From NCBI RefSeq assembly GCF_002355275.1, contig NZ_CP023449.1, forward strand, positions 372,001 through 436,000: a stretch of DNA of 64,000 nucleotides, read 5' to 3'. The position numbers and the translations under genes were made by a program. Every line of letters starts with the position of its first letter. The stretch's first letter is position 1. Positions 1-64,000 of this stretch are shown piece after piece. The stretch comes from Rhizorhabdus dicambivorans (lineage in GTDB: Bacteria; Pseudomonadota; Alphaproteobacteria; Sphingomonadales; Sphingomonadaceae). The notes below the pieces were generated by a model that searched no databases, was not told where the DNA came from, and was given only the letters and a program-made list of their open reading frames with translations.

Positions 1-136
1 CCATCAGTTCGCCGGTCTCCTCATCCTCCAGCTTGTGGAGGCAGCATTTGCCGCAGCCGTCGCACAGCGACTCCCATTCGGCCCGGCTCATCTCGTCGAG
101 CCGCTTGGTTTCCCAGAAGCGGGGCTGATCGGTCAT
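1..136 (-). CDS. ycgN: UPF0260 (YcgN-type) cysteine-cluster protein, N-terminal part only
   Basis: The visible 45 residues are the N-terminus of a UPF0260 protein; the rest runs off the left edge. The protein opens [16 protein letters not shown] and has the family's cysteine cluster CDGCGKCC (Cys25, 28, 31, 32), presumed to bind metal or an Fe-S centre. The cellular role of the family is not established. It lies about 150 bases downstream of the Sco-type gene on the same strand, so they could be cotranscribed, but the gap is wide enough for its own promoter. Identification rests on the motif and on similarity of the first 40 residues to YcgN as I remember it. Confidence 0.8.
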
Positions 137-286
137 ATCCCATCATAGTCCGTTTTCGGGACACCGTCGTCCCGGATGTAATTCGGAGCCCCGATGGACT
201 CCGCAAGCGCGAACGCACGCCCGAGCTTATGCGAGGCAAGCCAAGGCGGACACATGTCCGCCGCCCGGCGCTTGAGGGCTAACCGA

Positions 287-928
287 TCAACGCGCCCAGC
301 GCTCGATGTCGCCGGCCACCGCCTCGGCGCCCTTGTCCTGGGCGACGAGAGCGAGCGGCTCGCCCCCGGGGCCGAAGAGCATCGCCGTGCGGCTATGGTC
401 CATCAGATAGTTGTTCTTCTCTTCGGCCGCGAACTGCTCGGGCGGGCGCGGGTCCTTCTTGTCCTGCTTGGCGGGGATCTTCTGGTAATAGACCGCGAAG
501 GCCTTGGCGGTGGCGGCGATCTGGGCCGGCGTCCCGGTCAGCGCGACGAGGCCGGGGAAGGCGTTGGTATAGGCCTTGAGCGCGGCGGGGGTGTCGCGTT
601 CGGGATCGACGGTGATGAAGATCGGCTGCACCCGCGCGGCTAGATCGGGGTTGCGCTGCCGGAGCAGGCGATAGCCCTTCATGATCGTCTGCACGTCGAC
701 CGGGCAGACATCGGGGCAGAAGGTGTAGCCGAAATAGATCAGCCGGTATTTGCCGGCGAAATCGCTGTCCTTCACCGCCTTGCCGTCCTGGTCGACCAGC
801 GTGAGGGGGCCGCCGATCCGGGCATCGGCCAGGGGGGGAGTCTCGGGCGGGCCGCCGCAGCCCGACAGCGGCAGCGCGGCCATCGCCAGCAGGGCGGCGA
901 CCAGCGGTCGAAGGGTGGGATTGTTCAT
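287..928 (-). CDS. SCO1/SenC family copper chaperone lipoprotein
   Basis: SCO family proteins deliver copper to the CuA site of cytochrome c oxidase, or act as thiol-disulfide reductases, at the periplasmic face of the membrane. The 213-residue protein has a lipoprotein signal (LPLSGC, lipidated Cys24), then a thioredoxin-like domain with the copper-binding CPDVC (Cys71, Cys75) and the distal histidine in MDHSR (His178). All three copper ligands are therefore present. I chose the ATG that puts a short charged n-region before the lipobox; another start lies five codons upstream. No oxidase genes are nearby, so its partner oxidase cannot be seen. Confidence 0.88.
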   Translation of the reverse strand: MNNPTLRPLVAALLAMAALPLSGCGGPPETPPLADARIGGPLTLVDQDGKAVKDSDFAGKYRLIYFGYTFCPDVCPVDVQTIMKGYRLLRQRNPDLAARVQPIFITVDPERDTPAALKAYTNAFPGLVALTGTPAQIAATAKAFAVYYQKIPAKQDKKDPRPPEQFAAEEKNNYLMDHSRTAMLFGPGGEPLALVAQDKGAEAVAGDIERWAR

Positions 929-1024
929 GGTGCCGCCAGCCATGCTTTGCTATTGGCCCACAAGCAAGAGCCTGATCGGTGAGGTGACGGCTCGCCCACC
1001 GGTTGAGCGTTTCGTAACAGGGAC

Positions 1025-1645
1025 ATGACCCACAAGATGATCCGCCGCCTTATCCTGCCGAGCTTCGCCGCCGTGGCGCTGGCGCTCGCCGCCACCCCCG
1101 CCGCCGCGCAATTTTCCGACAGCTATAATTTCCTCAACGCAGTCCGCCAGTCGGACGGCGACAAGGCGACCAAGGCGCTGCAGGGGAACGGCGCGACCCT
1201 GATCAACACGCGCGACTACACCACCGGCGAGACCGCGCTGATCATCACCATCAAGCGGCGCGACCTGACCTGGTCGAACTTCATGCTGAGCCGGGGCGCC
1301 AACCCCAATGTCAAGGACGGCAAGGGCAACACCGCGCTGCATTTCACGGCGCTGCTCGGCTTTCCCGAAGGGGCGGAACTGCTGCTGTCGCGCGGCGCGC
1401 AGGTCAATCTCGGCAACAGCAGCGGGGAAACGCCGCTGATCATCGCGGTGCAGCAGCGCAACGTGCCGCTGGTCCGCATCCTGCTGGCCAACGGCGCCGA
1501 CGCGAAGATCGCCGATCGCATCGCCGGCAAGTCGGCGCGCGACTATGCCGCCGAGGATCCGCGCGGCGCGGCGGTGCTCAAGCTGATCGACGAGAACAAG
1601 ACCGTCGCCAAGCCCAAGCCCAAGATGTCGGGCCCCGGCCTCTGA
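1025..1645 (+). CDS. Exported ankyrin-repeat protein
   Basis: A 206-residue protein with a clear Sec signal peptide (basic MTHKMIRR, hydrophobic stretch, cut after ATPAAA near residue 28) followed by three or four ankyrin repeats. The repeats are recognisable from GETALIITIKRRD, GNTALHFTALLG and GETPLIIAVQQRN and from RGANPN / RGAQVN / NGADAK turns. Ankyrin repeats bind protein partners; no partner is indicated by the neighbours. The C-terminus is a lysine/proline-rich tail. It diverges from the Sco gene, and a purine-rich AGGGA precedes the ATG. Periplasmic location is inferred from the signal peptide. Confidence 0.85.
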   Translation: MTHKMIRRLILPSFAAVALALAATPAAAQFSDSYNFLNAVRQSDGDKATKALQGNGATLINTRDYTTGETALIITIKRRDLTWSNFMLSRGANPNVKDGKGNTALHFTALLGFPEGAELLLSRGAQVNLGNSSGETPLIIAVQQRNVPLVRILLANGADAKIADRIAGKSARDYAAEDPRGAAVLKLIDENKTVAKPKPKMSGPGL

Positions 1646-1670
1646 CCGGCCACCGCTCCGGCACGGGCCG

Positions 1671-1862
1671 GGGGCGCGCCAGATGGAACGCGACGGGCCG
1701 GTCCACCGCACCATCCACCCGGCGATCCCGCCCCATGTCGACTATCGGCTGACCGCGCCGGGCGAGACACTGAGCGAGGCATTTGGCGGGGTGTGACTAT
1801 GGGCCGAGGCGAATCTGGAGAGCATCGAGGCGGCACGGACGGCGTTCGATGAGAGAAGGAAG
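1671..1862 (+). pseudogene. Remnant of an HxlR-family transcriptional regulator with an in-frame stop
   Basis: Read in one frame, this stretch gives RQMERDGPVHRTIHPAIPPH, then VDYRLTAPGETL, a TGA stop at 1794-1796, then LWAEANLESIEAARTAFDE. That order matches the wing and C-terminal helix of HxlR winged-helix regulators, where an L-x-x-W motif follows the YRLTP-x-G motif without interruption. The N-terminal half, including the recognition helix, is missing: the ankyrin gene ends just upstream. A paired-palindrome repeat starts 14 bases after it. I read it as a decayed gene fragment; it has no plausible start or complete fold. Confidence 0.7.
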
Positions 1863-1876
1863 CCCTGTTCTTTCAT

Positions 1877-2023
1877 CGTCACCCCAGCGCAGGCTGGGGT
1901 CCATGTCTCTCAAAGACCGGATGCCGTCGTGAGCGAAGACAGACATGGACGCCAGCCTTTCGCCTTCGGCGAAAGTTTATCCCGAGCGCCTGCCTTGCAG
2001 GCAGTCGAGGGGCGGGCATGACG
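1877..2023. repeat. Paired-palindrome intergenic repeat, family A, expanded copy
   Basis: The left arm begins GTCACCCCAGCGCAGGCTGG and ends CCATGTCTCTC; the right arm contains GACATGGACGCCAGCCT and ends GGCATGACG. The two arms are inverted copies, as in REPIN/BIME elements. This copy carries about 50 extra bases, themselves with small palindromes, in the right arm compared with the copies near 24.6 and 57.9 kb. It ends two bases before the stop codon of the leftward DUF7079 gene. Confidence 0.8.
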
Positions 2024-2025
2024 AT

Positions 2026-2388
2026 TCAGGGATTGTCGCGGACCAGGAGAGCAACCTTCTGCCACTGGGACTCTATCATCCCCCAGAAGAAGAACTTCCT
2101 CAGCATCGATCCGAACCATGGCCGGTTTCCTGCCATCGATCGGGTCACGATCTCGCGAACTTCCGCCTCATCCCAGGGTATCCATTCGCCAGCGACCGGA
2201 TGCATCGCGCCGACGAAAGCCGGAAACACTTCGCTGCGCAGGATGATTTCAACGTCGTGCAAAGCGAATCCCGACATGCGGACGGCGTCGGCAAGGCGCC
2301 GGTAATCCACTTCCGTATCCAGAAACAGTTCCGACAACGCAGTCCACAGCGGCAATCTGTTTTCGATCTCGGCCGCCGACAGCGTCAC
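2026..2388 (-). CDS. DUF7079 family small protein
   Basis: A 120-residue protein of unknown function that I assign to DUF7079 from LPLWTALSELFLDTEVDY followed by LHDVEIILRSEVFPA and AGEWIPWDEAEV. The proposed start is a GTG that overlaps the stop of the upstream mmcB gene by four bases (GTGA) and has GGAGAG about six bases before it, so translation is probably coupled to mmcB. A longer open frame exists upstream but reads as an out-of-frame shadow of mmcB. The stop codon abuts a dispersed repeat. No enzymatic motif is visible. Confidence 0.7.
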   Translation of the reverse strand: MTLSAAEIENRLPLWTALSELFLDTEVDYRRLADAVRMSGFALHDVEIILRSEVFPAFVGAMHPVAGEWIPWDEAEVREIVTRSMAGNRPWFGSMLRKFFFWGMIESQWQKVALLVRDNP

Positions 2389-2861
2389 ACACAGCTCTCC
2401 GGAAACGGATCGAGCTCCCCCCACAGCCGCCGGGCCGCGCGTCTTGCGAAGCGCAGCGTCTCCGCCTTGCGCCGCGCGCCCGGCAGCGGGCGGTGGAGCG
2501 GCTCGCGCAGGATCGCGGCGTCGTAGCGGTCGGCGACGATCAGGCCGCAGCAGCCGGGCTGGAACGCCTCGGTCTCGAACGGGCTGAGGTCGAACCCGCC
2601 GGGCACCGCCCAGAAGAAGCGGTCGCAATAGTCGAGATAGAAGGGCCATTTCGCATCGCCGAGCAGATCGGCGCGCGACACCTTGATCTCGACGATGGTG
2701 ATGCAGCCCCTGGCATCGATCGCCATGATGTCGGCGCGGCGGCCATTGCCGAGCGGAACCTCCGGCAGCGGCGTCATCTCCGCCTGGAGGAACAGCCGCG
2801 CCACGCCGCGCGCGACATCGGCGGCGATCATCGGGGCGAGGGACTCGGGGGCGCTGGCCAT
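2385..2861 (-). CDS. mmcB: MmcB family DNA repair protein
   Basis: MmcB is a small nuclease-fold protein of alphaproteobacteria, linked in Caulobacter to the SOS/mismatch-repair response to DNA damage. The 158-residue product fits the family length and shows the PD-(D/E)XK-like core RRADIMAID followed by ITIVEIKVSRADLLGD (acidic residue then E-x-K), then YLDYCDRFFWAVPGGF. I chose the ATG over a TTG six codons upstream because homology begins after it. It appears to form a two-gene unit with the DUF7079 gene through a four-base overlap. No SOS box was recognised in front of it. Confidence 0.8.
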   Translation of the reverse strand: MASAPESLAPMIAADVARGVARLFLQAEMTPLPEVPLGNGRRADIMAIDARGCITIVEIKVSRADLLGDAKWPFYLDYCDRFFWAVPGGFDLSPFETEAFQPGCCGLIVADRYDAAILREPLHRPLPGARRKAETLRFARRAARRLWGELDPFPESCV

Positions 2862-2908
2862 GGCGGGAGGATAGAACAAGGCGGGAACGAAGGAAAGGGA
2901 CCGATCAA

Positions 2909-3033
2909 GATCCTCCCTGGCAAAGCCGGGGAGGGTGGTGAAAGAGTAAGCCGTCGAAGACGGCGCCAGGGCGCCGCCCTTCCACCATGCTGCGCATGGT
3001 CCCCCTCCCCATCGCTACGCGATAGGGAGGACC
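2909..3033. repeat. Paired-palindrome repeat (TCCTCCC ... GGGAGGA type)
   Basis: The gap between mmcB and the DUF1491 gene starts TCCTCCCTGGCAAAGCCGGG near 2911 and ends CTACGCGATAGGGAGGA. The ends are imperfect inverted copies, each with its own small hairpin; GGCGCCAGGGCGCC and ACCATGCTGCGCATGGT palindromes lie between. This looks like a REPIN-type dispersed element rather than a promoter or terminator. I saw no second full copy in the window. Confidence 0.6.
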
Positions 3034-3037
3034 TTCA

Positions 3038-3376
3038 TCACAGCAGCACCTCGCCCGCGATCCGCTCCGCTTCCGGATGATCGATCTCGACCGCCCACAG
3101 GTCGGGGTCGGACTTGCGGCGGCGGGCGATATAGTCGGCGGCGACCCCCGGTTTGTCCGGATCGGTGGGCCCTACAAAGTCCAGCCCATAGCCGCCGTCG
3201 AAGCGCCACATGCGTTCCGCGATTCCAGACAGCACGCCGCGGTCCGCCAGCAGCAGCAGCAGCGCGCCCGCGATCGCGTCACCCCTGGCGAGCACCATCG
3301 CAGAGCCGCCCTCGGCCTCAATCCGGCGGATCAGCGCCGAGACGAGCAGCCCGGTGGCGGGCCGCGGCTCGGTCAT
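3038..3376 (-). CDS. DUF1491 family protein
   Basis: A 112-residue protein typical of alphaproteobacterial DUF1491, with unknown function. The diagnostic region is LVSALIRRIEAEGGSAMVLA followed by RGDAIAGALLLLL, and the C-terminus ends in a WAVEIDHPEAERIAGEVLL-type segment. The ATG giving MTEPRPATG was chosen because the sequence upstream of it lies over the neighbouring thioesterase gene region and lacks similarity. It is the last gene of a leftward run after hpf, ptsN and the thioesterase. No catalytic motif is visible. Confidence 0.8.
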   Translation of the reverse strand: MTEPRPATGLLVSALIRRIEAEGGSAMVLARGDAIAGALLLLLADRGVLSGIAERMWRFDGGYGLDFVGPTDPDKPGVAADYIARRRKSDPDLWAVEIDHPEAERIAGEVLL

Positions 3377-3422
3377 CTTTCGGGTACGGTGCCGGCCCGC
3401 CGTTTCAGCTTCGCTGAAACCG

Positions 3423-3878
3423 TCACGAGCGGGCGTAACCGGGCAGCGAGGCCAGGCGGATGCGCGATCGCATGAAGGTGCCGGTGCCGCGCGCCACCTC
3501 CTCCCCCTCGGCATCGATCAGCCGCGCATCGGCGACCAGCACCCGGCGGCGGCCGTTGACCCAGCGGCCCTCGGCGGTGATCGGCCCGGCCTTCAGCGGG
3601 CGGGTCAGCAGCAGGTTGAAGGCGGTGGTCAGCAGGAAGAAATCATTGACCAGGCTGTTCGCCGCATAGAAGGCGGCATCGTCGAGCATCTTGAAATAGG
3701 TGGTGCCATGGGCCGCGCCGGCGGCGTGATAATGGCTCGGCTCGATCTCGAAGTGGATGCGCGACTCCCCTTCGCGCGGAATCTCCAGCCGGGATGTGAA
3801 CAGCCGGTTGATCGGCGCCGCCGCATAGAGCGACTCGAGTGCGCGATAATGCGCTTCGGCGCCGGTCTCGCCGGTCAT
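3423..3878 (-). CDS. PaaI-type hotdog-fold thioesterase
   Basis: A 151-residue single-domain hotdog protein. The family hydrolyses acyl-CoA or aryl-CoA thioesters in the cytoplasm. The signature lies around residues 50-75: HYHAAGAAHGTTYFKMLDDA, i.e. the HGG/HGT turn followed by the helix carrying the acidic catalytic residue (Asp), and then the LLTRPL strand and the GxGTFM-type C-terminal strand. It lies 9 bases from ptsN and is probably cotranscribed with it. Substrate cannot be predicted from the sequence. Confidence 0.82.
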   Translation of the reverse strand: MTGETGAEAHYRALESLYAAAPINRLFTSRLEIPREGESRIHFEIEPSHYHAAGAAHGTTYFKMLDDAAFYAANSLVNDFFLLTTAFNLLLTRPLKAGPITAEGRWVNGRRRVLVADARLIDAEGEEVARGTGTFMRSRIRLASLPGYARS

Positions 3879-3887
3879 CGGTGGGCC

Positions 3888-4373
3888 TCAGGCGGCGTCG
3901 CGGGCCTCGCCGGTGGCAAACAGCGCATAGAGCGCGTCGTCCGATCCGGCACCCCGCAACTTGGCGACGAAGGCCTTGTCGCGCAGCCGGCGGCTGACCC
4001 GGGCGAGCGCCTTCAGATGCTCGACGCCGGCATCGACCGGCGACAGCAGCAGGAACACCAGATCGACCGGCAGATCGTCGATCGCGGCGAAGTCGATCGG
4101 GGTGCCGAGTCGGGCGAACAGGCCCACGACTCGATCGAGCCCCTCGATCTTCCCATGCGGGATGGCGATGCCGCCGCCGAAGCCGGTAGAGCCCAGCCGC
4201 TCGCGTTCGACGAGGCGATCGACGATCATCCGCGCATCGGCATCCACCAGCTTCGTGGCATGACCGGCAAGCTGCTGGAACAGCGCCTTTTTGTTCGGGA
4301 CGACCAACGCGGCCTGTATCGCCTGAGGCGACAACAGGTCGCTCAGGTCGTCCATCGATTTGCTGTCAGTCAT
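3888..4373 (-). CDS. ptsN: PTS IIA-like nitrogen-regulatory protein PtsN (EIIA-Ntr)
   Basis: EIIA-Ntr is the last phospho-acceptor of the nitrogen phosphotransferase chain (PtsP-PtsO-PtsN) and regulates potassium transport, stress responses and PHB metabolism by protein contact. The 161-residue product has the phospho-histidine in GGGIAIPHGK (His73), and the PTS IIA type 2 fold around it. I chose the ATG giving MTDSKSMDDLSDLL; upstream in-frame sequence overlaps the hpf side and has no similarity. It follows hpf by 19 bases, the usual hpf-ptsN pairing of proteobacteria; rpoN, often upstream, is not in this window. Confidence 0.92.
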   Translation of the reverse strand: MTDSKSMDDLSDLLSPQAIQAALVVPNKKALFQQLAGHATKLVDADARMIVDRLVERERLGSTGFGGGIAIPHGKIEGLDRVVGLFARLGTPIDFAAIDDLPVDLVFLLLSPVDAGVEHLKALARVSRRLRDKAFVAKLRGAGSDDALYALFATGEARDAA

Positions 4374-4392
4374 TCGACGGGGTTCGCTGTCC

Positions 4393-4980
4393 TTATCCGG
4401 CTGCCCGGCTCGGCTCCACCCAGCCGATCGTGCCGTCACTGCGCCGATACACCATATTGAAGGCGCCGGTACCAGAATTTCGGAAAAGAAGCGCGGTGGT
4501 ATTTCGCAAATCCAGCATCATCACCGCATCCGAAACGGAGGCATCGGGAACATCGACGCGGGTCTCCGCGATGATCACCGGGCTGTCGCCGCTTTCCTCC
4601 TCTTCCTCGCGCGGCGCTTCGAACACCGTATAGCCGGCATTGTCATCAATCGCCTCGAGCGAAGGCATGACACTGGCGCCGTTGCGCGATTTCAGCCGGT
4701 TCATGTAGCGGCGCAGCTGGGTCTCGACCCGATCGGCGGCCTGGTCGAAGCTCGGATGCGCCTCCATCGCATGGCCCGATCCCTTCAGGATCACGCCGTG
4801 CATGACGTGGGCCACGATGTCGCAGGAGAAGCCGTTGCCGTGCTGGCCCCGGCCGAAGGTCACATGGGCGGAGAGACTTCGCGAGAAATATTTGTCGGCG
4901 ATCGCGTGGAGCCGGTCCTCGACATGGGTGCGAAGGGCGTCGCCCGTGTTGACCTGATGTCCCGAAACACGAATTTCCAT
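4393..4980 (-). CDS. hpf: Ribosome hibernation promoting factor, long form
   Basis: Long HPF binds the 30S subunit and joins two ribosomes into inactive 100S dimers in stationary phase. The 195-residue length matches the long form: an N-terminal S30AE domain (residues about 3-105, MEIRVSGHQVNTGDALRTHV start, basic helix with RRYMNRLKSR) linked by an acidic stretch (EEEEESG) to a C-terminal dimerisation domain (about 133-190, DAVMMLDLRNTTALLFRN, then YRRSDGTIGWVEP). It sits between dnaQ and ptsN on the leftward strand; the 75-base gap to dnaQ may hold its own promoter. Confidence 0.93.
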   Translation of the reverse strand: MEIRVSGHQVNTGDALRTHVEDRLHAIADKYFSRSLSAHVTFGRGQHGNGFSCDIVAHVMHGVILKGSGHAMEAHPSFDQAADRVETQLRRYMNRLKSRNGASVMPSLEAIDDNAGYTVFEAPREEEEESGDSPVIIAETRVDVPDASVSDAVMMLDLRNTTALLFRNSGTGAFNMVYRRSDGTIGWVEPSRAAG

Positions 4981-5055
4981 AGCAATTCTCCAACCATATG
5001 CAGCCGATGATGGGGTATCCGACCGCCCGATGTCATCCGCATCTTAACGGATCGA

Positions 5056-5757
5056 TCAGGCAGCGGCACCTTCCAGCCAGAGCGGCGAATCCAGCTTCTC
5101 GATAAACGCCTTGTGTCTCTCCAGTTCCTCCTCGCTGGCATGATGGGGGCGGATCGCCCTGATGGTGCGGGCGGCGACAGCCGCGCGCGTGGTGGCGACG
5201 ATGATCGTCTCCTCGACGATCACCTCTCCGATCGACAGGCCGATCTGGCGGCCGCCGGTCAGTTCGACATAGAGTTGCGCCAGCAGCTGCGCGTCGAGCA
5301 GCGCGCCATGCTTGACGCGATGGCTGCGATCGATCCCGTAGCGGGTGCACAGCGCGTCCAGCGTGTGCTTGGCACCGGGGTGGACCTTGCGGGCGATCGC
5401 GACGGTGTCGATCATCCGCGTCAGGCAGATTGCCTCGCGGCTGCACAGCCCCAGCTCTGCGTTGAGGAAGCCGAAGTCGAAGCCGGCATTGTGCGCGACG
5501 AGCGGCGAATCGCCGATGAACTCCAGCAGCTCCTCCACCTTGTCGGCGAACAGGGGCTTGTCGCTCAGGAAGCGTTCGGACAGGCCGTGGACATTCTCCG
5601 CCTCGATCGGCATCGAACGCTGCGGGTTGAAATAGCAATGATAGGTGCGCCCGGTCTCGACCCGGTTGATCAGTTCGATACAGCCTATTTCGACCAGCCG
5701 GTCGCCCGTTGCGGGGTTGAGGCCGGTCGTTTCGGTATCAAAGACGATCTCGCGCAT
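5056..5757 (-). CDS. dnaQ: DNA polymerase III epsilon subunit (3'-5' proofreading exonuclease)
   Basis: Epsilon proofreads newly made DNA within the Pol III core. The 233-residue protein shows all DEDDh motifs: FDTETTG with Asp7 and Glu9, HNAGFD with Asp94, and HGALLDAQLLA with His150 and Asp155. The C-terminal tail, which binds alpha, follows. I start at MREIVFDTETTG, placing the catalytic motif at the usual distance; the start overlaps the end of coaE by 20 bases, indicating cotranscription in the leftward coaE-dnaQ order seen in many alphaproteobacteria. Confidence 0.93.
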   Translation of the reverse strand: MREIVFDTETTGLNPATGDRLVEIGCIELINRVETGRTYHCYFNPQRSMPIEAENVHGLSERFLSDKPLFADKVEELLEFIGDSPLVAHNAGFDFGFLNAELGLCSREAICLTRMIDTVAIARKVHPGAKHTLDALCTRYGIDRSHRVKHGALLDAQLLAQLYVELTGGRQIGLSIGEVIVEETIIVATTRAAVAARTIRAIRPHHASEEELERHKAFIEKLDSPLWLEGAAA

Positions 5758-6358
5758 GCCGACAATATCGGACTCCATGCGCCGAGAGGCAAGTGACGAG
5801 ATGACGGATCGAGCGCCGCGTCCGATCGATCGTGCCGCCATTGTCTATCACGAAATCGGCACGCGCCCGCTTCTTGTGATCGGGCAGCTGCAGCGATCGG
5901 ATATGCTTGAGTTTCAAGGGGTTCATGCCCGGCCTTGCCAGTACGCGGCGGGCCTGTTTCCAGGCCGGGGCTGAGACCACGGCGATGGCGTCGACCTGGC
6001 GCCAGCCCTTCTTCTCGAACAGCAGCGGGATATCGAGCACGACCAGCGGCCGGGAGCGGTGCCGGCGCAGGAAGATACGGCGCGACTCGGCCACGGCGGG
6101 ATGGACGATGCGTTCGAGCCGGCGCAGCGCCTCGCGGTCGCCGAGCACATATTTGGAGAGCACCGCGCGATCGATGCCGTGGGGGCTGGCGGTGCCGGGG
6201 AAGGCCTGCTCGATCGCCGCCACCAGCCGTCCGTTCCGGCCCTGCAGCCGGTGGACCTCGGCATCGGCGTCGAACAGCGGCACGCCCGAGCGGACGAACA
6301 TCTTCGCCACCGTCGACTTGCCCATGCCGATCGATCCGGTGAGGCCGAGGACGATCAT
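5738..6358 (-). CDS. coaE: Dephospho-CoA kinase
   Basis: CoaE phosphorylates the ribose 3'-OH of dephospho-CoA, the last step of coenzyme A synthesis. The 206-residue protein starts MIVLGLTGSIGMGKSTVAKM, a Walker A loop (residues 8-15), followed by the substrate-binding DADAEVHRL region and VVLDIPLLFEKKGW (lid and Walker B-like segment). The length matches the family. It is 13 bases downstream of aroE and overlaps dnaQ, so it belongs to the leftward ppsR-maf-aroE-coaE-dnaQ unit. The C-terminal 15 residues (HGVRYCRHARDRL) are not conserved. Confidence 0.93.
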   Translation of the reverse strand: MIVLGLTGSIGMGKSTVAKMFVRSGVPLFDADAEVHRLQGRNGRLVAAIEQAFPGTASPHGIDRAVLSKYVLGDREALRRLERIVHPAVAESRRIFLRRHRSRPLVVLDIPLLFEKKGWRQVDAIAVVSAPAWKQARRVLARPGMNPLKLKHIRSLQLPDHKKRARADFVIDNGGTIDRTRRSIRHLVTCLSAHGVRYCRHARDRL

Positions 6359-6371
6359 GCGGGACCCATGA

Positions 6372-7226
6372 TCATGCGATCAGCATCGCCCGCAGCCGAT
6401 CGTCGGCATCGCGCGGGGCCGGGCGGCCGAAGAAGCGCTCGAACGCCGCCGCCGCCTGGCCGACCAGCATGTGCAGCCCGTCGATCGCGCGCAGCCCCCG
6501 CGCCCGGCCCTCGGCGAGCAGCGGCGTCTCCAGCGGCGCATAGACGATGTCGTAGATCACCGAATTGGGCGGGACATGGCTGAAGTCGAGCAGCAGCGGC
6601 GGCTGGCCCTTCATGCCCAGCGACGTGGTATTGACGACGAGGTCGAGTATCCCCTCGCGGTCGTCGAACGGGAAGTCGGTCGGCTCGGCGAAGATGTCGA
6701 GCGGGGCGACCAGCCGGTCGTCGGGCTCGAAGCTCTCGCGCAGTGCCTTCGCCTTCTCGATGTCGCGGGCGATGATCACGCAGGTGAAACCATGGTCGTG
6801 CAGCGCCAGGGCCACCGCCTTGGCCGCCCCGCCCGAGCCGATGATCCGCGCCATGCGGAACAGGTGGTTCTGCGCCAGCAACGGCTGAAGCGGTTCGAGA
6901 AAGCCAATATAATCCGTATTATAGCCGACGAGCTTGCCATCCTCGGGAACCACCGTGTTGACCGCGCCGATCCGCTCGGCGGCAGGATCGATCCGGTCGA
7001 GCAGTTTCATCACCGCCTGCTTGTGCGGAATCGTGACATTGCAGCCGCGCCACAAAGGGTTTCGGCGGCGATCCTCGAAAAACGTCCAAAGATCTTCAGG
7101 CTTCACATGAGAAGCGCGATATTCCGCCTGGATTCCAGCACGTTCGAGCCAGAAATTGTGGATCATCGGCGATTTGGAATGGCTGATCGGATCGCCGATC
7201 ACCTCGGCAAATGGCACGTCGCTCAT
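6372..7226 (-). CDS. aroE: Shikimate dehydrogenase
   Basis: AroE reduces 3-dehydroshikimate to shikimate with NADPH in aromatic amino acid synthesis. The 284-residue protein has the shikimate-binding SHSKSP (residues 15-20), the catalytic Lys69 in NVTIPHK, Asn90 and Asp105 in GAVNT and YNTDY, and the Rossmann loop GSGGAAKA. The start ATG overlaps the stop of maf by four bases (ATGA), fixing the start and implying coupled translation. A longer open frame upstream runs over maf and is rejected. Confidence 0.94.
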   Translation of the reverse strand: MSDVPFAEVIGDPISHSKSPMIHNFWLERAGIQAEYRASHVKPEDLWTFFEDRRRNPLWRGCNVTIPHKQAVMKLLDRIDPAAERIGAVNTVVPEDGKLVGYNTDYIGFLEPLQPLLAQNHLFRMARIIGSGGAAKAVALALHDHGFTCVIIARDIEKAKALRESFEPDDRLVAPLDIFAEPTDFPFDDREGILDLVVNTTSLGMKGQPPLLLDFSHVPPNSVIYDIVYAPLETPLLAEGRARGLRAIDGLHMLVGQAAAAFERFFGRPAPRDADDRLRAMLIA

Positions 7227-7819
7227 GACTCGATCACTCCCCGCGTCCGGAGATAGTCGAGCAGGGGGAGGAGCGGCAGCCCTAATATGGTGAACTGGCT
7301 GCCCTCGATCCGCGCGAAGAGCTGCGCGCCCAGCCCCTCGATCCGGTAACCGCCGACGCAATGGCCGATCGCCGGCCATTCGGCCTCCATATAGCCATCG
7401 ATGAAGGCGTCGCTGAGGGCCCGGACATGCAGGGTCGCGCTATCGACATGGCGCCACACCGGCACCCCGCCCTCGCAGATCACCGCCGCGCTGTGCAGCT
7501 TGTGGCGGGTGCCGCTCAGCCGCCTGAGCAGATCGCGCTGTTCCTCGCGGCTCGCTGCCTTGTCGATCATCGTGCCGTCCTCGAAGGCGACCGTGGAATC
7601 GCAGCCGAGGACGAGATCGGTCGGGTGGCGATGCGACAGCTTGGTCGCCTTGAGCTCGGCCAGCGCGTCGGCGAGGTTGCGGGGCGAGACCCCTTCGGCG
7701 CGCAGCCCGGCCTTCATCGACTCCTCGTCGACGGCGGCGGCCATCGCCTCATGCGGCACTCCGGCGGCGGCGAGCATCGCCCGGCGGGATGCGGATTGCG
7801 AGGCGAGGATCAACCTCAC
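7223..7819 (-). CDS. maf: Maf-family nucleotide pyrophosphatase
   Basis: Maf proteins hydrolyse non-canonical or modified nucleoside triphosphates and have been linked to septum inhibition. The 198-residue protein begins with the phosphate-binding ASQSASRRAML (residues 6-16) and carries the catalytic LGCDSTVAFE (Asp74) plus the S/T-GTRH-KLHSAA segment. It overlaps both neighbours by four bases (ATGA into aroE; its ATG overlaps the stop of ppsR), so ppsR-maf-aroE are translated as a tight operon. Which subfamily (dTTP/UTP or m7GTP) it belongs to was not decided. Confidence 0.9.
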   Translation of the reverse strand: MRLILASQSASRRAMLAAAGVPHEAMAAAVDEESMKAGLRAEGVSPRNLADALAELKATKLSHRHPTDLVLGCDSTVAFEDGTMIDKAASREEQRDLLRRLSGTRHKLHSAAVICEGGVPVWRHVDSATLHVRALSDAFIDGYMEAEWPAIGHCVGGYRIEGLGAQLFARIEGSQFTILGLPLLPLLDYLRTRGVIES

Positions 7820-8646
7820 AGCCCCTCACCCTCGTTTTTCGCCGCGCGCTCGTTGACGAGGTTGATGATCGCCGCGGCGGTCTCCTCGATCGAGCGGCGG
7901 GTGACGTCGATCACCGGCCAGCCATGGTCGGAGAAGATGCGCCGCGCGAAGGTCAGTTCGGCAACCACCTTCTCCTGGTCGACATAGGCGGTCTCGGGCG
8001 ACTGGTTGAGCGAGAGCAGCCGGTTGCGACGGATCTGGATCAGCCGGTCGGGGCTGGTCGTCAGCCCGACGATCAGCGGATGGACCAGCGTATAGAAGGA
8101 CGCGGGCGGCGGCGATTCGACGACCAGCGGCACGTTCGCAACCTTGTAACCGCGATTGGCGAGGTAGATCGAGGTCGGCGTCTTGGACGAGCGCGACACG
8201 CCGGTCAGGATGATGTCGGCTTCTTCCCAGTCCTCCGAGGCGATGCCGTCGTCATGCGCGATCGTGTACTGGATCGCCTCGACCCGGGCATAATAGGCGG
8301 CGTCCAACATATGCTGCCGCCCGGGCCGGGCAAGGGCCTGCTGGCCCAGCAGCTGCGACAGCGCGTCGATCACCGGATCGAGCGCCGAAACGCTGGGCAG
8401 GCCCAGCGCGTGGCAGCGCGATTCCAGCCGGGTGCGGATCTCGTTGTTGACCAGGGTGAAGATCACCAGGCCCGGCCGCTGCGCGATTTCCAGCAATATC
8501 CGGTCGAGATGGCCCTGGCTGCGGACCATCGGCCAGAAATGCTTGATCGTCTCCACGCCTTCGAACTGGGCGAGCCCGGCCTTGGCGATATTCTCCAGCG
8601 TCTCGCCGGTCGAATCCGACAGCAGATGAAGGTGGAGGCGGATCAT
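7816..8646 (-). CDS. ppsR: PEP synthetase / PPDK regulatory protein (bifunctional kinase-phosphorylase, DUF299)
   Basis: This family switches phosphoenolpyruvate synthetase or pyruvate phosphate dikinase off and on by ADP-dependent phosphorylation and Pi-dependent dephosphorylation. The 276-residue protein has the DSTGETLEN motif (residues 11-19) and the nucleotide-binding P-loop GVSRSSKTPTS (149-159). It is the first gene of the leftward operon, and its promoter must lie within the putative origin region. A DUF299 gene opposite hemE across the origin is the arrangement reported for several alphaproteobacteria. Confidence 0.92.
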   Translation of the reverse strand: MIRLHLHLLSDSTGETLENIAKAGLAQFEGVETIKHFWPMVRSQGHLDRILLEIAQRPGLVIFTLVNNEIRTRLESRCHALGLPSVSALDPVIDALSQLLGQQALARPGRQHMLDAAYYARVEAIQYTIAHDDGIASEDWEEADIILTGVSRSSKTPTSIYLANRGYKVANVPLVVESPPPASFYTLVHPLIVGLTTSPDRLIQIRRNRLLSLNQSPETAYVDQEKVVAELTFARRIFSDHGWPVIDVTRRSIEETAAAIINLVNERAAKNEGEGL

Positions 8647-8968
8647 GATGCGACCTCAGCCGTCATTCGAAACATTTGGGGAAGGACCTGTGGAAAAACA
8701 TAGGGACGGGGCTAGCGGAACGGTGGGCATGGTTTCAAGCCGCGCTTTCATCCCCGCTGACGGCCGTACCGTTCCATGACTCATCCACAGGGGACGATAT
8801 CCGTCCACAGCCTGTGGATAATGGGAATGGAGCAAAAGACTCGTGGCGGCGGCGCCGTTTTGCATGAGTCAAGCTGTTGGCAATCGCGCCAACTGTGAAT
8901 AAACCCCGGCTCCCAACCCCCCTACAACCTCTTCAGTTCCTTTTTAAAGAATCTAGATAAGGAAGATA
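8647..8968. other. Putative chromosomal origin of replication (oriC)
   Basis: This gene-free gap separates leftward ppsR from rightward hemE. It holds a perfect DnaA box TGTGGATAA (8813-8821) and three one-mismatch boxes: TGTGGAAAA (8689-8697), TCATCCACA (8781-8789) and TGTGAATAA (8894-8902). A locally AT-rich stretch with TTTTTAAAGAATCTAGATAA precedes hemE and could be the unwinding element. GANTC sites, the CcrM methylation target, occur at 8778, 8838, 8866 and 8949, and a hairpin GTTGGC/GCCAAC lies at 8876-8893. Origins next to hemE are known in Caulobacter and Rhizobiales. The same gap must carry the ppsR and hemE promoters. No CtrA site was recognised. Confidence 0.68.
8813..8821. promoter_or_regulatory. 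Perfect DnaA box in the putative oriC
   Basis: TGTGGATAA is the exact complement of the consensus TTATCCACA. It is the strongest of four box-like sequences in the ppsR-hemE gap and lies in the middle of the gap, 148 bases before the hemE start. Confidence 0.75.
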
Positions 8969-10003
8969 ATGGCAGCCCTGTCCGCCGAGACGCGCCCCCT
9001 GCTTGCCGTGCTCCGGGGCGAGCGCCGCGATCCCCCGCCGGTCTGGCTGATGCGCCAGGCGGGGCGCTACCTGCCCGAATATCGCGCGCTCCGGGCCAGC
9101 AAGGGCGGCTTCCTCGAACTGGCCTATGACAGCGACGCCGCCTGCGAGATCACGATGCAGCCGATCCGCCGCTTCGGCTTCGACGGGGCGATCCTGTTCT
9201 CCGACATCCTCGTCATCCCCCATGCGCTGGGCCAGGACCTGCGCTTCGAGGCGGGCGAGGGGCCGCGGCTGTCGCCGACGCTGGTCGATCGCACGCTCGA
9301 CAGCCTGACGCCGGCGCCCGAGCTGCTCGAACCGATCTACGGCACGATCCGCAAGGTCCGCGAGCAGCTTCCGGCGACGACCACCTTCCTGGGCTTCGCG
9401 GGAAGCCCGTGGACGGTCGCGACCTACATGGTCGCCGGGCAGGGCAGCAAGGAACAGGCCGAGACGCGGCGCATGGCCTATCGCGATCCGGCCGCCTTCC
9501 AGGCGATCATCGATGCGCTGGTCGACGCGACCGCCGATTATCTGTCGAGGCAGGTCGAGGCCGGGGTCGACGCGGTGCAGCTGTTCGACAGCTGGTCGGG
9601 CAGCCTCGCCCCTCGCGAGTTCGAGCGCTGGGTGGTGGCGCCCACCGCCGAGCTGGCGAAACGGCTCCACGCCCGCCATCCGGGCACGCCGATCATCGGT
9701 TTCCCCAAGGGCGCGGGCGGCAAGCTGCCCGCCTATGCGCGGGAGACGGGGGTGGACGCGGTCGGGCTGGACGAGACGGTCGATCCGGTCTGGGCCGATG
9801 CCAGCCTGCCGGAGGGGCTGCCGGTGCAAGGCAATCTCGATCCGCTCGCGCTGATCACGGGCGGAGCGCGGCTCGACGAGGCGATCGATGCGATCAGGGG
9901 GGCTTTCGCGGAGCGCCCGCATGTGTTCAACCTGGGCCATGGCATCCAGCTCGACACGCCGATCGCGCATGTCGAGCAGTTGCTCGGCCGGCTAAGGGGC
10001 TAG
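8969..10003 (+). CDS. hemE: Uroporphyrinogen decarboxylase
   Basis: HemE removes four carboxyl groups from uroporphyrinogen III to give coproporphyrinogen III in heme synthesis. The 344-residue protein has the signature PVWLMRQAGRYLPEYR (residues 25-40; Arg29 and Arg33 bind substrate carboxylates), the catalytic aspartate in FSDILVIPHALG, and the GF-GSPWTVATYMV motif. It is the first rightward gene after the putative origin and is followed after 11 bases by hemJ, so two heme enzymes are probably cotranscribed. Confidence 0.96.
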   Translation: MAALSAETRPLLAVLRGERRDPPPVWLMRQAGRYLPEYRALRASKGGFLELAYDSDAACEITMQPIRRFGFDGAILFSDILVIPHALGQDLRFEAGEGPRLSPTLVDRTLDSLTPAPELLEPIYGTIRKVREQLPATTTFLGFAGSPWTVATYMVAGQGSKEQAETRRMAYRDPAAFQAIIDALVDATADYLSRQVEAGVDAVQLFDSWSGSLAPREFERWVVAPTAELAKRLHARHPGTPIIGFPKGAGGKLPAYARETGVDAVGLDETVDPVWADASLPEGLPVQGNLDPLALITGGARLDEAIDAIRGAFAERPHVFNLGHGIQLDTPIAHVEQLLGRLRG

Positions 10004-10014
10004 GGGCGAACCGC

Positions 10015-10461
10015 ATGTTCATGGGATTTCTCGGCAATGCCTATCCCTGGGTGAAGGCGGCCCACCTCATCTTCGTGATCTTCTGGATGGCGGGGCTGTT
10101 CATGCTGCCGCGCTTCTTCATCTACCACAGCGCGAGCGCGCCGGGCTCGGCCGAGGACCGTGCCTGGGTGGAGCGCGAGCGGCGGCTGCGCGCGATCATC
10201 ATCACGCCGGCGATGATCCTGGTCTGGCTGTTCGGGCTCGCGCTTGCCTTCGATCAGGATCTTTGGGGGGTCCACTGGTTCCAGGCGAAGTTCGCCACGG
10301 TCTTCCTGCTGTCGGGCTATCATGGCTGGATGATCGGCTATGGCAGGCGCATGGCTTCGGGCTATCGGCCCGCGTCCGATACCGCGTTGCGCTTCATGAA
10401 CGAGGCCCCCGCCATCGCCACCGCGATCGTCGTCATCCTGGTGATCGTCCGCCCCTTCTGA
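10015..10461 (+). CDS. hemJ: Protoporphyrinogen IX oxidase HemJ
   Basis: HemJ is the membrane protoporphyrinogen oxidase used by most alphaproteobacteria in place of HemG/HemY. The 148-residue protein has four predicted membrane helices, with the conserved His in helix 1 ([18 protein letters not shown]) and the Arg/Lys-rich loop between helices 1 and 2. A second in-frame ATG two codons downstream is an alternative start; AGGGG precedes the first one at workable distance. Pairing with hemE supports the heme function. Confidence 0.9.
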
Positions 10462-10615
10462 TCGCACGCCGCTTGACTTGATCCCGCCGCGCGCTTACCT
10501 CGCGCGTAGAACAGGCCCGCCGTTCGAGCAGGGACCCTTTCCACCTTCACACTGTCGAAGCAGCGCGCTTTCCCGCCGCCCGATCCCTCCCAGAATACGC
10601 CCAGGATTTCTCCAG

Positions 10616-11872
10616 ATGCACCTCAAGGACCTCAAGAAGAAGAGCCCCGCCGACCTCGTCTCCATGGCCGAGGAGCTGGGCGTCGAGGGCGCGTCGACGA
10701 TGCGCAAGCAGGACCTGATGTTCGGCATCCTCAAGGTCGAGGCCGAGAATGGCGAGCAGATCATGGGCGAGGGCACGATCGAGGTGCTGCCCGACGGCTT
10801 CGGCTTCCTGCGCAGCCCGGAAGCCAATTATCTGGCCGGGCCCGACGACATCTATGTCTCGCCGAACCAGGTCCGCAAATTCGGCCTGCGCACCGGCGAC
10901 ACGGTCGAGGGCGAGATCCGGGCACCCAAGGATGGCGAGCGCTATTTCGCGTTGACCCGGCTGATCTCGATCAACTTCGACGATCCCGACGTCGTCCGCC
11001 ACCGCGTCAATTTCGACAATCTCACGCCGCTCTATCCCGAAGAGAAGCTGACCCTCGACAACCATGATCCGACGATCAAGGACAAGTCCTCGCGGGTGAT
11101 CGACATCATCGCGCCGCAGGGCAAGGGCCAGCGCGCGCTGATCGTCGCGCCGCCGCGCGTCGGCAAGACGGTGCTGCTCCAGAACATGGCGCGCGCCATC
11201 ACCGACAACCATCCCGAGGTGTTCCTGATCGTACTGCTGATCGACGAGCGGCCCGAGGAAGTCACCGACATGCAGCGCTCGGTGAAGGGCGAGGTCATCA
11301 GTTCGACCTTCGACGAGCCGGCCCAGCGCCACGTCCAGGTCGCCGAGATGGTGATCGAGAAGGCCAAGCGCCTCGTCGAGCACAAGAAGGATGTCGTCAT
11401 CCTGCTCGACTCCATCACCCGTCTCGGCCGTGCCTACAACACCGTTGTCCCCTCGTCGGGCAAGGTGCTGACCGGCGGTGTCGACGCCAATGCGCTGCAG
11501 CGGCCGAAGCGCTTCTTCGGCGCCGCGCGCAACATCGAGGAGGGCGGCTCGCTTTCGATCATCGCCACCGCCCTGATCGACACCGGCAGCCGCATGGACG
11601 AGGTGATCTTCGAGGAGTTCAAGGGCACCGGCAATTCGGAGATCGTGCTCGACCGCAAGGTGGCGGACAAGCGCATCTTCCCGGCGATGGACGTCGGCAA
11701 GTCCGGCACCCGCAAGGAAGAGCTGCTGGTCGACAAGGGCAAGCTCAGCAAGATGTGGGTGCTGCGTCGTATCCTGATGCAGATGGGCACGATCGACGCT
11801 ATGGAGTTCCTGCTCGACAAGATGAAGGACTCGAAGACCAACGAGGACTTCTTCGATTCGATGAATCAGTAA
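10616..11872 (+). CDS. rho: Transcription termination factor Rho
   Basis: Rho is the hexameric RNA helicase that ends transcription of untranslated RNA. The 418-residue protein starts [10 protein letters not shown] and has the N-terminal helical domain (to about 45), the cold-shock RNA-binding fold (about 49-115, [14 protein letters not shown]), Walker A APPRVGKT (178-185) and Walker B VVILLD (260-265). The open frame continues upstream of the ATG but that part is not conserved. The 154-base leader after hemJ is untranslated; rho is autoregulated in other bacteria, but no specific leader element was recognised here. Confidence 0.97.
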
Positions 11873-11893
11873 GCGCGGCGGAGGAGGCTGGGC

Positions 11894-12598
11894 TTGGGGG
11901 GCCTCACCGACTGGACCTACGACCGTTTCTGGCGGGATGTGGAGCATCCCTATCGCCGCCTGAAACGCCGGCTGCTCGAACTGGCCGGGCCGGGGATGAC
12001 GATCCTCGATGCCGGCTGCGGCCACACCGCCCCCAATCTCCAGGAACTGCGCGAGAGCGGCGCCACCCTGATCGGCGCCGACCTCGTCCATCTCGAGCCC
12101 CAGCCCGGCATGGAGCTGATCGAGGCCGATCTGGCGAAGCTGCCGCTGCCCGACGCCAGCGCCGACCTGGTCTATTCGCGTTCGGTGATGGAGCATGTCG
12201 TCGATCCGCACGCCGTATATGCTGAGACGGCGCGGCTGCTGAAGCCCGGCGGCCGCTGGATATTCCTCACCGCCAACCGCTGGGACTATGTCTCGCTGGT
12301 GTCGCGGATGACGCCGAACCGCTTCCACGCCGCGATCGTCCGCCGCTTCGAGGGCCGGGAGGAGATCGACGTCTTCCCGACCGCCTACCGGACCAACGAT
12401 CGCGGCCAGATCGCGCACCATGCGGCGGCGCACGGCTTCACGATCGAGCGGTTCGAGCGGCACGGCCAATATCCGGCCATGTTCTACCGGGTCGGCCCGC
12501 TGTTCCTGCTGGCGACCTTCTATGAGAAGCTGATCATGAAGGTCGGCCTGCTCGCCCCGCTGCGCGGCTGGCTCTATGTCGAACTGGTGAAGAGATAG
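11894..12598 (+). CDS. Class I SAM-dependent methyltransferase
   Basis: A 234-residue methyltransferase of the Methyltransf_11 type. Motif I is MTILDAGCGHTAPN (residues 34-48) and the motif IV region is ADLVYSRSVMEHVVDP, followed by LLKPGGRWIFLTANRWDYV. The C-terminus is hydrophobic (FLLATFYEKLIMKVGLLAPL), suggesting membrane association and a lipid or glycan substrate. The only upstream start is a TTG with GGAGGAGG about six bases before it. It is 21 bases after rho, which may read through into it. Substrate unknown. Confidence 0.8.
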   Translation: MGGLTDWTYDRFWRDVEHPYRRLKRRLLELAGPGMTILDAGCGHTAPNLQELRESGATLIGADLVHLEPQPGMELIEADLAKLPLPDASADLVYSRSVMEHVVDPHAVYAETARLLKPGGRWIFLTANRWDYVSLVSRMTPNRFHAAIVRRFEGREEIDVFPTAYRTNDRGQIAHHAAAHGFTIERFERHGQYPAMFYRVGPLFLLATFYEKLIMKVGLLAPLRGWLYVELVKR

Positions 12599-12668
12599 GC
12601 GAATCCTCCGCCCGGTCCTGTCCGGGCGATCAGCGGGCGTAGCAATCGCGTCTTGCGGTCTCCGAATA

Positions 12669-12693
12669 TTTCGATATTTGCCGAACTATCGAA
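12669..12693. promoter_or_regulatory. Inverted-repeat operator in front of arsR
   Basis: TTCGATA and TATCGAA form a perfect 7-bp inverted repeat with an 11-base spacer, ending 13 bases before the arsR ATG. Size and position fit an ArsR dimer operator overlapping the promoter, so the operon is probably self-repressed and released by arsenite. Confidence 0.65.
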
Positions 12694-12706
12694 TCGGGGA
12701 GCGAAC

Positions 12707-13057
12707 ATGCTGTTACCTTTGGCGGTCGAGGCGCTGTCCGCGCTGGCGCAGGGACATCGGCTGGCGGTGTTCCGACTGCTGGTCCGCGCCGGGCCGGACG
12801 GGCTGGCGGCGGGGGAGATCGCGCGGGAGGTCGGCATCAGGCCCAACACCCTGTCGACCCATCTGACGCTGCTCAACCGGGCGGGGCTGGTCTGCGCGCG
12901 GCGGGAAGGGCGCTCGATCATCTATACGGCGGATTATGCGGGCATGCGGGCGCTGCTCACCTTCCTCATCGACGATTGCTGCGGCGGACGGCCCGAGCTG
13001 TGCGGGGACCTGGCGGGGCTGGCGCAAGGGGATATATGCACGCCGCCCCGTCGATGA
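12707..13057 (+). CDS. arsR: ArsR-family arsenic-responsive repressor
   Basis: A 116-residue winged-helix repressor. The HTH is around residues 36-57 (EIAREVGIRPNTLSTHLTLL), and a C-terminal cysteine cluster CCGGRPELC (Cys91, 92, 99) matches the arsenite site of the Acidithiobacillus-type ArsR rather than the E. coli type. The chosen ATG removes an 18-residue upstream extension that overlaps the operator. It is cotranscribed with the aquaglyceroporin and arsC genes through four-base overlaps. Confidence 0.88.
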   Translation: MLLPLAVEALSALAQGHRLAVFRLLVRAGPDGLAAGEIAREVGIRPNTLSTHLTLLNRAGLVCARREGRSIIYTADYAGMRALLTFLIDDCCGGRPELCGDLAGLAQGDICTPPRR

Positions 13058-13710
13058 CCCGGCGGCTGGCCGCCGAGGCGATCGGCACGGCGCTGCTGCT
13101 TGCCGTCGTGGTCGGCTCGGGGATCATGGCCGAGCGGCTGGCCGGCGGGAATGCGGCGATAGCGCTGATCGGCAATTCGATCGCGACCGGGGCCGGCCTG
13201 ATCGTACTGATCCACATGTTCGGCCCGGTGTCGGGCGCGCATTTCAACCCGGCCGTGACCATCGTGATGCTGCTGAAGCGCGATATCGGGGCAGGGCCGG
13301 CAGCGGCCTATGTGGCGGCGCAGGGCGTGGGGGCGGTCGCCGGGGTGTGGATCGCGCATCTGATGTTCGCCGAACCGGTGCTGCAGCGGTCGGCCCATCT
13401 GCGCGACGGCTGGCCGCAGGGGCTGGCGGAGGCGGTGGCGACCCTCGGCCTGATCGGCACGATCATCAGCACCGGCCGGACCAGGCCGGGCTTCACCCCG
13501 GTCGCGGTCGGTCTCTACATCACCGCCGCCTACTGGTTCACCGCCTCGACCAGCTTCGCCAATCCGGCGGTCACCATCGCCCGCGCGCTGACCGACAGCT
13601 TCGCCGGCATCGCGCCCGCATCGGTGCCGCTGTTCCTGGCCGGGCAGCTGGCCGGTGCGCTGGCCGGCCTTTTCCTGTTCGAATGGCTCTACGGGGATCA
13701 CGCGACATGA
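13054..13710 (+). CDS. aqpS: Arsenic-operon aquaglyceroporin (AqpS-like)
   Basis: A 218-residue MIP-family channel with six predicted helices and both NPA half-helix motifs: HFNPAVT (NPA at 65-67) and FANPAVT (170-172). In Sinorhizobium an equivalent channel in the ars operon lets arsenite made by ArsC flow out of the cell in place of ArsB/Acr3. The start ATG overlaps the arsR stop (ATGA) and the stop overlaps the arsC ATG, so the three genes are one translational unit. No ArsB or Acr3 pump gene is present here, which supports the channel as the exit route. Confidence 0.87.
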   Translation: MTRRLAAEAIGTALLLAVVVGSGIMAERLAGGNAAIALIGNSIATGAGLIVLIHMFGPVSGAHFNPAVTIVMLLKRDIGAGPAAAYVAAQGVGAVAGVWIAHLMFAEPVLQRSAHLRDGWPQGLAEAVATLGLIGTIISTGRTRPGFTPVAVGLYITAAYWFTASTSFANPAVTIARALTDSFAGIAPASVPLFLAGQLAGALAGLFLFEWLYGDHAT

Positions 13711-14123
13711 CCGGATCTTTTCCCATCATCATCTACCATAATCCCGACTGCGGCACCTCCCGGAACGCGCTGGCGATGATCGAGGCGGCCGGCTACGCTC
13801 CTGATATCGTCGACTATCGCCAGGCCGGCTGGACCCGCCCGCTGCTCGAAGACCTGCTGGCGAAGATGGGTATCGGCGCCCGCGCCCTGCTGCGCGAAAA
13901 GGGGACGTCCGCCGCCGAACTGGGGCTGCTGGGCGAGGGCGTGGCCGATGCGGCGCTGCTCGAAGCGATGGTGGAGCATCCGATCCTGGTCAACCGCCCG
14001 ATCGTCGTGACGCCCAGGGGCACCAGACTCTGCCGGCCGTCGGAACAGGTTCTGTCGCTGCTCGATCGCCTGCCCGACGGCTTCGTCAAGGAGGATGGCG
14101 AAAGGGTCGATATCCCGCGCTGA
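13707..14123 (+). CDS. arsC: Arsenate reductase (glutaredoxin-type ArsC)
   Basis: ArsC reduces arsenate to arsenite using glutathione/glutaredoxin. The 138-residue product carries the nucleophile Cys15 in YHNPDCGTSRNAL and the downstream arginines of the family (NRPIVVTPRGTRLCRP). Length and motif fit the E. coli plasmid R773 type. It is the last gene of the operon. The ATG overlaps the channel gene by four bases. Confidence 0.92.
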   Translation: MTGSFPIIIYHNPDCGTSRNALAMIEAAGYAPDIVDYRQAGWTRPLLEDLLAKMGIGARALLREKGTSAAELGLLGEGVADAALLEAMVEHPILVNRPIVVTPRGTRLCRPSEQVLSLLDRLPDGFVKEDGERVDIPR

Positions 14124-14204
14124 TCCGGTGCGATCGGCGGCCCGATTAACCCCGCGCCACGGTAACAGGCTCGACAGGCGCCGGGGTTTCGGTAGGGAGG
14201 GTGG

Positions 14205-14855
14205 ATGCTCGACCTCTGGAATCACATCGTCGCCGATTTCTCGAACATCGGCAGCCCGGCCGCGATGGCGGCCTTCGCCCAGGTGCTGATGATCGACATC
14301 ATGCTCGCCGGGGACAATGCGATCGTCGTCGGCGCGCTCGCCGCCGGCCTGCCGCCGGACCAGCGGCGCAAGGTGATCCTGATCGGCATCGTCGCCGCGC
14401 TGGTGCTGCGGATCGTCTTCGCGGTCAGCGTCAGCCTGCTGATGAGCATCATCGGGCTGGTCTTCGCGGGCGGGCTGCTGCTGCTGTGGGTGTCGTGGAA
14501 GATGTTCCGCGAGATCCGCCATGCCGGCATGGTGCCCGGCGACGACCCGACCGAGCATGACGGCATCCCCCAGAGCAAGACCTTCCTGGGCGCCGCCTGG
14601 GCGGTCGCGGTGGCTGACGTGTCGATGAGCCTGGACAATGTCCTGGCGGTCGCTGGCGCGGCGCGCGACCATCCGGGCATCCTCGTCATCGGCCTGCTGC
14701 TGTCGGTCGCGCTGATGGGCGTCGCCGCCAATTTCATCGCGCGCTATATCGAGCGCTATCGCTGGATCGCCTATGTCGGCCTGGTGGTGATCCTCTATGT
14801 CGCCCTCAAGATGATCTGGGAAGGTGGGCATCAGCTCCTGCCCCTGATCGTCTGA
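14205..14855 (+). CDS. TerC/YjbE family integral membrane protein
   Basis: A 216-residue protein with seven predicted membrane helices. Two acidic membrane motifs mark the TerC family: MLAGDNAIVVGA near residue 33 and MSLDNVLAVAGA near 144. Members have been implicated in manganese export during membrane protein metallation and in tellurite resistance. A well-placed GGGAGG precedes the ATG. No yybP-ykoY manganese riboswitch fold was recognised in the short gap after arsC. Exact substrate is inferred from the family only. Confidence 0.85.
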   Translation: MLDLWNHIVADFSNIGSPAAMAAFAQVLMIDIMLAGDNAIVVGALAAGLPPDQRRKVILIGIVAALVLRIVFAVSVSLLMSIIGLVFAGGLLLLWVSWKMFREIRHAGMVPGDDPTEHDGIPQSKTFLGAAWAVAVADVSMSLDNVLAVAGAARDHPGILVIGLLLSVALMGVAANFIARYIERYRWIAYVGLVVILYVALKMIWEGGHQLLPLIV

Positions 14856-15211
14856 TCGGACGATCCGCCGCCTGACCGGGGTGATTCGGCCCCGGATCGG
14901 GCTTTTCGACGGTCGTGGGATTCGATCCGGCGCGGAAATTCCGCGCTGGCGGACGGCGGTCATGTTACAGTCTTTTAACAATCTATATTGGCGTTTCCGA
15001 ATCTATACTTGATGATGACTTGGCGGAGTGATCCGCAACGCGTGGGTGTCGGAAATTCTTACAGTCATCGTGTAGGGCGATAAGGCCTATCGAAAGGATT
15101 TGTTCAAACTTTACTGGATAAATCGTCCCGGCTTTGTTAAGGAGTACCGCAATCATACCGGAGCTGGGCCCGTAGGGGAGCCGTTGGAGCCGGTGTCAGT
15201 GGGGTAATGCG
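14856..15211 (+). promoter_or_regulatory. Long AT-richer leader upstream of the PEP-CTERM gene
   Basis: This 356-base gene-free stretch is visibly less GC-rich than its surroundings (TCTTTTAACAATCTATATTG near 14970, TTGTTCAAACTTTACTGG near 15101). It contains a palindrome CGATAAGGCCTATCG at 15078-15092. It likely holds the promoter and an unusually long 5' UTR for the surface protein gene. I recognised neither a sigma-54 site nor a known riboswitch. Confidence 0.4.
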
Positions 15212-16282
15212 ATGCGTCTGTTCCGTCCCTTTCCGCTTGTTGCCGCCGGGTTGATCGCCCTCGCGGCCGCCGTGCCGGCCTCCGCCGCGCTGGTCGGCCA
15301 GTCCGTGTCGACCGGGATCGCCGCGCTCAAGGAATGGAACGTCGTCTCGTTCAACAATTTCCAGTCGTACAACCATGTCGACGGCCGCGTCTTCGTCGGT
15401 GGCGATTTCACCGCCGGCGGCAATTTCGGCATCCTCAACAACGGCATCCCGTCCACCCAATATGGCACCCCGGCGCTCACCGTCGGCGGCAATGCCGCGA
15501 TGGCGGGCAGCGTCAACGCGGGCGGCGGCATCAGCGTCGGCGGCAATATCAGCGGCAATTTCAACAATAACGGCAACAATGCCGTCAACTATGGCGGCAC
15601 CAGCACCGCCTTTGCCAACAACACCACCTTCACCGATCTGGGCCCCAGCTTCACCAACACGCTGATCAGCCAGAAGAACGACATCAAGGCGTCGCTGACC
15701 AGCCTGAGCTCCAATCTCGCCGCGCTGGCCAACACCGGCGGCGTCACGGTCGGCGGTGACAGCAACAACCAGACGATCAACGTCACCGGCTCGGGGCTCA
15801 AGGTGCTCAACTGGTCGGAAGCGATGTTCGAGGGCAACCAGAACCAGCAACTGCTCGTCACCCTGCCGAGCGATGCCACGCTGGTGATCAACGTCGCCGG
15901 CACCGACATCGATTTCAACCGCAACTTCAACACCTTCGCCAATGACGAGCGGGTGTTGTTCAACTTCTACGAAGCGACCACGGTCGACATCGGCCGTCAG
16001 TTCTCGGGCTCGATCCTCGGCGTGTTCGCCGACATCACCGGCGGCAACAGCGGCAATATCGACGGCACCGTGATCGGCAACAATGTCCGCCAGAACGCCA
16101 ATGGCGAGATCCACAACAATTATTTCCAGGGCGATCTGTCGAGCATCGGCAGCGGATCCTCGGTCGTGGTGGCGCCCGAACCGTCGACCTGGGGCCTGCT
16201 GATCCTCGGTTTCGGCCTGGTCGGCGGGATGCTGCGCACGCGCCGCCGCACTCTTGCACCGGCGTCGCTTCAGGCCGCCTGA
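15212..16282 (+). CDS. Choice-of-anchor A family protein with PEP-CTERM sorting signal
   Basis: A 356-residue secreted protein. It has a Sec signal peptide (cut near residue 26 after PASA), a choice-of-anchor A beta-helical domain rich in N-G repeats (YNHVDGRVFVGGDF, GGNFGILNNG, SVGGNISGNF), and a C-terminal PEP-CTERM tripartite signal: APEPSTW, a hydrophobic segment, then RTRRR. Exosortase cuts such proteins and links them to extracellular polysaccharide. No exosortase or prsK/prsT genes are in this window. A strong terminator follows, so it is transcribed alone. Confidence 0.88.
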   Translation: MRLFRPFPLVAAGLIALAAAVPASAALVGQSVSTGIAALKEWNVVSFNNFQSYNHVDGRVFVGGDFTAGGNFGILNNGIPSTQYGTPALTVGGNAAMAGSVNAGGGISVGGNISGNFNNNGNNAVNYGGTSTAFANNTTFTDLGPSFTNTLISQKNDIKASLTSLSSNLAALANTGGVTVGGDSNNQTINVTGSGLKVLNWSEAMFEGNQNQQLLVTLPSDATLVINVAGTDIDFNRNFNTFANDERVLFNFYEATTVDIGRQFSGSILGVFADITGGNSGNIDGTVIGNNVRQNANGEIHNNYFQGDLSSIGSGSSVVVAPEPSTWGLLILGFGLVGGMLRTRRRTLAPASLQAA

Positions 16283-16310
16283 GGCCTTCGTCGCTACGGC
16301 TCAATCGGAA

Positions 16311-16335
16311 AAGGCCCGCTTCGGCGGGCTTTTTT
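16311..16335 (+). terminator. Rho-independent terminator after the PEP-CTERM gene
   Basis: A perfect GCCCGC-TTCG-GCGGGC stem-loop, extendable by A-T pairs at its base, is followed by TTTTTT. It lies about 30 bases after the stop codon. Confidence 0.9.
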
Positions 16336-16434
16336 CTTGGGCAGAGCCACTTTCAGAGCCCATCGGGTCTTGGGCCTATCCGAGGCGCCACCGGATCGCG
16401 AACCGCTCACGCCCGCCACCAGGTGACCGGGGCA

Positions 16435-17412
16435 TCAGGGGATCAGGACGATCGACCCCGTGGTTTGCCGTCCCTCCAGCGCACGATGGGCCTCGGCGGC
16501 ATCGGACAGCGGCAGGGTGAGGCCGATCGCGACATCGAGCTTGCCGTCGGCGATCATCGCGAACAAGGCCGCCGCGGCGGCGTCCAGCTCCGCCCGGCTG
16601 TCAATATAATCATGGACTTTGGGGCGTGTCAGGAACAGCGAGCCACGCTTGGTCAGGTCAAGCGGGATGAAAGGCGGAACCGGGCCCGATGCATTGCCGA
16701 AGCTGATCATCAGGCCGCGCGGCCGCAGCGAATCGAGCGATGCGTTCCAGCTCGCCGCGCCGACCCCGTCGAATACGACGTCGACCCCCGCGCCGCCGTT
16801 CGCCGCGCGCACCGCCTCCGCCAGCGTCTCGAACGGGCCGTGCAGCGCCTCGCTGGCGCCGAGCCCCCTGGCGATGGCGGCCTTTTCCGCCGATCCGGCA
16901 TGGGCGATCACCCGGACGCCGATCGCCGATAGCCATTGCACCAGCATCCGCCCGACCCCGCCCGCGGCGGCGAGGACCAGCGCGCTCTGCTCCGGCTCGA
17001 TCCGGGCACAGCCGGCGATCATGGTCTGGACGGTCAGCCCCTTGAGCAGCACCGCCGCCGCGGTCCGGTCGTCGATCGTATCGGGCAGCCGGATCAGCCG
17101 GTCGGCGGGGAGATCGGCCCAGCTTGCATAGCTGCGGGGCGTCGCGCTGACATAGCCGACCCGGTCACCGGGCAGGAAACCGCCGACGCCTTCGCCCGCC
17201 GCTTCGACGATGCCCGCCGCCTCGACCCCGAGTGCTGCGGGAAGCGGAAAGGGATAGAGGCCGCTGCGATGGTAGGTGTCGATGAAATTGACCCCGATCG
17301 CACGGTGGCGGACCCGCACCTGGCCCGCCGCCACCGGCCCGCCCACCAGCGGCTCGCTCTCGATCAACTCGGGGCCGCCGAACTGGCGGACGACAAGCCG
17401 GTAGTCCTTCAT
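16435..17412 (-). CDS. NADPH:quinone oxidoreductase (zeta-crystallin type)
   Basis: A 325-residue medium-chain dehydrogenase of the quinone oxidoreductase group, lacking the zinc-binding cysteines. It begins MKDYRLVVRQFGGPE, has the NFIDTYHRSGLYPFPLP motif (about 50-66) that marks E. coli QorA-like enzymes, and an NADPH loop AAAGGVGRMLVQW. It probably reduces quinones by one or two electrons. It is followed, not overlapped, on the same strand by nothing; the dienelactone hydrolase lies upstream by 71 bases. Confidence 0.88.
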   Translation of the reverse strand: MKDYRLVVRQFGGPELIESEPLVGGPVAAGQVRVRHRAIGVNFIDTYHRSGLYPFPLPAALGVEAAGIVEAAGEGVGGFLPGDRVGYVSATPRSYASWADLPADRLIRLPDTIDDRTAAAVLLKGLTVQTMIAGCARIEPEQSALVLAAAGGVGRMLVQWLSAIGVRVIAHAGSAEKAAIARGLGASEALHGPFETLAEAVRAANGGAGVDVVFDGVGAASWNASLDSLRPRGLMISFGNASGPVPPFIPLDLTKRGSLFLTRPKVHDYIDSRAELDAAAAALFAMIADGKLDVAIGLTLPLSDAAEAHRALEGRQTTGSIVLIP

Positions 17413-17483
17413 CGGGTCTCTCCGATGGCCTTCTTCGGCCCGCGAAGTTTGCCACCCAAAAAAAGATGTTGATATACAGTGGC

Positions 17484-18185
17484 TTATGACAGATTCTGGG
17501 CGAAGAAGGCTTCGGTGCGGCCGTCGGCGAGCATGGCTGCGTCCTCCACCCGGCGGTTGCCCATCGTCGCCGCGAAGCCATGATCGACGCCCGGATAATC
17601 CCACAGCGTCACCTTGGGGTGGCCGTCCAGCCCTTCATGCATCTTCGCCTGGATGTCCTTGGGCACGAAGCCGTCATTGCCGGCGATATGGAGCGCGAGC
17701 GGATGGGCGATGGCGTGGCTCTCGCCGAGCAGCCCGTCGAGCCCGACGGCATAATAGCCGACGCTCGCGTTGATGTCGGTCCGCGCGGCGGTCATGTATG
17801 CGAGCCGGCCGCCCAGGCAGTAGCCGACCGCGCCGACCTTGCCGCCGCCCACCATCTTGCGGGCTTCGCGGATCGTCGCCTCGATGTCGCGGATGCCCTG
17901 TTCCTGGTCGAAGGCGTTATAATGGCCGAAGGCTTCCTGCATCTGCTCGGGCACATCGGGGTCGAGTTCGATGCCGGGCCGGATGCGCCAGAACAGATCG
18001 GGCGCGATCGCCAGATAGCCTTTGGCGGCCCATTGGTCGCACTTGATGCGGATGCCCTCATTGACCCCGAAAATCTCCTGGATGACGATGATCGCCGCCT
18101 TGGGCGGGGTGGTGGGCTGCGAGGTATAGGCCAGGAATTCCTCCGCGCCACCGCCGAAGGTGTTGATTTCCGTATAGCTTTTCAC
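17484..18185 (-). CDS. Dienelactone hydrolase family protein
   Basis: A 233-residue alpha/beta hydrolase. The catalytic triad is visible: Cys123 in GYCLGG, Asp171 in AGNDGFV and His202 in GVDHGF. True dienelactone hydrolases open the lactone ring in chlorocatechol degradation, but many family members act on other esters, and no catechol genes adjoin it. It starts with GTG overlapping the ogt stop by four bases (GTGA), so the two genes are co-translated although their functions are unrelated. Confidence 0.87.
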   Translation of the reverse strand: MKSYTEINTFGGGAEEFLAYTSQPTTPPKAAIIVIQEIFGVNEGIRIKCDQWAAKGYLAIAPDLFWRIRPGIELDPDVPEQMQEAFGHYNAFDQEQGIRDIEATIREARKMVGGGKVGAVGYCLGGRLAYMTAARTDINASVGYYAVGLDGLLGESHAIAHPLALHIAGNDGFVPKDIQAKMHEGLDGHPKVTLWDYPGVDHGFAATMGNRRVEDAAMLADGRTEAFFAQNLS

Positions 18186-18679
18186 AGCAGGCCTCCTTGT
18201 TTCTCTGGGCGTCGTTCATGGTCGAGCAGCCATGTCTTGGTGATGATTCCGCGTCCGCCCGAATAATGGCCGATCGTGCCGCCGCTGCCTACCACCCGAT
18301 GGCAGGGAATGACGATCGGAAACGGATTGCGCGCGCAGGCCTGGCCGATCGCGCGGGGCGCGGAGCCGGCGATGCGGGCGAGCGCGCCGTAGCTCAGCGT
18401 CTCGCCGATCGGGATCGCCGCCATCGCGTCGCGCAGCGCCTGGCCGCGCGGCGAGGCGGCGGGGGCGAGCGGCAGCGAGAATCGTTCGAGCGTCCCGTCG
18501 AAATAGGCGGCAAGCTGGGCCGCGGCCTCGGCAGCCGGCGATCCCGGCGGGGGCGCCCCCAACCCGTCGGGCACCGCGCCCGACAGGATCGATACGGCGT
18601 GCAGCATCGCGTCGTCGGCCGCGATCAGGATCGGGCCGATGGGCGAGGACAGCAGGCTTTTCGTCATGGTCATGGACAT
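18182..18679 (-). CDS. ogt: Methylated-DNA--protein-cysteine S-methyltransferase
   Basis: Ogt removes methyl groups from O6-methylguanine by irreversible transfer to its own cysteine. The 165-residue protein has the acceptor PCHRVV with Cys126, preceded by the helix-turn-helix segment GETLSYGALARIAGSAPRA and IGQACARNP. An N-terminal Ada activator domain is absent. Two alternative in-frame ATGs lie within the first five codons. It diverges from the DUF6489 gene by 57 bases. Confidence 0.92.
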   Translation of the reverse strand: MSMTMTKSLLSSPIGPILIAADDAMLHAVSILSGAVPDGLGAPPPGSPAAEAAAQLAAYFDGTLERFSLPLAPAASPRGQALRDAMAAIPIGETLSYGALARIAGSAPRAIGQACARNPFPIVIPCHRVVGSGGTIGHYSGGRGIITKTWLLDHERRPEKQGGLL

Positions 18680-18736
18680 GTCGTGCGCCAGACTCTAGCC
18701 ATGGGAGCGAAGCTTTCAACCGGGCCGGAGGCGTGC

Positions 18737-18982
18737 ATGAAGATCAGCGTCGATGTCGATTGCACCCCAGAGGAAGCGCGCCGCTTCATGGGCCTGCCAG
18801 ATATGACGGCGGTGCACGACGCCTATATCGATAAGATGAAGAAGACGATCGAGGAAGGCGTCACGCCCGACGCGCTCGAGACGATGATGCGCAACTGGAT
18901 GCCGATGGGCGAGGCCGGCATGAACATGTGGCGCACGATGTTCGACCAGATCGGCCGTGCCGGCGGCTCCACCAGCAAATAA
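18737..18982 (+). CDS. DUF6489 family small protein
   Basis: An 81-residue protein: MKISVDVDCTPEEARRFMGL, then PDMTAVHDAYIDKMKKTIEE, then an MxxNWMPMGEAGMNMWRTMFDQIG segment close to the C-terminus. This short family is common in sphingomonads and related alphaproteobacteria directly in front of mnmE; function unknown. Its methionine-rich amphipathic C-terminal helix could mediate oligomerisation (inference). It overlaps the mnmE start by 26 bases, implying cotranscription. Confidence 0.78.
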   Translation: MKISVDVDCTPEEARRFMGLPDMTAVHDAYIDKMKKTIEEGVTPDALETMMRNWMPMGEAGMNMWRTMFDQIGRAGGSTSK

Positions 18983-20261
18983 TCCCGCGACGATCTTCGC
19001 CCTGTCGAGCGGTGCCCCGCCGGCCGGGGTCGCGGTCGTCCGGATCAGCGGGCCGGCGGCGGGCGAGACGCTGGACCGGCTGACCGGCCGCGCCCGGCCT
19101 GAAGCGCGCCGCGCGGTGTTGCGGACATTGACCGATCCCACCGATGGACATGCGCTCGACCGCGCGCTGCTGCTGTGGCTTCCGGGGCCCGCCAGCGCGA
19201 CCGGCGAGGACATGGCCGAGCTTCACCTTCATGGCGGCAGGGCAGTGACGGCGTCGGTGCTTGGGTCGCTGGCGCGCCTGCCGGGGCTGCGGCCCGCCGA
19301 ACCGGGCGAGTTCACCCGCCGGGCCTTCGAGAACGGGCGGATCGACCTCAACGAAGCCGAGGCGCTTGCCGACCTGCTCGCCGCCGAGACCGAGAGCCAG
19401 CGCCGCAATGCGATGATGCTGGCGGGCGGGGCGCTCAGCCGCGCATTGGAGGATTGGCAGGGCAGGGTGCTCGCGATGTCCGCCCGGCTGGAGGCCGAGA
19501 TCGATTTTTCCGACGAGGATGATGTCGCCCCGCTCGATCCGGGCTTTGCCGCCGAGCTGGCGGCGCTGGCCGGCGAGGTGGCGCGCTGGCGCGGCCGCGT
19601 GCCGGTCGAGCGGCTGCGCGATGGTATCCGCGTCGTGCTGGCCGGCCCGCCCAATGCCGGTAAGTCGACCCTGCTCAACGCGCTCGCGGGGCGCGAGGCG
19701 GCAATCGTCACCCCCATCGCCGGCACCACCCGCGACCTGATCGAGGCGCCGGTATCGGTCGGCGGCATCCCCTTCCTGCTGATCGACACGGCTGGGCTGC
19801 ACGAAGGCAGCGGCGACGCCGTCGAGGCGATCGGCATCGATCGCGCCACCCAGGCGATGATGGCGGCGGACCTGCTGCTCTGGCTCGGCGACCCCGCCGA
19901 AGCGCCGGCGGGCGCGATCCGGGTCGGGGCCCAGGCCGATCGGCTCGGGCGCGATCCGGCGGCCTATGATCTCCTGCTGTCTGCCCGGACCGGGGAGGGG
20001 CTCGACGAGCTGATCGCCCTGCTCGTCGAATGCGCCCGCGTGCTGCTGCCGGCGGAAGGCGAAGCCGCGCTGTCGGCTCGCCAGCGAATTGCCCTCGATC
20101 GGTTGGGAGATGCGCTCGAGCTTGGCCGGACCGAGCGCGACCCGATCCTTATCGCCGAGGCGCTGCGCCTTGCCCGTGTCGCGATCGACGCTCTCACTGG
20201 CCGGGCGGGGACGGAGGACATGCTCGACGGTCTGTTCGGGCGCTTCTGTATCGGCAAATAG
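18957..20261 (+). CDS. mnmE: tRNA modification GTPase MnmE
   Basis: MnmE with MnmG makes the 5-carboxymethylaminomethyl group on U34 of certain tRNAs. The 434-residue protein has the N-terminal tetrahydrofolate-binding domain (TIFALSSG, residues 12-19), a G domain inserted in the helical domain with G1 GPPNAGKST (230-238), G2 GTTRD (256-260) and G3 DTAG (277-280), and the C-terminal CIGK with the conserved cysteine. The apparent start is a GTG inside the DUF6489 gene; no ATG is available before the conserved TIFALSSG. Confidence 0.95.
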
Positions 20262-20264
20262 CCG

Positions 20265-20280
20265 TGTTTCACGTGGAACA
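20265..20280. promoter_or_regulatory. parS site 1
   Basis: TGTTTCACGTGGAACA matches the conserved 16-bp parS palindrome (TGTTTCACGTGAAACA) except for one base. It lies between the mnmE stop and the mnmG start. ParB would load here to form the centromere. Confidence 0.9.
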
Positions 20281-20319
20281 TTTTTGACTCGCGGCGTCCG
20301 CTCGGATAGCGGCGGAGGC

Positions 20320-22179
20320 ATGGCGGACAGCTTTGATGTGATCGTGGTCGGTGGCGGCCATGCCGGCTGTGAAGCGGCGGCGGCGGCGGCGCGAATGGGC
20401 GCGCGCACCGCACTGGTCTCGATGCGGCGCGACATGATCGGGGCGATGTCGTGCAACCCGGCGATCGGAGGACTTGGCAAGGGCCATCTGGTTCGCGAGG
20501 TCGACGCCTGCGATGGGATCATCGCCCGCGCTGCCGATCGCGCCGCGATCCACTATCGCATGCTCAACAGCAGCAAGGGTGCCGCCGTCCAGGGCCCCCG
20601 GGTGCAGGCCGACCGCCGCCTGTTCAAGGCGGCGATCCACGATCTACTCGATCAGCAGTCCAATCTCGACATCATCGAAGGCGCCGCCGAGAACCTGCTG
20701 CTCGGCGATGTTTCACGTGGAACAGAGGGGCTGGTCCTCGCCGACGGCCGAACCCTGAGGGCGAAAGCCGTCGTGCTGGCGACCGGTACCTTCCTCAATG
20801 CGAAGCTCCATTTCGGGATGGACTGCCGCGAAGGCGGGCGGGTCGGCGAGGCGCCGGCCATCGGTCTGGCGGAGCAGCTTCGGGCGCTCGATCTGCCAAT
20901 AGCCCGACTCAAGACAGGGACCCCACCGCGCCTCGACGGGCGCACGATCGACTGGGCTGGCCTAGACCGGCAGCCCTCGGACGGGGAGGGCTGGACCTTC
21001 TCGGCGATGAGCGCGGGGCGGAGCGTGCCTCAGCTCGCCTGTGCGATCACCCGCACCAACCAGCGAACCCATGACGTGATCCGCGCCGGCCTCGATCGCT
21101 CGCCGCTCTTTTCCGGGGCGATCACCGGGGTCGGCCCGCGCTATTGTCCCTCGATCGAGGATAAGGTCCATCGCTTCGGCGACCGTGACGGCCACCAGAT
21201 TTTCCTCGAACCCGAGGGGCTGGATGATCATCTCGTCTATCCCAATGGCGTCTCGACCTCGCTGCCCGAGGATGTCCAGCTAGAGATGCTGCGCACGGTT
21301 CCGGGTCTCGAAAAGGTGGCGATCGTCCAGCCCGGCTATGCCGTCGAATATGATCATATCGATCCGCGCGCGCTGACCGCGGGGCTGGGGCTGCGGGCAA
21401 TGCCGGGGCTTTATTGCGCCGGGCAGATCAACGGCACGACCGGCTATGAAGAGGCGGCCGCGCAGGGGCTTGCCGCCGGCATGAATGCGGCGGCGTTCGC
21501 GGCGGGGCGCGATCCGATCCATTTCGACCGCGCCACCTCCTATATCGGGGTGATGATCGACGACCTCACCCTGCAGGGGGTGTCGGAGCCCTATCGAATG
21601 CTCACCGCCCGCGCCGAATATCGGCTGCGGCTGCGTGCCGACAATGCGGGTGCCCGCCTTACTGGATGGGCAGACGATCATGGCGCTGTGTCGGCCGCGC
21701 GGCGAGCATTCCACGTGGAACAGGAGGCGGCGCGAGCCAGCTTGCGCTCCGCGATCGACGGCCGTCTCGTCACCGCGTCGGAGCTGATCGCGGCCGGCGC
21801 GAACGTCACGGCCGATCATGCCCGTCGCTCGCTCGGGGAGTGGCTTCGTTATGCCGAGGTCGGCGACGAGCAGCTGCTGGCGCTCGAACCGGCGGCAGGG
21901 TCGGTGCCGGCCTCGATCCGCGCCGAGGTTATCCAGGACTGCCGCTATGCGCCCTATCTGGTCCGGCAGGATCTGGAGATAGCCCGGCTGCGCAGTGACG
22001 AACGGGTCGGGCTCGGTGCGATCGCCGACTATGGCGCGATCGCCGGCCTGTCCAACGAGATGGTCGAGCGGCTTAACGCCGCGCGTCCCGCCGACCTCGC
22101 GGCGGCGGGGCGGGTGCGGGGGGTGACGCCGGCTGCGCTCGCAGCGATCATGGTCCACGCCCGGCGGCTCGCGGCATGA
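20320..22179 (+). CDS. mnmG: tRNA uridine-5-carboxymethylaminomethyl modification enzyme MnmG (GidA)
   Basis: MnmG is the FAD-containing partner of MnmE. The 619-residue protein opens [20 protein letters not shown] with the FAD-binding GGGHAG (11-16), has the [12 protein letters not shown] and [16 protein letters not shown] signatures and the helical C-terminal domain that binds MnmE and tRNA. GGCGGAGG directly precedes the ATG. Two parS sites are embedded in its coding sequence, and its stop overlaps the rsmG start by four bases. Confidence 0.96.
20709..20724. promoter_or_regulatory. parS site 2, inside mnmG
   Basis: TGTTTCACGTGGAACA, identical to site 1, here read through as part of the mnmG coding sequence (residues DVSRGTE). 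Confidence 0.9.
21707..21722. promoter_or_regulatory. parS-like site 3, inside mnmG
   Basis: CATTCCACGTGGAACA keeps the perfect 12-bp core TTCCACGTGGAA but differs from consensus at the first two positions. It encodes FHVEQ in MnmG. Probably a weaker ParB site. Confidence 0.75.
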
Positions 22180-22817
22180 CCGAGGCGGAGGCGCGCGCCT
22201 GGGTCGAGGCGCTTGTTCCACGTGAAACAGTCGAGCAGCTTGAGCGGCTGGTCGCGATCGTCCTCGATGAGATGGGCCGCCAGAACCTTATCGCCGCGTC
22301 GACCGCCGAACATATCTGGGCGCGCCATATCGTCGATTCGGCGCAGCTGCTGCCGATGGCGCCGGACGAGGCGGCAAGCTGGATCGACCTCGGTTCGGGC
22401 GCCGGCTTTCCGGGAATGGTGGTCGCGGCAATGCGGCCGGGCCTGCACATCACCCTGGTCGAATCCCGGCGCAAGCGGATCGATTTCCTGTCCGGGATGG
22501 CGGACGCCCTCGGCCTGGCCGATCGCGTGACGGTGGCCGGCTGCCGACTCGAAATGCTCGATAGCGCCGCGCAGGATGTGATCAGCGCGCGCGCCTTCGC
22601 GCCGATGGACCGGCTGCTGCCGCTCGCACACCGCTTCTCGCATCCCGGCACCGTCTGGCTGCTTCCCAAGGGGCGAAGTGCAGCTTCCGAACTGGATGCG
22701 GCCCGCGCTTCATGGCAGGGTGATTTCCGGATCGAGCCGAGCCTGACCGATCCCGATTCGGCGATCATTGTCGCCACCAAGGTTCAACCCAGGGGCAGGG
22801 GGCCCAAGCAGCGATGA
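22176..22817 (+). CDS. rsmG: 16S rRNA (guanine527-N7)-methyltransferase RsmG
   Basis: RsmG (GidB) methylates N7 of G527 in 16S rRNA; loss gives low-level streptomycin resistance. The 213-residue protein has the SAM motif [16 protein letters not shown] (residues 69-84) and [15 protein letters not shown]. The ATG overlaps the mnmG stop (ATGA). The order mnmE-mnmG-rsmG-parA-parB is the classic chromosomal origin-proximal arrangement. Confidence 0.95.
22214..22229. promoter_or_regulatory. parS site 4, inside rsmG
   Basis: TGTTCCACGTGAAACA is a near-consensus parS, reading VPRETV in RsmG. With the other three sites it makes a centromere-like cluster of about 2 kb just upstream of parAB. Confidence 0.9.
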
Positions 22818-22824
22818 TCCGCCC

Positions 22825-23604
22825 ATGATCCGAATTGCGATCGCGAACCAGAAGGGCGGGGTGGGCAAGACGACCACCGCGATCAACCTCGCCACCGCGC
22901 TGGCCGCTACCGGCTGGCGGGTGCTGCTCGTCGATTTCGACCCGCAGGGCAATGCCTCGACCGGCCTCGGCGTCGGCCAGGCGGCGCGCGGCCGCTCCAG
23001 CTATGAACTGCTTCGGCACGACTGCACCGTCGAGGAAGCGGTGATCGCGACCCAGGTTCCCCGGCTTGACCTGATTCCGGCGACCCAGGATCTGACCGGT
23101 GCCGAGATCGAGCTGATCGATGTCGAGAAGCGCACCCATCGCCTCCACCATGCGCTGGAGCAGCAGGAGGATCGCTGGGACGTCTGCCTGATCGACTGTC
23201 CGCCGTCGCTCGGCCTGCTGACGGTCAACGCGCTGGTCGCGGCGAACATGCTGCTGGTGCCGCTGCAATGCGAGTTCTTCGCGCTGGAAGGGCTGACCCA
23301 GCTGCTGCAGACGATCGAGCGGGTGCGCGCGCGCTTTAACCCGCAGCTGGCGATCCTCGGGGTCGCGCTGACCATGTATGACCGGCGCAACCGGCTGTCC
23401 GAGCAGGTTGCCGCCGATGTCCGCGACGTATTGGGGGATGTGGTGTTCGAAACGGTGATCCCGCGCAATGTGCGCCTGTCCGAGGCGCCGAGCCATGGCG
23501 TCCCCGCCCTGATCTACGATCATCGCTGCCCGGGCTCCGAGGCCTATATCGGCCTGGCCCGTGAATGCATCGCCCGGCTGACCCGAAAGGCGCAGGCGGC
23601 ATGA
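22825..23604 (+). CDS. parA: Chromosome-partitioning ATPase ParA (Soj)
   Basis: ParA is the DNA-bound ATPase whose gradient pulls ParB-parS complexes to the new pole. The 259-residue protein has the deviant Walker A NQKGGVGKTT (residues 8-17), the A' motif around DFDPQGN and Walker B VCLIDCPPSLG. The ATG giving MIRIAIANQ is chosen; in-frame codons before it belong to the rsmG overlap. Its proximity to mnmG-rsmG and to parS shows it is chromosomal rather than plasmid-borne. It overlaps parB by four bases. Confidence 0.95.
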   Translation: MIRIAIANQKGGVGKTTTAINLATALAATGWRVLLVDFDPQGNASTGLGVGQAARGRSSYELLRHDCTVEEAVIATQVPRLDLIPATQDLTGAEIELIDVEKRTHRLHHALEQQEDRWDVCLIDCPPSLGLLTVNALVAANMLLVPLQCEFFALEGLTQLLQTIERVRARFNPQLAILGVALTMYDRRNRLSEQVAADVRDVLGDVVFETVIPRNVRLSEAPSHGVPALIYDHRCPGSEAYIGLARECIARLTRKAQAA

Positions 23605-24497
23605 GCGCCGATACCCCTCGCCGCGGCCTCGGCCGGGGCCTGTCCGCGCTGCTGGGCGAAACCGTCGCCGAACAGCCGATCGATCCGGGCGCGCCGCGCG
23701 CCGCCGGTGTCCGGATGATGTCGGTCGGACATATCTATGCCAATCCGCACCAGCCGCGCCGCCATTTCGACGATGCCGCGCTCGACGAGCTCGCCGCATC
23801 GATCGGGCAGCGCGGGCTGATCCAGCCGATCGTGGTGCGGCCCAATCCGCACAACAGCGCCTATCAGATCGTCGCCGGCGAACGGCGCTGGCGCGCGGCG
23901 CAGCGGGCGCGCCTGCATGAGGTGCCGGTCATCGTCCGCGAGCTGTCGGACGCCGACACGCTGGAGTTCGCAATCGTTGAGAACATCCAGAGACAGGATC
24001 TCAACGCGGTCGAGGAAGCCGTGTCCTATCAAAGGCTTATCAAGGAATTTGGGCATACGCAGGAGGAGCTGGGCAAGCTCGTTGCCAAATCGCGCAGCCA
24101 TGTCGCCAACATGCTCCGGCTGCTCGACCTGCCCGACGAGGTGCAGGCGATGGTCGCCGACGGCCGGCTGTCGATGGGCCACGCCCGCGCGCTGATCACG
24201 GCGCCCGATCCCCACGCTTTGGCGCTCCAGGTGATCAGCCGCGAGCTTTCGGTGCGCGAGACCGAGAAGCTGGCCAAGGGCAGCAAGGCACCCGGCAAGG
24301 CGGCGGCGCCCAGGACCAACGCGGCGCCCGGAGTCCCCAGCGCCGACATCGAGGCGCTCGAACGGCAGATCGGCGATATCCTCGGGCTCAAGGTGACGAT
24401 CGCGCATGGCGACAAGGGTGGGACGATCTCGGTTGCCTACACGACCCTCGATCAGCTCGATCTGGTCTGCCAGCGGCTGAGCGGCGAGCCGATCTGA
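23601..24497 (+). CDS. parB: Chromosome-partitioning protein ParB (Spo0J)
   Basis: ParB is the CTP-dependent clamp that loads at parS and spreads. The 298-residue protein has the N-terminal ParA-activating region (RRGLGRGLSALLGE, about 7-20), the CTP-binding motifs (NPHQPRRHFDD; IVAGERRWRAAQ with the GERRxRA box; ENIQRQDLN), a central HTH (TQEELGKLVAKSRSHVANML) and a C-terminal dimerisation domain after a variable linker (KGSKAPGKAAAPR). Its ATG overlaps the parA stop. Confidence 0.95.
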   Translation: MSADTPRRGLGRGLSALLGETVAEQPIDPGAPRAAGVRMMSVGHIYANPHQPRRHFDDAALDELAASIGQRGLIQPIVVRPNPHNSAYQIVAGERRWRAAQRARLHEVPVIVRELSDADTLEFAIVENIQRQDLNAVEEAVSYQRLIKEFGHTQEELGKLVAKSRSHVANMLRLLDLPDEVQAMVADGRLSMGHARALITAPDPHALALQVISRELSVRETEKLAKGSKAPGKAAAPRTNAAPGVPSADIEALERQIGDILGLKVTIAHGDKGGTISVAYTTLDQLDLVCQRLSGEPI

Positions 24498-24551
24498 GGA
24501 TCGGATGTTAGCTCGAGCGTCTTTGGAGTCCAATCTAAGCTATTGATTTTT

Positions 24552-24648
24552 CGTCACTCCAGCGAAGGCTGGAGTCCATGTCTCTCCACGCCTCAGAGGA
24601 CATCTGAGAAGAAAGCAGACATGGATGCCAGCCTTCGCTGGCATGACG
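24552..24648. repeat. Paired-palindrome intergenic repeat, family A, standard copy
   Basis: The left arm (CGTCACTCCAGCGAAGGCTG onward to CATGTCTCTC) and the right arm (GACATGGATGCCAGCCTTCG to CATGACG) are inverted copies around a short variable centre with CATCTGAGAAG. It separates the convergent ends of parB and holA. About 95 bases, closely matching the copy at 57.8-57.9 kb. Confidence 0.85.
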
Positions 24649-24688
24649 GGCTGGTTCGTGTGACGCCTGAACAAGCTGAGACGCCGTC

Positions 24689-25711
24689 TCAGCGGCGCGG
24701 AGCCGCCGCCGCTCGCGCGATCGTCAGAAGTTCCTCGCCGATCAACAACATGCCGGGCGCTCCTGAGCGCTTATAGGCACGTTCGAGAGCAGCTAGGCGG
24801 GTGGTGGCGGTGGCCAGCCGGTCGGGTGTCCAGCGGTGAAGAAGCCCCGCTACCACCTTCTGATCCTTCCAGAAAATCGCCTTGCCCGCGCCGGCCATGA
24901 CCGAATCGACGCTCTGCCCGGCGGCCACCTCGGCGCGCAGCGGCGCGACCTGGGCGATGCGGCGGAGCAGGGCCCGGACCACGCCGATCGCCTCGGTCGG
25001 GCCGATCAGCGCCAGTTCAGCGGCGGCCTGATCGGGCCGCCCGCCCATCACCGCGTCGACGATCGCGCCGAGGTCGCTCTCGTCATTGGCGGCGCCGATC
25101 GCGCCCAGAGCGGCCATGTCGGCGGGCTTCGGCTCCTCGGGTGAGGCGTCGAGGAACAGCGCCAGCTTCTCCAGCTCGCGGGCCATCAGCGCCCGATCGG
25201 CATTGGTAGCGGCGACCAGCGCCTGTGCCGCGCGCGGATCGAGCCGCAGCCCCAGCTCGCGGGCCAGCTCGGCCGCCACCTGGTCGGCGGCGCGGCCCTC
25301 GGGCAGATAGGAAGCGAAGGCGAGGGCGGCGCCAGAGGCCAGCGCCAGCTTCACCAGCTTGGCGTCCTTGCGCAGATTGCCCGCCACCACCACCACCGGA
25401 TTGCCGGCCGAGGGCGCCTCCAGAAGCGCCTGGGCGGCGTCGATGATCTCGTCCCCGGCCGGATCGACGCGGATATGGCGCGCGCCGCCGAACAGCGAGA
25501 TCGAGGCGGCCTCGTCCGCTAGCCGGGCCGGGTCTTCCTTGAGCTGCGCCGAGGTCAGGTCGATCCGCTCGGCATCGGCACCCATCGCCTTGTCGATCCG
25601 CGCCGCCAGCGCGCGCGATCCCGATTCGTCGGGGCCGTAGAGCAGGATCAGCCGGATCGCGGGATCGGGCTTGTCGAGCGCCCGGGCGATCTGGCCGGCA
25701 TCGGCCTTCAC
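24689..25711 (-). CDS. holA: DNA polymerase III delta subunit
   Basis: Delta is the clamp-opening wrench of the beta-clamp loader. The 340-residue protein has the weak sequence pattern of the family: LILLYGPDESGSRALAARID (domain 1), NPVVVVAGNLRKDAKLVKLA (domain 1-2) and a helical domain 3 ending RSGAPGMLLIGEELLTIARAAA. The GTG start overlaps the lptE stop by four bases (GTGA), which decides it. lptE-holA directly after leuS is the standard proteobacterial order. Confidence 0.88.
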   Translation of the reverse strand: MKADAGQIARALDKPDPAIRLILLYGPDESGSRALAARIDKAMGADAERIDLTSAQLKEDPARLADEAASISLFGGARHIRVDPAGDEIIDAAQALLEAPSAGNPVVVVAGNLRKDAKLVKLALASGAALAFASYLPEGRAADQVAAELARELGLRLDPRAAQALVAATNADRALMARELEKLALFLDASPEEPKPADMAALGAIGAANDESDLGAIVDAVMGGRPDQAAAELALIGPTEAIGVVRALLRRIAQVAPLRAEVAAGQSVDSVMAGAGKAIFWKDQKVVAGLLHRWTPDRLATATTRLAALERAYKRSGAPGMLLIGEELLTIARAAAAPRR

Positions 25712-26301
25712 GGGTTCCTGCTGCGCCCCGCATAGGTGGCGATGCGGGCGACGATCTGGTCGGCGAGCGTGTCGGACAGCCGCTCGAGCGCGGTCTGCTC
25801 GGCGGCGACGGTGGCATATTCGGAGCCGGTCACATCGATTCCGGCATCGGCGGCGGCGGTCTGGTCGAGCAGCACGCCACCGGTCGCGGCGTCGAGCAGG
25901 CGATAGCGCGCGCGCAGGGTACGGCGTTCGCGGCTGATCGCGTTGTCCTGGCGGATGCCGAGGCCGGTGATGTCGTCGTCGAGCTCGACCTCCAGCCGAT
26001 AGCGCGCGCTGGTCTCGCCCTGGCGGTGGAGCCGGTCGTTGAGCGCATTGCGCACCAGCCAGCCGCGCTGCCCGCCGATCGGCGCGACCTCGACCGAGCG
26101 GAGCGCCACCGCGACCGATCCGTCGCCGCCGCTGCCGTAGAGCGGGCGCAACGCGCAGCCGGGGAGGGTCAGGAAGAGGGCGAAGGCCAGCCATAGCCCG
26201 TTCGTGTCGAGCGCAGTCGAGACACGCTGGGGCGCGGAGACGTCCCTCGACTTCGCTCGGGACGAACGGAGCAGGGAGGCGAGCTGTCCGAACCGGCTCA
26301 T
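25708..26301 (-). CDS. lptE: LPS-assembly lipoprotein LptE with a repeat-derived N-terminal extension
   Basis: LptE plugs the LptD barrel that inserts lipopolysaccharide into the outer membrane. The 197-residue protein has a lipoprotein signal [14 protein letters not shown] (lipidated Cys49) followed by ALRPLYG, typical of LptE. The ATG overlaps the leuS stop by four bases, so this start looks genuine, yet about 35 residues precede the hydrophobic segment instead of the usual few. Most of those residues ([20 protein letters not shown]) are encoded by a dispersed palindromic repeat. Either the extended n-region works or an internal start is used. Confidence 0.85.
26198..26269. repeat. Palindromic repeat inside the 5' end of lptE
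   Basis: Two inverted arms of about 28 bases, CGTTCGTGTCGAGCGCAGTC... and ...CTTCGCTCGGGACGAACG, each contain their own GTCGAG-type palindrome and flank a short GC-rich centre. The design resembles the CGAAGTCGAGGGACG intergenic repeats of many proteobacteria. Here it is in frame within the signal-peptide coding region of lptE. Confidence 0.75.
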
Positions 26302-28808
26302 GCGACGATGTTCACCAGCCGGTCGGGCACGACGATCACCTTCTTCGGCGCGGCGCCCTCCAGCAGCTTGGCGATCTTCTCGGATTCGAGCGCCATCCGC
26401 TCCAGCGTGTCCTTGGGCGCGCCTTTGGGGGCGGTCAGCGTGTCGCGCAGCTTGCCGTTGACCTGCACCGCGATCGTCACCTCATCGTCGATCAGCAGCG
26501 CCGGATCATGATCGGGCCAGGCCGCGTCGGCAACGAGGCCGCTTTCGCCCAGCCGCGCCCAGGCTTCCTCGGCGAGATGCGGCACCATCGGCGCGACCAG
26601 GCGGACCAGCGCGCGGGCGGCGGCGGTGCGGCTCGCCGATGGCTGCGCCTTCTCGATCGCGTTGGTCAGCTCGTGGATCTTGGCCACCGCGCGGTTGAAG
26701 CCCAGCGCCTCGATGTCGGCGGCGATGCCGGCGATCGCCTTGTGGAGCTTGCGGTCGAGATCCCGGTCTTCGCCCTCGGCGGCGCCTTCGGCCGCGTCGG
26801 TGATCCGCCACAGCCGGTTGACGAAGCGCCAGCAACCCTCGATGCCGCTCTCGGTCCATTCCAGGTCGCGCTCGGGCGGGCTGTCGCTGAGCATGAACCA
26901 GCGCACCGCGTCCGCCCCGTACTGCTCGACGATCGGCGCCGGATCGACGACGTTCTTCTTGGATTTGGACATCTTCTCGATGCGGCCAACCGTCGCCGGC
27001 TCGCCGGTCGCGGTGACGACGCCGTTCGAGACGTCCTCGGGGCTCAGCCAGTTGCCGGCCGGGTCCTTGTAGGTCTCGTGGGTCACCATGCCCTGGGTGA
27101 ACAGGCCGGTGAACGGCTCCTTGACCGAGATCTTGCCGATCCGCTCCAGCGCGCGGGTCCAGAAGCGGGCGTAGAGCAGGTGGAGGATCGCATGTTCGAC
27201 GCCGCCGATATATTGCCCCACCGGCATCCAGCTTTCCGCCACTGCCCGGTCGAACGGCTGGTCCGAAGGCTGGCTGGCGAAGCGGATGAAATACCAGGAG
27301 GAATCGACGAAGGTGTCGAGCGTGTCGGTCTCGCGCCGCGCGGGCTTGCCGCAGGACGGGCAATCGACATGCTTCCACGTCGCATGGCGGTCGAGCGGAT
27401 TGCCGGGGATGTCGAACGACACGTCCTCGGGCAGCACCACCGGCAGCTGGTCCTTGGGCACCGGCACGGCGCCGCAGCCCTCGCAATGGATGATCGGGAT
27501 CGGCGTGCCCCAATAACGCTGGCGCGAGACGCCCCAATCGCGCAGCCGCCAGACGGTGGTGCCGGTGCCCCAGCCTTCCTGCTCGGCGCGGGCGATGACG
27601 GCGGCCTTGGCCTCCTCGACCGAAAGCCCGTCGAGGAAGCCCGAATTGACGATCCTGCCGGGGCCGACATAGGCCTCGTTCTGGATCGGCGTGTCGGCCT
27701 CTTCCGGCGTCGCCGCCACCACGCGGCGGACCGGCAGCGCATATTTGCGCGCGAAGTCCAGATCGCGCTGGTCGTGCGCCGGGCAGGCGAAGATCGCGCC
27801 GGTGCCATAATCCATCAGCACGAAGTTCGCGACGAACAGCGGCAGCTTCCAGTCGGGATCGAGCGGATGGGTCACCGAAAGGCCGGTGTCATAGCCCTTC
27901 TTCTCGGCGGTCTCGATCTCGGCCGCCGCCGTGCCGGTGCGCTTGCACTCGGCGATGAAGTCCTGCAGCGCGACATCGTCCTTCGCCAGCGCCTGCGCGA
28001 TCGGATGATCGGCGGCGACCGCCGCGAAGCTGGCGCCGAACAGCGTGTCGGGCCGGGTGGTGAAAACGTCGAAGCTGTCGATGTCGCCGGCCTTCCGGTC
28101 GAGCCGGAAGGTGAAGCGCATGCCCTGCGACTTGCCGATCCAGTTCTCCTGCATCGTCCGGACCTTTTCGGGCCACTGGTCGAGCGTCTTCAGGCCGTCG
28201 AGCAGATCGTCGGCGAAATCGGTGATCTTGAGGAACCACTGGCTGAGCTTGCGCCGCTCGACCAGCGCGCCCGAACGCCAGCCGCGCCCGTCGATCACCT
28301 GCTCATTGGCGAGCACGGTCATGTCGACCGGATCCCAGTTGACCGCCGATTCCTTGCGATAGACCAGGCCCGCGGCGAAGAGATCGAGGAACAGCGCCTG
28401 TTCCTGGCCGTAATAATCGGGCTCGCAGGTGGCGAGCTCGCGGCTCCAGTCGAGCGCGAAGCCGATCCGCTTGAGCTGGGAGCGCATCGCCGCGATGTTG
28501 GCGCGGGTCCAGTCGCCCGGATGGACCTTCTTCTCCATCGCGGCATTCTCGGCGGGCATGCCGAAGGCGTCCCAGCCCATCGGGTGAAGCACCTCATAGC
28601 CCTTCATCCGCCGGTAACGGGCGAGCACGTCGCCCATCGTATAGTTGCGGACATGGCCCATATGGATGCGCCCCGACGGATAGGGGAACATTTCCAGGAC
28701 GTAAGACTTGGGCTTGGCACTGTCGTCGCGTGCCTGGAAGGTGCCTTGCTCTTCCCACACGCGCTGCCAGTGCGCGTCGGCCTTGAGATGGTTGAAACGC
28801 GCGCTCAC
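26298..28808 (-). CDS. leuS: Leucyl-tRNA synthetase
   Basis: LeuS charges tRNA-Leu. The 836-residue class I synthetase has the HIGH-type motif [19 protein letters not shown] near residue 42-60, the CP1 editing domain with the T-rich [12 protein letters not shown] segment, and the [12 protein letters not shown] motif in the second half. Its C-terminal domain ends [10 protein letters not shown]. It heads a leftward operon with lptE and holA through four-base overlaps; the DUF3576 lipoprotein gene lies 21 bases upstream. Confidence 0.97.
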
Positions 28809-28829
28809 GATGCTCTGCTTGGTTGGAGG

Positions 28830-29276
28830 TTAGCCGCCGGCGACGGTGGCCCGGCGCAGGTCCCGCGCCTTGGTGAGGATGATGTCCTCCAGCTTCTGCG
28901 CGGTCGCGGCCTGGACGGCGGCGTCGACCCACTGGCCGTTCGCCAGCACCTGGCGCTGTGGCGCGACGCGGACCGCGTCGGCGCGCAGATCGGCATCGAG
29001 GATGGTGACGGTCATCTTCATCCGCTCGGCCGGCTGGTTGGGATTCACATACCAGTCGGTGACGATCACGCCGCCGTTCGAATCGGTCTGGAGCAGCGGC
29101 ATGAAGCTCAGCGTCTCGAGCGATGCCTTCCACAGATAGGAGTTGACGCCGATCGTCGTCAGCTTGGCGGCCGCGACGTCCGAGGCGAGCTGTGCCTTGT
29201 TGCGCCCGCCGCCACAGGCGGCCAGCGAGGCGGCAAGGGCGATCACGGCCACGGTGCGAAGGGTCCGGCTGGTCAT
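28830..29276 (-). CDS. DUF3576 lipoprotein
   Basis: A 148-residue lipoprotein: signal MTSRTLRTVAVIALAASLAA followed by Cys21 (lipobox SLAAC), then a DUF3576 domain with IGVNSYLWKASLETLSFMPL, GGVIVTDWYVNP and RMKMTVTILDADLRADAVRV. The family occurs in alphaproteobacteria almost always next to leuS and lptE, which suggests a role in the outer membrane or LPS assembly, but none has been shown. The second ATG was chosen because it gives a compact signal peptide. Confidence 0.85.
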   Translation of the reverse strand: MTSRTLRTVAVIALAASLAACGGGRNKAQLASDVAAAKLTTIGVNSYLWKASLETLSFMPLLQTDSNGGVIVTDWYVNPNQPAERMKMTVTILDADLRADAVRVAPQRQVLANGQWVDAAVQAATAQKLEDIILTKARDLRRATVAGG

Positions 29277-29466
29277 TTCAGGTAAGTCCTCGGGGCTCAA
29301 AATACGCGAGTTGGGCCGTTATAGACGGATGCGATCCCCTAGCAAGCGCGGTGATGCAGCCGAAGCCGGCGCCGCGCGTTTAACGCGGAGGTCCGACTCT
29401 GTGGAGAATCTGCAACAGGCACGGTTTTTCGCGATTCGGCCGCTGGCTTCGACTCAGCGGCGGTGC

Positions 29467-29478
29467 TAGTGGCCACTA
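29467..29478. promoter_or_regulatory. Perfect 12-bp palindrome upstream of the outer-membrane protein gene
   Basis: TAGTGGCCACTA is followed at once by TATATAAGAA, a candidate -10 region, 27 bases before the ATG. It could be a repressor or activator site overlapping the promoter. No family assignment. Confidence 0.4.
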
Positions 29479-29505
29479 TATAAGAAGAGCAATGAGTATC
29501 GCAGA

Positions 29506-30234
29506 ATGACGCGCAAGGGGGTTCAGGCAGTGCTGTTCGGCACCGCATTCGCGGTCGCGACGGCGTTTGTCCAGCCCGCAGTCTCCGCGAAGCCGGCTCC
29601 CGCTCCCAAGGTCAAGATCGATCGCAAGAAGGCCCGTGGCATCGGTTTCTTCGCGCCGGTCGCGTCGGATGCGCGCCAGGCCGCGCTGTTCGATCGGGTC
29701 GGCGGCGGCTTTGCCGAGCCGGCCTTCCGCTTCACGCCCTCGGGCGGTACTTCGAAGCGCGCGGTGACCGTGGCGATCCGTGCCCGGTCCAGCAACCGTG
29801 CGCCCGCCGCCCCGGCCGTCGCCGCCGTGGCCCAGGCCAGCACCTCCGCGATCAACGCGGGTCTCGCTCCCTCCGCGTACAGCCTGGGCGCCTCGCTCGG
29901 CTGGAAGCATTTCGCGCTGTCGGGCGATTTCGCCCGCATCGACGGCGGCACCGTTCCCGAAGGCCGCGAGCTGGCCGATATCGGCCTGAGCTATTCGGGT
30001 TCGAAGTGGAGCACCCGCCTGCTGTTCGGCGCCGAGCGCGCCACCAACAAGCTGGCGATCGGCGGCCCCGACCAGGCGCTCTCGGTCGATCTGGGCGGCT
30101 CCTTCTCGCTCACCCGCAACCTCGAGCTGTCGGGTGGCCTGCGCTACAAGACCCAGCGTGAGCGTTTTGACCTGAGCAACGACCAGAAGCTGGACAGCCA
30201 GGCGATCTATATCGGCACCGCCTTCCGCTTCTGA
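29506..30234 (+). CDS. Putative outer-membrane beta-barrel protein, unknown function
   Basis: A 242-residue protein with a signal peptide (cleavage near SAKPA, residue 28) and no named domain that I recognise. The C-terminal half consists of alternating amphipathic strands (YSLGASLGWKHFALSGDFAR, LSVDLGGSFSLTRNLELSGG, LRYKTQRERF) and the chain ends QAIYIGTAFRF, an aromatic C-terminal residue as in outer-membrane barrels. The middle is alanine/proline-rich and probably disordered. It stands alone between two divergent or convergent neighbours. Barrel assignment is inference from the strand pattern. Confidence 0.65.
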   Translation: MTRKGVQAVLFGTAFAVATAFVQPAVSAKPAPAPKVKIDRKKARGIGFFAPVASDARQAALFDRVGGGFAEPAFRFTPSGGTSKRAVTVAIRARSSNRAPAAPAVAAVAQASTSAINAGLAPSAYSLGASLGWKHFALSGDFARIDGGTVPEGRELADIGLSYSGSKWSTRLLFGAERATNKLAIGGPDQALSVDLGGSFSLTRNLELSGGLRYKTQRERFDLSNDQKLDSQAIYIGTAFRF

Positions 30235-30268
30235 CGGCTGGCCGGGCTTCGGCCCATGCCCGGCTGCA

Positions 30269-30350
30269 AATGGCGTCTTTCTCCGCTTCCGGTGCTCACG
30301 TACTGAAGTACGCTGCGCTCCGGTTCTCGAAATCCACCATTTTCGCTTGG
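30269..30350. repeat. Imperfect long inverted repeat after the outer-membrane protein gene
   Basis: GCAAATGGCGTCTTTC... pairs imperfectly with ...GAAATCCACCATTTTC, and the centre contains CACGTACTGAAGTACG flanked by CCGG. The TGCTCACGTACTGAAGTACG core resembles a dispersed repeat seen in other proteobacteria. It may also act as a weak terminator for the upstream gene. Confidence 0.5.
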
Positions 30351-30384
30351 GCCTGAGCCAAATCCCGGCCAGCCTTCTCGAGAT

Positions 30385-30409
30385 CGTCATTCCAGCAAAA
30401 GCTGGAATC
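30385..30409. repeat. Single-arm copy of repeat family A
   Basis: GTCATTCCAGCAAAAGCTGG is a lone palindromic arm of the family-A repeat, located between convergent gene ends. Confidence 0.6.
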
Positions 30410-30430
30410 TCAGGCGGCTCTTGCGATGGT

Positions 30431-30967
30431 TCAGCCGCCCCACGCATCGATCGCGGCCCAGCCCCAGGCGCCGGCCCGCATCGCCATCGCGCCCCGCTTG
30501 GCATCGATCCCGCCCAGCGCGATCACCGGCAGGCCGGTTGACCGCACGAGCGCGGCGAAGCGCATCCGTCCCAGCGCGGGGGCATGCGGATGCGAGCGGG
30601 TGGGGTGGAGCGGGGAGAGCAGGATCGCCATCGCCCCCGAACGCTCGGCCGCCCTGATCTCGTGCAGGTCGTGCGCGGCGGCGGTACCGTAGCGGGGCGG
30701 GCCCGGGCGGCGGTGATGCGCGCCATCGGCGCCCCAGCGCCGTGCCTTGGCCGGGCCGGCCGCCAGCAGGACGACGAGGCCGCGCCGCCGGGCGAGGCGC
30801 TTCACCCGTTCGAACAGCACGCGCCGTTGCTTTCCGGCGGTGCCCTTGTGGCGGAAGATGATTCCCGATCCCGGCGGCAGGCGGCGGATCGCGGCGAACA
30901 ATCCGTCACCCTGGCGCTCGTCGGTCATCAGCCACAGGCGCGGAAGCTCGGGGTGGCGGGCGTGCAT
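30431..30967 (-). CDS. Thiamine-phosphate synthase-like protein (ThiE/TenI fold)
   Basis: A 178-residue TIM-barrel protein resembling ThiE/TenI. It starts MHARHPELPRLWLMTDER and ends with LVRSTGLPVIALGGIDAKRG, the typical phosphate-binding G-G-I motif, followed by AWGWAAIDA. It is shorter than true ThiE (about 210) and the H-RRPG segment replaces the usual pyrophosphate-binding region, so it could be a regulatory TenI-like paralog or a divergent enzyme. It diverges from yggS by only 22 bases. Confidence 0.7.
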   Translation of the reverse strand: MHARHPELPRLWLMTDERQGDGLFAAIRRLPPGSGIIFRHKGTAGKQRRVLFERVKRLARRRGLVVLLAAGPAKARRWGADGAHHRRPGPPRYGTAAAHDLHEIRAAERSGAMAILLSPLHPTRSHPHAPALGRMRFAALVRSTGLPVIALGGIDAKRGAMAMRAGAWGWAAIDAWGG

Positions 30968-30989
30968 CACCGCTCCTATAGCGAAGCCC

Positions 30990-31736
30990 ATGTCCGATAT
31001 CGACACCGCCGCCATCGGGGCCGCCGCCGCCCGTCTTGCCGACATCCGGGCCCGCATCGCCCATGCCGCATCGCTCGCCGGCCGCAAGGGCGATGCGGTG
31101 GAGCTGATCGCCATCTCCAAGACCAAGCCGGCCGAAGCGATCCTGCCGCTGATCGAGGCGGGGCAGGCCAGCTTCGGCGAGAACCGGGTACAGGAGGCCG
31201 AGGGCAAATGGCCTGCGCTGCGTGAAGGCCGAGCGATTCGGCTGCATCTTGTCGGCCAGCTCCAGTCGAACAAGGCGAAGGAGGCCGTCGCGCTGTTCGA
31301 TGCGATCCATTCGGTCGACCGGCCTTCGCTGATCGAGGCGCTGGCCAAGGCGATGGACAGCGCGGGCCGGCGCCCTGACTGCTTCGTCCAGGTCAATATC
31401 GGCGAGGAGGAGCAGAAGGGCGGCTGCGCGATCGACGACCTGCCAACGATCCTGAAACAGGCGCGTGATGCCGGCCTGCCGGTGGTGGGGCTGATGGCGG
31501 TGCCGCCCGAGGGCGTCGAGCCCGCCCCCTATTTCGCGCTGCTGGCCAAGCTCGCCGGCCGGCACGGGCTGGCAGGGCTCAGCATCGGCATGTCCTCGGA
31601 TTTCGAAACCGCCGTCATGCTGGGCGCGACCCATGTGCGGGTCGGCACGGCGCTGTTCGGTGCGCGGCCGCCGGCGCCCTCGCTGCAGGGCCGGGGCATC
31701 GGCTGGGGAATCGGCAACCGCAAGGCGCAGGGCTGA
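30990..31736 (+). CDS. yggS: YggS/PLPBP family pyridoxal-phosphate-binding protein
   Basis: PLPBP buffers pyridoxal 5'-phosphate and affects amino acid and vitamin B6 balance; no enzymatic activity is known. The 248-residue protein has the PLP lysine in LIAISKTKP (Lys44), the FGENRVQEAEGKW motif, and HLVGQLQSNKAKEA and SIGMSSDFETAVMLGATHVR, VGTALFG at the C-terminus. The last 25 residues (PAPSLQGRGIGWGIGNRKAQ) are an extra tail. Confidence 0.93.
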   Translation: MSDIDTAAIGAAAARLADIRARIAHAASLAGRKGDAVELIAISKTKPAEAILPLIEAGQASFGENRVQEAEGKWPALREGRAIRLHLVGQLQSNKAKEAVALFDAIHSVDRPSLIEALAKAMDSAGRRPDCFVQVNIGEEEQKGGCAIDDLPTILKQARDAGLPVVGLMAVPPEGVEPAPYFALLAKLAGRHGLAGLSIGMSSDFETAVMLGATHVRVGTALFGARPPAPSLQGRGIGWGIGNRKAQG

Positions 31737-31814
31737 GCCTTTTTCATTCGCGGATGGGGGGTGGACGGCCCCGCCCATTCGTCATCCCTGGGCCATGCTG
31801 GGGCTGGCCCCCTG

Positions 31815-32744
31815 TCAGTTCCGGAACCAGTTCGCCACGGCGAACCAGATCGCAACGCTCGCGCCCACCAGCAGGCTGAACCCCGTCACCGCCCAGAAGG
31901 ACAGCGGATGATGGGCATAGGGGATGCCGTCGACGTTCATCCCGAACAGGCCGGTGACGAAGGTGAGTGGCAGGAAGATCATCGCGACGATGGCGATGAC
32001 CAGCGAGCGGCGGTCGATCTTCTCGGCGCGCAGGTCGGTGATCTGTTCGTGGAGCAGCGCCGATCGCTCGCGCACCGCCTCCAGCTCCTCGGCCATGCGC
32101 GCGAAGCGGTCGGCGGCCTCGCGCAGGTGGATGCGGTCCTCATCCTCGATCCAGTCCTGTTCGAGCAGCGCCATCGCCTCGAGCGCCTGGCGCTGCGGCA
32201 CGATGAAGCGGCGATAGCTGATCGCCTTCGACCGGGCGTGGGCGATCTCGCGGCGCAGGTGAAAATGTTCGGAGGACAGCGACAGTTCGCAATCGTCGAC
32301 CTGGTCGCCCAGTTCGGCGATCACCGGATCGAGCTGGTGGCTGATCTGCACCGCGAGGGCGGCGATCAGGTCGCCGGGATCGAGGAATTCGCCCTTGTCC
32401 ATGCGCACGCGGAGCTGCTCGAGCCCTGCCAGCCGGCGATAGGTGACCGATACGATCCGCCCGCGCTCGGCCCAGATGCGGATCGAGACCAGTTCGTCGC
32501 CTTCTTCCTCGGCATGGGCGCGCGGGCCGCGCAGATTGATGATCACCCCACCGTCGAGCGGCTGGCAGCGCGGCCGGGTCTCGGCGGTGGTCAGGTTGAA
32601 GCGCGCGGTCGGCGGCAGGCCATGGCCGCTCCCCTCGCTTCCGGTATCGAGCCAGCGCATCGCCTTCTCGTCATGGCCGTCGAGATGGACCCAGCAGAAT
32701 TTGCTCTCGCCATGCGCGCCGATGGTCCAGCTCGTTTCGGTCAT
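31815..32744 (-). CDS. zntB: Zinc transporter ZntB (CorA family)
   Basis: A 309-residue CorA-superfamily channel. The large cytoplasmic domain includes acidic and histidine-rich segments, and two C-terminal helices carry the conserved GMN signature in TFVTGLFGMNVDGIPYAHHP. ZntB moves Zn2+ together with protons. The ATG overlaps the stop of the siroheme gene by four bases. Whether zinc or another divalent metal is transported is assigned from the overall sequence pattern only. Confidence 0.87.
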   Translation of the reverse strand: MTETSWTIGAHGESKFCWVHLDGHDEKAMRWLDTGSEGSGHGLPPTARFNLTTAETRPRCQPLDGGVIINLRGPRAHAEEEGDELVSIRIWAERGRIVSVTYRRLAGLEQLRVRMDKGEFLDPGDLIAALAVQISHQLDPVIAELGDQVDDCELSLSSEHFHLRREIAHARSKAISYRRFIVPQRQALEAMALLEQDWIEDEDRIHLREAADRFARMAEELEAVRERSALLHEQITDLRAEKIDRRSLVIAIVAMIFLPLTFVTGLFGMNVDGIPYAHHPLSFWAVTGFSLLVGASVAIWFAVANWFRN

Positions 32745-33511
32745 GCGTATCCCAGGTCGATGGAAAGTCCGCCGCCGGGAGAGACGGGCGGCGCGGCGCA
32801 GGGTTCCCGCGCGGCGTCGGCGCGGGCGCGGGCGAGGATCGCGGGCGGCACGTCGGGGCGGTGGAAGACACGGTCGGCCTGGCCCAGCAGCCGCGCCTCG
32901 CCCAGGCTGAGATCGTCGGGATCGGCCGAGCGCAGCCGGATCGCGACGAGCCGGTCGGGCATGTCCGCGCCCTCGCCCGTCAGCCAGTCCTCGCACCGGC
33001 CTGCAGCGCCGCCGCGCAGCGGATCGAGCGGGCCATTTTCGGAAAGGCCGCGATCGATCGCCCGGCGGCGCCCATCGGCATCGGCCCAGCGCGCCCTGAT
33101 CCGCGCGCGCGCCGCGAACAGCGCCTCCGCGAGGCGGCCCAGATCGGCGGGGAGCAGCGCCTCCAGCCGCTGGCGCAGCGCCTTGCCGAGCCCGGCCGAT
33201 CGCCCCCCCGTGCCGATCGCGACCAACACCGGATCACGGTCGACGATCGCGGGCAGGGTGAAGTCGCACAGGGCCGGCCGGTCGGCGGCGTTGACGATCA
33301 GCCCGCGCGCGCGGAGGCGGGTGACCGCCGCTTCCGCCGCATGGTCGTCGTCGAGCGCGACGAAGCCGATCCGGGCGGCGGGGTCGCCCTCATCGACGAC
33401 AAGGCCGCCGGCGCGTTCGATCAGCCGCCGCTTGGCCGCCGCCGCCTCGCCATCGCCGATCAGGACGACCGGCTTGCCGCGAAGATCGAGGAAGATCGGC
33501 AGGCTGTGCAT
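32741..33511 (-). CDS. Siroheme synthase-like precorrin-2 dehydrogenase / ferrochelatase
   Basis: A 256-residue protein equivalent to the N-terminal half of CysG. It oxidises precorrin-2 to sirohydrochlorin with NAD+ and inserts iron to form siroheme for sulfite or nitrite reductase. Visible features are the Rossmann start MHSLPIFLDLRGKPVVLIGD GEAAAAK, the VNAADRPALCDFTLPAIVDR segment and GTGGRSAGLGKALRQRLE. The C-terminal 80 residues diverge from typical CysG, and the methyltransferase half is absent. It is the first gene of a two-gene leftward unit with zntB. Confidence 0.8.
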   Translation of the reverse strand: MHSLPIFLDLRGKPVVLIGDGEAAAAKRRLIERAGGLVVDEGDPAARIGFVALDDDHAAEAAVTRLRARGLIVNAADRPALCDFTLPAIVDRDPVLVAIGTGGRSAGLGKALRQRLEALLPADLGRLAEALFAARARIRARWADADGRRRAIDRGLSENGPLDPLRGGAAGRCEDWLTGEGADMPDRLVAIRLRSADPDDLSLGEARLLGQADRVFHRPDVPPAILARARADAAREPCAAPPVSPGGGLSIDLGYA

Positions 33512-33591
33512 GATCCGCCCTTCTCGCGCTCGCGCCGGCTTTTGCCAAGCGGCTTCGCATGGCAGAGGAGGGGCGGAACCAAGGAGACGTC

Positions 33592-34596
33592 ATGACCGCG
33601 AAACGCACATTGGGGCAGTTCACCATCAACCCCATCGGGCTGGGCTGCATGTGCCTGAGCCATGGCTATGGCGATCCGACCGATGAGGCCGATGCCGCGC
33701 GGTTGCTCCATCGCGCGCTCGATATCGGCTATGATTTCCTCGACACCGCCGCGATCTACGGATCAGGGCACAATGAGGAGCTGATCGGCCGGGTGCTCAA
33801 GGCGCGGCGCGGCGAGTTCGTCCTCGCCTCGAAATGCGGTTTCGGCCGGTCCCGCCGCGATCCGCAGCCCGATCGCTTCGTCGATGGCCGGCCCGAGGCC
33901 ATCGACGAGGTACTCGATCTCAGCCTCGGCCGGCTCGGCGTCGAGCATATCGATCTCTATTATCTCCATCGGCCCGATCCGCTGGTGCCGATCGAGGAAT
34001 CGGTGGGGGCGCTCGCCCGCGCGGTGGAGGCCGGCAAGATTGGCGCGATCGGCCTGTCGGAGGTTTCGGCCGATCAGCTTCGCCGCGCGCACGCCACCCA
34101 CCCGATCGCGGCGCTGCAGACCGAATATTCGCTGTGGACGCGCAACCCGGAAATCGCCGGCCTCGCCGCCTGCCGTGATCTGGGCGTGACCTTCGTCGCC
34201 TTCTCGCCGGTCGGGCGCGGCTTCCTGGCGGGCGCGCTGGCCGATCGTCCCGCATTGTCGCAGGATGACATGCGCCGTGTCATGCCACGCTTCATCGATC
34301 CCCAGCTGACCCACAATCTCGCCTGGTTTGCCGAATATCGCGCCATGGCGGACGAGATCGGTTGCACGCCCGCCCAGCTGGCGCTGGCCTGGCTGCTCCA
34401 GCGCGATCCCGCCCTGGTGACGATTCCCGGCACCACCAGCATCGGGCATCTGGAGGAGAATATGGCGGCGGGCGGCCTCAGCCTGTCGCCGGAACGGATG
34501 GACGCGCTCGACGCGCTGATCAACCAGCGGACCGTGGCGGGGGCGCGCTATACTCCGGCGATGCAGCGGTCGGTCGCCACCGAGGAATTCGCGTAG
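33592..34596 (+). CDS. Aldo/keto reductase
   Basis: A 334-residue NADPH-dependent carbonyl reductase with a complete catalytic tetrad: Asp51 and Tyr56 in FLDTAAIYGSG, Lys81 in LASKCGF and His126 in YYLHRPDP. The C-terminal IPGTTSIGHLEENMAA segment binds NADPH. The start ATG is preceded by AAGGAG; an in-frame ATG 11 codons earlier lacks this. It resembles the YakC/AKR13 group. Substrate unknown; no operon partners. Confidence 0.9.
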   Translation: MTAKRTLGQFTINPIGLGCMCLSHGYGDPTDEADAARLLHRALDIGYDFLDTAAIYGSGHNEELIGRVLKARRGEFVLASKCGFGRSRRDPQPDRFVDGRPEAIDEVLDLSLGRLGVEHIDLYYLHRPDPLVPIEESVGALARAVEAGKIGAIGLSEVSADQLRRAHATHPIAALQTEYSLWTRNPEIAGLAACRDLGVTFVAFSPVGRGFLAGALADRPALSQDDMRRVMPRFIDPQLTHNLAWFAEYRAMADEIGCTPAQLALAWLLQRDPALVTIPGTTSIGHLEENMAAGGLSLSPERMDALDALINQRTVAGARYTPAMQRSVATEEFA

Positions 34597-34614
34597 ACCC
34601 GCCCGCGGGAATGG

Positions 34615-35484
34615 TCAGACCAGCGTCCGGATGAACGCCCGCACCGAATCGGCGATCTCGGGCCGTTCGAGCGCGAGCGCGATGTTCGCCTGGATGAAGC
34701 CGGCATTGTCGCCGCAATCATGGCGTTCGCCGTCGAAGGTCTGGGCGTGGAAGGGCTGGACGCCGATCAGCTTGGCCATCGCGTCGGTCAGTTGGATCTC
34801 GCCGCCGGCGCCGCGCTCGTTCCGGTCGAGCAGGTCGAAAATCTCGGGCTGGAGGATGTAGCGGCCGACGATGGCGAGCCGCGAGGGCGCGGTGCCGGCG
34901 GTGGGCTTCTCAATCATCCTGCGGATCTCGGTCACCGCACCCTCGCTCGTGCCCGGGTCGACGATGCCATATTTGTGGGTCTGGTCCTCGGGTACTTCCA
35001 GCACCGCGACGACATTGCCGCCCTTCCGCTCATAGGTGCCGACCATCTGCTTCAGGCAGGGATTGGCGGCGTTCCACAGCAGCTCGTCGGGCAGCAGCAC
35101 CGCGAAGGGCTCGTCACCGACCAGCGCGCGGGCGCAGGCGACGGCATGGCCCAGGCCCAGCATCTGCTGCTGGCGGACGAAGGCGGCCTTGCCGGGGGCG
35201 AGGCGGGTCGCCTCCAGCCGTTCGAGGAACTCGGTCTTGTTCTTGGCGGCCAGATCGGTCTCGATCTCATAGGCCGAGTCGAAATAGTCCTCGATCGCAT
35301 ATTTGTTGCGGCCGGTGACGAAGATCATCTGTTCGATCCCCGCCGCGCGCGCCTCGTCGACGGCGTACTGGATCAGCGGCCGGTCGACCACCGGCAGCAT
35401 TTCCTTGGGAACGGCCTTGGTCGCGGGCAGGAAGCGGGTGCCGAACCCCGCGACGGGGAAGATGGCCTTGCGGACGGGCTTCAT
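34615..35484 (-). CDS. galU: UTP--glucose-1-phosphate uridylyltransferase
   Basis: GalU makes UDP-glucose for LPS, capsule and trehalose synthesis. The 289-residue protein shows the nucleotide-binding GFGTRFLPATKAVPKEMLPV (residues 13-32) and the FAVLLPDELLWN (Asp-containing metal site), GGEIQLTDAM and YILQPEIFDLL segments. Fits the family length. Its promoter is probably the short gap after lysA (18 bases) or read-through from lysA, since both go leftward. Confidence 0.95.
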   Translation of the reverse strand: MKPVRKAIFPVAGFGTRFLPATKAVPKEMLPVVDRPLIQYAVDEARAAGIEQMIFVTGRNKYAIEDYFDSAYEIETDLAAKNKTEFLERLEATRLAPGKAAFVRQQQMLGLGHAVACARALVGDEPFAVLLPDELLWNAANPCLKQMVGTYERKGGNVVAVLEVPEDQTHKYGIVDPGTSEGAVTEIRRMIEKPTAGTAPSRLAIVGRYILQPEIFDLLDRNERGAGGEIQLTDAMAKLIGVQPFHAQTFDGERHDCGDNAGFIQANIALALERPEIADSVRAFIRTLV

Positions 35485-35502
35485 GCTGTTTTCCTCGTTC
35501 GA

Positions 35503-36774
35503 TCAGATCCAGGGCGGCAGCTTGTCCGCCGCGATCAACGCCTCGATCGGCTGCCTCTCCCGCACCACCGCCCACTGGTCCCCCGTCACCAGCACCTCAG
35601 GCGTCAGCGCGCGCGAATTATAGGTGTTGGCCATCGTCGCGCCATAGGCCCCCGCCGTCATGAAGGTGACGAGGTCTCCGGGCGCGACGGCGTCCATCGC
35701 CCGCTTTTTGGCGAAGGTATCGCCGCTTTCACAGATGGGGCCGACGATGTTGGCCGTCATATCGGCACCGTTCGGCGAAACGCTACGGATATCGTGCCAT
35801 GCGTCATAGAGGCTGGGGCGCATCAGGTCGTTCATCGCGGCGTCGACGATCACGAAGGGATCGCCCACCCCCGGCTTGACCCGGATCACCCGGCTCAGCA
35901 GCACGCCGGCATTGCCGACGATCACCCGGCCCGGCTCGAAGAGGAGGCGGACGTTCCAGCCCCGCGTCACGTCGCGGACCATCTCGCCATAGGCTTGCGG
36001 AAGCGGCGGGATCGGCTTGGCCGGATCATAGGGCACGCCGAGGCCGCCGCCGAGATCGGCGGTGACGATGGCGTGGCCGGCCGCGCGCAAATCCGCGATC
36101 AGCGCGCCGATCTTCTCGAAGGCGGCGCGCGAGGGGCCGAGATCGGTGAGCTGGCTGCCGATATGGACCGCGACGCCGCGGACATCGAGGCCCGGCAGCG
36201 CGGCGGCGCGGGCATAGGCGGCGATCGCCCGGTCATAGGCGACGCCGAATTTGTCTTCCGAGCCGCCGGTCGAGATCTTGGCGTGGGTGCCGGCGATCAC
36301 GTTCGGGTTGATCCGGAAGGCGACCGGCGCCCTGAGGCCCATCGCCGTAGCGACGTCCGAGAGCATTTCGGCCTCGGGCTCGGATTCGATGTTGAACTGG
36401 AAGATGCCTTCGGACAGGGCGAGCCGCATCTCCTCCTCGGTCTTGCCGACGCCGGAGAAGACGATCTTGTCCGCGGGAACGCCGGCGGCGCGTGCACGCA
36501 GCAGTTCGCCGGCCGAGACGACATCGGCGCCGAGCCCGGCCTTCGCCAGCGTCGCCAGCACTGCCCGGTTCGGATTGGCCTTCACCGCGAAGGCGATCAG
36601 CGGGCCGTCCGTGCCCGATTCGACCTCGGCCAGCGCCGCCTTGAACACCGCCACATGGCGTTCGATCGTCGCGGTCGAATAGACATAGACCGGCGTGCCC
36701 ACGGCGTCGGCAATCACCGGCAGCGGGACATCCTCGGCGTGGAGGACGCCGTCCTTCAGGTTGAAATGGTCCAT
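35503..36774 (-). CDS. lysA: Diaminopimelate decarboxylase
   Basis: LysA decarboxylates meso-diaminopimelate to lysine using PLP. The 423-residue protein has the PLP lysine in IAFAVKANPNRA (Lys65), the glycine-rich TADLGGGLGVPYDP phosphate-binding loop, and the catalytic cysteine in GPICESGDTFA. The start at MDHFNLKDGVLHAED fits the usual N-terminus; upstream in-frame codons lie in a repeat-containing gap. argH, lptM and lysA follow each other leftward, as in other proteobacteria. Confidence 0.95.
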   Translation of the reverse strand: MDHFNLKDGVLHAEDVPLPVIADAVGTPVYVYSTATIERHVAVFKAALAEVESGTDGPLIAFAVKANPNRAVLATLAKAGLGADVVSAGELLRARAAGVPADKIVFSGVGKTEEEMRLALSEGIFQFNIESEPEAEMLSDVATAMGLRAPVAFRINPNVIAGTHAKISTGGSEDKFGVAYDRAIAAYARAAALPGLDVRGVAVHIGSQLTDLGPSRAAFEKIGALIADLRAAGHAIVTADLGGGLGVPYDPAKPIPPLPQAYGEMVRDVTRGWNVRLLFEPGRVIVGNAGVLLSRVIRVKPGVGDPFVIVDAAMNDLMRPSLYDAWHDIRSVSPNGADMTANIVGPICESGDTFAKKRAMDAVAPGDLVTFMTAGAYGATMANTYNSRALTPEVLVTGDQWAVVRERQPIEALIAADKLPPWI

Positions 36775-36845
36775 GTCTTTCCCTGCGCGATCGTTTCGCT
36801 GCGCTTTAGGATGCCGGGCTTCCCAAGCAAACCCGACTTTTCTTT

Positions 36846-36879
36846 CGTCATGCTGAACTTGATTCAGCATCCATTACCG
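36846..36879. repeat. Short dispersed palindrome between lysA and lptM
   Basis: CGTCATGCTGAACTTGATTC...AGCATCC is a partly palindromic TGCTGAA/TTCAGCA unit of a type often found between genes in alphaproteobacteria. Confidence 0.5.
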
Positions 36880-36948
36880 CAACGCCGGGGCAGGAAGCGC
36901 ATCGTTGCGCGTCTGGAACCTGACTTTCGTCAGGATGACGGTTCATCC

Positions 36949-37194
36949 TCAACCCGGCGGCGGCAGGTTGAAGCGGTCGTCGGGGCGCTCCTCCGAACGG
37001 CGCAGCACGTCGTCGCTGCGGCCTGGGCGGGTCTCGACCGGCGGGGTGAGCAGCGCTGGGACGTCCGGCTGCGTCGCTGCGGTGGCGGGCTTGGGCGGCA
37101 TGCTGTGGCCGTCGGCCGGCCGCAGCATGTCGCGCTTGCCGCAGGCGGCGAGCGCCAGCAGCAGGGTGGCGGCGAGCAGCGTGCGTATCGTCAT
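36949..37194 (-). CDS. lptM: LptM-like small lipoprotein
   Basis: An 81-residue lipoprotein: signal [18 protein letters not shown] with lipidated Cys18, then GKRD and a proline-rich tail ending RFNLPPPG. In E. coli LptM (YifL) is a similar tiny lipoprotein, next to lysA-dapF, that helps LptD mature in the LPS translocon. The C-G-x-K-x core after the lipobox and the argH/lysA neighbourhood support the assignment. The ATG is followed immediately upstream by the argH stop overlap (ATGA). Confidence 0.7.
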
Positions 37195-38567
37195 GGCTCC
37201 ATCCCCAATGCCGCCTTGGCCTCGGCGATGCGGGCGCGGACCTGATCGGGCGCGGTGCCGCCATGGCTGGCGCGGCTCGCCACCGACGCGTCGACCGAAA
37301 GCGCGCCGTAGACCCGCTCGTCGATCCGTTCGTCGATCGCCTTCAGCGCCTCGATCGGCAGCCGGTCAAGCGCCAGCCCCTCGGCTTCGGCCAGTTTCAC
37401 CGCCGTGCCGGTGATGTGGTGCGCCTCGCGGAACGGGATGTCGGCGACGCGCACCAGCCAGTCGGCCAGGTCGGTCGCGGTCGAGAAGCCCTGTTCGGCG
37501 GCCTGGCGCAGGCGCGGCGTGACGAACTCGCAGGTCTCCACCATGCCGGTCATCGCCGCGATCGACAGCGCCAGCAGGTCGTGCGCCTCGAACACCGGCG
37601 GCTTGTCGTCCTGCATGTCCTTCGAATAGGCGAGCGGCAGGCCCTTCATCGTCATCACCAGCGCGGTCATGCAGCCGGCGATCCGGCCGCTATGGCCGCG
37701 CACCAGCTCGGCCGCGTCGGGGTTGCGCTTCTGCGGCATGATCGACGAGCCGGTCGAATAGCTGTCGGGCAGCTTGACGAAATTGTATGGCTGGCTCGCC
37801 CATACAATAAACTCCTCGGCGAGCCGCGACAGGTGCAGGCTCGCCTGGGTCGCCGCCATCAGATAGTCGAGCGCGAAATCGCGGTCGGACACCGAATCGA
37901 GGCTGTTGCGGGTCGGCCCGTCGAAGCCCAGCGCCGCCGCCGTCATCTCCCGGTCGATCGGGAAGCCGGTGCCGGCGAGCGCCGCCGAACCCAGCGGGCA
38001 GCGGTTGAGTCGAGCCCGCGCGTCGGCGAAGCGGCTGCGGTCGCGCGCCACCATCTCATGATAGGCCATCAGATGATGGCCTAAGGTGACAGGCTGGGCG
38101 ACCTGGAGATGGGTGAAGCCTGGCATCACGCTGGCGGCATGTTCCTCGGCGCGGGTGACCAGCGCCACCTGAAGGGCGACCAGCCCGGCCTCGACCGAAT
38201 CGATCGCATCGCGCACCCACAGCTTGAAATCGGTCGCCACCTGGTCGTTGCGCGAGCGGGCGGTGTGGAGGCGTCCGGCCGGCGCGCCGATCAGCTCGGC
38301 CAGCCGCCCCTCGGTCGCCATGTGGATGTCCTCGAGCGCCAGGTCGACCGGCACGCCTTGTTCGGCATATTCGGCGGCGACCTTGTCCAGCCCCTCCGAA
38401 ATCGCGGCGGCATCGGCCTCGGTGACGATCTTCTGCTTCGCCAGCATCGCGACATGCGCCTTCGATCCGGCGATGTCCTGTTGCCAAAGCCGCTTGTCGA
38501 AGGGGATGGAGGCGTTAATCTCGCGCATCACCGCGGCGGGCCCTTCTGCGAAGCGCCCTCCCCACAT
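37191..38567 (-). CDS. argH: Argininosuccinate lyase
   Basis: ArgH splits argininosuccinate to arginine and fumarate. The 458-residue protein begins [20 protein letters not shown], has the [17 protein letters not shown] active-site region, and the fumarase-superfamily signature [15 protein letters not shown]. An open frame continues far upstream but runs antisense through tlpA and is rejected. Its start lies 16 bases from the divergent tlpA GTG, so their promoters overlap the neighbouring coding sequence. The stop overlaps the lptM start. Confidence 0.95.
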
Positions 38568-38583
38568 CTTGTTGGAGTTGTTC

Positions 38584-39126
38584 GTGCGGCCGTTGATCGC
38601 CTGTCTCCTCGCTCTGGCGCTGGCCGCCTGCGATAGTAAACCGAAGGACGCCCCGCAAGGCGGCGTGCCCGCCGAATCGGTCGGCCGGGTCGATATTTCG
38701 CAGCGCGGCAAGGATATGCCCGCCATGCCCTTCCTCGACGGCAAGGGCGGGCCGGCGACGCTTACCCAGTTCCGGGGCAAGCCGCTGATGGTCAATCTGT
38801 GGGCGACATGGTGCGCGCCCTGCATCGCCGAGATGCCGCATCTCGACACGCTGGCGGGCGAGGACGACCGTTTCCGCCTGATCACCGTCAGCCAGGATCT
38901 GGAGGGCGCCAAGGTGGTCGCCCCCTTCTTCCGGGAAAAGGGCTTCAAGGCGCTTACCCAATATAGCGACCAGCAGAATGTGCTGATGGCCGCGCTCGGC
39001 ACCGAGACGCTGCCGACCACCGTCTTCTATGACGCCAAGGGCAAGGAGCTGTGGCGCGTCTACGGCATGATGGACTGGAACGGCGCCCCCGCGAAGAAGC
39101 TGATCGGCGACGCGCTGGGCGGTTGA
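38584..39126 (+). CDS. tlpA: TlpA-type thioredoxin-like lipoprotein
   Basis: A 180-residue membrane-attached thiol reductase. A short lipoprotein signal ([16 protein letters not shown]) precedes a redoxin domain with the CxxC pair in [18 protein letters not shown] and the cis-proline TLPTTVFYD. TlpA proteins reduce periplasmic thiols, for example during CuA assembly in cytochrome oxidase, or cytochrome c maturation. The start is GTG with GGAG eight bases before it. A divergent argH-tlpA pair is common in alphaproteobacteria. Confidence 0.87.
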
Positions 39127-39186
39127 GCCGTCCGCCTTCGCCGGGGCCGGCCGTGCCGCGCGACGAAGGCGGGAGCGCCGCTCCCC

Positions 39187-39570
39187 TCAGGACAGGCGGT
39201 GCATCGCGCAGAGCTTGTTGCCGTCGGGATCGCGCAGATAGGCCAGGTAGAGCCGGAACGCGCCCATGTCGCGCACGCCGGGCGGGTCCTCGCAGCTGGT
39301 GCCGCCATTGGCGACGCCGGCCGCGTGCCACTGGTCGGCCTGTTCGGGCGATGCGGCGGCGAAGCCGATCGTGCCGCCATTGGCGTGGCAGGGCGGCTCG
39401 CCATCGATCGGCCTGGTGACGCCGAACATCCCGTTGGGCGACATCCAGAAGATCCGGTTCCTTTCGGTATCGACCCGCCCGGGCTTCACCCCCAGCGTGC
39501 CGAGCACTGAATCGTAGAAGCGCTTCGACGCTTCCAGGTCCCCGGTACCGACCATGACATGGCTGAACAT
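39187..39570 (-). CDS. VOC (glyoxalase/bleomycin-resistance) family protein
   Basis: A 127-residue vicinal-oxygen-chelate protein with two babab modules: MFSHVMVGTGDLEASKRFYD near the start and FRLYLAYLRDPDGNKLCAMH near the end. Metal ligand candidates are His4 and the acidic residue of the second module. Family members include isomerases, dioxygenases and resistance proteins; the substrate is not predictable. A TTG two codons upstream is an alternative start. Confidence 0.8.
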   Translation of the reverse strand: MFSHVMVGTGDLEASKRFYDSVLGTLGVKPGRVDTERNRIFWMSPNGMFGVTRPIDGEPPCHANGGTIGFAAASPEQADQWHAAGVANGGTSCEDPPGVRDMGAFRLYLAYLRDPDGNKLCAMHRLS

Positions 39571-39674
39571 TGGCAATCGTCTCCTCTCGTCGGGCCGATG
39601 ATGGCATCGCCGGGGCGCCGCTGTCGATGGCGACCATTCTTGAAATGCAACGATCCCGTGCCGATCTGGGGAGC

Positions 39675-40463
39675 ATGACCCAGCGCCAGCCCAGCCTCTA
39701 CATCCCGCATGGCGGCGGCCCCTGCTTCTTCATGGACGATCCGGCCGGTACCTGGACCGGCATGGAGACCTTCCTGAAGGAATTGCCCGGCCGGCTGCCG
39801 GAGCCGCCCCGCGCGATCCTGATCGTCTCGGGCCATTGGGAGAGCGAGGGCTTCCTGTTCGGCGCCCATCCCCGGCCCGAACTGATCTTCGACTATTATG
39901 GCTTCCCGCCGCACACCTATCAGCTGAGCTGGCCCGCGCCCGGCGATCCGGCGCTGGCCGAACGCGCCGCCGGGCTGCTGCGCGCCGCCGGCTATGCCAC
40001 CGGCACCGATCCTGATCGCGGCATCGACCATGGCGTGTTCGTGCCACTCAAGGTCGCCTTCCCCGATGCCGATGTCCCGGTGGTCGAAATGTCGCTCGAC
40101 CAGGGGCTCGATCCGATGCTGGCCTGGTCGGCAGGCCGCGCGCTGCGTCCGCTGCGCGACGAGGGCGTGCTGATCCTGGGTGCGGGGATGAGCTTCCACA
40201 ACCTGCCCGCCTATCGCCGGCCGCAGGCGAGCGAACCCTCGATCGCCTTCGACGACTGGCTGGCCGACGCGATCGCCGAGCCCGAAGGCCGTGGCGAACG
40301 GCTTGCCGGCTGGGTCAATGCCCCCGCCGCCCGCTTCGCCCATCCGCGCGAGGAGCATCTGCTGCCGCTGATGGTCGCGGCGGGCGCCTCCAAAGGGCCG
40401 GGGCGGCGTGTCTATGGCGAGATGGTGATGGACACGATGATCTCGGGGTTTGAATTCGCCTGA
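39675..40463 (+). CDS. DODA-type extradiol dioxygenase (class III ring-cleavage)
   Basis: A 262-residue LigB-fold enzyme similar to 4,5-DOPA dioxygenase (YgiD). The Fe2+ ligands correspond to His12 in YIPHGGGPCFF and the later histidine of SGHWES; HGVFVPLKVAFPD supplies the third conserved His, and AHPREEHLLPL the C-terminal one. It opens catechol rings next to a hydroxyl. The chosen ATG follows an in-frame upstream stretch that overlaps the divergent VOC gene. Natural substrate unknown; no catabolic operon surrounds it. Confidence 0.86.
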   Translation: MTQRQPSLYIPHGGGPCFFMDDPAGTWTGMETFLKELPGRLPEPPRAILIVSGHWESEGFLFGAHPRPELIFDYYGFPPHTYQLSWPAPGDPALAERAAGLLRAAGYATGTDPDRGIDHGVFVPLKVAFPDADVPVVEMSLDQGLDPMLAWSAGRALRPLRDEGVLILGAGMSFHNLPAYRRPQASEPSIAFDDWLADAIAEPEGRGERLAGWVNAPAARFAHPREEHLLPLMVAAGASKGPGRRVYGEMVMDTMISGFEFA

Positions 40464-40550
40464 GCCGCCCGCGGCGGCAGCGACGATCAAAAAGCAGTGG
40501 CATTTCCCGGGCCGTTGCGCGAACCATCGCATCGTAACCCAGGAGGCACC

Positions 40551-41624
40551 ATGGCAGCACCCGACGAACCCGGCCGCTTCCGGATCGAGGACGGCAGCTT
40601 CCTTGCCCTCGTCCTGATCGTCACCATCGGCTTCGCGCTCGTGGTGGCGCCGTTCTTCGGGGCGATCCTGTGGGGGGTCGTGCTCGCGCTGATGTTCGAT
40701 CCGGTCTACCGCCGCATCCGCGACAGGATGCCGGGGCGGCCGAGCCTTGCCGCGCTGCTCACCCTGATGGTGGTCATCCTGATCGTGATCCTGCCGGCCG
40801 CCTTCCTCGGCACCGCGCTGATCCAGGAGTTCCTGACCGTCTATAACGCGGTCCAGTCGGGCCAGATCGATATCGCGAAGATGTTCGCCCAGGCCACCTC
40901 CGCGCTGCCGGACTGGGCGCAGGGCTGGCTCCAGGCCAATGGCTGGACCGATTTCGAAGGCGCGCGCCACCGGATCAGCGAGGCGCTGTCGGGCAGCTTA
41001 AGCTCGATCGCGGGCCGGGCGCTGGCGGTGGGGCAGGGGGCGCTCAACCTGGTGCTGATGCTGGGCGTGATGCTCTACCTCACCTTCTTCCTGATCCGCG
41101 ACGGCGAGGCGCTGACCAAGCGGGTGATCCAGTCGATCCCGCTCGATTCCGACCGGCGCCGCGCCGTGTTCCGCAATTTCACCCTCGTCACCCGCGCGAC
41201 GATCAAGGGCAGCCTGGTGGTCGCGATCGTCCAGGGCTTCATCGGCGGCGTCACCTTCTGGGCGCTGGGCATCGAGGGCGCCCTGCTGTGGGGCACGATC
41301 ATGGGCGTCTTCTCGCTGGTCCCGGCGATCGGCTGCGGCATCGTCTGGGTGCCGGTCGCGCTCTATCTGCTCGCCACCGGCGCGCTGGCGAAGGGGCTGA
41401 TCCTGATCGCGGCCGGGGTGCTGGTGATCGGCATGATCGACAATGTGCTGCGCCCGATCCTGGTCGGCCGCGATACCCGGCTGCCCGATTATGTCGTGCT
41501 GATCTCCACGCTGGGCGGGCTGCAGGTGTTCGGCTTCCACGGCTTCATCGTCGGGCCGGTGGTGGCGGCGCTGTTCATCGCCACCTGGGATATCGTCACC
41601 GAGCAGCGCAAGGCGGCGGCCTGA
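40551..41624 (+). CDS. AI-2E (PerM/YdiK) family transporter
   Basis: A 357-residue membrane protein with about seven or eight hydrophobic segments, a soluble stretch at residues 100-150, and the family's C-terminal block GMIDNVLRPILVGRDTRLPD. Some members export autoinducer-2, others are sodium/proton antiporters, so the cargo is unknown. AGGAGG lies six bases before the ATG and decides the start. A perfect inverted repeat follows the stop. Confidence 0.88.
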   Translation: MAAPDEPGRFRIEDGSFLALVLIVTIGFALVVAPFFGAILWGVVLALMFDPVYRRIRDRMPGRPSLAALLTLMVVILIVILPAAFLGTALIQEFLTVYNAVQSGQIDIAKMFAQATSALPDWAQGWLQANGWTDFEGARHRISEALSGSLSSIAGRALAVGQGALNLVLMLGVMLYLTFFLIRDGEALTKRVIQSIPLDSDRRRAVFRNFTLVTRATIKGSLVVAIVQGFIGGVTFWALGIEGALLWGTIMGVFSLVPAIGCGIVWVPVALYLLATGALAKGLILIAAGVLVIGMIDNVLRPILVGRDTRLPDYVVLISTLGGLQVFGFHGFIVGPVVAALFIATWDIVTEQRKAAA

Positions 41625-41632
41625 GTTATTCC

Positions 41633-41722
41633 GTCGCCCCGGCGGAGGCCGGGGCCGCAAGAGGCGCCTGCCTGACCGTCGCGGCAGGAACCGCCCACGG
41701 CCCCGGCCTCCGCCGGGGCGAC
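41633..41722. terminator. Perfect 25-bp inverted repeat between convergent genes, possible bidirectional terminator
   Basis: The arm GTCGCCCCGGCGGAGGCCGG (first 20 of 25 bases) is matched exactly in reverse complement at 41698-41722, around a 40-base loop with its own CCTGCC/GGCAGG hairpin. It lies between the ends of the AI-2E gene and the leftward DedA gene. There is no clear T-run, so it may equally be a dispersed repeat. Confidence 0.5.
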
Positions 41723-41740
41723 GTCATGTCTACTGGATAT

Positions 41741-42346
41741 CTACTGGATTTCCGGCGCGTGGAAGGGCGGGTTGAGCCGTTCGCGCCGGCGCTGGCGGTG
41801 TTTGCGCCACAGCCACCAGATCAGCAGGCAGGTGCCCGGCACCGGCAGCGCGATCAATATCTCGGTCTTGTAGGGCGCCATCGCCTTCAGCGCGCGGTCT
41901 ACGGCAGGGCCGAACAGATAGCCGAGCGTGGTGAAGACCGCCGACCATAGCAGGCAGGCGAGCCCGTTGAGCGCGGCGAAGCGCCGGAGCGGGATGTGCG
42001 AAAGCCCGATCGCGATCGGGCTGACCACCCGGAAACCGTAGAGGAAGCGATAGGCGAAGATGAAGCCGGTCGGCCAGCGCTCGATGAAGCCCACCGCCCT
42101 GGCGAAGACCGGCTTCTGCCGGGCGTGGACCACGAAAGGCCGGTCGCGGAAGCGGCGGCCGATCTGGAAGAAGAGCTGATCGGCGAAGAAGGCGCCGAAG
42201 GCGGTGGCCAGGAAGGCGGCCCAGGCCGGGAACAACCCGTGATTGGCCATCACCCCGCCCGCCACCGCGGCGGTCTCGCCTTCGAAGCCCGCGCCCAGCG
42301 CGATCGCCCAGGGCCCGATCGCCGTGACAAGCTGTCCGATGTCCAT
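41741..42346 (-). CDS. DedA family membrane protein
   Basis: A 201-residue protein with about five membrane segments and the DedA hallmarks: a G-x-x-x-E motif (GAGFEGETAAVAGG), FGAFFADQLFFQIGRRFRDR with the conserved acidic and basic residues, and the YRFLYGFRVVSPIAIGLSH loop with its key arginines. DedA proteins act in lipid-carrier (undecaprenyl phosphate) or phospholipid translocation at the inner membrane. The start MDIGQLV was chosen by homology; sequence further upstream is repeat DNA. Confidence 0.88.
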   Translation of the reverse strand: MDIGQLVTAIGPWAIALGAGFEGETAAVAGGVMANHGLFPAWAAFLATAFGAFFADQLFFQIGRRFRDRPFVVHARQKPVFARAVGFIERWPTGFIFAYRFLYGFRVVSPIAIGLSHIPLRRFAALNGLACLLWSAVFTTLGYLFGPAVDRALKAMAPYKTEILIALPVPGTCLLIWWLWRKHRQRRRERLNPPFHAPEIQ

Positions 42347-42394
42347 CCGCTGCGCCGCCCCAAGCCCGTTGCCGCGCCTATAGCAGAGCTTCCG

Positions 42395-42422
42395 CGTCAT
42401 CCCAGCGAAAGCTGGAATGACG
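42395..42422. repeat. Single palindromic copy of repeat family A
   Basis: CGTCATCCCAGCGAAAGCTG followed by GAATGACG is a near-perfect 28-base palindrome, a solo arm of the family-A repeat, in the gap between divergent dedA and yggT. Confidence 0.7.
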
Positions 42423-42515
42423 AAAACAGGATGTTTGCGGCGTCTGTTACGGTCTCGCGGTTGCCCCCTGGCCATCGGGTCATTACATCGGCGCCATCTA
42501 TTCGAAGGACCCTGA

Positions 42516-42818
42516 ATGCTCCTGCTTCTCCTGCAGATTGCTGACCTGCTGCTGGGCGTGCTGCGCTGGATCATCATCATCCAGGCGATCATGTCGTGGC
42601 TGGTCGCGTTCAACGTGATCAACACCTATAACGACTTCGTCCGCCAGGTGCTCTACGCGCTCGACAAGATCACCGAGCCGATCTACCGGCCGATCCGCCG
42701 GATCATGCCCGATTTCGGCGCGCTTGACCTGTCGCCGCTGGTGGCGCTGCTGCTGATCATCATCCTGCAGATGGTGCTCAACCATGCCGCCCAGCAGGTG
42801 ATGCTGGCGGGCGTCTGA
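42516..42818 (+). CDS. yggT: YggT family membrane protein
   Basis: A 100-residue protein with two hydrophobic helices (residues 1-30 and 70-95) around an amphipathic loop with DKITEPIYRPIRRIMP, the diagnostic YggT sequence. The family is linked to cell division or envelope physiology and potassium homeostasis; no mechanism is known. It is followed directly by the DUF167 gene, the usual yggT-yggU arrangement, and then folD. Confidence 0.9.
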   Translation: MLLLLLQIADLLLGVLRWIIIIQAIMSWLVAFNVINTYNDFVRQVLYALDKITEPIYRPIRRIMPDFGALDLSPLVALLLIIILQMVLNHAAQQVMLAGV

Positions 42819-42856
42819 GCGCCTGGGCCGAGGCGCCGGGCGGCCTGCATCTCGCG

Positions 42857-43132
42857 GTGCGCGCGACGCCGAAGGCGGGGCGTGATTCGATCGAGGGGAT
42901 CGTTACCGCCGACGACGGGCGCGAGCGGCTGGCGATCCGGCTGGCCGCCGCGCCGAGCGACGGCGCCGCGAACGAGGCGCTGGTCCGGCTGGTCGCAAGG
43001 GCGCTGGGCGTGGCGAAGCGAGACGTGACGCTGGCCAGCGGGGCGACCGCGCGGCTAAAGAGGCTCCACATAGCGGGCGATCCGGCGAAACTTGCCGCCG
43101 CCCTCCAATCCATCATCAGGGAACAGCAATGA
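42857..43132 (+). CDS. DUF167 (YggU) family protein; true start uncertain
   Basis: A 91-residue product from the only conventional start (GTG), reading [18 protein letters not shown] and ending [13 protein letters not shown], with the conserved [18 protein letters not shown] block. The family is small (about 100 residues) with unknown function. The frame upstream, [20 protein letters not shown], looks like the normal first strand, so the GTG probably starts too late. The only earlier candidate is a CTG that overlaps the yggT stop as CTGA (42815-42818). It overlaps folD by four bases. Confidence 0.8.
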
Positions 43133-44022
43133 GCGCGGACATCATCGACGGCAAGGCATATGCGGCTGGGCTTCGCGGCAAGGTGGCGGCGATCGTACCC
43201 GGCTTCCGGGCTGCCGCCGGCCGCGCGCCGGGGCTCGCCGTGGTGCTGGTCGGTGAGGATCCGGCAAGCCAGGTCTATGTCCGCTCGAAGCACAAGGCGA
43301 CGGTCGAGGCCGGGATGGAAAGCTTCGAGCATCGCCTGCCCGATACCGCCACCCAGGACGAACTGCTGGCGCTGGTCCGCCGGCTCAACGCCGACGACAC
43401 GGTCGACGGCATCCTGGTCCAGCTGCCGCTGCCCGGCCATCTCGACGAGAATGAGGTGATCTCGACGATCGATCCCGACAAGGATGTCGATGGCTTCCAT
43501 GTCGTCAACGCCGGCCGGCTCGCGGTCGGCCAGCATGGCTATGTGCCCTGCACGCCACTGGGCTGCCTGATGCTGCTCAAGGACAGGCTCGGCGATCTTT
43601 CCGGGCTGAACGCGGTGGTGATCGGCCGGTCGAACATTGTCGGCAAGCCGATGGCGCAGCTGCTGCTCGCCGAAAGCTGCACCGTCACCATCGCGCACAG
43701 CCGGACGAAGGATCTGGCCGACGTCGTGCGGCGCGCGGACATCGTCGTCGCGGCGGTCGGCCGGCCGGAGATGGTGAAGGGCGACTGGATCAAGCCCGGC
43801 GCTACGGTGATAGACGTGGGCATCAACCGGGTGCCGGGCGCGGAGCCGGGCAAGACGAAGCTGGTCGGCGACGTCGCCTATGCCGAGGCGGCCGGGGTCG
43901 CGGGCGCCATCACGCCGGTCCCGGGCGGGGTCGGGCCGATGACGATCGCGGTGCTGCTCCGCAATACGCTGGTCGCCGCGCACCGCCGTGCGGGCGTGCC
44001 CCTGGCGAAAGACGCGATTTGA
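43129..44022 (+). CDS. folD: Methylenetetrahydrofolate dehydrogenase / cyclohydrolase
   Basis: FolD converts 5,10-methylene-THF to 10-formyl-THF with NADP. The 297-residue protein has the catalytic Tyr50 and Lys54 in [11 protein letters not shown], the [10 protein letters not shown] motif, the [10 protein letters not shown] segment and the NADP loop [17 protein letters not shown]. The ATG overlaps the DUF167 stop (ATGA), and its own stop overlaps the marC TTG start, so yggT to marC form one operon. Confidence 0.96.
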
Positions 44023-44660
44023 TCGCACTGTTCCTCTCGGCCTTCGTCACCCTGTTCGTGGTGATCGATCCTCCGGGCTGCGCGCCGATCTTCGCCAGCC
44101 TGACCCGCGACGCGCCCGATCGGCAGCGCCGCGCCATGGCGATCCGCTCGACCGGCATCGCCACGGTGCTGCTGTTCCTGTTCGCGCTGGTGGGGGAGAA
44201 GCTGCTCGACACGCTGGGCATCAGCCTCGACGCGTTCCGTATCGCGGGCGGCATCATGCTGTTCCTGATCGCGCTGGAGATGGTGTTCGAGAAGCGCACC
44301 GAACGGCGCGAGGGCCGCGCCGACGAGATCAGCCGCAAGGCCGCCGAGGAACGCCGCCCGATCGAGGACATCTCGGTCTTTCCGATGGCCATCCCGATGA
44401 TCGCCGGGCCGGGATCGATCGCGACGGTGATGCTGCTGGTGTCGCGCAGCCACGGTATCGAACAGACCTTGCTGGTGCTCGGCGCACTGGTGGTGGTGCT
44501 GCTGCTGACCGGCGCGGCGCTGCTCGCGGCGGGCCCGATCATGCGGGTGCTGGGGCCGAAGCTGGAGGCGATGATCACCCGCATCCTGGGCGTATTGCTC
44601 GCCGCGCTCGCCGCCCAGTTCGTGATAGACGGGATCAGGGCCTCCTTCGGCGTGGCCTGA
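44019..44660 (+). CDS. marC: MarC family membrane protein
   Basis: A 213-residue protein with six predicted helices: [20 protein letters not shown] at the start, [18 protein letters not shown], and [20 protein letters not shown] near the middle, all typical of MarC/NAAT. Despite its name the family is not proven to give multidrug resistance; transport function is unclear. It starts with TTG overlapping the folD stop (TTGA). Confidence 0.86.
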
Positions 44661-44669
44661 GCCGGGCGT

Positions 44670-46484
44670 CTACCCGATCCGCCTCCACAGCCGGTAGGGT
44701 GAGTTCTCCGGCAGTTCGACCGGCGTCAGCCAGGCCGGCACCTTGCCGTCGATCAGCTGCATGTAGAATCCGTGCGGCGCCCGGGCACGATAGATGGTCG
44801 ATTCGGCCATGCCGGGGCAGAGCAGCAGCATCGTCGCGCCGCGTTTTTCCATCACCGCATGGGCGACTTCGGGCGACGCCGCGCGGAAGGCGTGCTGGAC
44901 GTCGAGGATCGCCTCGCCGTTGCGATGATAGGGGCCGGCGACCGCGCTGTGCTTGGTCATCGTGATCAGGCGCGGGCCCAGATCGATGAAGGTCAGCATC
45001 GTCGCGGCCGGCAACTTGTCGAGCTGCGCGAGCGCCGGGATGGTCGAGCAGCGTCCGGGCCGGCTGCCGCCGTTGCGCGTGGCGTCGGCCTTGTCCCTGC
45101 GCTCCTGCTTGGCCGGCTTGGGGATCATCGCGATGAACGAGGCCATCTGCCCCGACAGCGCGAAGAAGGCCGCGAGCGTGCCACCCACCCGCACCAGCGA
45201 CGATCCCGAATCGAGCAGCTTCGGCAGCAGCAGCCACCCCATCGCCGCCGCGCCATAGACGCCCATCAGCTGCGCCTGCGGCCCGAAGCGCGATTGCCAG
45301 AACAGGCCGAGCGTGGCGACCAGGCTGAGCAGCGCGATCGAGATCCAGGCCGGCGCCCGCGCGCTGCCGCGCGCGCGGATCGCGGCGATCATTGCGCCGA
45401 TCGTGCCGATTAGCGGCAGCCAGCCGGTCTGGAGCGCGTCGCGCCACGGCTTGGTGTAGAGCGGCTTCACCTCGCGGATGTTGACGAACCACAGCTTTTC
45501 GAGCTCGGGCGAGATCTGCTCGGGCCGCCCCAGGCATTGCGGGAAGCTGGCCACGAAGAAACCGGCGATGATCGCGCCCGCCAGCAGGAGCAGGCCGAGG
45601 CGCAGGGCGCGCGCGCCGGCCGGCAGGAAGCTCAGCGCCGTCAGCAGCGCGGCGGTCAGCAGCAGCGTCGAAAGCCAGACCGGCGACAGCACGTCGCAGA
45701 CTATCGCGCGGTTGTCGTGCGAGGCGAAGCCGCCGAAGGCGATCGCGCAGCCGCCCGCCAGGGTGACCGCATAGGCGCGCATACGGGCGGTTTCCCCGCC
45801 GTCCCACACCCAGCGCAGCGCGATCGAGGCGCCGGCCAGCGCCATCAGCGGGATCAGCTCCAGCCCGATGCCGAGCGAGACGGCGGTGGCCAGCCCGGCG
45901 GTGGCGCCGCCGCGCCGCCCGTCGCGATCGGCGAGGCCGGCGACGACCAGCGCCAGCATCGCCAGCTGCCAGCCATGATGGTCGATCCGCAGCGGCATCC
46001 ACATGAACAGGCTGGTCTGCGCGCACATCAGCACCGCGAAGGCGATCGGATAGGCGCGTGGGTGGATGATCCGCCGCGCCGTCAGGATCACCGCCCACAG
46101 CGCGGGCGCCAGCGCCAGCATCGGGGCGACCGCGCAGGCGATCCGGACCGCGGTGAACTCTCCCACCAGCGGGCGGAAGATCAGCAGCAGCCCCGCGATC
46201 GGCAGGTCGACGATCCGCGACCAGTGGATGTTCAGGCCGTCCGGCGGCGCGAGCTTGTGTTGGCGCAGGTCGAACCAGCCCTGCCCGTGGAGCCAGGCCT
46301 GGACCTGGGCCAGCCGCATGTTGTCATCGGTGTCGCTGAGCGCGAGCCAGCGGATCTGGCCCCATTTATAGCCGACGAAATAGACGCAGACGCCCAGGAA
46401 CAGCAGGACGAAGACGAGTCGCCAGCGGCGCTCGATCCAGGCCATCAGCCGATCCTCGAAGTCCTGCTTGTCCGCGTCCCCCAT
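44670..46484 (-). CDS. STT3-like GT-C membrane glycosyltransferase, paralog 1
   Basis: A 604-residue protein with a dozen or so membrane helices and a C-terminal periplasmic domain. The first periplasmic loop has LSDTDDNMRLAQVQAWLHGQ then HWSRIVDLPIAG; a later loop has MPLRIDHHGWQ. The acidic D-x-D-D motif after helix 1 and the DHH motif recall STT3/AglB oligosaccharyltransferases. It probably transfers a sugar or oligosaccharide from a lipid carrier. A second protein of the same family lies at 51.0-52.8 kb. I did not recognise a named family beyond GT-C; donor and acceptor are unknown. Confidence 0.68.
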   Translation of the reverse strand: MGDADKQDFEDRLMAWIERRWRLVFVLLFLGVCVYFVGYKWGQIRWLALSDTDDNMRLAQVQAWLHGQGWFDLRQHKLAPPDGLNIHWSRIVDLPIAGLLLIFRPLVGEFTAVRIACAVAPMLALAPALWAVILTARRIIHPRAYPIAFAVLMCAQTSLFMWMPLRIDHHGWQLAMLALVVAGLADRDGRRGGATAGLATAVSLGIGLELIPLMALAGASIALRWVWDGGETARMRAYAVTLAGGCAIAFGGFASHDNRAIVCDVLSPVWLSTLLLTAALLTALSFLPAGARALRLGLLLLAGAIIAGFFVASFPQCLGRPEQISPELEKLWFVNIREVKPLYTKPWRDALQTGWLPLIGTIGAMIAAIRARGSARAPAWISIALLSLVATLGLFWQSRFGPQAQLMGVYGAAAMGWLLLPKLLDSGSSLVRVGGTLAAFFALSGQMASFIAMIPKPAKQERRDKADATRNGGSRPGRCSTIPALAQLDKLPAATMLTFIDLGPRLITMTKHSAVAGPYHRNGEAILDVQHAFRAASPEVAHAVMEKRGATMLLLCPGMAESTIYRARAPHGFYMQLIDGKVPAWLTPVELPENSPYRLWRRIG

Positions 46485-46708
46485 CCGGTTGCCGATAGGC
46501 GGGCGCGGCGCCGCCCGCAACCGCGATGCGCGACCGCGCGCACGGCTTCGTTCGGGCTGCGTTCAGATTGGGCGTGTCCTACTGCACCCATCCGGCAACG
46601 GATACGCGGGGACCGGACTGGCAATTTCCACCCCTCGGGAGACGCTCCTTCGGGGTTCCCTTTCCCCGGGGAGCGCTTTCCGGGGTGGGGGGTAACCCTC
46701 TCCCATCT

Positions 46709-47091
46709 TCATGGGAGAGGGTTGGGTGAGGGTCTTCTTCTTTCCTGGGCTTCGGCTTGAAGTGCGCTCAGCAGGGTCGCCAAAACGCCTTCGAAATTCT
46801 CGATCACCTCGTTGTTCCAGAAGCGGATGACGCGATAGCCTCGAGTTTCGAAAAGGCTGTCCGGCGCGCGTCGGCTTGCTCGTCATGCTGCCCGCCGTCC
46901 AATTCGACGATCAGCCTTGCTTCGTTGCACAGGAAATCGACGACGAATGGGCCGATCGTCGACTGCCGCCGAAATTTGAAGCCACCAAATCGGCGCCCTC
47001 TCAGCGCCAGCCAGAGCGTGCGTTCGACGTCGGTCATATCGCGGCGAAGGCGCGCGGCGTGGGGACTGATCTGACGGCGAAGGGGATGCAT
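46709..47091 (-). pseudogene. DUF559 (Vsr-like endonuclease fold) gene broken by one frameshift
   Basis: The first 80 residues match DUF559: MHPLRRQISPHAARLRRDM, then ERTLWLALRGRRFGGFKFRR, then FVVDFLCNEARLIVELDGGQ, HDEQADARRTAFS. The matching then jumps to another frame near 46846-46854, where ETRGYRVIRFWNNEVIENFE and GVLATLLSALQAEAQERR continue to a TGA inside the left flanking repeat. One missing base explains this. The nuclease-like core (E-x-D-G-G-Q-H) is intact; without the repair the product ends after about 95 residues. The gene is enclosed by perfect inverted repeats. It could be a sequencing error or true decay. Confidence 0.78.
46713..46736. repeat. Left inverted repeat of the DUF559 cassette
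   Basis: GGGAGAGGGTTGGGTGAGGG followed by TCTT, the exact reverse complement of the right repeat. It also forms the 3' side of a hairpin (CCCTCTCCCATCTTCATGGG) that contains the gene's stop codon. Confidence 0.85.
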
Positions 47092-47108
47092 GGATAAAGG
47101 GTAGAAAC

Positions 47109-47132
47109 AAGACCCTCACCCAACCCTCTCCC
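47109..47132. repeat. Right inverted repeat of the DUF559 cassette
   Basis: AAGACCCTCACCCAACCCTC followed by TCCC, 17 bases upstream of the DUF559 ATG. It continues into a hairpin, CTCTCCCGC-GAAG-GCGGGAGAG. Confidence 0.85.
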
Positions 47133-47214
47133 GCGAAGGCGGGAGAGGGCTAAGAAGGGGGTTTCGCTCCCCGCTTGTCCCCCTCACGCTTTTGTGGAAA
47201 AGCGCCGCCATCCT

Positions 47215-47631
47215 ATGGCCGACACGCCTTTCCTCTCGCGCGAACGGATGGCGCTGCTCGGCCAGCTGATCCGCTATGCGATCACCGGCGTGCTCGCCTC
47301 GATCGTCAATATCGGCATCTATCACGCGCTGGTGCGGCTGACGGGGATGGACCCGAACCTGGCCTGGACCTGCGGCTTCGTCGGCGCGGCGGCGACCGGC
47401 TATGTCATCCATGGCCAGTGGAGCTTCAAGGGGCATGGCGGGCGCGACCGGCAGGCGATGCGGATCGCCCGCTTCGCCATCGTCTCGCTGATCAGCTTCG
47501 CGCTCAATAGCCTGTGGGTGTGGCTGCTCGTCCAGCATATGGACCTTCCGATCTGGGCGCCCTATCCCCCGGTGTTATGCGTGACGCCGCTCCTGGTCTT
47601 CTGGCTGAACCGCCAATGGGTGTTCGAATGA
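47215..47631 (+). CDS. GtrA-family membrane protein
   Basis: A 138-residue protein with four predicted helices and the GtrA pattern: LIRYAITGVLASIVNIGIYH in helix 1, then FVGAAATGYVIHGQWSFKG, a helix rich in serine and leucine, and a C-terminal FWLNRQWVFE. GtrA proteins flip or hold lipid-linked glucose for O-antigen modification. A GTG seven codons upstream is an alternative start. It overlaps the next glycosyltransferase by four bases, the usual gtrA-gtrB partnership. Confidence 0.88.
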   Translation: MADTPFLSRERMALLGQLIRYAITGVLASIVNIGIYHALVRLTGMDPNLAWTCGFVGAAATGYVIHGQWSFKGHGGRDRQAMRIARFAIVSLISFALNSLWVWLLVQHMDLPIWAPYPPVLCVTPLLVFWLNRQWVFE

Positions 47632-48605
47632 GCATGCCGCTCGTCTCGATCATCGCCCCCGTCAAAGACGAGGAGGAGGCGATCGCCCCGTTCGTGGCGC
47701 GGGTCGGCCAGGTGCTCGACGGGCTGCGTAACCCCGACGGCTCGGTCGTGGGCTGGGAAATCCTGTTTATCGACGACGGCAGCACTGACCGGACGATGGC
47801 GGCGATCCTGGTCGCGCACGATGCCGATCCCCGCATCGGCGCGCTGTCGCTGTCGCGCAATTTCGGCAAGGAGGCCGCGCTCTCGGCGGGAATCGACAAT
47901 GCGCGCGGCGCCGTCGTCATCCCGATCGACGTCGACATGCAGGACCCGCCCGAGGTGATCGGCGCGATGATCGACAAATGGCGCGACGGCTATGAGGTTG
48001 TCTATGGCGTGCGGCGCAACCGCATGACCGACAGCCTGCCCAAGCGGCTGACCGCGGACCTTTATTATCGCGCGCACAACTGGCTCTCGATGGACAAGAT
48101 TCCCGAGCATGCCGGCGATTTCCGCCTGCTCGACCGCAAGGTTGTCGAGGTGATCAGGCGCATGCCCGAGCGCAACCGCTTCATGAAGGGCCTGTTCGCC
48201 TGGTCGGGCTTCCGCCAGACCGCTGTCGAATATGACCGGGCCGAGCGCGCGGTCGGCACCACCAAGTTCAACTATTGGAAGCTGTGGCAGCTCGCGATCG
48301 ACGGCATCACCTCGGCCTCGACCGCGCCCCTGCGCGTCTGGTCCTATCTTGGCGCGATCATCGCGGTGGTGGCGCTGGTCTATGCGGTCTTCATCGGCCT
48401 GCGCACGATCATCTATGGCGCCGACGTCGCCGGCTATCCGTCGCTGATGGTGGCGATCCTGTTCCTCGGCGGCGTGCAGCTGCTCTCGCTTGGCATCCTC
48501 GGCGAATATGTCGGCCGTATCCTGGTCGAGACCAAACACCGGCCGATCTATATCATCCGCCAGCGGGTGGGCTGCGACGATGCCGACCAGCGGGACGCCG
48601 GCTGA
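47628..48605 (+). CDS. GtrB/DPMS-type family 2 glycosyltransferase
   Basis: A 325-residue membrane-bound transferase that would load a sugar onto undecaprenyl phosphate. The GT-A domain has PVKDEEEAIAPFV, FIDDGSTDRT (Asp49-Asp50 region) and DVDMQDPPEVI; then FRLLDRKVVEVIRRMPERNR and two C-terminal helices (AIIAVVALVYAVFIGL and VAILFLGGVQLLSLGIL). The ATG overlaps the gtrA stop. Together with GtrA it can make and move a lipid-linked sugar. Confidence 0.9.
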   Translation: MSMPLVSIIAPVKDEEEAIAPFVARVGQVLDGLRNPDGSVVGWEILFIDDGSTDRTMAAILVAHDADPRIGALSLSRNFGKEAALSAGIDNARGAVVIPIDVDMQDPPEVIGAMIDKWRDGYEVVYGVRRNRMTDSLPKRLTADLYYRAHNWLSMDKIPEHAGDFRLLDRKVVEVIRRMPERNRFMKGLFAWSGFRQTAVEYDRAERAVGTTKFNYWKLWQLAIDGITSASTAPLRVWSYLGAIIAVVALVYAVFIGLRTIIYGADVAGYPSLMVAILFLGGVQLLSLGILGEYVGRILVETKHRPIYIIRQRVGCDDADQRDAG

Positions 48606-49333
48606 TGGACCGCGCCACCTATGACCGGATGGCCGAGATCGACCAGACCCACTGGTGGTTCGTCGCCCGCCGCCGGATCATCGCCGCGCTGATCGAGAAG
48701 CATCGCCCGAAGCCCGGGCCGCTGCGCATCCTGGAGGTCGGCGCCGGCACCGGATCGAACCTCGCCTTGCTCCAGCGCTACGGCACGGTCGACGCGATCG
48801 AGCCCGATGACGGCGCGCGGGGCTTTGCCGAGGCGCGCAGCGGGCTGAAGCTGAAGGGCGGCTATCTGCCGGACGTGCCGCTCGACGACGGCGCCTATGA
48901 CCTGATCGTGCTGCTCGACGTGCTCGAGCATATTCCCGGCGACGTCGAGGCGCTGACCTATCTTCGCGGCAAGCTGGCGCCAGGCGGCCGCATCCTCGTC
49001 ACCGTGCCGGGCGCCCCTTGGATGTGGAGCGCGCACGACGTCGCCCATCATCACCAGCGCCGCTATACCGGGGCGCGGCTGCGCTCGGTGTTCGGGCAGG
49101 CGGGGCTGAAGCCGCGCTATATGAGCCATTTCAACTCGGTGCTGTTCCCGCTGATCGCGGCGGTGCGCGCGCTGGGCAAGCTCACCGGCAAGGAAGGCGG
49201 CGACGATGCGATGCCATCGAAGCCGGTCAATGCCGCGCTGGCCGCGCTGTTCGGTGCCGAGCGCCACTGGGTGGCGAGCCTGCCGGTGCCGTTCGGCGTG
49301 TCGATCGCGATCGTGGCCGAGCCGGGGGTTTAG
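48605..49333 (+). CDS. SAM-dependent methyltransferase (glycan cluster)
   Basis: A 242-residue class I methyltransferase with motif I ILEVGAGTGSNLALL (residues about 41-55), VIVLLDVLEHIPGD-type motif IV (LIVLLDVLEHIPGD) and LAPGGRILVTVPGAPWMWS. The N-terminal MAEIDQTHWWFVARRRIIAA is typical of methyltransferases in bacterial polysaccharide loci. Its ATG overlaps the previous stop by one base (TGATG), so it is in the gtrA operon. Substrate probably a lipid-linked sugar or polyprenyl-sugar, by context only. Confidence 0.84.
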   Translation: MDRATYDRMAEIDQTHWWFVARRRIIAALIEKHRPKPGPLRILEVGAGTGSNLALLQRYGTVDAIEPDDGARGFAEARSGLKLKGGYLPDVPLDDGAYDLIVLLDVLEHIPGDVEALTYLRGKLAPGGRILVTVPGAPWMWSAHDVAHHHQRRYTGARLRSVFGQAGLKPRYMSHFNSVLFPLIAAVRALGKLTGKEGGDDAMPSKPVNAALAALFGAERHWVASLPVPFGVSIAIVAEPGV

Positions 49334-49384
49334 GCAGGACTTCCGTCGTTCCCGCGCAGTCTCCGCCGAACCTGCGCGATCGGC

Positions 49385-50962
49385 TCATGGGATCGGGTCG
49401 ACATTCTCGATCTTGTAGAGCGCGCCGCGCTCGCCGCCGTTCCAGATCAGCTTGAGGGTGGGATCGTTGATCGGCCAGTGATCGCGCGAGGCGTTGATCA
49501 GCCAGAGATAGTCGAACGCGGCGCGCGGGAAGAGCGCGACCGAGCTTTCGATGCTGCGCGCGCGGGGCGCCCGGCAACGGCGCGGGCGCATCACCTGGGT
49601 CGGGTCCTCGGCATAGCCCTTGGCGGGGGCATATTCGATCGAGAGCAGCTGTGCGCCCGGCATCGTCCACTGGCCGTTGACGAAGGCCTCGCGCCGAACG
49701 ATCGCCATCGCGCCGAGATGCTCCAGGCGCGGCGATTCCCAGCGGCTCAGGCAGGGCAGCTCGACCAGCGCGAACACGCGGGCATGGCGATCGACATGGT
49801 CGAGCGCGGCGAGCTGGCCCTCCTGGAAATCGGCGAAGCCGGCGAAGCGGTCGGTCGATTGCCAGACCCGCACCCCGAAGACGAGCAGCGCGATCGCGGC
49901 GATGGTGCCGAGCGCGATCCGGTTGGTGGTGCGCGGCACCAGCCCGATCACCCCGATCGCGATGACATAGGGCGCCAGCCGCATGTCGGCATAGGCCGAT
50001 CCGATCACGATGCGCGGCATCAATATATAGGCGATGATCAGCACCAGGCAGGCGACGCCCAGCGTCCGGCGCATGTTGACGCCGATCTGGCGCCAGCCGA
50101 TTGAGCCGATGCCGAACAGCACCAGCAGGATCAGTACGCCGACCAGGATGATGTCGAACTCCATCCAGTGGGTGCGCAGCGAGGAGACGAGATAGACATA
50201 TTTCGCCTTCCAGTTGAACCAGTCGAGCGTCTCGCCCTGCACGTCGCCCGATCGCCACAGGATCATCAGCAGCATCGGCGGGGCGAGCGGCAGGCAGTGC
50301 AGCACGCCGCGCCACAGCGATGCTCCGAAGCCGCGCCCTTCGACGTCGCGCATCCGCACGATCTCGGCCGAGAAGGCGAGCAGGCCCAGCACCCCCCAGG
50401 CGAAACCGTGGCACAGCCAGATCACGCCGCCGATCGGCAGGAACAGCGCGGCGCGCAGCCGGATGCGGCCCATCCGGGCCAGGTACAGCCATAGCGCGAA
50501 GGCGTTGAGCGCCAGCGCCATGCCCAGCACATAGTTGATGAAGCCCCATTGGAAGGGCCAGCAATAGGCGAAGGGCGCCACCAGCCCGGCGGTGGCGGGC
50601 AGCCGGCCATGCACCTCGCGCGCGATCAGCAGCAGCCCGGTCAGGGTCAACGGCGGCACCGCCATCACGATCAGCTTCACCCCCAGTTCGAGGCCGAAGA
50701 TCTTCGACATCGGGATGATCAGCAGATCGACGCCGAGATTGCCCATCAGCGCCCAGCGGAAGCTGAAATATTCGGTGAGCAGCGGCGAGCCGGGATCGGC
50801 CAGCTCGACCCGGTAGCGGCCCATATGCCCCATCAGGTCGACGAGCGGCGGCACCTGCGGCTGGATCAGCGGCACGATTGCGATCAGCGCCAGGAAGGCG
50901 ATGTACCATGGCTGTGTCCACCAGCCGGGCGGCGGCGTTACGGGCGGGGTGGAGCGGAACAT
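49385..50962 (-). CDS. Polytopic membrane protein, possible GT-C glycosyltransferase
   Basis: A 525-residue protein with about ten helices and a soluble C-terminal domain of about 130 residues (from VFALVELPCLSRW to VDPIP). After helix 1 comes PLVDLMGHMGRYRVELADPG, whose D and E-D residues sit where GT-C enzymes keep their catalytic acid. I do not recognise a named family; similar proteins of unknown function occur in sphingomonads. It lies in a leftward run with the second STT3-like gene and the flavoprotein, which suggests a role in the same glycan pathway. Confidence 0.55.
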   Translation of the reverse strand: MFRSTPPVTPPPGWWTQPWYIAFLALIAIVPLIQPQVPPLVDLMGHMGRYRVELADPGSPLLTEYFSFRWALMGNLGVDLLIIPMSKIFGLELGVKLIVMAVPPLTLTGLLLIAREVHGRLPATAGLVAPFAYCWPFQWGFINYVLGMALALNAFALWLYLARMGRIRLRAALFLPIGGVIWLCHGFAWGVLGLLAFSAEIVRMRDVEGRGFGASLWRGVLHCLPLAPPMLLMILWRSGDVQGETLDWFNWKAKYVYLVSSLRTHWMEFDIILVGVLILLVLFGIGSIGWRQIGVNMRRTLGVACLVLIIAYILMPRIVIGSAYADMRLAPYVIAIGVIGLVPRTTNRIALGTIAAIALLVFGVRVWQSTDRFAGFADFQEGQLAALDHVDRHARVFALVELPCLSRWESPRLEHLGAMAIVRREAFVNGQWTMPGAQLLSIEYAPAKGYAEDPTQVMRPRRCRAPRARSIESSVALFPRAAFDYLWLINASRDHWPINDPTLKLIWNGGERGALYKIENVDPIP

Positions 50963-51014
50963 CGCCTTTCGCCCTTATGTCGGGCGGGGGGCGGGGGCAA
51001 GGGGTGCCGCGCGT

Positions 51015-52784
51015 TCAGTCCACCCGCCGCCACATTCTCAACCTGTCGGTGCCGAGCGGCACCGGCTCCAGCCAGGCGGGTGCCTCGCCCTTCAGCAGCC
51101 GTGCCATCAGCCCGCCGGGGGCCGCGCGGGCATAGAGAAGCGCCTCATGGCCGGCGGGATCGATCAGCAGATAGGCCATATGCCTGTCGCGCATCAGCCG
51201 ATGGGCTGTCCCGGGCGGGCCGAGGAAGGCGTCGATCACCCGGCGCATCGCCGCCCGCCCGCGATGGTGGCCGCTCGCGGCATAGCTGTGCGGGGTCTCG
51301 ACCAGCAGGCGCGGGGTAAGGTCGAGGCCGGTGAGGATGGTCGCGCGCGGCAGCCGGGCGAGCGAGGCGAGGCTGGCGCAGGGCGCCATGCACGCCGCCG
51401 TCTCCGATGAAGCATCCGCTACATTTCGGGGAAAGCCGGCCAATAGCAGCCCGCCGGCCAGCATCGCGCCGATCGGCGAAAGCGCGACGATCGCCGCCAT
51501 CGATCCGATCACGCGAAAGGCGGGATAGCGCCACGCGCCGACCCTGTCGCGCGCGCGGCCGAGCAGCCAGGCGGCACCGGGCAGCGCGCAGCCCTGCGCG
51601 AAGCCGCCCGCGCGCTGGACGAGCAGCGAAACGGCATAGGCGGCGAGCAGCAATCCGAGCATCGCCAGCCAGTTGCGCGCGGCCGTCCCATCGGGCGCCC
51701 GATCCGCCGCGTGCCGCCGGGCGAGCAGCGTGCCGGCGATGCCGACCAGCGGGAAGAGGATCAGCACCAGCGCGTCGCCCGGATCCTGCCGCCAGAAGGG
51801 CAGGCCCTCGCGCACCTTTTGATACCAGTGGTGGCGGACCACCGGATCGAGCTGGCCGAACGGCCCGGCTAGGCAGGCGGGGGCGGTGGCGGCGAGCAGG
51901 GCGATGCCGATGCCGCCGGCGACGAGCAGGCCGGCGAGGCGCGGCGCCAGGCCCGATCGCGCCGTCACCCGCACCGACAGCGCGGCGAGCAGCGGGCTGA
52001 GCAGCAGCGGTCCGAACCAGCCCGGGCTCACCGCGTCGCACCAGGGCTGGGTCCAGCCGGCGCGATCGTGCAGCGCCGCGAAGAGGGCCAGGGTGGCGAG
52101 GCCGAGCGCCGCGCAGAAGGCGCCGAAGCGGCGCGCCTCACCCCAGATCAGATAGCGCGCGGCGAGCAGCAGCGCGATCGCGGCGGCCATCGGCAGCGCT
52201 TCGAGCGAGATCGCCAGCCAGAGGGCGGTGGCGATCCCGGCGATCACCCCGCCGCGCCCCTGCCTCGGATCGAAGCAGGCGGCGATGGCGAGCAGGCCGA
52301 GCATCGTCTGCCAGCCATGATGGTCGATGCGCAGCGGCAGGACATGGAACAGCAGCAGCGGCGCGGTCGCCGCCAGCATCGCCGCGAGCAGCGCCACCCG
52401 GCGATCGGCGAGCCGGGCGGTGATCAGCGCCACCGCCGACAGCGAACCGGCGAGCGTGACCAGCGGCACCGCCGAGACGGCGATCCGCTCGGCCGCCCAG
52501 GGGCCGAACAGCGGCTGGAGCAGCAGGATCAGCCCGGCCAGCGGCAGATCGACGATCCGCGACCAGTGCATCGGCACGCCGCCGGGCGGATCGATGCGAT
52601 ATTGGGTGACGTCGAAGAAGCCTTGCCCACCCAGCCAGTCGCGGACCTGCTGGAGGCGGAGATAATCGTCGGGATCCCACATCTCCAGCCCGGCGATGTG
52701 CGGGCGGGCGATCCAGAGGAGGATGGCCGAGGCGAGCGCCCAGATCAGGGAGACGCCGAGGAGAAGACGGGGACGGGACATCAT
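51015..52784 (-). CDS. STT3-like GT-C membrane glycosyltransferase, paralog 2
   Basis: A 589-residue polytopic protein clearly related to the one at 44.7-46.5 kb. It has WDPDDYLRLQQVRDWLGGQG, then MHWSRIVDLPLAG and LPLRIDHHGWQT, the same three motifs in the same order and with the same spacing. The D-P-D-D acidic motif and DHH suggest STT3/AglB-like chemistry. Two consecutive ATGs can serve as start, and both touch a paired-palindrome repeat (GGGAG right before). Alanine- and leucine-rich throughout, with periplasmic C-terminal domain. Role inferred. Confidence 0.66.
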   Translation of the reverse strand: MMSRPRLLLGVSLIWALASAILLWIARPHIAGLEMWDPDDYLRLQQVRDWLGGQGFFDVTQYRIDPPGGVPMHWSRIVDLPLAGLILLLQPLFGPWAAERIAVSAVPLVTLAGSLSAVALITARLADRRVALLAAMLAATAPLLLFHVLPLRIDHHGWQTMLGLLAIAACFDPRQGRGGVIAGIATALWLAISLEALPMAAAIALLLAARYLIWGEARRFGAFCAALGLATLALFAALHDRAGWTQPWCDAVSPGWFGPLLLSPLLAALSVRVTARSGLAPRLAGLLVAGGIGIALLAATAPACLAGPFGQLDPVVRHHWYQKVREGLPFWRQDPGDALVLILFPLVGIAGTLLARRHAADRAPDGTAARNWLAMLGLLLAAYAVSLLVQRAGGFAQGCALPGAAWLLGRARDRVGAWRYPAFRVIGSMAAIVALSPIGAMLAGGLLLAGFPRNVADASSETAACMAPCASLASLARLPRATILTGLDLTPRLLVETPHSYAASGHHRGRAAMRRVIDAFLGPPGTAHRLMRDRHMAYLLIDPAGHEALLYARAAPGGLMARLLKGEAPAWLEPVPLGTDRLRMWRRVD

Positions 52785-52927
52785 CTCCCGTCCCGCCTGC
52801 GGGAGAGGCCGGGGGTGGGCGCGAGCGTAGCGAGCATCTTCGATCGTCCCGTTGAACTCCGTGAAGGGGCATCGAGCCCTTTCACTCCGTCACCCAACCC
52901 GGCCCCTCCCTTGAAGGGAGAGGGAGA
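52784..52927. repeat. Paired-palindrome repeat resembling the DUF559 flanks but without a gene
   Basis: The left arm (CTCCCGTCCCGCCTGCGGGA, then GAGGCCGGGGGTGGG) and the right arm (CACCCAACCCGGCCCCTCCC, then TTGAAGGGAGAGGG) are inverted copies with about 70 bases between them. The CACCCAACCC / GGGAGAGG core is shared with the repeats around the DUF559 gene. It fills the whole gap between the STT3-like gene and the flavoprotein gene. Confidence 0.7.
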
Positions 52928-52931
52928 GTTA

Positions 52932-54467
52932 TCACGCCGCCCGCTTGTCCGCGATTCGCGTCGGCACGAGCCGCTCGGACTTCAGCGCCGCCGCGACGCC
53001 GGCATCGTCGCCTTCGGACCCGGCCTCATGATATTCCGCGTCCTCGTTGACCGCCCAGACATCGTGGCGGCGGGCGCCGGCGGCGATGTTCCGCGCGGTC
53101 AGCATCGCCGTCATCATCGCATGGTCCTGGTTGTTGTAGCGGTGCATGCCGTTGCGGCCAACGAAATGGAGGGTCGGATAGCGCGACTCCAGCTCGCCGC
53201 GCACCGCCTCGACATGGGCGGCATAATCGTCGTCATAGACCGGATAGGCCTTTTCCTGGCGCACCACCGCGCCGCCGGTCACCTTTGCCGGATCGCACAG
53301 GCCGAGCGTCGCCAGTTCCCGCTTCGCCAGTTCGACCAGATCGGCGTCGGATGAGGACCAGAGACCATCGCCCTCGAAGCAGAAATATTCGAGGCCGACG
53401 CAGGCCAGGCTCTCGTCGGGCACCATCTCCGGCGACCAGCTGCGGAAATTCTGGATGCGGCCGACCTGCACCCGATCGTCATGGATGTAGATCCAGTTGT
53501 CGGGGAACAGGTCCTCCGAGCGGATCATCAGCGCGACGGTCAGGAAGTCGCGATAGTTGAGCTTCATCGCGCGGGGCATGCTCGCCGGCATCGGATGGAC
53601 GCGGGCCGCCAGCTCGCGCATCGGCGCGGAGCTGATGACATGATCGGCGCGGATGATCGTCTGGCGCCCCTCGGCATCGGTCGCCGAGACCCGCCAGAAT
53701 CCGCCCGCCTCGTCCCAGGCGAGCTGGTGCAGCTTCTGGCCCATCAGGATGCTGTTGCCATGCTCCAGGATGCGGTCGCGCGCCGCGTCCCACATCATGC
53801 CGGGGCCCTTGCGCGGATAGCGGAAGCTCTCCAGCAGCGTCTTGGTTTCCATCCCGTCGTTCGGGCGCCGGTTGAGGCCCAGCGAGCGCTTGAGCCCGTC
53901 GAGCACCGCCTTGCCCAGGCTCAGCCCCTTGATCCGCTGCGCCGCCCAGTCGGCCGACATCGCGTCACACGGCATGCCCCACACCTTCTCGGTATAGGTC
54001 TTGAAGAAGATGCCGAACAGGCGCGCGCCGAACTGGTTCACCACCCAGTCCTGGAAGCTCTTCACCTCGCGCTTGGGGAACAGCTTCCAGCGGAAGAAGC
54101 TCGCCATGCACAGGGTCGATTGCCACAGGCCCAGGTTGCGCAGCGCCTCGAAGGCGCGCAGCGGGTAGCTGTAATATTTGCCGCGATAGAAGATCCGGCT
54201 CATCCGTGGCCGCTCGATGAAATCATCGGGCAGCAGCTCGTTCCACAGATCGACCACCTCGCGCGACTTGGAGAAGAAGCGGTGGCCGCCGATATCGAAG
54301 CGGAAGCCCTGATGCTCCACGGTACGGCTGATCCCGCCCACCTGGTGCGGGTCCTTCTCGATCAGGGTGACGGTGAAGCCCTCCTTGCCGAGCATGTAGC
54401 CGGCGGTGAGCCCGGCGGGGCCCGCCCCGATGATCGCAACGTCGACATGGTTGGTGGCGCGCGGCAT
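52932..54467 (-). CDS. UDP-galactopyranose-mutase-like FAD-dependent oxidoreductase
   Basis: A 511-residue flavoprotein. The FAD site is VAIIGAGPAGLTAGYMLG (residues about 10-27) with EKDPHQVGGISRT; then GFRFDIGGHRFFSKS, typical of the protoporphyrinogen-oxidase/UGM-like group; and C-terminal FVGRNGMHRYNNQDHAMM, whose arginine and NNQDH residues bind the flavin. Such enzymes in polysaccharide clusters interconvert or oxidise sugar nucleotides. The upstream ATG adding nine residues was not chosen. Its exact substrate is unclear. Confidence 0.8.
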   Translation of the reverse strand: MPRATNHVDVAIIGAGPAGLTAGYMLGKEGFTVTLIEKDPHQVGGISRTVEHQGFRFDIGGHRFFSKSREVVDLWNELLPDDFIERPRMSRIFYRGKYYSYPLRAFEALRNLGLWQSTLCMASFFRWKLFPKREVKSFQDWVVNQFGARLFGIFFKTYTEKVWGMPCDAMSADWAAQRIKGLSLGKAVLDGLKRSLGLNRRPNDGMETKTLLESFRYPRKGPGMMWDAARDRILEHGNSILMGQKLHQLAWDEAGGFWRVSATDAEGRQTIIRADHVISSAPMRELAARVHPMPASMPRAMKLNYRDFLTVALMIRSEDLFPDNWIYIHDDRVQVGRIQNFRSWSPEMVPDESLACVGLEYFCFEGDGLWSSSDADLVELAKRELATLGLCDPAKVTGGAVVRQEKAYPVYDDDYAAHVEAVRGELESRYPTLHFVGRNGMHRYNNQDHAMMTAMLTARNIAAGARRHDVWAVNEDAEYHEAGSEGDDAGVAAALKSERLVPTRIADKRAA

Positions 54468-54655
54468 GCAGGGTCCCTCGAATACGGATCGCACCCCACG
54501 CTATGATCGGGAAGCCGCTAAAGGAGGGTTAACGGGCGTAGCTTCCGGGCCCGTTGCGACCCTTGGCGGTGCCGCCGCTCGAAAAGCTAAGCCCCTGCGC
54601 GAAAAGACAGGTGATTCGCTCTCGCGCCCGCCGTGCCGGGCCATAGGATCGGGGC

Positions 54656-55792
54656 ATGAACGACGCTTCCGATACCCTGCCCGGCCTCGATGAGGCGGTC
54701 CGCGCTGCGCGGGCGATGGCGCCCCGGCTGGCGGCGCGGGCCCGCGAGACCGAAGCCCTGCGGCGGATGCCGGAGGAGACGCTGGCGGAGTTCCGCGCGG
54801 CGGGCTTCTACCGGATGTGCGCGCCGGTCGCGAAGGGCGGCTGGGGCCTCGATGTCGAGACAGCGATCCGGGTCTCGTTCGAATTGTCGCAGGGCTGCGC
54901 GTCGAGCGGCTGGGCAGCGGCGCAGATCGGCTTCGAGGCGATCATGGTCCAGGGTTTCCCGCAGGCGGCGCAGGATGAATATTGGGCGCCGGGCCCCGAT
55001 GTCGGCGCGGTGAGCGGCAACGCGCTGCTCGGCGGCACGGTCGAGCCGGTCGAGGGCGGCCTGCGGATCCGCGACGGGCGCTGGAAATTCGCCAGCGGCG
55101 CCGATCAGGCCGACTGGCTGATCCTCACCCAGCCGATGCGCGGCGGCACCGATATGGTGCTGGTGCCGCGCGCCGATTTCGCGATCGAGGACGACTGGCA
55201 TGTGATCGGCCTGAAGGGCACCGGTTCCAAGCAGGTGACGATCGCCGACGCCTTCGTCCCCGCGCACCGCATCGCGCCGCTGTCGCGCATCCGCTCGCAC
55301 GCGATGAGCATCTGGATATTGGGGGCGATCGCCTGGGGCGCGGCGCTGGGCGCGCACCGCGATTTCGTGTCGATCCTCCGCGAGCGTCGTTCGTCGAAGG
55401 ACCTGACCCGACCGGCCCAGCGCGATGGTGTCCAGCTCGCCCTGGCACGATCAGGGGTCGAGCTGGACTGTTGCGCAATGCTGTTCGAGCGCAATCTGGC
55501 GCTGTTCCGCAAGGCCGAGGGCGAGGGGCGCGAGCTTTCCGCCGAGGAGGGGCTGATCGTCGCGCGCGACTGTTCCTATGTCTGCGAACTCGCCTATCGC
55601 GGCACCCAGAGCCTGTTCGACGAATATGGCAGCAGCGTGATCTATGACGATGTGCCCATCCAGCGCGCGCTGCGCGACATCATGGCGGCAACCCGCCACG
55701 GCCGCGTCGCCTGGCATCTCAACGGCAAGAAATACGGGATGTGGCGGCTGGGCCTGCTGTCCGATCTGCCGCCGCCCGCTGATCCCGCATAG
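54656..55792 (+). CDS. Acyl-CoA dehydrogenase-fold protein, likely flavin-dependent monooxygenase type
   Basis: A 378-residue protein with the acyl-CoA dehydrogenase fold. The sequence FRAAGFYRMCAPVAKGGWGL, then SFELSQGCASSGWAAAQIGF, and WKFASGADQADWLILTQPMR resembles the HsaA / DszC / group D hydroxylases more than true dehydrogenases, whose catalytic glutamate I did not see at the usual place. It probably hydroxylates an aromatic ring with reduced flavin from a partner reductase, but no partner is nearby. The ATG has no strong ribosome site. Confidence 0.74.
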   Translation: MNDASDTLPGLDEAVRAARAMAPRLAARARETEALRRMPEETLAEFRAAGFYRMCAPVAKGGWGLDVETAIRVSFELSQGCASSGWAAAQIGFEAIMVQGFPQAAQDEYWAPGPDVGAVSGNALLGGTVEPVEGGLRIRDGRWKFASGADQADWLILTQPMRGGTDMVLVPRADFAIEDDWHVIGLKGTGSKQVTIADAFVPAHRIAPLSRIRSHAMSIWILGAIAWGAALGAHRDFVSILRERRSSKDLTRPAQRDGVQLALARSGVELDCCAMLFERNLALFRKAEGEGRELSAEEGLIVARDCSYVCELAYRGTQSLFDEYGSSVIYDDVPIQRALRDIMAATRHGRVAWHLNGKKYGMWRLGLLSDLPPPADPA

Positions 55793-55833
55793 CGCCGCTT
55801 CCACCATGCCCGAACAGGCTCTAAGCGGATCGT

Positions 55834-57810
55834 GTGATACCAATCCCGCTCCGCCGCCCCGCCTATGCCCTTGCCTGCGCGCTGGTCGCCGGCTTCGCGC
55901 TGTGGGCGCGGGTCTGGAACATCTGGGCCGAGCCGATGTGGCTGGACGAGGCGTACAGCGCCTATGCGGCGGCGCAGGGCTGGGATTTCCTGTGGCATGT
56001 CGTGCCCCGCTACGAGACGCATCCGCCCTTCTATTATTCGCTGCTGCGCGGCTGGACGCTGATCGCGGGCGACGGGCTGGTCGCGCACCGGCTGCTCGGG
56101 GTGGTCGCCGGCATGGCGACGCTGCCGCTGCTGGGGTTCGCCGCCGTGCGGCTGGCGCGGCTCGCGGGGGTGCGGGCGGCCCCTGTAGCGCTTGCTACAG
56201 TCGCCATCGCCGCGGTGTCCCCGGTGCTGATCTGGATGACGCGGGAGGTCCGGCCCTATGCGCTGATGATCCTCGTCTATGCCGGGGCGACGCTCGCGCT
56301 GCTGATCATCGCCGAACGGCGCGGGCGGGGCGAGCCGCTGGCGGGCCGCGCCTTTGCCGGCTGGCTGGCCTGCGGGGCGCTGATGCTGTGGCTCCACAAT
56401 CTCGGGCCGCTCTATGCCGGCGCGATGGGGCTGGCGCTGCTCTGCGTGCTCGACGTGCGGCGGATGACCGGGCGGGACTGGGCCTGGTTCGCCGGCGGCC
56501 ATGCACTGGCGATCGCGCTGTGGCTGCCGGCCTTGTTCATCCTGCTCGATCAGGCCCCCGAATGGGTGCGCGCGACCTGGCTCAAATATAGCTCCACCGA
56601 CATCCTGCGCCGCGCCACCTATATGTTCACCGGCCCGCGCGACGATTTCCGCACCGCCGCCGCGATCCTGGCGCTGTGCGGGGGTGCTGTGCTGTGGCGG
56701 GCGCGGCGGCGTGGGCTGCTCGCGGCGCTGCTGATCCTGGCGCTGCTGCCGGTGACGGTGTCGGTGCTGATCTCGGCGACGGTCGCCCCGGTCTTCATCA
56801 TCCGCACCATGACCGCGCTCGCCATGCCGGCGATGCTGCTGATGGGGCTGGGCGTCGGCTGGACCGATGGGCGCCGGGGCTGGCTGCTGCCGGCGGGCGC
56901 GCTTGCCTGGCTGGTGGTGGCACAGGCGCAGTTCGATATCCGCGCGCGCCAGCATGTGAAGCGCGACTGGTATCGCACGGTCGAATGGCTCGCACCCCGC
57001 TTCCGGCCCGGGGATGTCGTCTTCGCCTATCCGAACGAGGGCGCGCTGCCGTTCGACCGGGCGGTGCGCGATTACGGGCTGGCGATGCCGAGCCGCCCGA
57101 TCCCCACTGCGATCCCCTCGCTGAACCCGCCCCCGGGCAGCTGGTATGTCAGCGGCTCGCGCGGCGTCCCCTCGCTCGACCGCCCCCATCTCCGCGCCAT
57201 CGCCGAGGAGCCGGCGACCCGCGCGGTGCCGACCATCTGGCTGCTGCGGCTGGGGCCCTGGGCCTATGACAAGGGCGACGTCCTCCTGGAGGAATTGTCG
57301 AAGGGACGCGTCGAGGCGGGCCGGTTCAAGGACGGCGCGATCGATGTGGTGGGGTTGCGGCGGCGCGAGATCAGCGAAGACAGGCGCTTGGCCTATCGGA
57401 TGCCCAAGACCGAGGTTGAGCGTATCCGGAAATGCTTGGGCGGACGATTGACGCAGCCCGCTGACACCCTGTTGACCGGCTGCTTTCCGTTCATGCCGTC
57501 CGAGAAGATGCAGGGTTTCTGGCTGATCGAGTTCGAAGCTTCGCGCTTCATCGAGAGCAACAAAACGGAGCCGGACAAACGCATCGATATCTCGATGACG
57601 ACCCCACATCTCCATCTGATGTCGGGCGCGATAGCGAAGGAGCCGCAATTCAAGGGCTATCCGCTGGCGTTCCGTGTGCAATTCATCGGGCGGCGCGCGT
57701 TGATGCCGGGCATACCCGGCACAGGGGAGGAGATGGTGATCGTTGACCGGATGCTGTCGAAGGAGCCAATTCCTGCCCCGCAAATCCATAGGCTCGGGCT
57801 CAATCGGTAA
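55834..57810 (+). CDS. GT39-type membrane glycosyltransferase with unusual C-terminal domain
   Basis: A 658-residue polytopic protein. The catalytic Asp-Glu follows helix 1 in AEPMWLDEAYSAYAAA (Asp38-Glu39), and THPPFYYSLLRGW follows, typical of PMT/ArnT-type GT-C enzymes that use polyprenyl-phosphate sugars. About ten helices extend to near residue 370. After a soluble stretch, residues from about 510 to the end (LAYRMPKTEVERIRKCLGGR to HRLGLNR) look different: charged, less GC-rich DNA. Starts with GTG. Acceptor unknown; probably part of the nearby glycan machinery. Confidence 0.76.
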   Translation: MIPIPLRRPAYALACALVAGFALWARVWNIWAEPMWLDEAYSAYAAAQGWDFLWHVVPRYETHPPFYYSLLRGWTLIAGDGLVAHRLLGVVAGMATLPLLGFAAVRLARLAGVRAAPVALATVAIAAVSPVLIWMTREVRPYALMILVYAGATLALLIIAERRGRGEPLAGRAFAGWLACGALMLWLHNLGPLYAGAMGLALLCVLDVRRMTGRDWAWFAGGHALAIALWLPALFILLDQAPEWVRATWLKYSSTDILRRATYMFTGPRDDFRTAAAILALCGGAVLWRARRRGLLAALLILALLPVTVSVLISATVAPVFIIRTMTALAMPAMLLMGLGVGWTDGRRGWLLPAGALAWLVVAQAQFDIRARQHVKRDWYRTVEWLAPRFRPGDVVFAYPNEGALPFDRAVRDYGLAMPSRPIPTAIPSLNPPPGSWYVSGSRGVPSLDRPHLRAIAEEPATRAVPTIWLLRLGPWAYDKGDVLLEELSKGRVEAGRFKDGAIDVVGLRRREISEDRRLAYRMPKTEVERIRKCLGGRLTQPADTLLTGCFPFMPSEKMQGFWLIEFEASRFIESNKTEPDKRIDISMTTPHLHLMSGAIAKEPQFKGYPLAFRVQFIGRRALMPGIPGTGEEMVIVDRMLSKEPIPAPQIHRLGLNR

Positions 57811-57822
57811 ACTCAAAAGCCG

Positions 57823-57916
57823 GTCACCCCAGCGAAGGCTGGGGTCCATGTCTCTCATCGGCCAGATGGCATCTGAGAAGGAAACAGACATGGATGCCAG
57901 CCTGCGCTGGCATGAC
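57823..57916. repeat. Paired-palindrome intergenic repeat, family A, standard copy
   Basis: GTCACCCCAGCGAAGGCTGG... and ...GCCAGCCTGCGCTGGCATGA are inverted arms, each palindromic, around a centre with CATCTGAGAAGG. Very similar to the copy near 24.6 kb, and it also lies between convergent genes. Confidence 0.85.
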
Positions 57917-57933
57917 GGTCTACGGGTGAAGCT

Positions 57934-59154
57934 TTACCGCCCGTCGCGGCGGCCGAGCAGGCGCAGGCGGAGCGCGTTGAGCTTGATGAAGCCCGCCGCG
58001 TCGCGTTGGTCATAGGCGCCGGCGTCGTCCTCGAAGGTGACGACCTTCTCCGAATAGAGCGTATTGGGCGACTTGCGGCCGACCACATAGACCCCGCCCT
58101 TGTAGAGCTTCAGCCGGACGGTGCCGGTCACCTTCTCCTGGCTGTGGTCGATCGCGGCCTGGAGCATCTCGCGCTCGGGGCTGAACCAGAAGCCGTTGTA
58201 GATCAGCTCGGCATAGCGCGGTGCCAGCTCGTCCTTCAGATGCGCGGCGCCGCGATCGAGGGTGATCTGCTCGATGCCGCGATGGGCGAGATGATAGATG
58301 GTGCCGCCCGGCGTCTCGTACATGCCGCGGGACTTCATGCCGACGAAGCGATTCTCGACCAGATCGAGCCGGCCGATGCCATGCTTGCGGCCATATTCGT
58401 TCAGCGTCTCCAGCAGCGTCGCCGGGCTCATCCCCTCGCCGTTGATCGCGACGCCGTCGCCGCGCTCGAAATCCACGGTGATGAACTCGGGCGCGTCGGG
58501 GGCGTCCTCGGGGTTGACGGTGCGCGAATAAACATAGTCGGGCACCTCCTCCCACGGATCCTCGAGCACCTTACCCTCGGACGAGGTGTGGAGCATGTTC
58601 GCGTCGGTCGAGAAGGGCGATTCGCCGCGCTTGTCGCGCGGGATCGGGATCTGGTGCGCCTCGGCGAACTCGATCAGCCGGGTGCGGCTGGTCAGGTCCC
58701 ATTCGCGCCACGGGGCGATCACGCGGATGTCGGGGGCAAGGCCGTAATAGCCCAGCTCGAAGCGGACCTGATCATTGCCCTTGCCGGTGGCGCCGTGGCT
58801 GACCGCGTCGGCGTCCACCTGACGGGCGATCTCGATCTGGCGCTTGGCGATCAGCGGGCGGGCGATCGAGGTGCCGAGCAGGTAGAGGCCTTCGTAGAGC
58901 GCGTTGGAGCGCATCATCGGGAAGACATAGTCCTTCACGAACTCCTCGCGGAGATCGTCGATGAAGATGTGGTGATCGGGCACGCCCATCAGCTTGGCCT
59001 TGGCGCGCGCGGGCTCCAGTTCCTCGCCCTGGCCGAGATCGGCGGTGAAGGTGACGACCTCGCACTGGTAGGTCTGCTGCAGCCACTTGAGGATGACGCT
59101 CGTGTCGAGCCCCCCCGAAAAGGCCAGCACCACCCGCTTCACGTCATTCGCCAT
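57934..59154 (-). CDS. argG: Argininosuccinate synthase
   Basis: ArgG joins citrulline and aspartate with ATP to make argininosuccinate. The 406-residue protein begins [20 protein letters not shown] with the ATP-pyrophosphatase loop FSGGLDTSV, and has the citrulline/aspartate-binding [13 protein letters not shown] segment. The ATG with an A-rich upstream region was chosen; 18 more in-frame codons upstream are not conserved. argH is 19 kb away, so arginine genes are dispersed. Confidence 0.96.
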
Positions 59155-59222
59155 CGTCAAAACCCTTTGCGCAATCGGCGCGGCCCTTGCCACGCAAGGC
59201 CCCGCCATTCAAGAAGCTAGGG

Positions 59223-59714
59223 ATGTTTGATGGCATATCGAGGATGGTGATCGCGGCGCTGCTGCTGGCGGCGCCCGCCATCGCGCAGGAACTGCCGATG
59301 ACGCGCAAGGGGCTGGACAGCGCGCTGGCCCAATATTTCGCGGGGGCCGACCGCAACCATGACGGGCGGCTCGACCGGCCCGAAGCCGCCGACGCGCTGG
59401 GTTTCGCGCGGCAGATGCTGACCGCGAAGCGCGATGTCGAGCCGTTCGTGATGGACGTCGCCCCCGATGGCCGGCCGCGCATCGCGCTCAACGAGAACGG
59501 GCCGCTGAGCCGCGGCGGCGTGATCGACCTCATCTATCGCCGCACCGATGCCAATGGCGACGGTTTCCTGTCGCTCGCCGAGGTGCAGGCGGTGGGCCGC
59601 GAGCGATTCGACGCGGTCGACCGCGATCGCGACGGCATCCTCGACGAGCAGGAGCGCGAGTCGGCGAAGCGGCAGATGGGGCTTTTCCAGCAGATATTGG
59701 GCGCGGGGCAGTAG
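59223..59714 (+). CDS. Exported EF-hand protein
   Basis: A 163-residue protein with a signal peptide (MVIAALLLAAPAIAQ, cut near residue 22) and three EF-hand loops: DRNHDGRLDRPE, DANGDGFLSLAE and DRDRDGILDEQE. Each has acidic residues at the calcium positions 1, 3, 5 and 12. A calcium-binding periplasmic protein; sphingomonads have many. The ATG giving MFDGISRM was chosen; one more ATG lies 6 codons later. Diverges from argG by 68 bases. Confidence 0.84.
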   Translation: MFDGISRMVIAALLLAAPAIAQELPMTRKGLDSALAQYFAGADRNHDGRLDRPEAADALGFARQMLTAKRDVEPFVMDVAPDGRPRIALNENGPLSRGGVIDLIYRRTDANGDGFLSLAEVQAVGRERFDAVDRDRDGILDEQERESAKRQMGLFQQILGAGQ

Positions 59715-59777
59715 CGGCCTGCCATCGGTCATCCTGGACCGTGATAGAGCCTGGTTCAGGCCCCAACCGATCAGGAT

Positions 59778-60440
59778 CTAGTCGACCGGTGCCTGCCAAC
59801 GCGACCGCATCCAGTCGATTCCTTCGGTGGGGCGTCCTGCCGCATCACGGGCCGGGCGATAATGGCCGCGCGCTTTCACTAGGCGGCAGGCATGCTGGTC
59901 CAGCTCGGGATGGGTGCTCGGGTCGGTGATCGTGCAATCCGCCACACGGCCGGTGGCGGAGACGGTGATGAGCATGTCCGAGACGACGACCTCGCCCCGC
60001 TTCAGGGCACCCCTCGGCAGATCGCTCGTGGTCACCCACAGGCCGGCGTCGGAGCCGCGCTTCGGCGGCGCTGCCTTGCTGGTCGCTGCATCGATCGCCG
60101 TATCGAACGCCTCCCACATCCAGGCGAAATCGAACGTGCCGGCAACCGGCTTGCCCATGTGGTCGCGGGCGGGCTGAAAGTGGCCGTTGGCGATAACGGC
60201 GGCGCATATCCTGTCGTCGAGCATGGCGTGGCCGCTCGACCGGGTGACCGTGCAATCGCGCGGCGCGCCGTCAGGCGAGACGGCGATGGACACTCTGGTG
60301 CGAACTCGCTCGCCGCGCTTCAATATACGCGCCGGCACTCCCACATTGCCCAGCCAGGCCCCGGACGCCTCCATCCTCGGCGGGGTCGGCGCGGTGGCCA
60401 GCGATACGGCGGCCATGGCTATAAGCATCAATCCCGGCAT
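59778..60440 (-). CDS. Protein with two tandem TonB C-terminal-like domains
   Basis: A 220-residue exported protein (signal MPGLMLIAMAAVSLATA, cut near residue 18). Two similar domains follow: LKRGERVRTRVSIAVSPDGA, DCTVTRSSGH, LDDRICAAVIANGHFQPARD; and LKRGEVVVSDMLITVSATGR, DCTITDPSTH, LDQHACRLVKARGHYRPARD. The pattern V-x-x-DG-x-x-DC-x-V-x-x-SSGHxxLD-xxC matches the TonB C-terminal fold found in energy-transducer-like proteins. There is no membrane anchor beyond the signal, so it is probably not a working TonB. Confidence 0.74.
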   Translation of the reverse strand: MPGLMLIAMAAVSLATAPTPPRMEASGAWLGNVGVPARILKRGERVRTRVSIAVSPDGAPRDCTVTRSSGHAMLDDRICAAVIANGHFQPARDHMGKPVAGTFDFAWMWEAFDTAIDAATSKAAPPKRGSDAGLWVTTSDLPRGALKRGEVVVSDMLITVSATGRVADCTITDPSTHPELDQHACRLVKARGHYRPARDAAGRPTEGIDWMRSRWQAPVD

Positions 60441-60608
60441 GTCGCACCCCTTTGGGCCGATATCCCACATCAGCCATCGCCCGAACGCAAGCCGGATGAA
60501 CGCCCGTTCAGCTTCGTGCCCGCAATCCCGCCTTATATTTCAAGGCCGACATGATATTTTCAGTGCCGAACTATAGCGGCAAGATTCGGCTTCTAGACCG
60601 CATCTCAA

Positions 60609-60646
60609 GGCGGACCGGCATTTCTCCCTGTTGTTGCCGGTCCGCC
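60609..60646 (+). promoter_or_regulatory. Perfect 12-bp inverted repeat upstream of the EF-hand gene
   Basis: GGCGGACCGGCA and TGCCGGTCCGCC are exact inverted copies with a 14-base loop, ending 36 bases before the ATG. It can be a regulator operator or a stable 5' UTR hairpin. No T-run follows, so it is not a normal terminator for this strand. Confidence 0.5.
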
Positions 60647-60682
60647 GACCGTTCAGACCGATTCGTCACGAAGGATATCAAG

Positions 60683-61288
60683 ATGACCAAGACCCGCTGG
60701 ATCGCCGGAGCCGCGCTTGCCGCGACGCTGGCCGCCGCCACCGCCTTCGCCGCCCCCGGCGAGCGCTCCGATGGCCCGCCCAGGACCCGCGCCGAGGTGC
60801 AGGCGAAGATCGCCGACCATTTCAAGAAGCTCGATGCCAATGGCGACGGCTATGTCACCAAGGACGAGGCTGAGGCGGCGCGCGCCAAGAAGCGCGCGGC
60901 CTTCGCCGAGAAGCGGCAAGAGCGCCGTGCCGAGCATTTCGCGATGCTCGACAAGGACAGCAACGGCGCGCTGTCCAAGGACGAATATATGGCGCCCCGG
61001 GCGCCGCGTGACGGCGAGCGCGGCCATCGCTTCGGCGGGCAGCATCGCGGCGGCCACGGCATGAAGATGGGCCATGGCGGCTTTGGCGGCCGGATGTTCG
61101 AGCGGGCGGATGCGAACAAGGACGGCAAGGTCAGCCTCGCCGAGGCGCAGGCTCCCGCGCTCGCCATGTTCGACCGGGTCGATGCCAACCGCGACGGCAC
61201 GATCAGCCCCGAGGAGCACAAGGCCGCCCGCGACGCAATGCGCGCCAAGTGGAAGGAACAGCGCGAGGCCCGCGACAAGCAGGGCTGA
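60683..61288 (+). CDS. Exported four-EF-hand protein
   Basis: A 201-residue protein with a signal peptide (MTKTRWIAGAALAATLAAA, cut near residue 24, AFA-A) and four EF loops: DANGDGYVTKDE, DKDSNGALSKDE, DANKDGKVSLAE and DANRDGTISPEE. A glycine/histidine-rich linker (HRFGGQHRGGHGMKMGHGGF) separates the pairs and might bind metals. AAGGA precedes the ATG. A strong terminator follows. Calcium sensing or buffering in the periplasm is inferred. Confidence 0.86.
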   Translation: MTKTRWIAGAALAATLAAATAFAAPGERSDGPPRTRAEVQAKIADHFKKLDANGDGYVTKDEAEAARAKKRAAFAEKRQERRAEHFAMLDKDSNGALSKDEYMAPRAPRDGERGHRFGGQHRGGHGMKMGHGGFGGRMFERADANKDGKVSLAEAQAPALAMFDRVDANRDGTISPEEHKAARDAMRAKWKEQREARDKQG

Positions 61289-61307
61289 GGCCGGCATCCC
61301 CTCCAGA

Positions 61308-61335
61308 CCCTCTCCCCCGCCGGGGAGAGGGTTTT
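61308..61335 (+). terminator. Rho-independent terminator after the EF-hand gene
   Basis: A perfect 10-bp stem CCCTCTCCCC / GGGGAGAGGG with a 4-base loop CGCC is followed by TTTT. The stem shares the CCCTCTCCC palindrome with the repeats near 46.7, 47.1 and 52.9 kb. It ends two bases from the stop of the leftward tetR gene. Confidence 0.82.
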
Positions 61336-61336
61336 C

Positions 61337-61936
61337 CTATGGCCGTGACAGCATGGCCCTGAAACCGGCCGCCGCCATATCGGCGAAAGCCCGCAATTCC
61401 GCCTCGCTCGCGCCATCGCGGGCGGCGGCGCTCATGCCCTTCAGGGCGGTGGTGACGACCGTGGCGAGCAGGTCGGCGCGCCCGGGCTCTTCCACGGCGA
61501 TGCGCGCGGCGATCATCGCCCGGCTCTCGTCTATCATCCGCGCGGTCAGCGCCTGCGCCTCCGCGTCGCCGCTTCCGCGTGCGCCATCGAGCACCAGGCA
61601 ACCGGCGACGCCGTCACGTTTCGCATAGAGCCGCGCCGCGTCGCGCAATATCCGGTCCACCGCCTCGGCGGCCCCGCCTTGCCCGGCCAGCGCTTCGGGG
61701 ACGAACCGGCCGAAGCCCCCGGCATAGCGTTCGAGCACCTTGCCGAACAGCGCGGCCTTGCTGCCGAAGGCGTTGTAGAAGCTCGGCGGGGTGATGCCGA
61801 GCGCCTTGCCGATGTCGGCGACCCCGACTCCGTCATAGCCCTTTTCCTGGAACAGCTGCTGCGCGGTCTCGATGGCGGCATCCGGATCGAATCCGCGCGG
61901 CCGGCCCCGGGGCTGCGATTTTTTTGTAGCGACCAT
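61337..61936 (-). CDS. TetR-family transcriptional regulator
   Basis: A 199-residue repressor. The N-terminal HTH domain reads RGFDPDAAIETAQQLFQEKG, then GVADIGKALGITPPSFYNAF GSKAALF, the classic TetR pattern (residues 12-60). The C-terminal ligand domain resembles the AcuR/YxaF-like group. It diverges from the SDR gene by 72 bases and probably represses both. An upstream ATG adding seven residues (MQEVFIM) is possible. Confidence 0.88.
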   Translation of the reverse strand: MVATKKSQPRGRPRGFDPDAAIETAQQLFQEKGYDGVGVADIGKALGITPPSFYNAFGSKAALFGKVLERYAGGFGRFVPEALAGQGGAAEAVDRILRDAARLYAKRDGVAGCLVLDGARGSGDAEAQALTARMIDESRAMIAARIAVEEPGRADLLATVVTTALKGMSAAARDGASEAELRAFADMAAAGFRAMLSRP

Positions 61937-61971
61937 TATAAAAACCTCTTGCATCGGCTCACGGCCATTAA

Positions 61972-61987
61972 TATAGCGATCACTATA
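61972..61987. promoter_or_regulatory. Palindromic operator between tetR and the SDR gene
   Basis: TATAGCGATCACTATA is a 16-bp palindrome with a single mismatched pair, 21 bases before the SDR start. A related sequence, TGTAGCGACCATTATA, overlaps the tetR start codon at 61925-61940. This fits two TetR dimer sites that control both divergent promoters. Confidence 0.6.
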
Positions 61988-62008
61988 GAAATGCAAAGGA
62001 GCTTTCCC

Positions 62009-62722
62009 ATGGCACAGATATCGAACCGCAAGACGGTCATCCTCGGCGGCAGCCGGGGTATCGGCGCGGCGCTGGTCCGCAAGTTCGCGGGCGCGGGCGA
62101 CCGGGTCGTCTTCACCTTCGCCGGATCGGCGGACGCCGCCGCCGCGCTGTCGGCCGAGACCGGCGCCGAGGCGATCCGCGTCGACAGCGCCGACCGCAGG
62201 GCGCTGACCGCCGCGATCGCCGCGCAGGGGCCGATCGACCTGCTGCTGGTCAACGCCGGCACGCTGGTGATGGGCGATCCGCTGGAAAGCGACGCCGACG
62301 CGATCGACCATATGATCGACGTCAATGTCCGCGCGCCCTATCACGCCTCGGTCGAGGCGGCGCGGACGATGCCCGACAATGGCCGCATCCTGATCATCGG
62401 ATCGACCAATGGCGATCGCATGCCCTTCGCCGGCGGCGGCGCCTATGCGATGACCAAGTCGGCGATCCAGGGCATGGTGCGCGGACTGGCGCGGGACTTC
62501 GGGCCGCGCGGCATCACCATCAATGCGATCCAGCCGGGGCCGGTCGACACCGACATGAACCCCGCCGCGGGCCCGATGGCGGAGACGATGCACGGTTTCA
62601 TGGCGATAGGCCGCCATATCCATGCCAGCGAAATCGCCGATTATGCCGCCTTCCTGGCCAGCCCCTCGGCGGCGATGATCACCGGATCGATGCAGACGAT
62701 CGACGGCGGCTTCGGAGCTTGA
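62009..62722 (+). CDS. Short-chain dehydrogenase/reductase
   Basis: A 237-residue SDR with the cofactor loop GGSRGIG (residues 13-19), the VNAG motif (81-84) and the catalytic Ser132, Tyr146 and Lys150. It resembles the CsgA/FabG-like regulators of TetR-SDR pairs in proteobacteria. The R at position 17 suggests NADP(H) preference. The gene is most likely induced by the ligand of the adjacent TetR regulator. Substrate unknown. Confidence 0.9.
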   Translation: MAQISNRKTVILGGSRGIGAALVRKFAGAGDRVVFTFAGSADAAAALSAETGAEAIRVDSADRRALTAAIAAQGPIDLLLVNAGTLVMGDPLESDADAIDHMIDVNVRAPYHASVEAARTMPDNGRILIIGSTNGDRMPFAGGGAYAMTKSAIQGMVRGLARDFGPRGITINAIQPGPVDTDMNPAAGPMAETMHGFMAIGRHIHASEIADYAAFLASPSAAMITGSMQTIDGGFGA

Positions 62723-62748
62723 TTTGCTGGGCCCTCAGGCGCCGGGCG

Positions 62749-62764
62749 CCGAGCGTCCGCTCGG
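62749..62764 (+). terminator. Weak hairpin after the SDR gene
   Basis: CCGAGC-GTCC-GCTCGG followed by CTTGGCTTTCC. Stem of six pairs without a clean T-run; a weak or factor-assisted terminator at best. Confidence 0.3.
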
Positions 62765-62845
62765 CTTGGCTTTCCTCGCATAAGCTCGGGCGCGCATTCG
62801 CGCTTGCGGAACATGCTATGTTCCGTTTGCCTTATGACGATGCTG

Positions 62846-63802
62846 TCACCCCGGCTCGCGCTGGTTGAACACCGACCAGCCGGTGGCCACCGCCAGCCGC
62901 TCGAGCGCGAGCGAGCCCAGGGTCGAATTGCCGCGATCGTTGAGTCCGGGCGACCAGACCGCGATCGAGGCGATGCCGGGGACGATCAGCATGATGCCGC
63001 CGCCCACCCCCGACTTGCCGGGGATGCCGACCCGGAAGGCGAACTCGCCCGATCCGTCATAATGGCCGCACAGCATCATCAGCGCGTTGATACGGCGCGC
63101 GCGCATCGGCGAGATGACGTTGAAGCCGGTATCGGGGTGCTGGCCCTCCAGCATCAGGTAGCGGCCGGCGCGGGCGAGCTGCTCGCAGGTCATCGTCAGC
63201 GCGCACTGGTGGAAATAGACGCCCAGCACCTGCTCCACCGGATGGTGGATATTGCCGAAGCTGCGCATGTAATTGGCCAGCGCGGCGTTGCGGAAGCCGG
63301 TCTCGGCCTCGCCCTTCGCCACCTCGTCGTCGATCATGATGCCGTCGTCGCCGGCGATCTGGCGGACGAAGCGCAATATCTCGCCGATCGCCTCCTTCGG
63401 CTGGTGGCCGGCGAGGATGACGTCGGCGACGACGATCGCGCCGGCGTTGATGAACGGGTTGCGCGGGATGCCGTGCTCGGCCTCGAGCTGGACGATCGAG
63501 TTGAAGGCATTGCCCGAAGGCTCGCGCCCGACCCGCTGCCACAGCGAATCGCCGACCTTGCCGAGCGCGATGGTGAGCGCGAACACCTTCGACACCGACT
63601 GGATCGAAAAGGGCATAGCGGCGTCGCCGGCCGAATACATCTTCCCGTCATGGGTGGCGATGGAGATGCCGAAATGCTTCGGATCGACCCGGGCGAGGCC
63701 GGGGATATAGTCGGCCACCTTGCCGCGATCAGCTTGGCCCGCCATCTCCTCGGCGATGCGGTCGATGATGGCCTGGAGGTCCGGAGCGGCAGTCACCGGC
63801 AT
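62846..63802 (-). CDS. glsA: Glutaminase A
   Basis: GlsA hydrolyses glutamine to glutamate and ammonia. The 318-residue serine-type glutaminase has the beta-lactamase-like catalytic pair in [13 protein letters not shown] (Ser69 and Lys72), [12 protein letters not shown] with the substrate-binding Asn, and [15 protein letters not shown] near the C-terminus. The length fits the family (about 305-320). It lies 36 bases downstream of dnaN and goes the same way. Confidence 0.93.
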
Positions 63803-63838
63803 ATCGAACCCCCCGATCTCAAATCCCCGTATGCGCGA

Positions 63839-64000
63839 TCACACCCGCATCGGCATCAGGACATACAAGGCGGGCGCCTTGTCATTTTCCCGGATCAGCG
63901 TCGGCGCGGCGGCGTCGGCGAGGTGGACCTCGACCATGTCGCCGTCGATCTGGCCGAGGATGTCGAGCAGATAGCGCGCGTTGAAGCCGATTTCGAACCC
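63839..64000 (-). CDS. dnaN: DNA polymerase III beta subunit (sliding clamp), C-terminal part
   Basis: The visible 53 residues are the C-terminus of the beta clamp: GFEIGFNARYLLDILGQIDG, then VEVHLADAAAPTLIRENDKA and the closing ALYVLMPMRV. The G-F-N-x-x-Y-L-L-D and the terminal Y-V-L-M-P-M-R are the family signature, and the M-P-M-R tail forms part of the peptide-binding pocket. The remainder is beyond the right edge. dnaN is away from oriC by 55 kb, as in several sphingomonads (my recollection, not checked). Confidence 0.93.
   Translation of the reverse strand, partial: GFEIGFNARYLLDILGQIDGDMVEVHLADAAAPTLIRENDKAPALYVLMPMRV

Follow-up and report, generated by a model that had tools for sequence, protein, structure and literature searches.

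Is a small nuclease gene between inverted hairpin repeats only a chance neighbor of these repeats, or do gene and repeats together make up a mobile element? The question is raised by a locus of Rhizorhabdus dicambivorans (assembly GCF_002355275.1, contig NZ_CP023449.1, positions 372,001-436,000 of the forward strand). This stretch of 64,000 nt is referred to as the window, and all coordinates below are window coordinates, with position 1 as its first letter. The original prediction, made from the sequence alone, described a DUF559 (PF04480) gene between exact inverted repeats in the layout of REPIN elements and their RAYT transposases, with the nuclease in the place of the transposase, and proposed that DUF559 proteins could mobilize or maintain the repeats.

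The exact 24-bp inverted repeats that had been predicted (46713-46736 and 47109-47132) were confirmed with exact coordinates. They are the core of a longer 47-nt inverted repeat (87%, 46693-46739 and 47106-47152). The claim that each repeat is half of its own hairpin also held, and both hairpins (46694-46706/46711-46723 and 47124-47134/47139-47149) are perfect. Each 24-bp core runs from the 3' arm of its hairpin through a 2-nt spacer to a second G-rich strand, GGGTGAGGG, on the side of the gene. With up to 3 mismatches allowed, the window contains two copies of the 20-mer CCCTCACCCAACCCTCTCCC, where 0.01 would be expected. Two recurrences of the core had been predicted. The gene-less one held, as a degenerate pair, whereas the one described as a stem at 61308 held only in part, being a bare hairpin without the third strand that probably lies outside the repeat system (Table 1).

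Table 1. Features of the DUF559 cassette and related repeats in the window.
Feature	Position	Strand	Description
Left end	46694..46739	+	Hairpin 46694-46723, spacer, third G-rich strand GGGTGAGGG at 46724-46732, then TCTTCTTCTT facing the gene; BoxC/intrastrand-triplex type
Right end	47109..47149	-	Same motif as left end: third strand 47113-47121, hairpin 47124-47149
DUF559 (PF04480) nuclease gene	46709..47091	-	Start at 47091, stop at 46711-46709 in the left hairpin, one frameshift near 46852-46861
Whole cassette	46693..47152	no strand	Missing at the orthologous intergenic site in 6/13 congeners; opposite orientation in congener G008
Gene-less pair	52784..52927	no strand	Degenerate, core as in the cassette
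Hairpin	61308..61331	no strand	Perfect hairpin CCCTCTCCC..GGGAGAGGG without third strand

A second dispersed, GC-rich element (46590-46682) adjoins the cassette; it is found at many loci across the genus with about 80% identity, and overlaps a weak, below-threshold Rfam match to BjrC80. No family reached its gathering score in the Rfam search.

A single DUF559 gene had been predicted to fill the space between the repeats, starting 17 bases from the right repeat and stopping inside the left hairpin. Both ends were confirmed, but they are not in one frame. Translation from the start codon terminates at 46804, the stop codon in the left hairpin belongs to the next frame, and the above-cut-off Pfam match to DUF559 is split between two frames (46852-47064 and 46760-46861). 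This copy thus carries a frameshift, which reflects either decay or a sequencing error. Elsewhere, many DUF559 ORFs (e.g. L024:1477-1857) read into the downstream repeat, leading to stereotyped C-terminal tails such as RPSPNPLPHAGEG.

The arrangement is not peculiar to this locus. The four DUF559 genes of this genome are each enclosed by inverted hairpin repeats, and the repeat sequence differs from pair to pair. Among Sphingomonadaceae DUF559 genes with enough flanking sequence (genus and family combined), 86 of 99 carried a flanking inverted pair, and for 82 genes neither arm was more than 120 nt away from the domain. Of 84 genes from named genomes and plasmid records, 58 were bracketed, including 39 of the 64 outside sphingomonads, with hosts in Planctomycetes, Chloroflexi, Acidobacteria, Deinococcus, Azospirillum, Legionellales and Gastranaerophilales. 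Most DUF559 genes thus do have such flanks, as the original prediction would require. Loci were chosen by protein similarity and not by their flanks. The family set leans to the best-scoring matches, so that the fractions are not population frequencies. The genome scan used a single protein as query. About one third of the DUF559 genes outside sphingomonads had no detectable paired flanks (e.g. E. coli ycjD, Synechocystis, Dokdonia), suggesting that some have been domesticated, or that the association decays. In phages, only two distant DUF559 matches were found.

Other genes of the same loci were never bracketed (0/98 neighbor genes in Sphingomonadaceae, 0/137 control ORFs in named genomes and plasmid records, 0/235 together), and flanks that were cross-paired between loci matched in only 12% of cases. 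Chance and GC-richness are ruled out as sources of the flanks by dinucleotide shuffles, by the neighbor gene controls and by the cross-pairing. GC-richness is further ruled out by host genomes of only 35-39% GC, in which the ends are nevertheless GC-rich.

Repeats and enzymes also vary together. Protein identity correlated with repeat similarity in a Mantel test (r = 0.385 in the family set, 0.25 overall, p = 0.001, 132 cassettes), and repeat similarity was 0.68 for nearest-protein neighbors compared to 0.35 for random pairs. This co-variation shows that the repeat sequence follows the DUF559 tree, each clade having its own repeat. Within an end, the third strand reads as a mirror image of the hairpin's purine strand, in which each A is matched by A or T. 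The partnership holds class by class, with GGGAGAGGG accompanied by GGGTGAGGG, GGGGAGGGC by GGGGTGGGC, and GGGGGAGGA by GGGGGTGGT. Counting only arms for which the two orders differ, mirror order was better than direct order in 58 vs 15 arms (p = 4e-7), and perfect in 45 vs 6. The p-value is optimistic, because arms related by descent are not independent. Classes with an extra inserted hairpin (L002/L003 type) fall outside the fit of this simple mirror test.

A text search for the repeat sequence led to the work of Holder et al. (2015; PMC4666352) on the BoxC or PIT element, also TM_ECO, an intergenic intrastrand-triplex motif present in more than 260 genomes. A perfect hairpin with a mirrored third strand is the mark of this motif, and the repeats described here satisfy it. 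At the level of the sequence motif, the cassette ends are the BoxC/PIT/intrastrand-triplex motif of E. coli: both have a hairpin of Y-tract and R-tract with a third G-rich strand, occur in inverted pairs, and are intergenic. Triplex formation has not been demonstrated for the cassette ends, and in vitro it was shown for the E. coli motif only (PMC4666352). The same paper describes the motif as unassociated with mobile elements and without a gene partner, whereas here it is paired with DUF559; its main text mentions neither ycjD nor an endonuclease. Knowledge of such repeats goes back to the 1990s; hundreds of bacteria contain them in abundance, and they have been linked to genome instability. 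To our knowledge, neither their origin, nor an enzyme acting on them, nor their means of spread has been identified.

The DUF559 gene of E. coli is ycjD, located between sapF and fabI. The repeat just downstream of it is identical to TM_ECO no. 9 (CCCTCGCCCCTCTGGGGAGAGGGTTAGGGTGAGGGG). A matching upstream end is missing at ycjD, which therefore looks like a decayed or domesticated member of the group. Repeats of the ycjD type were present in 4,704 of 5,426 E. coli genomes, at a median of 12 places, and are also present in strains for which no ycjD locus was detected. We considered ycjD as a clean strain-level empty site and rejected it, because the ycjD-less strains examined differ by a larger replacement beside sapF. 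In a Klebsiella pneumoniae record (L236, cysP to Dyp-type peroxidase), a decayed, unannotated DUF559 gene is followed by BoxC-type repeats.

Evidence for dispersal came from copies, empty sites and remnants. Sphingomonas cavernae contains three cassettes that are 96-97% identical over about 511 bp. They sit at unrelated loci, and their homology stops at the repeats. At the window site, the congeners without the cassette have a short spacer that lacks these repeats, and others carry unrelated repeat pairs. At a second site, of glyQ-glyS type (L002), the cassette occupies about 458 bp in this genome where relatives have a junction of type TGATCATG. It is intact here and in two relatives (G001, G005), decayed in two (G004, G010) and reduced to a gene-less pair in another (G011). 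Three genomes have the clean empty junction (G009, G002, G008), with G012 similar, and other species have other repeats at the same point. Empty-site polymorphism among relatives, an expectation of the original prediction, was thus present at both loci examined. In this genome, gene-less pairs outnumber gene-bearing ones and have a uniform inner spacing of 47-55 nt, like a miniature cassette. These patterns show that DUF559 cassettes disperse; movement itself has not been observed experimentally. No target duplication was recognized at the empty sites examined, where the exact ends of the element are not fixed. In Azospirillum plasmids the locus was kept in all close records, so that there is no strain polymorphism to exploit.

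Other repeats use the same insertion points. A different inverted palindromic pair, GTCATCCCGGCGAAAGCCGGGATC, is found in other congeners at the glyQ-glyS-type site (L248, L247, L251) and at L076, and yet another inverted pair, CGTTCGTGTCGAGCGTAGTCGAGACACG, occupies the former site in G003 (L254).

REPIN-like pairs suggest a RAYT, i.e. Y1 HUH, transposase (PF01797) as an alternative enzyme. This genome (G000) encodes none. Among 120 Sphingomonadaceae genomes, Y1 was missing in 97 and DUF559 present in 103. Of the 40 genomes with the window-type repeat, 26 lacked Y1 and one lacked DUF559. The repeat was found in 39/103 genomes with DUF559 vs 1/17 without (p = 0.011), which supports the original prediction without being decisive, and in 14/23 genomes with Y1 vs 26/97 without (p = 0.003). 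As both enzymes correlate with it, repeat presence alone cannot identify the enzyme. In our judgment, it is the flanks that discriminate. None of 18 Y1 genes of relatives was flanked by these repeats, and Y1 genes that do have paired flanks have different ends, such as GGTGACAGTTTAC. Two Y1 loci (L279, L276) have inverted flanks that are perfect or nearly so (AATTACGGTGACAGTTTACTTAACCCC in L279) and differ from DUF559 ends.

The protein itself has the features of a nuclease. Residues E23, D52, E63, H69 and R77 were invariant in 29 of 29 aligned DUF559 sequences. We infer from the sequence that they are candidate catalytic residues, as expected for an active nuclease; cleavage is untested. An AlphaFold model (pLDDT 86.8) matched, in this order, 3hrl (NGO0050, a DUF559-type protein), the homing endonuclease I-Bth0305I (3r3p; TM 0.66-0.68 on the query, 19% identity) and Vsr (1vsr), so that a Vsr/I-Bth0305I nuclease fold is predicted. 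I-Bth0305I shares with DUF559 both the fold and membership of mobile DNA, and therefore provides a precedent for this fold in mobile DNA. It differs in being intron-borne, and is not known to be flanked by repeats of the cassette kind. Vsr shares the fold as well, and Caulobacter VsrA, which carries a DUF559 domain, has a genetic link to cytosine methylation (PMC12907096). In contrast to the cassettes, these proteins have been studied as mismatch repair enzymes linked to cytosine methylation, and the VsrA paper mentions no flanking inverted repeats.

The reading that we consider best, at a probability of roughly 0.74, is that the window cassette belongs, as a decayed copy, to a widespread family of small mobile elements, in which a DUF559 nuclease of Vsr/homing fold acts on triplex-forming ends, with gene-less BoxC pairs as derivatives. 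Gene-repeat pairing across phyla, co-variation, multi-copy dispersal, empty sites, gene-less pairs, invariant residues and fold similarity are shown, whereas binding, cleavage and movement by the nuclease are inferred. An intact element would consist of a single gene, encoding a DUF559 nuclease of roughly 110-150 aa, between two inward-facing inverted copies of the hairpin with third strand. The nuclease would recognize the end motif of its own clade in folded form, probably during replication or repair, when the DNA is single-stranded, and would nick or cut there, at a bond that has not been determined. The element, or a gene-less pair in trans, would then be copied or excised into other intergenic sites with the help of host repair. 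Gene-less BoxC/PIT/TM repeats would be non-autonomous derivatives, related to the cassettes as REPINs are to RAYTs. A bolder version, which we consider somewhat more likely than not, is that DUF559 proteins are the transposition enzymes of an unrecognized, phylum-spanning class of triplex-ended elements, with the BoxC/PIT repeats found in E. coli and in hundreds of other bacteria as their non-autonomous copies.

The likeness to REP/REPIN-RAYT (TnpA_REP) systems comprises inverted hairpin pairs, an enzyme gene flanked by its own repeat type, gene-less copies, and repeat-enzyme co-variation. In contrast, DUF559 cassettes have a PD-(D/E)XK nuclease of Vsr fold rather than a Y1 HUH transposase, and triplex motifs rather than GTAG-tagged REPs as ends. 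Because the defining transposase is absent, the system is not a REPIN/RAYT system, and the predicted resemblance holds in the sense of working alike, not of membership. The proposal that DUF559 could mobilize or maintain the repeats is supported, and reaches far beyond this locus, although movement of the repeats by DUF559 remains an inference. The three refutation tests named in advance (flanks of DUF559 genes, repeat versus DUF559 presence, empty sites) were all run, and none refuted it.

The main alternative, which remains possible, is a homing-type drive. The nuclease would cut sites that are cassette-free or bear palindromic repeats, and recombination repair would copy the cassette in, without transposition chemistry at the ends. 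In its favor, the solved folds that come closest, apart from the DUF559 protein itself, are those of I-Bth0305I and Vsr, and the same intergenic points bear cassettes, gene-less pairs or other repeats across species. Against it, non-allelic movement is needed to account for three near-identical copies at unrelated loci and for gene-less pairs across genomes, and homing alone leaves the paired ends and clade-specific repeats unexplained.

It is unlikely that DUF559 genes are mere passengers, trapped between triplex repeats whose movement depends on host recombination or on some unidentified enzyme. The excess of gene-less pairs in this genome and the persistence of repeats in E. coli strains without a detected ycjD locus would fit. 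However, no other gene of the same loci is bracketed (0/98 and 0/137), each DUF559 clade has its own repeat sequence, and the pattern recurs from Planctomycetes to GC-poor Gastranaerophilales. Even less plausible is a resident Vsr-like mismatch repair gene with the repeats as its regulatory or terminator elements. The methylation link of VsrA (PMC12907096) speaks for it, but the variable presence of the gene, with several paralogues per genome, and the empty sites and dispersed copies speak against it, as does the lack of promoter or terminator activity of BoxC/PIT elements (PMC4666352). Finally, an ordinary REPIN system moved by a RAYT is suggested by the REPIN-like inverted pairs and the correlation with Y1 presence, but is practically ruled out by the absence of Y1 from this genome and from 26 of the 40 repeat-bearing family genomes, and by Y1 genes of relatives that lack these repeats or have other ends.

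The original prediction knew of no established description of the DUF559-repeat pairing. The open-access literature that we searched contained no paper linking DUF559 to these repeats, which does not exclude a description elsewhere. The pairing gives the BoxC/PIT/triplex repeats a testable enzyme and, if our reading is true, gives a function to a large family of "unknown function", whose members include E. coli ycjD and NGO0050, for which a structure has been solved. The pairing is also relevant to studies that treat DUF559 proteins solely as mismatch repair enzymes. If true, the reading would add a type of mobile element built on a DNA repair/homing fold instead of a transposase, in which a DUF559 enzyme probably spreads triplex repeats through bacterial genomes.
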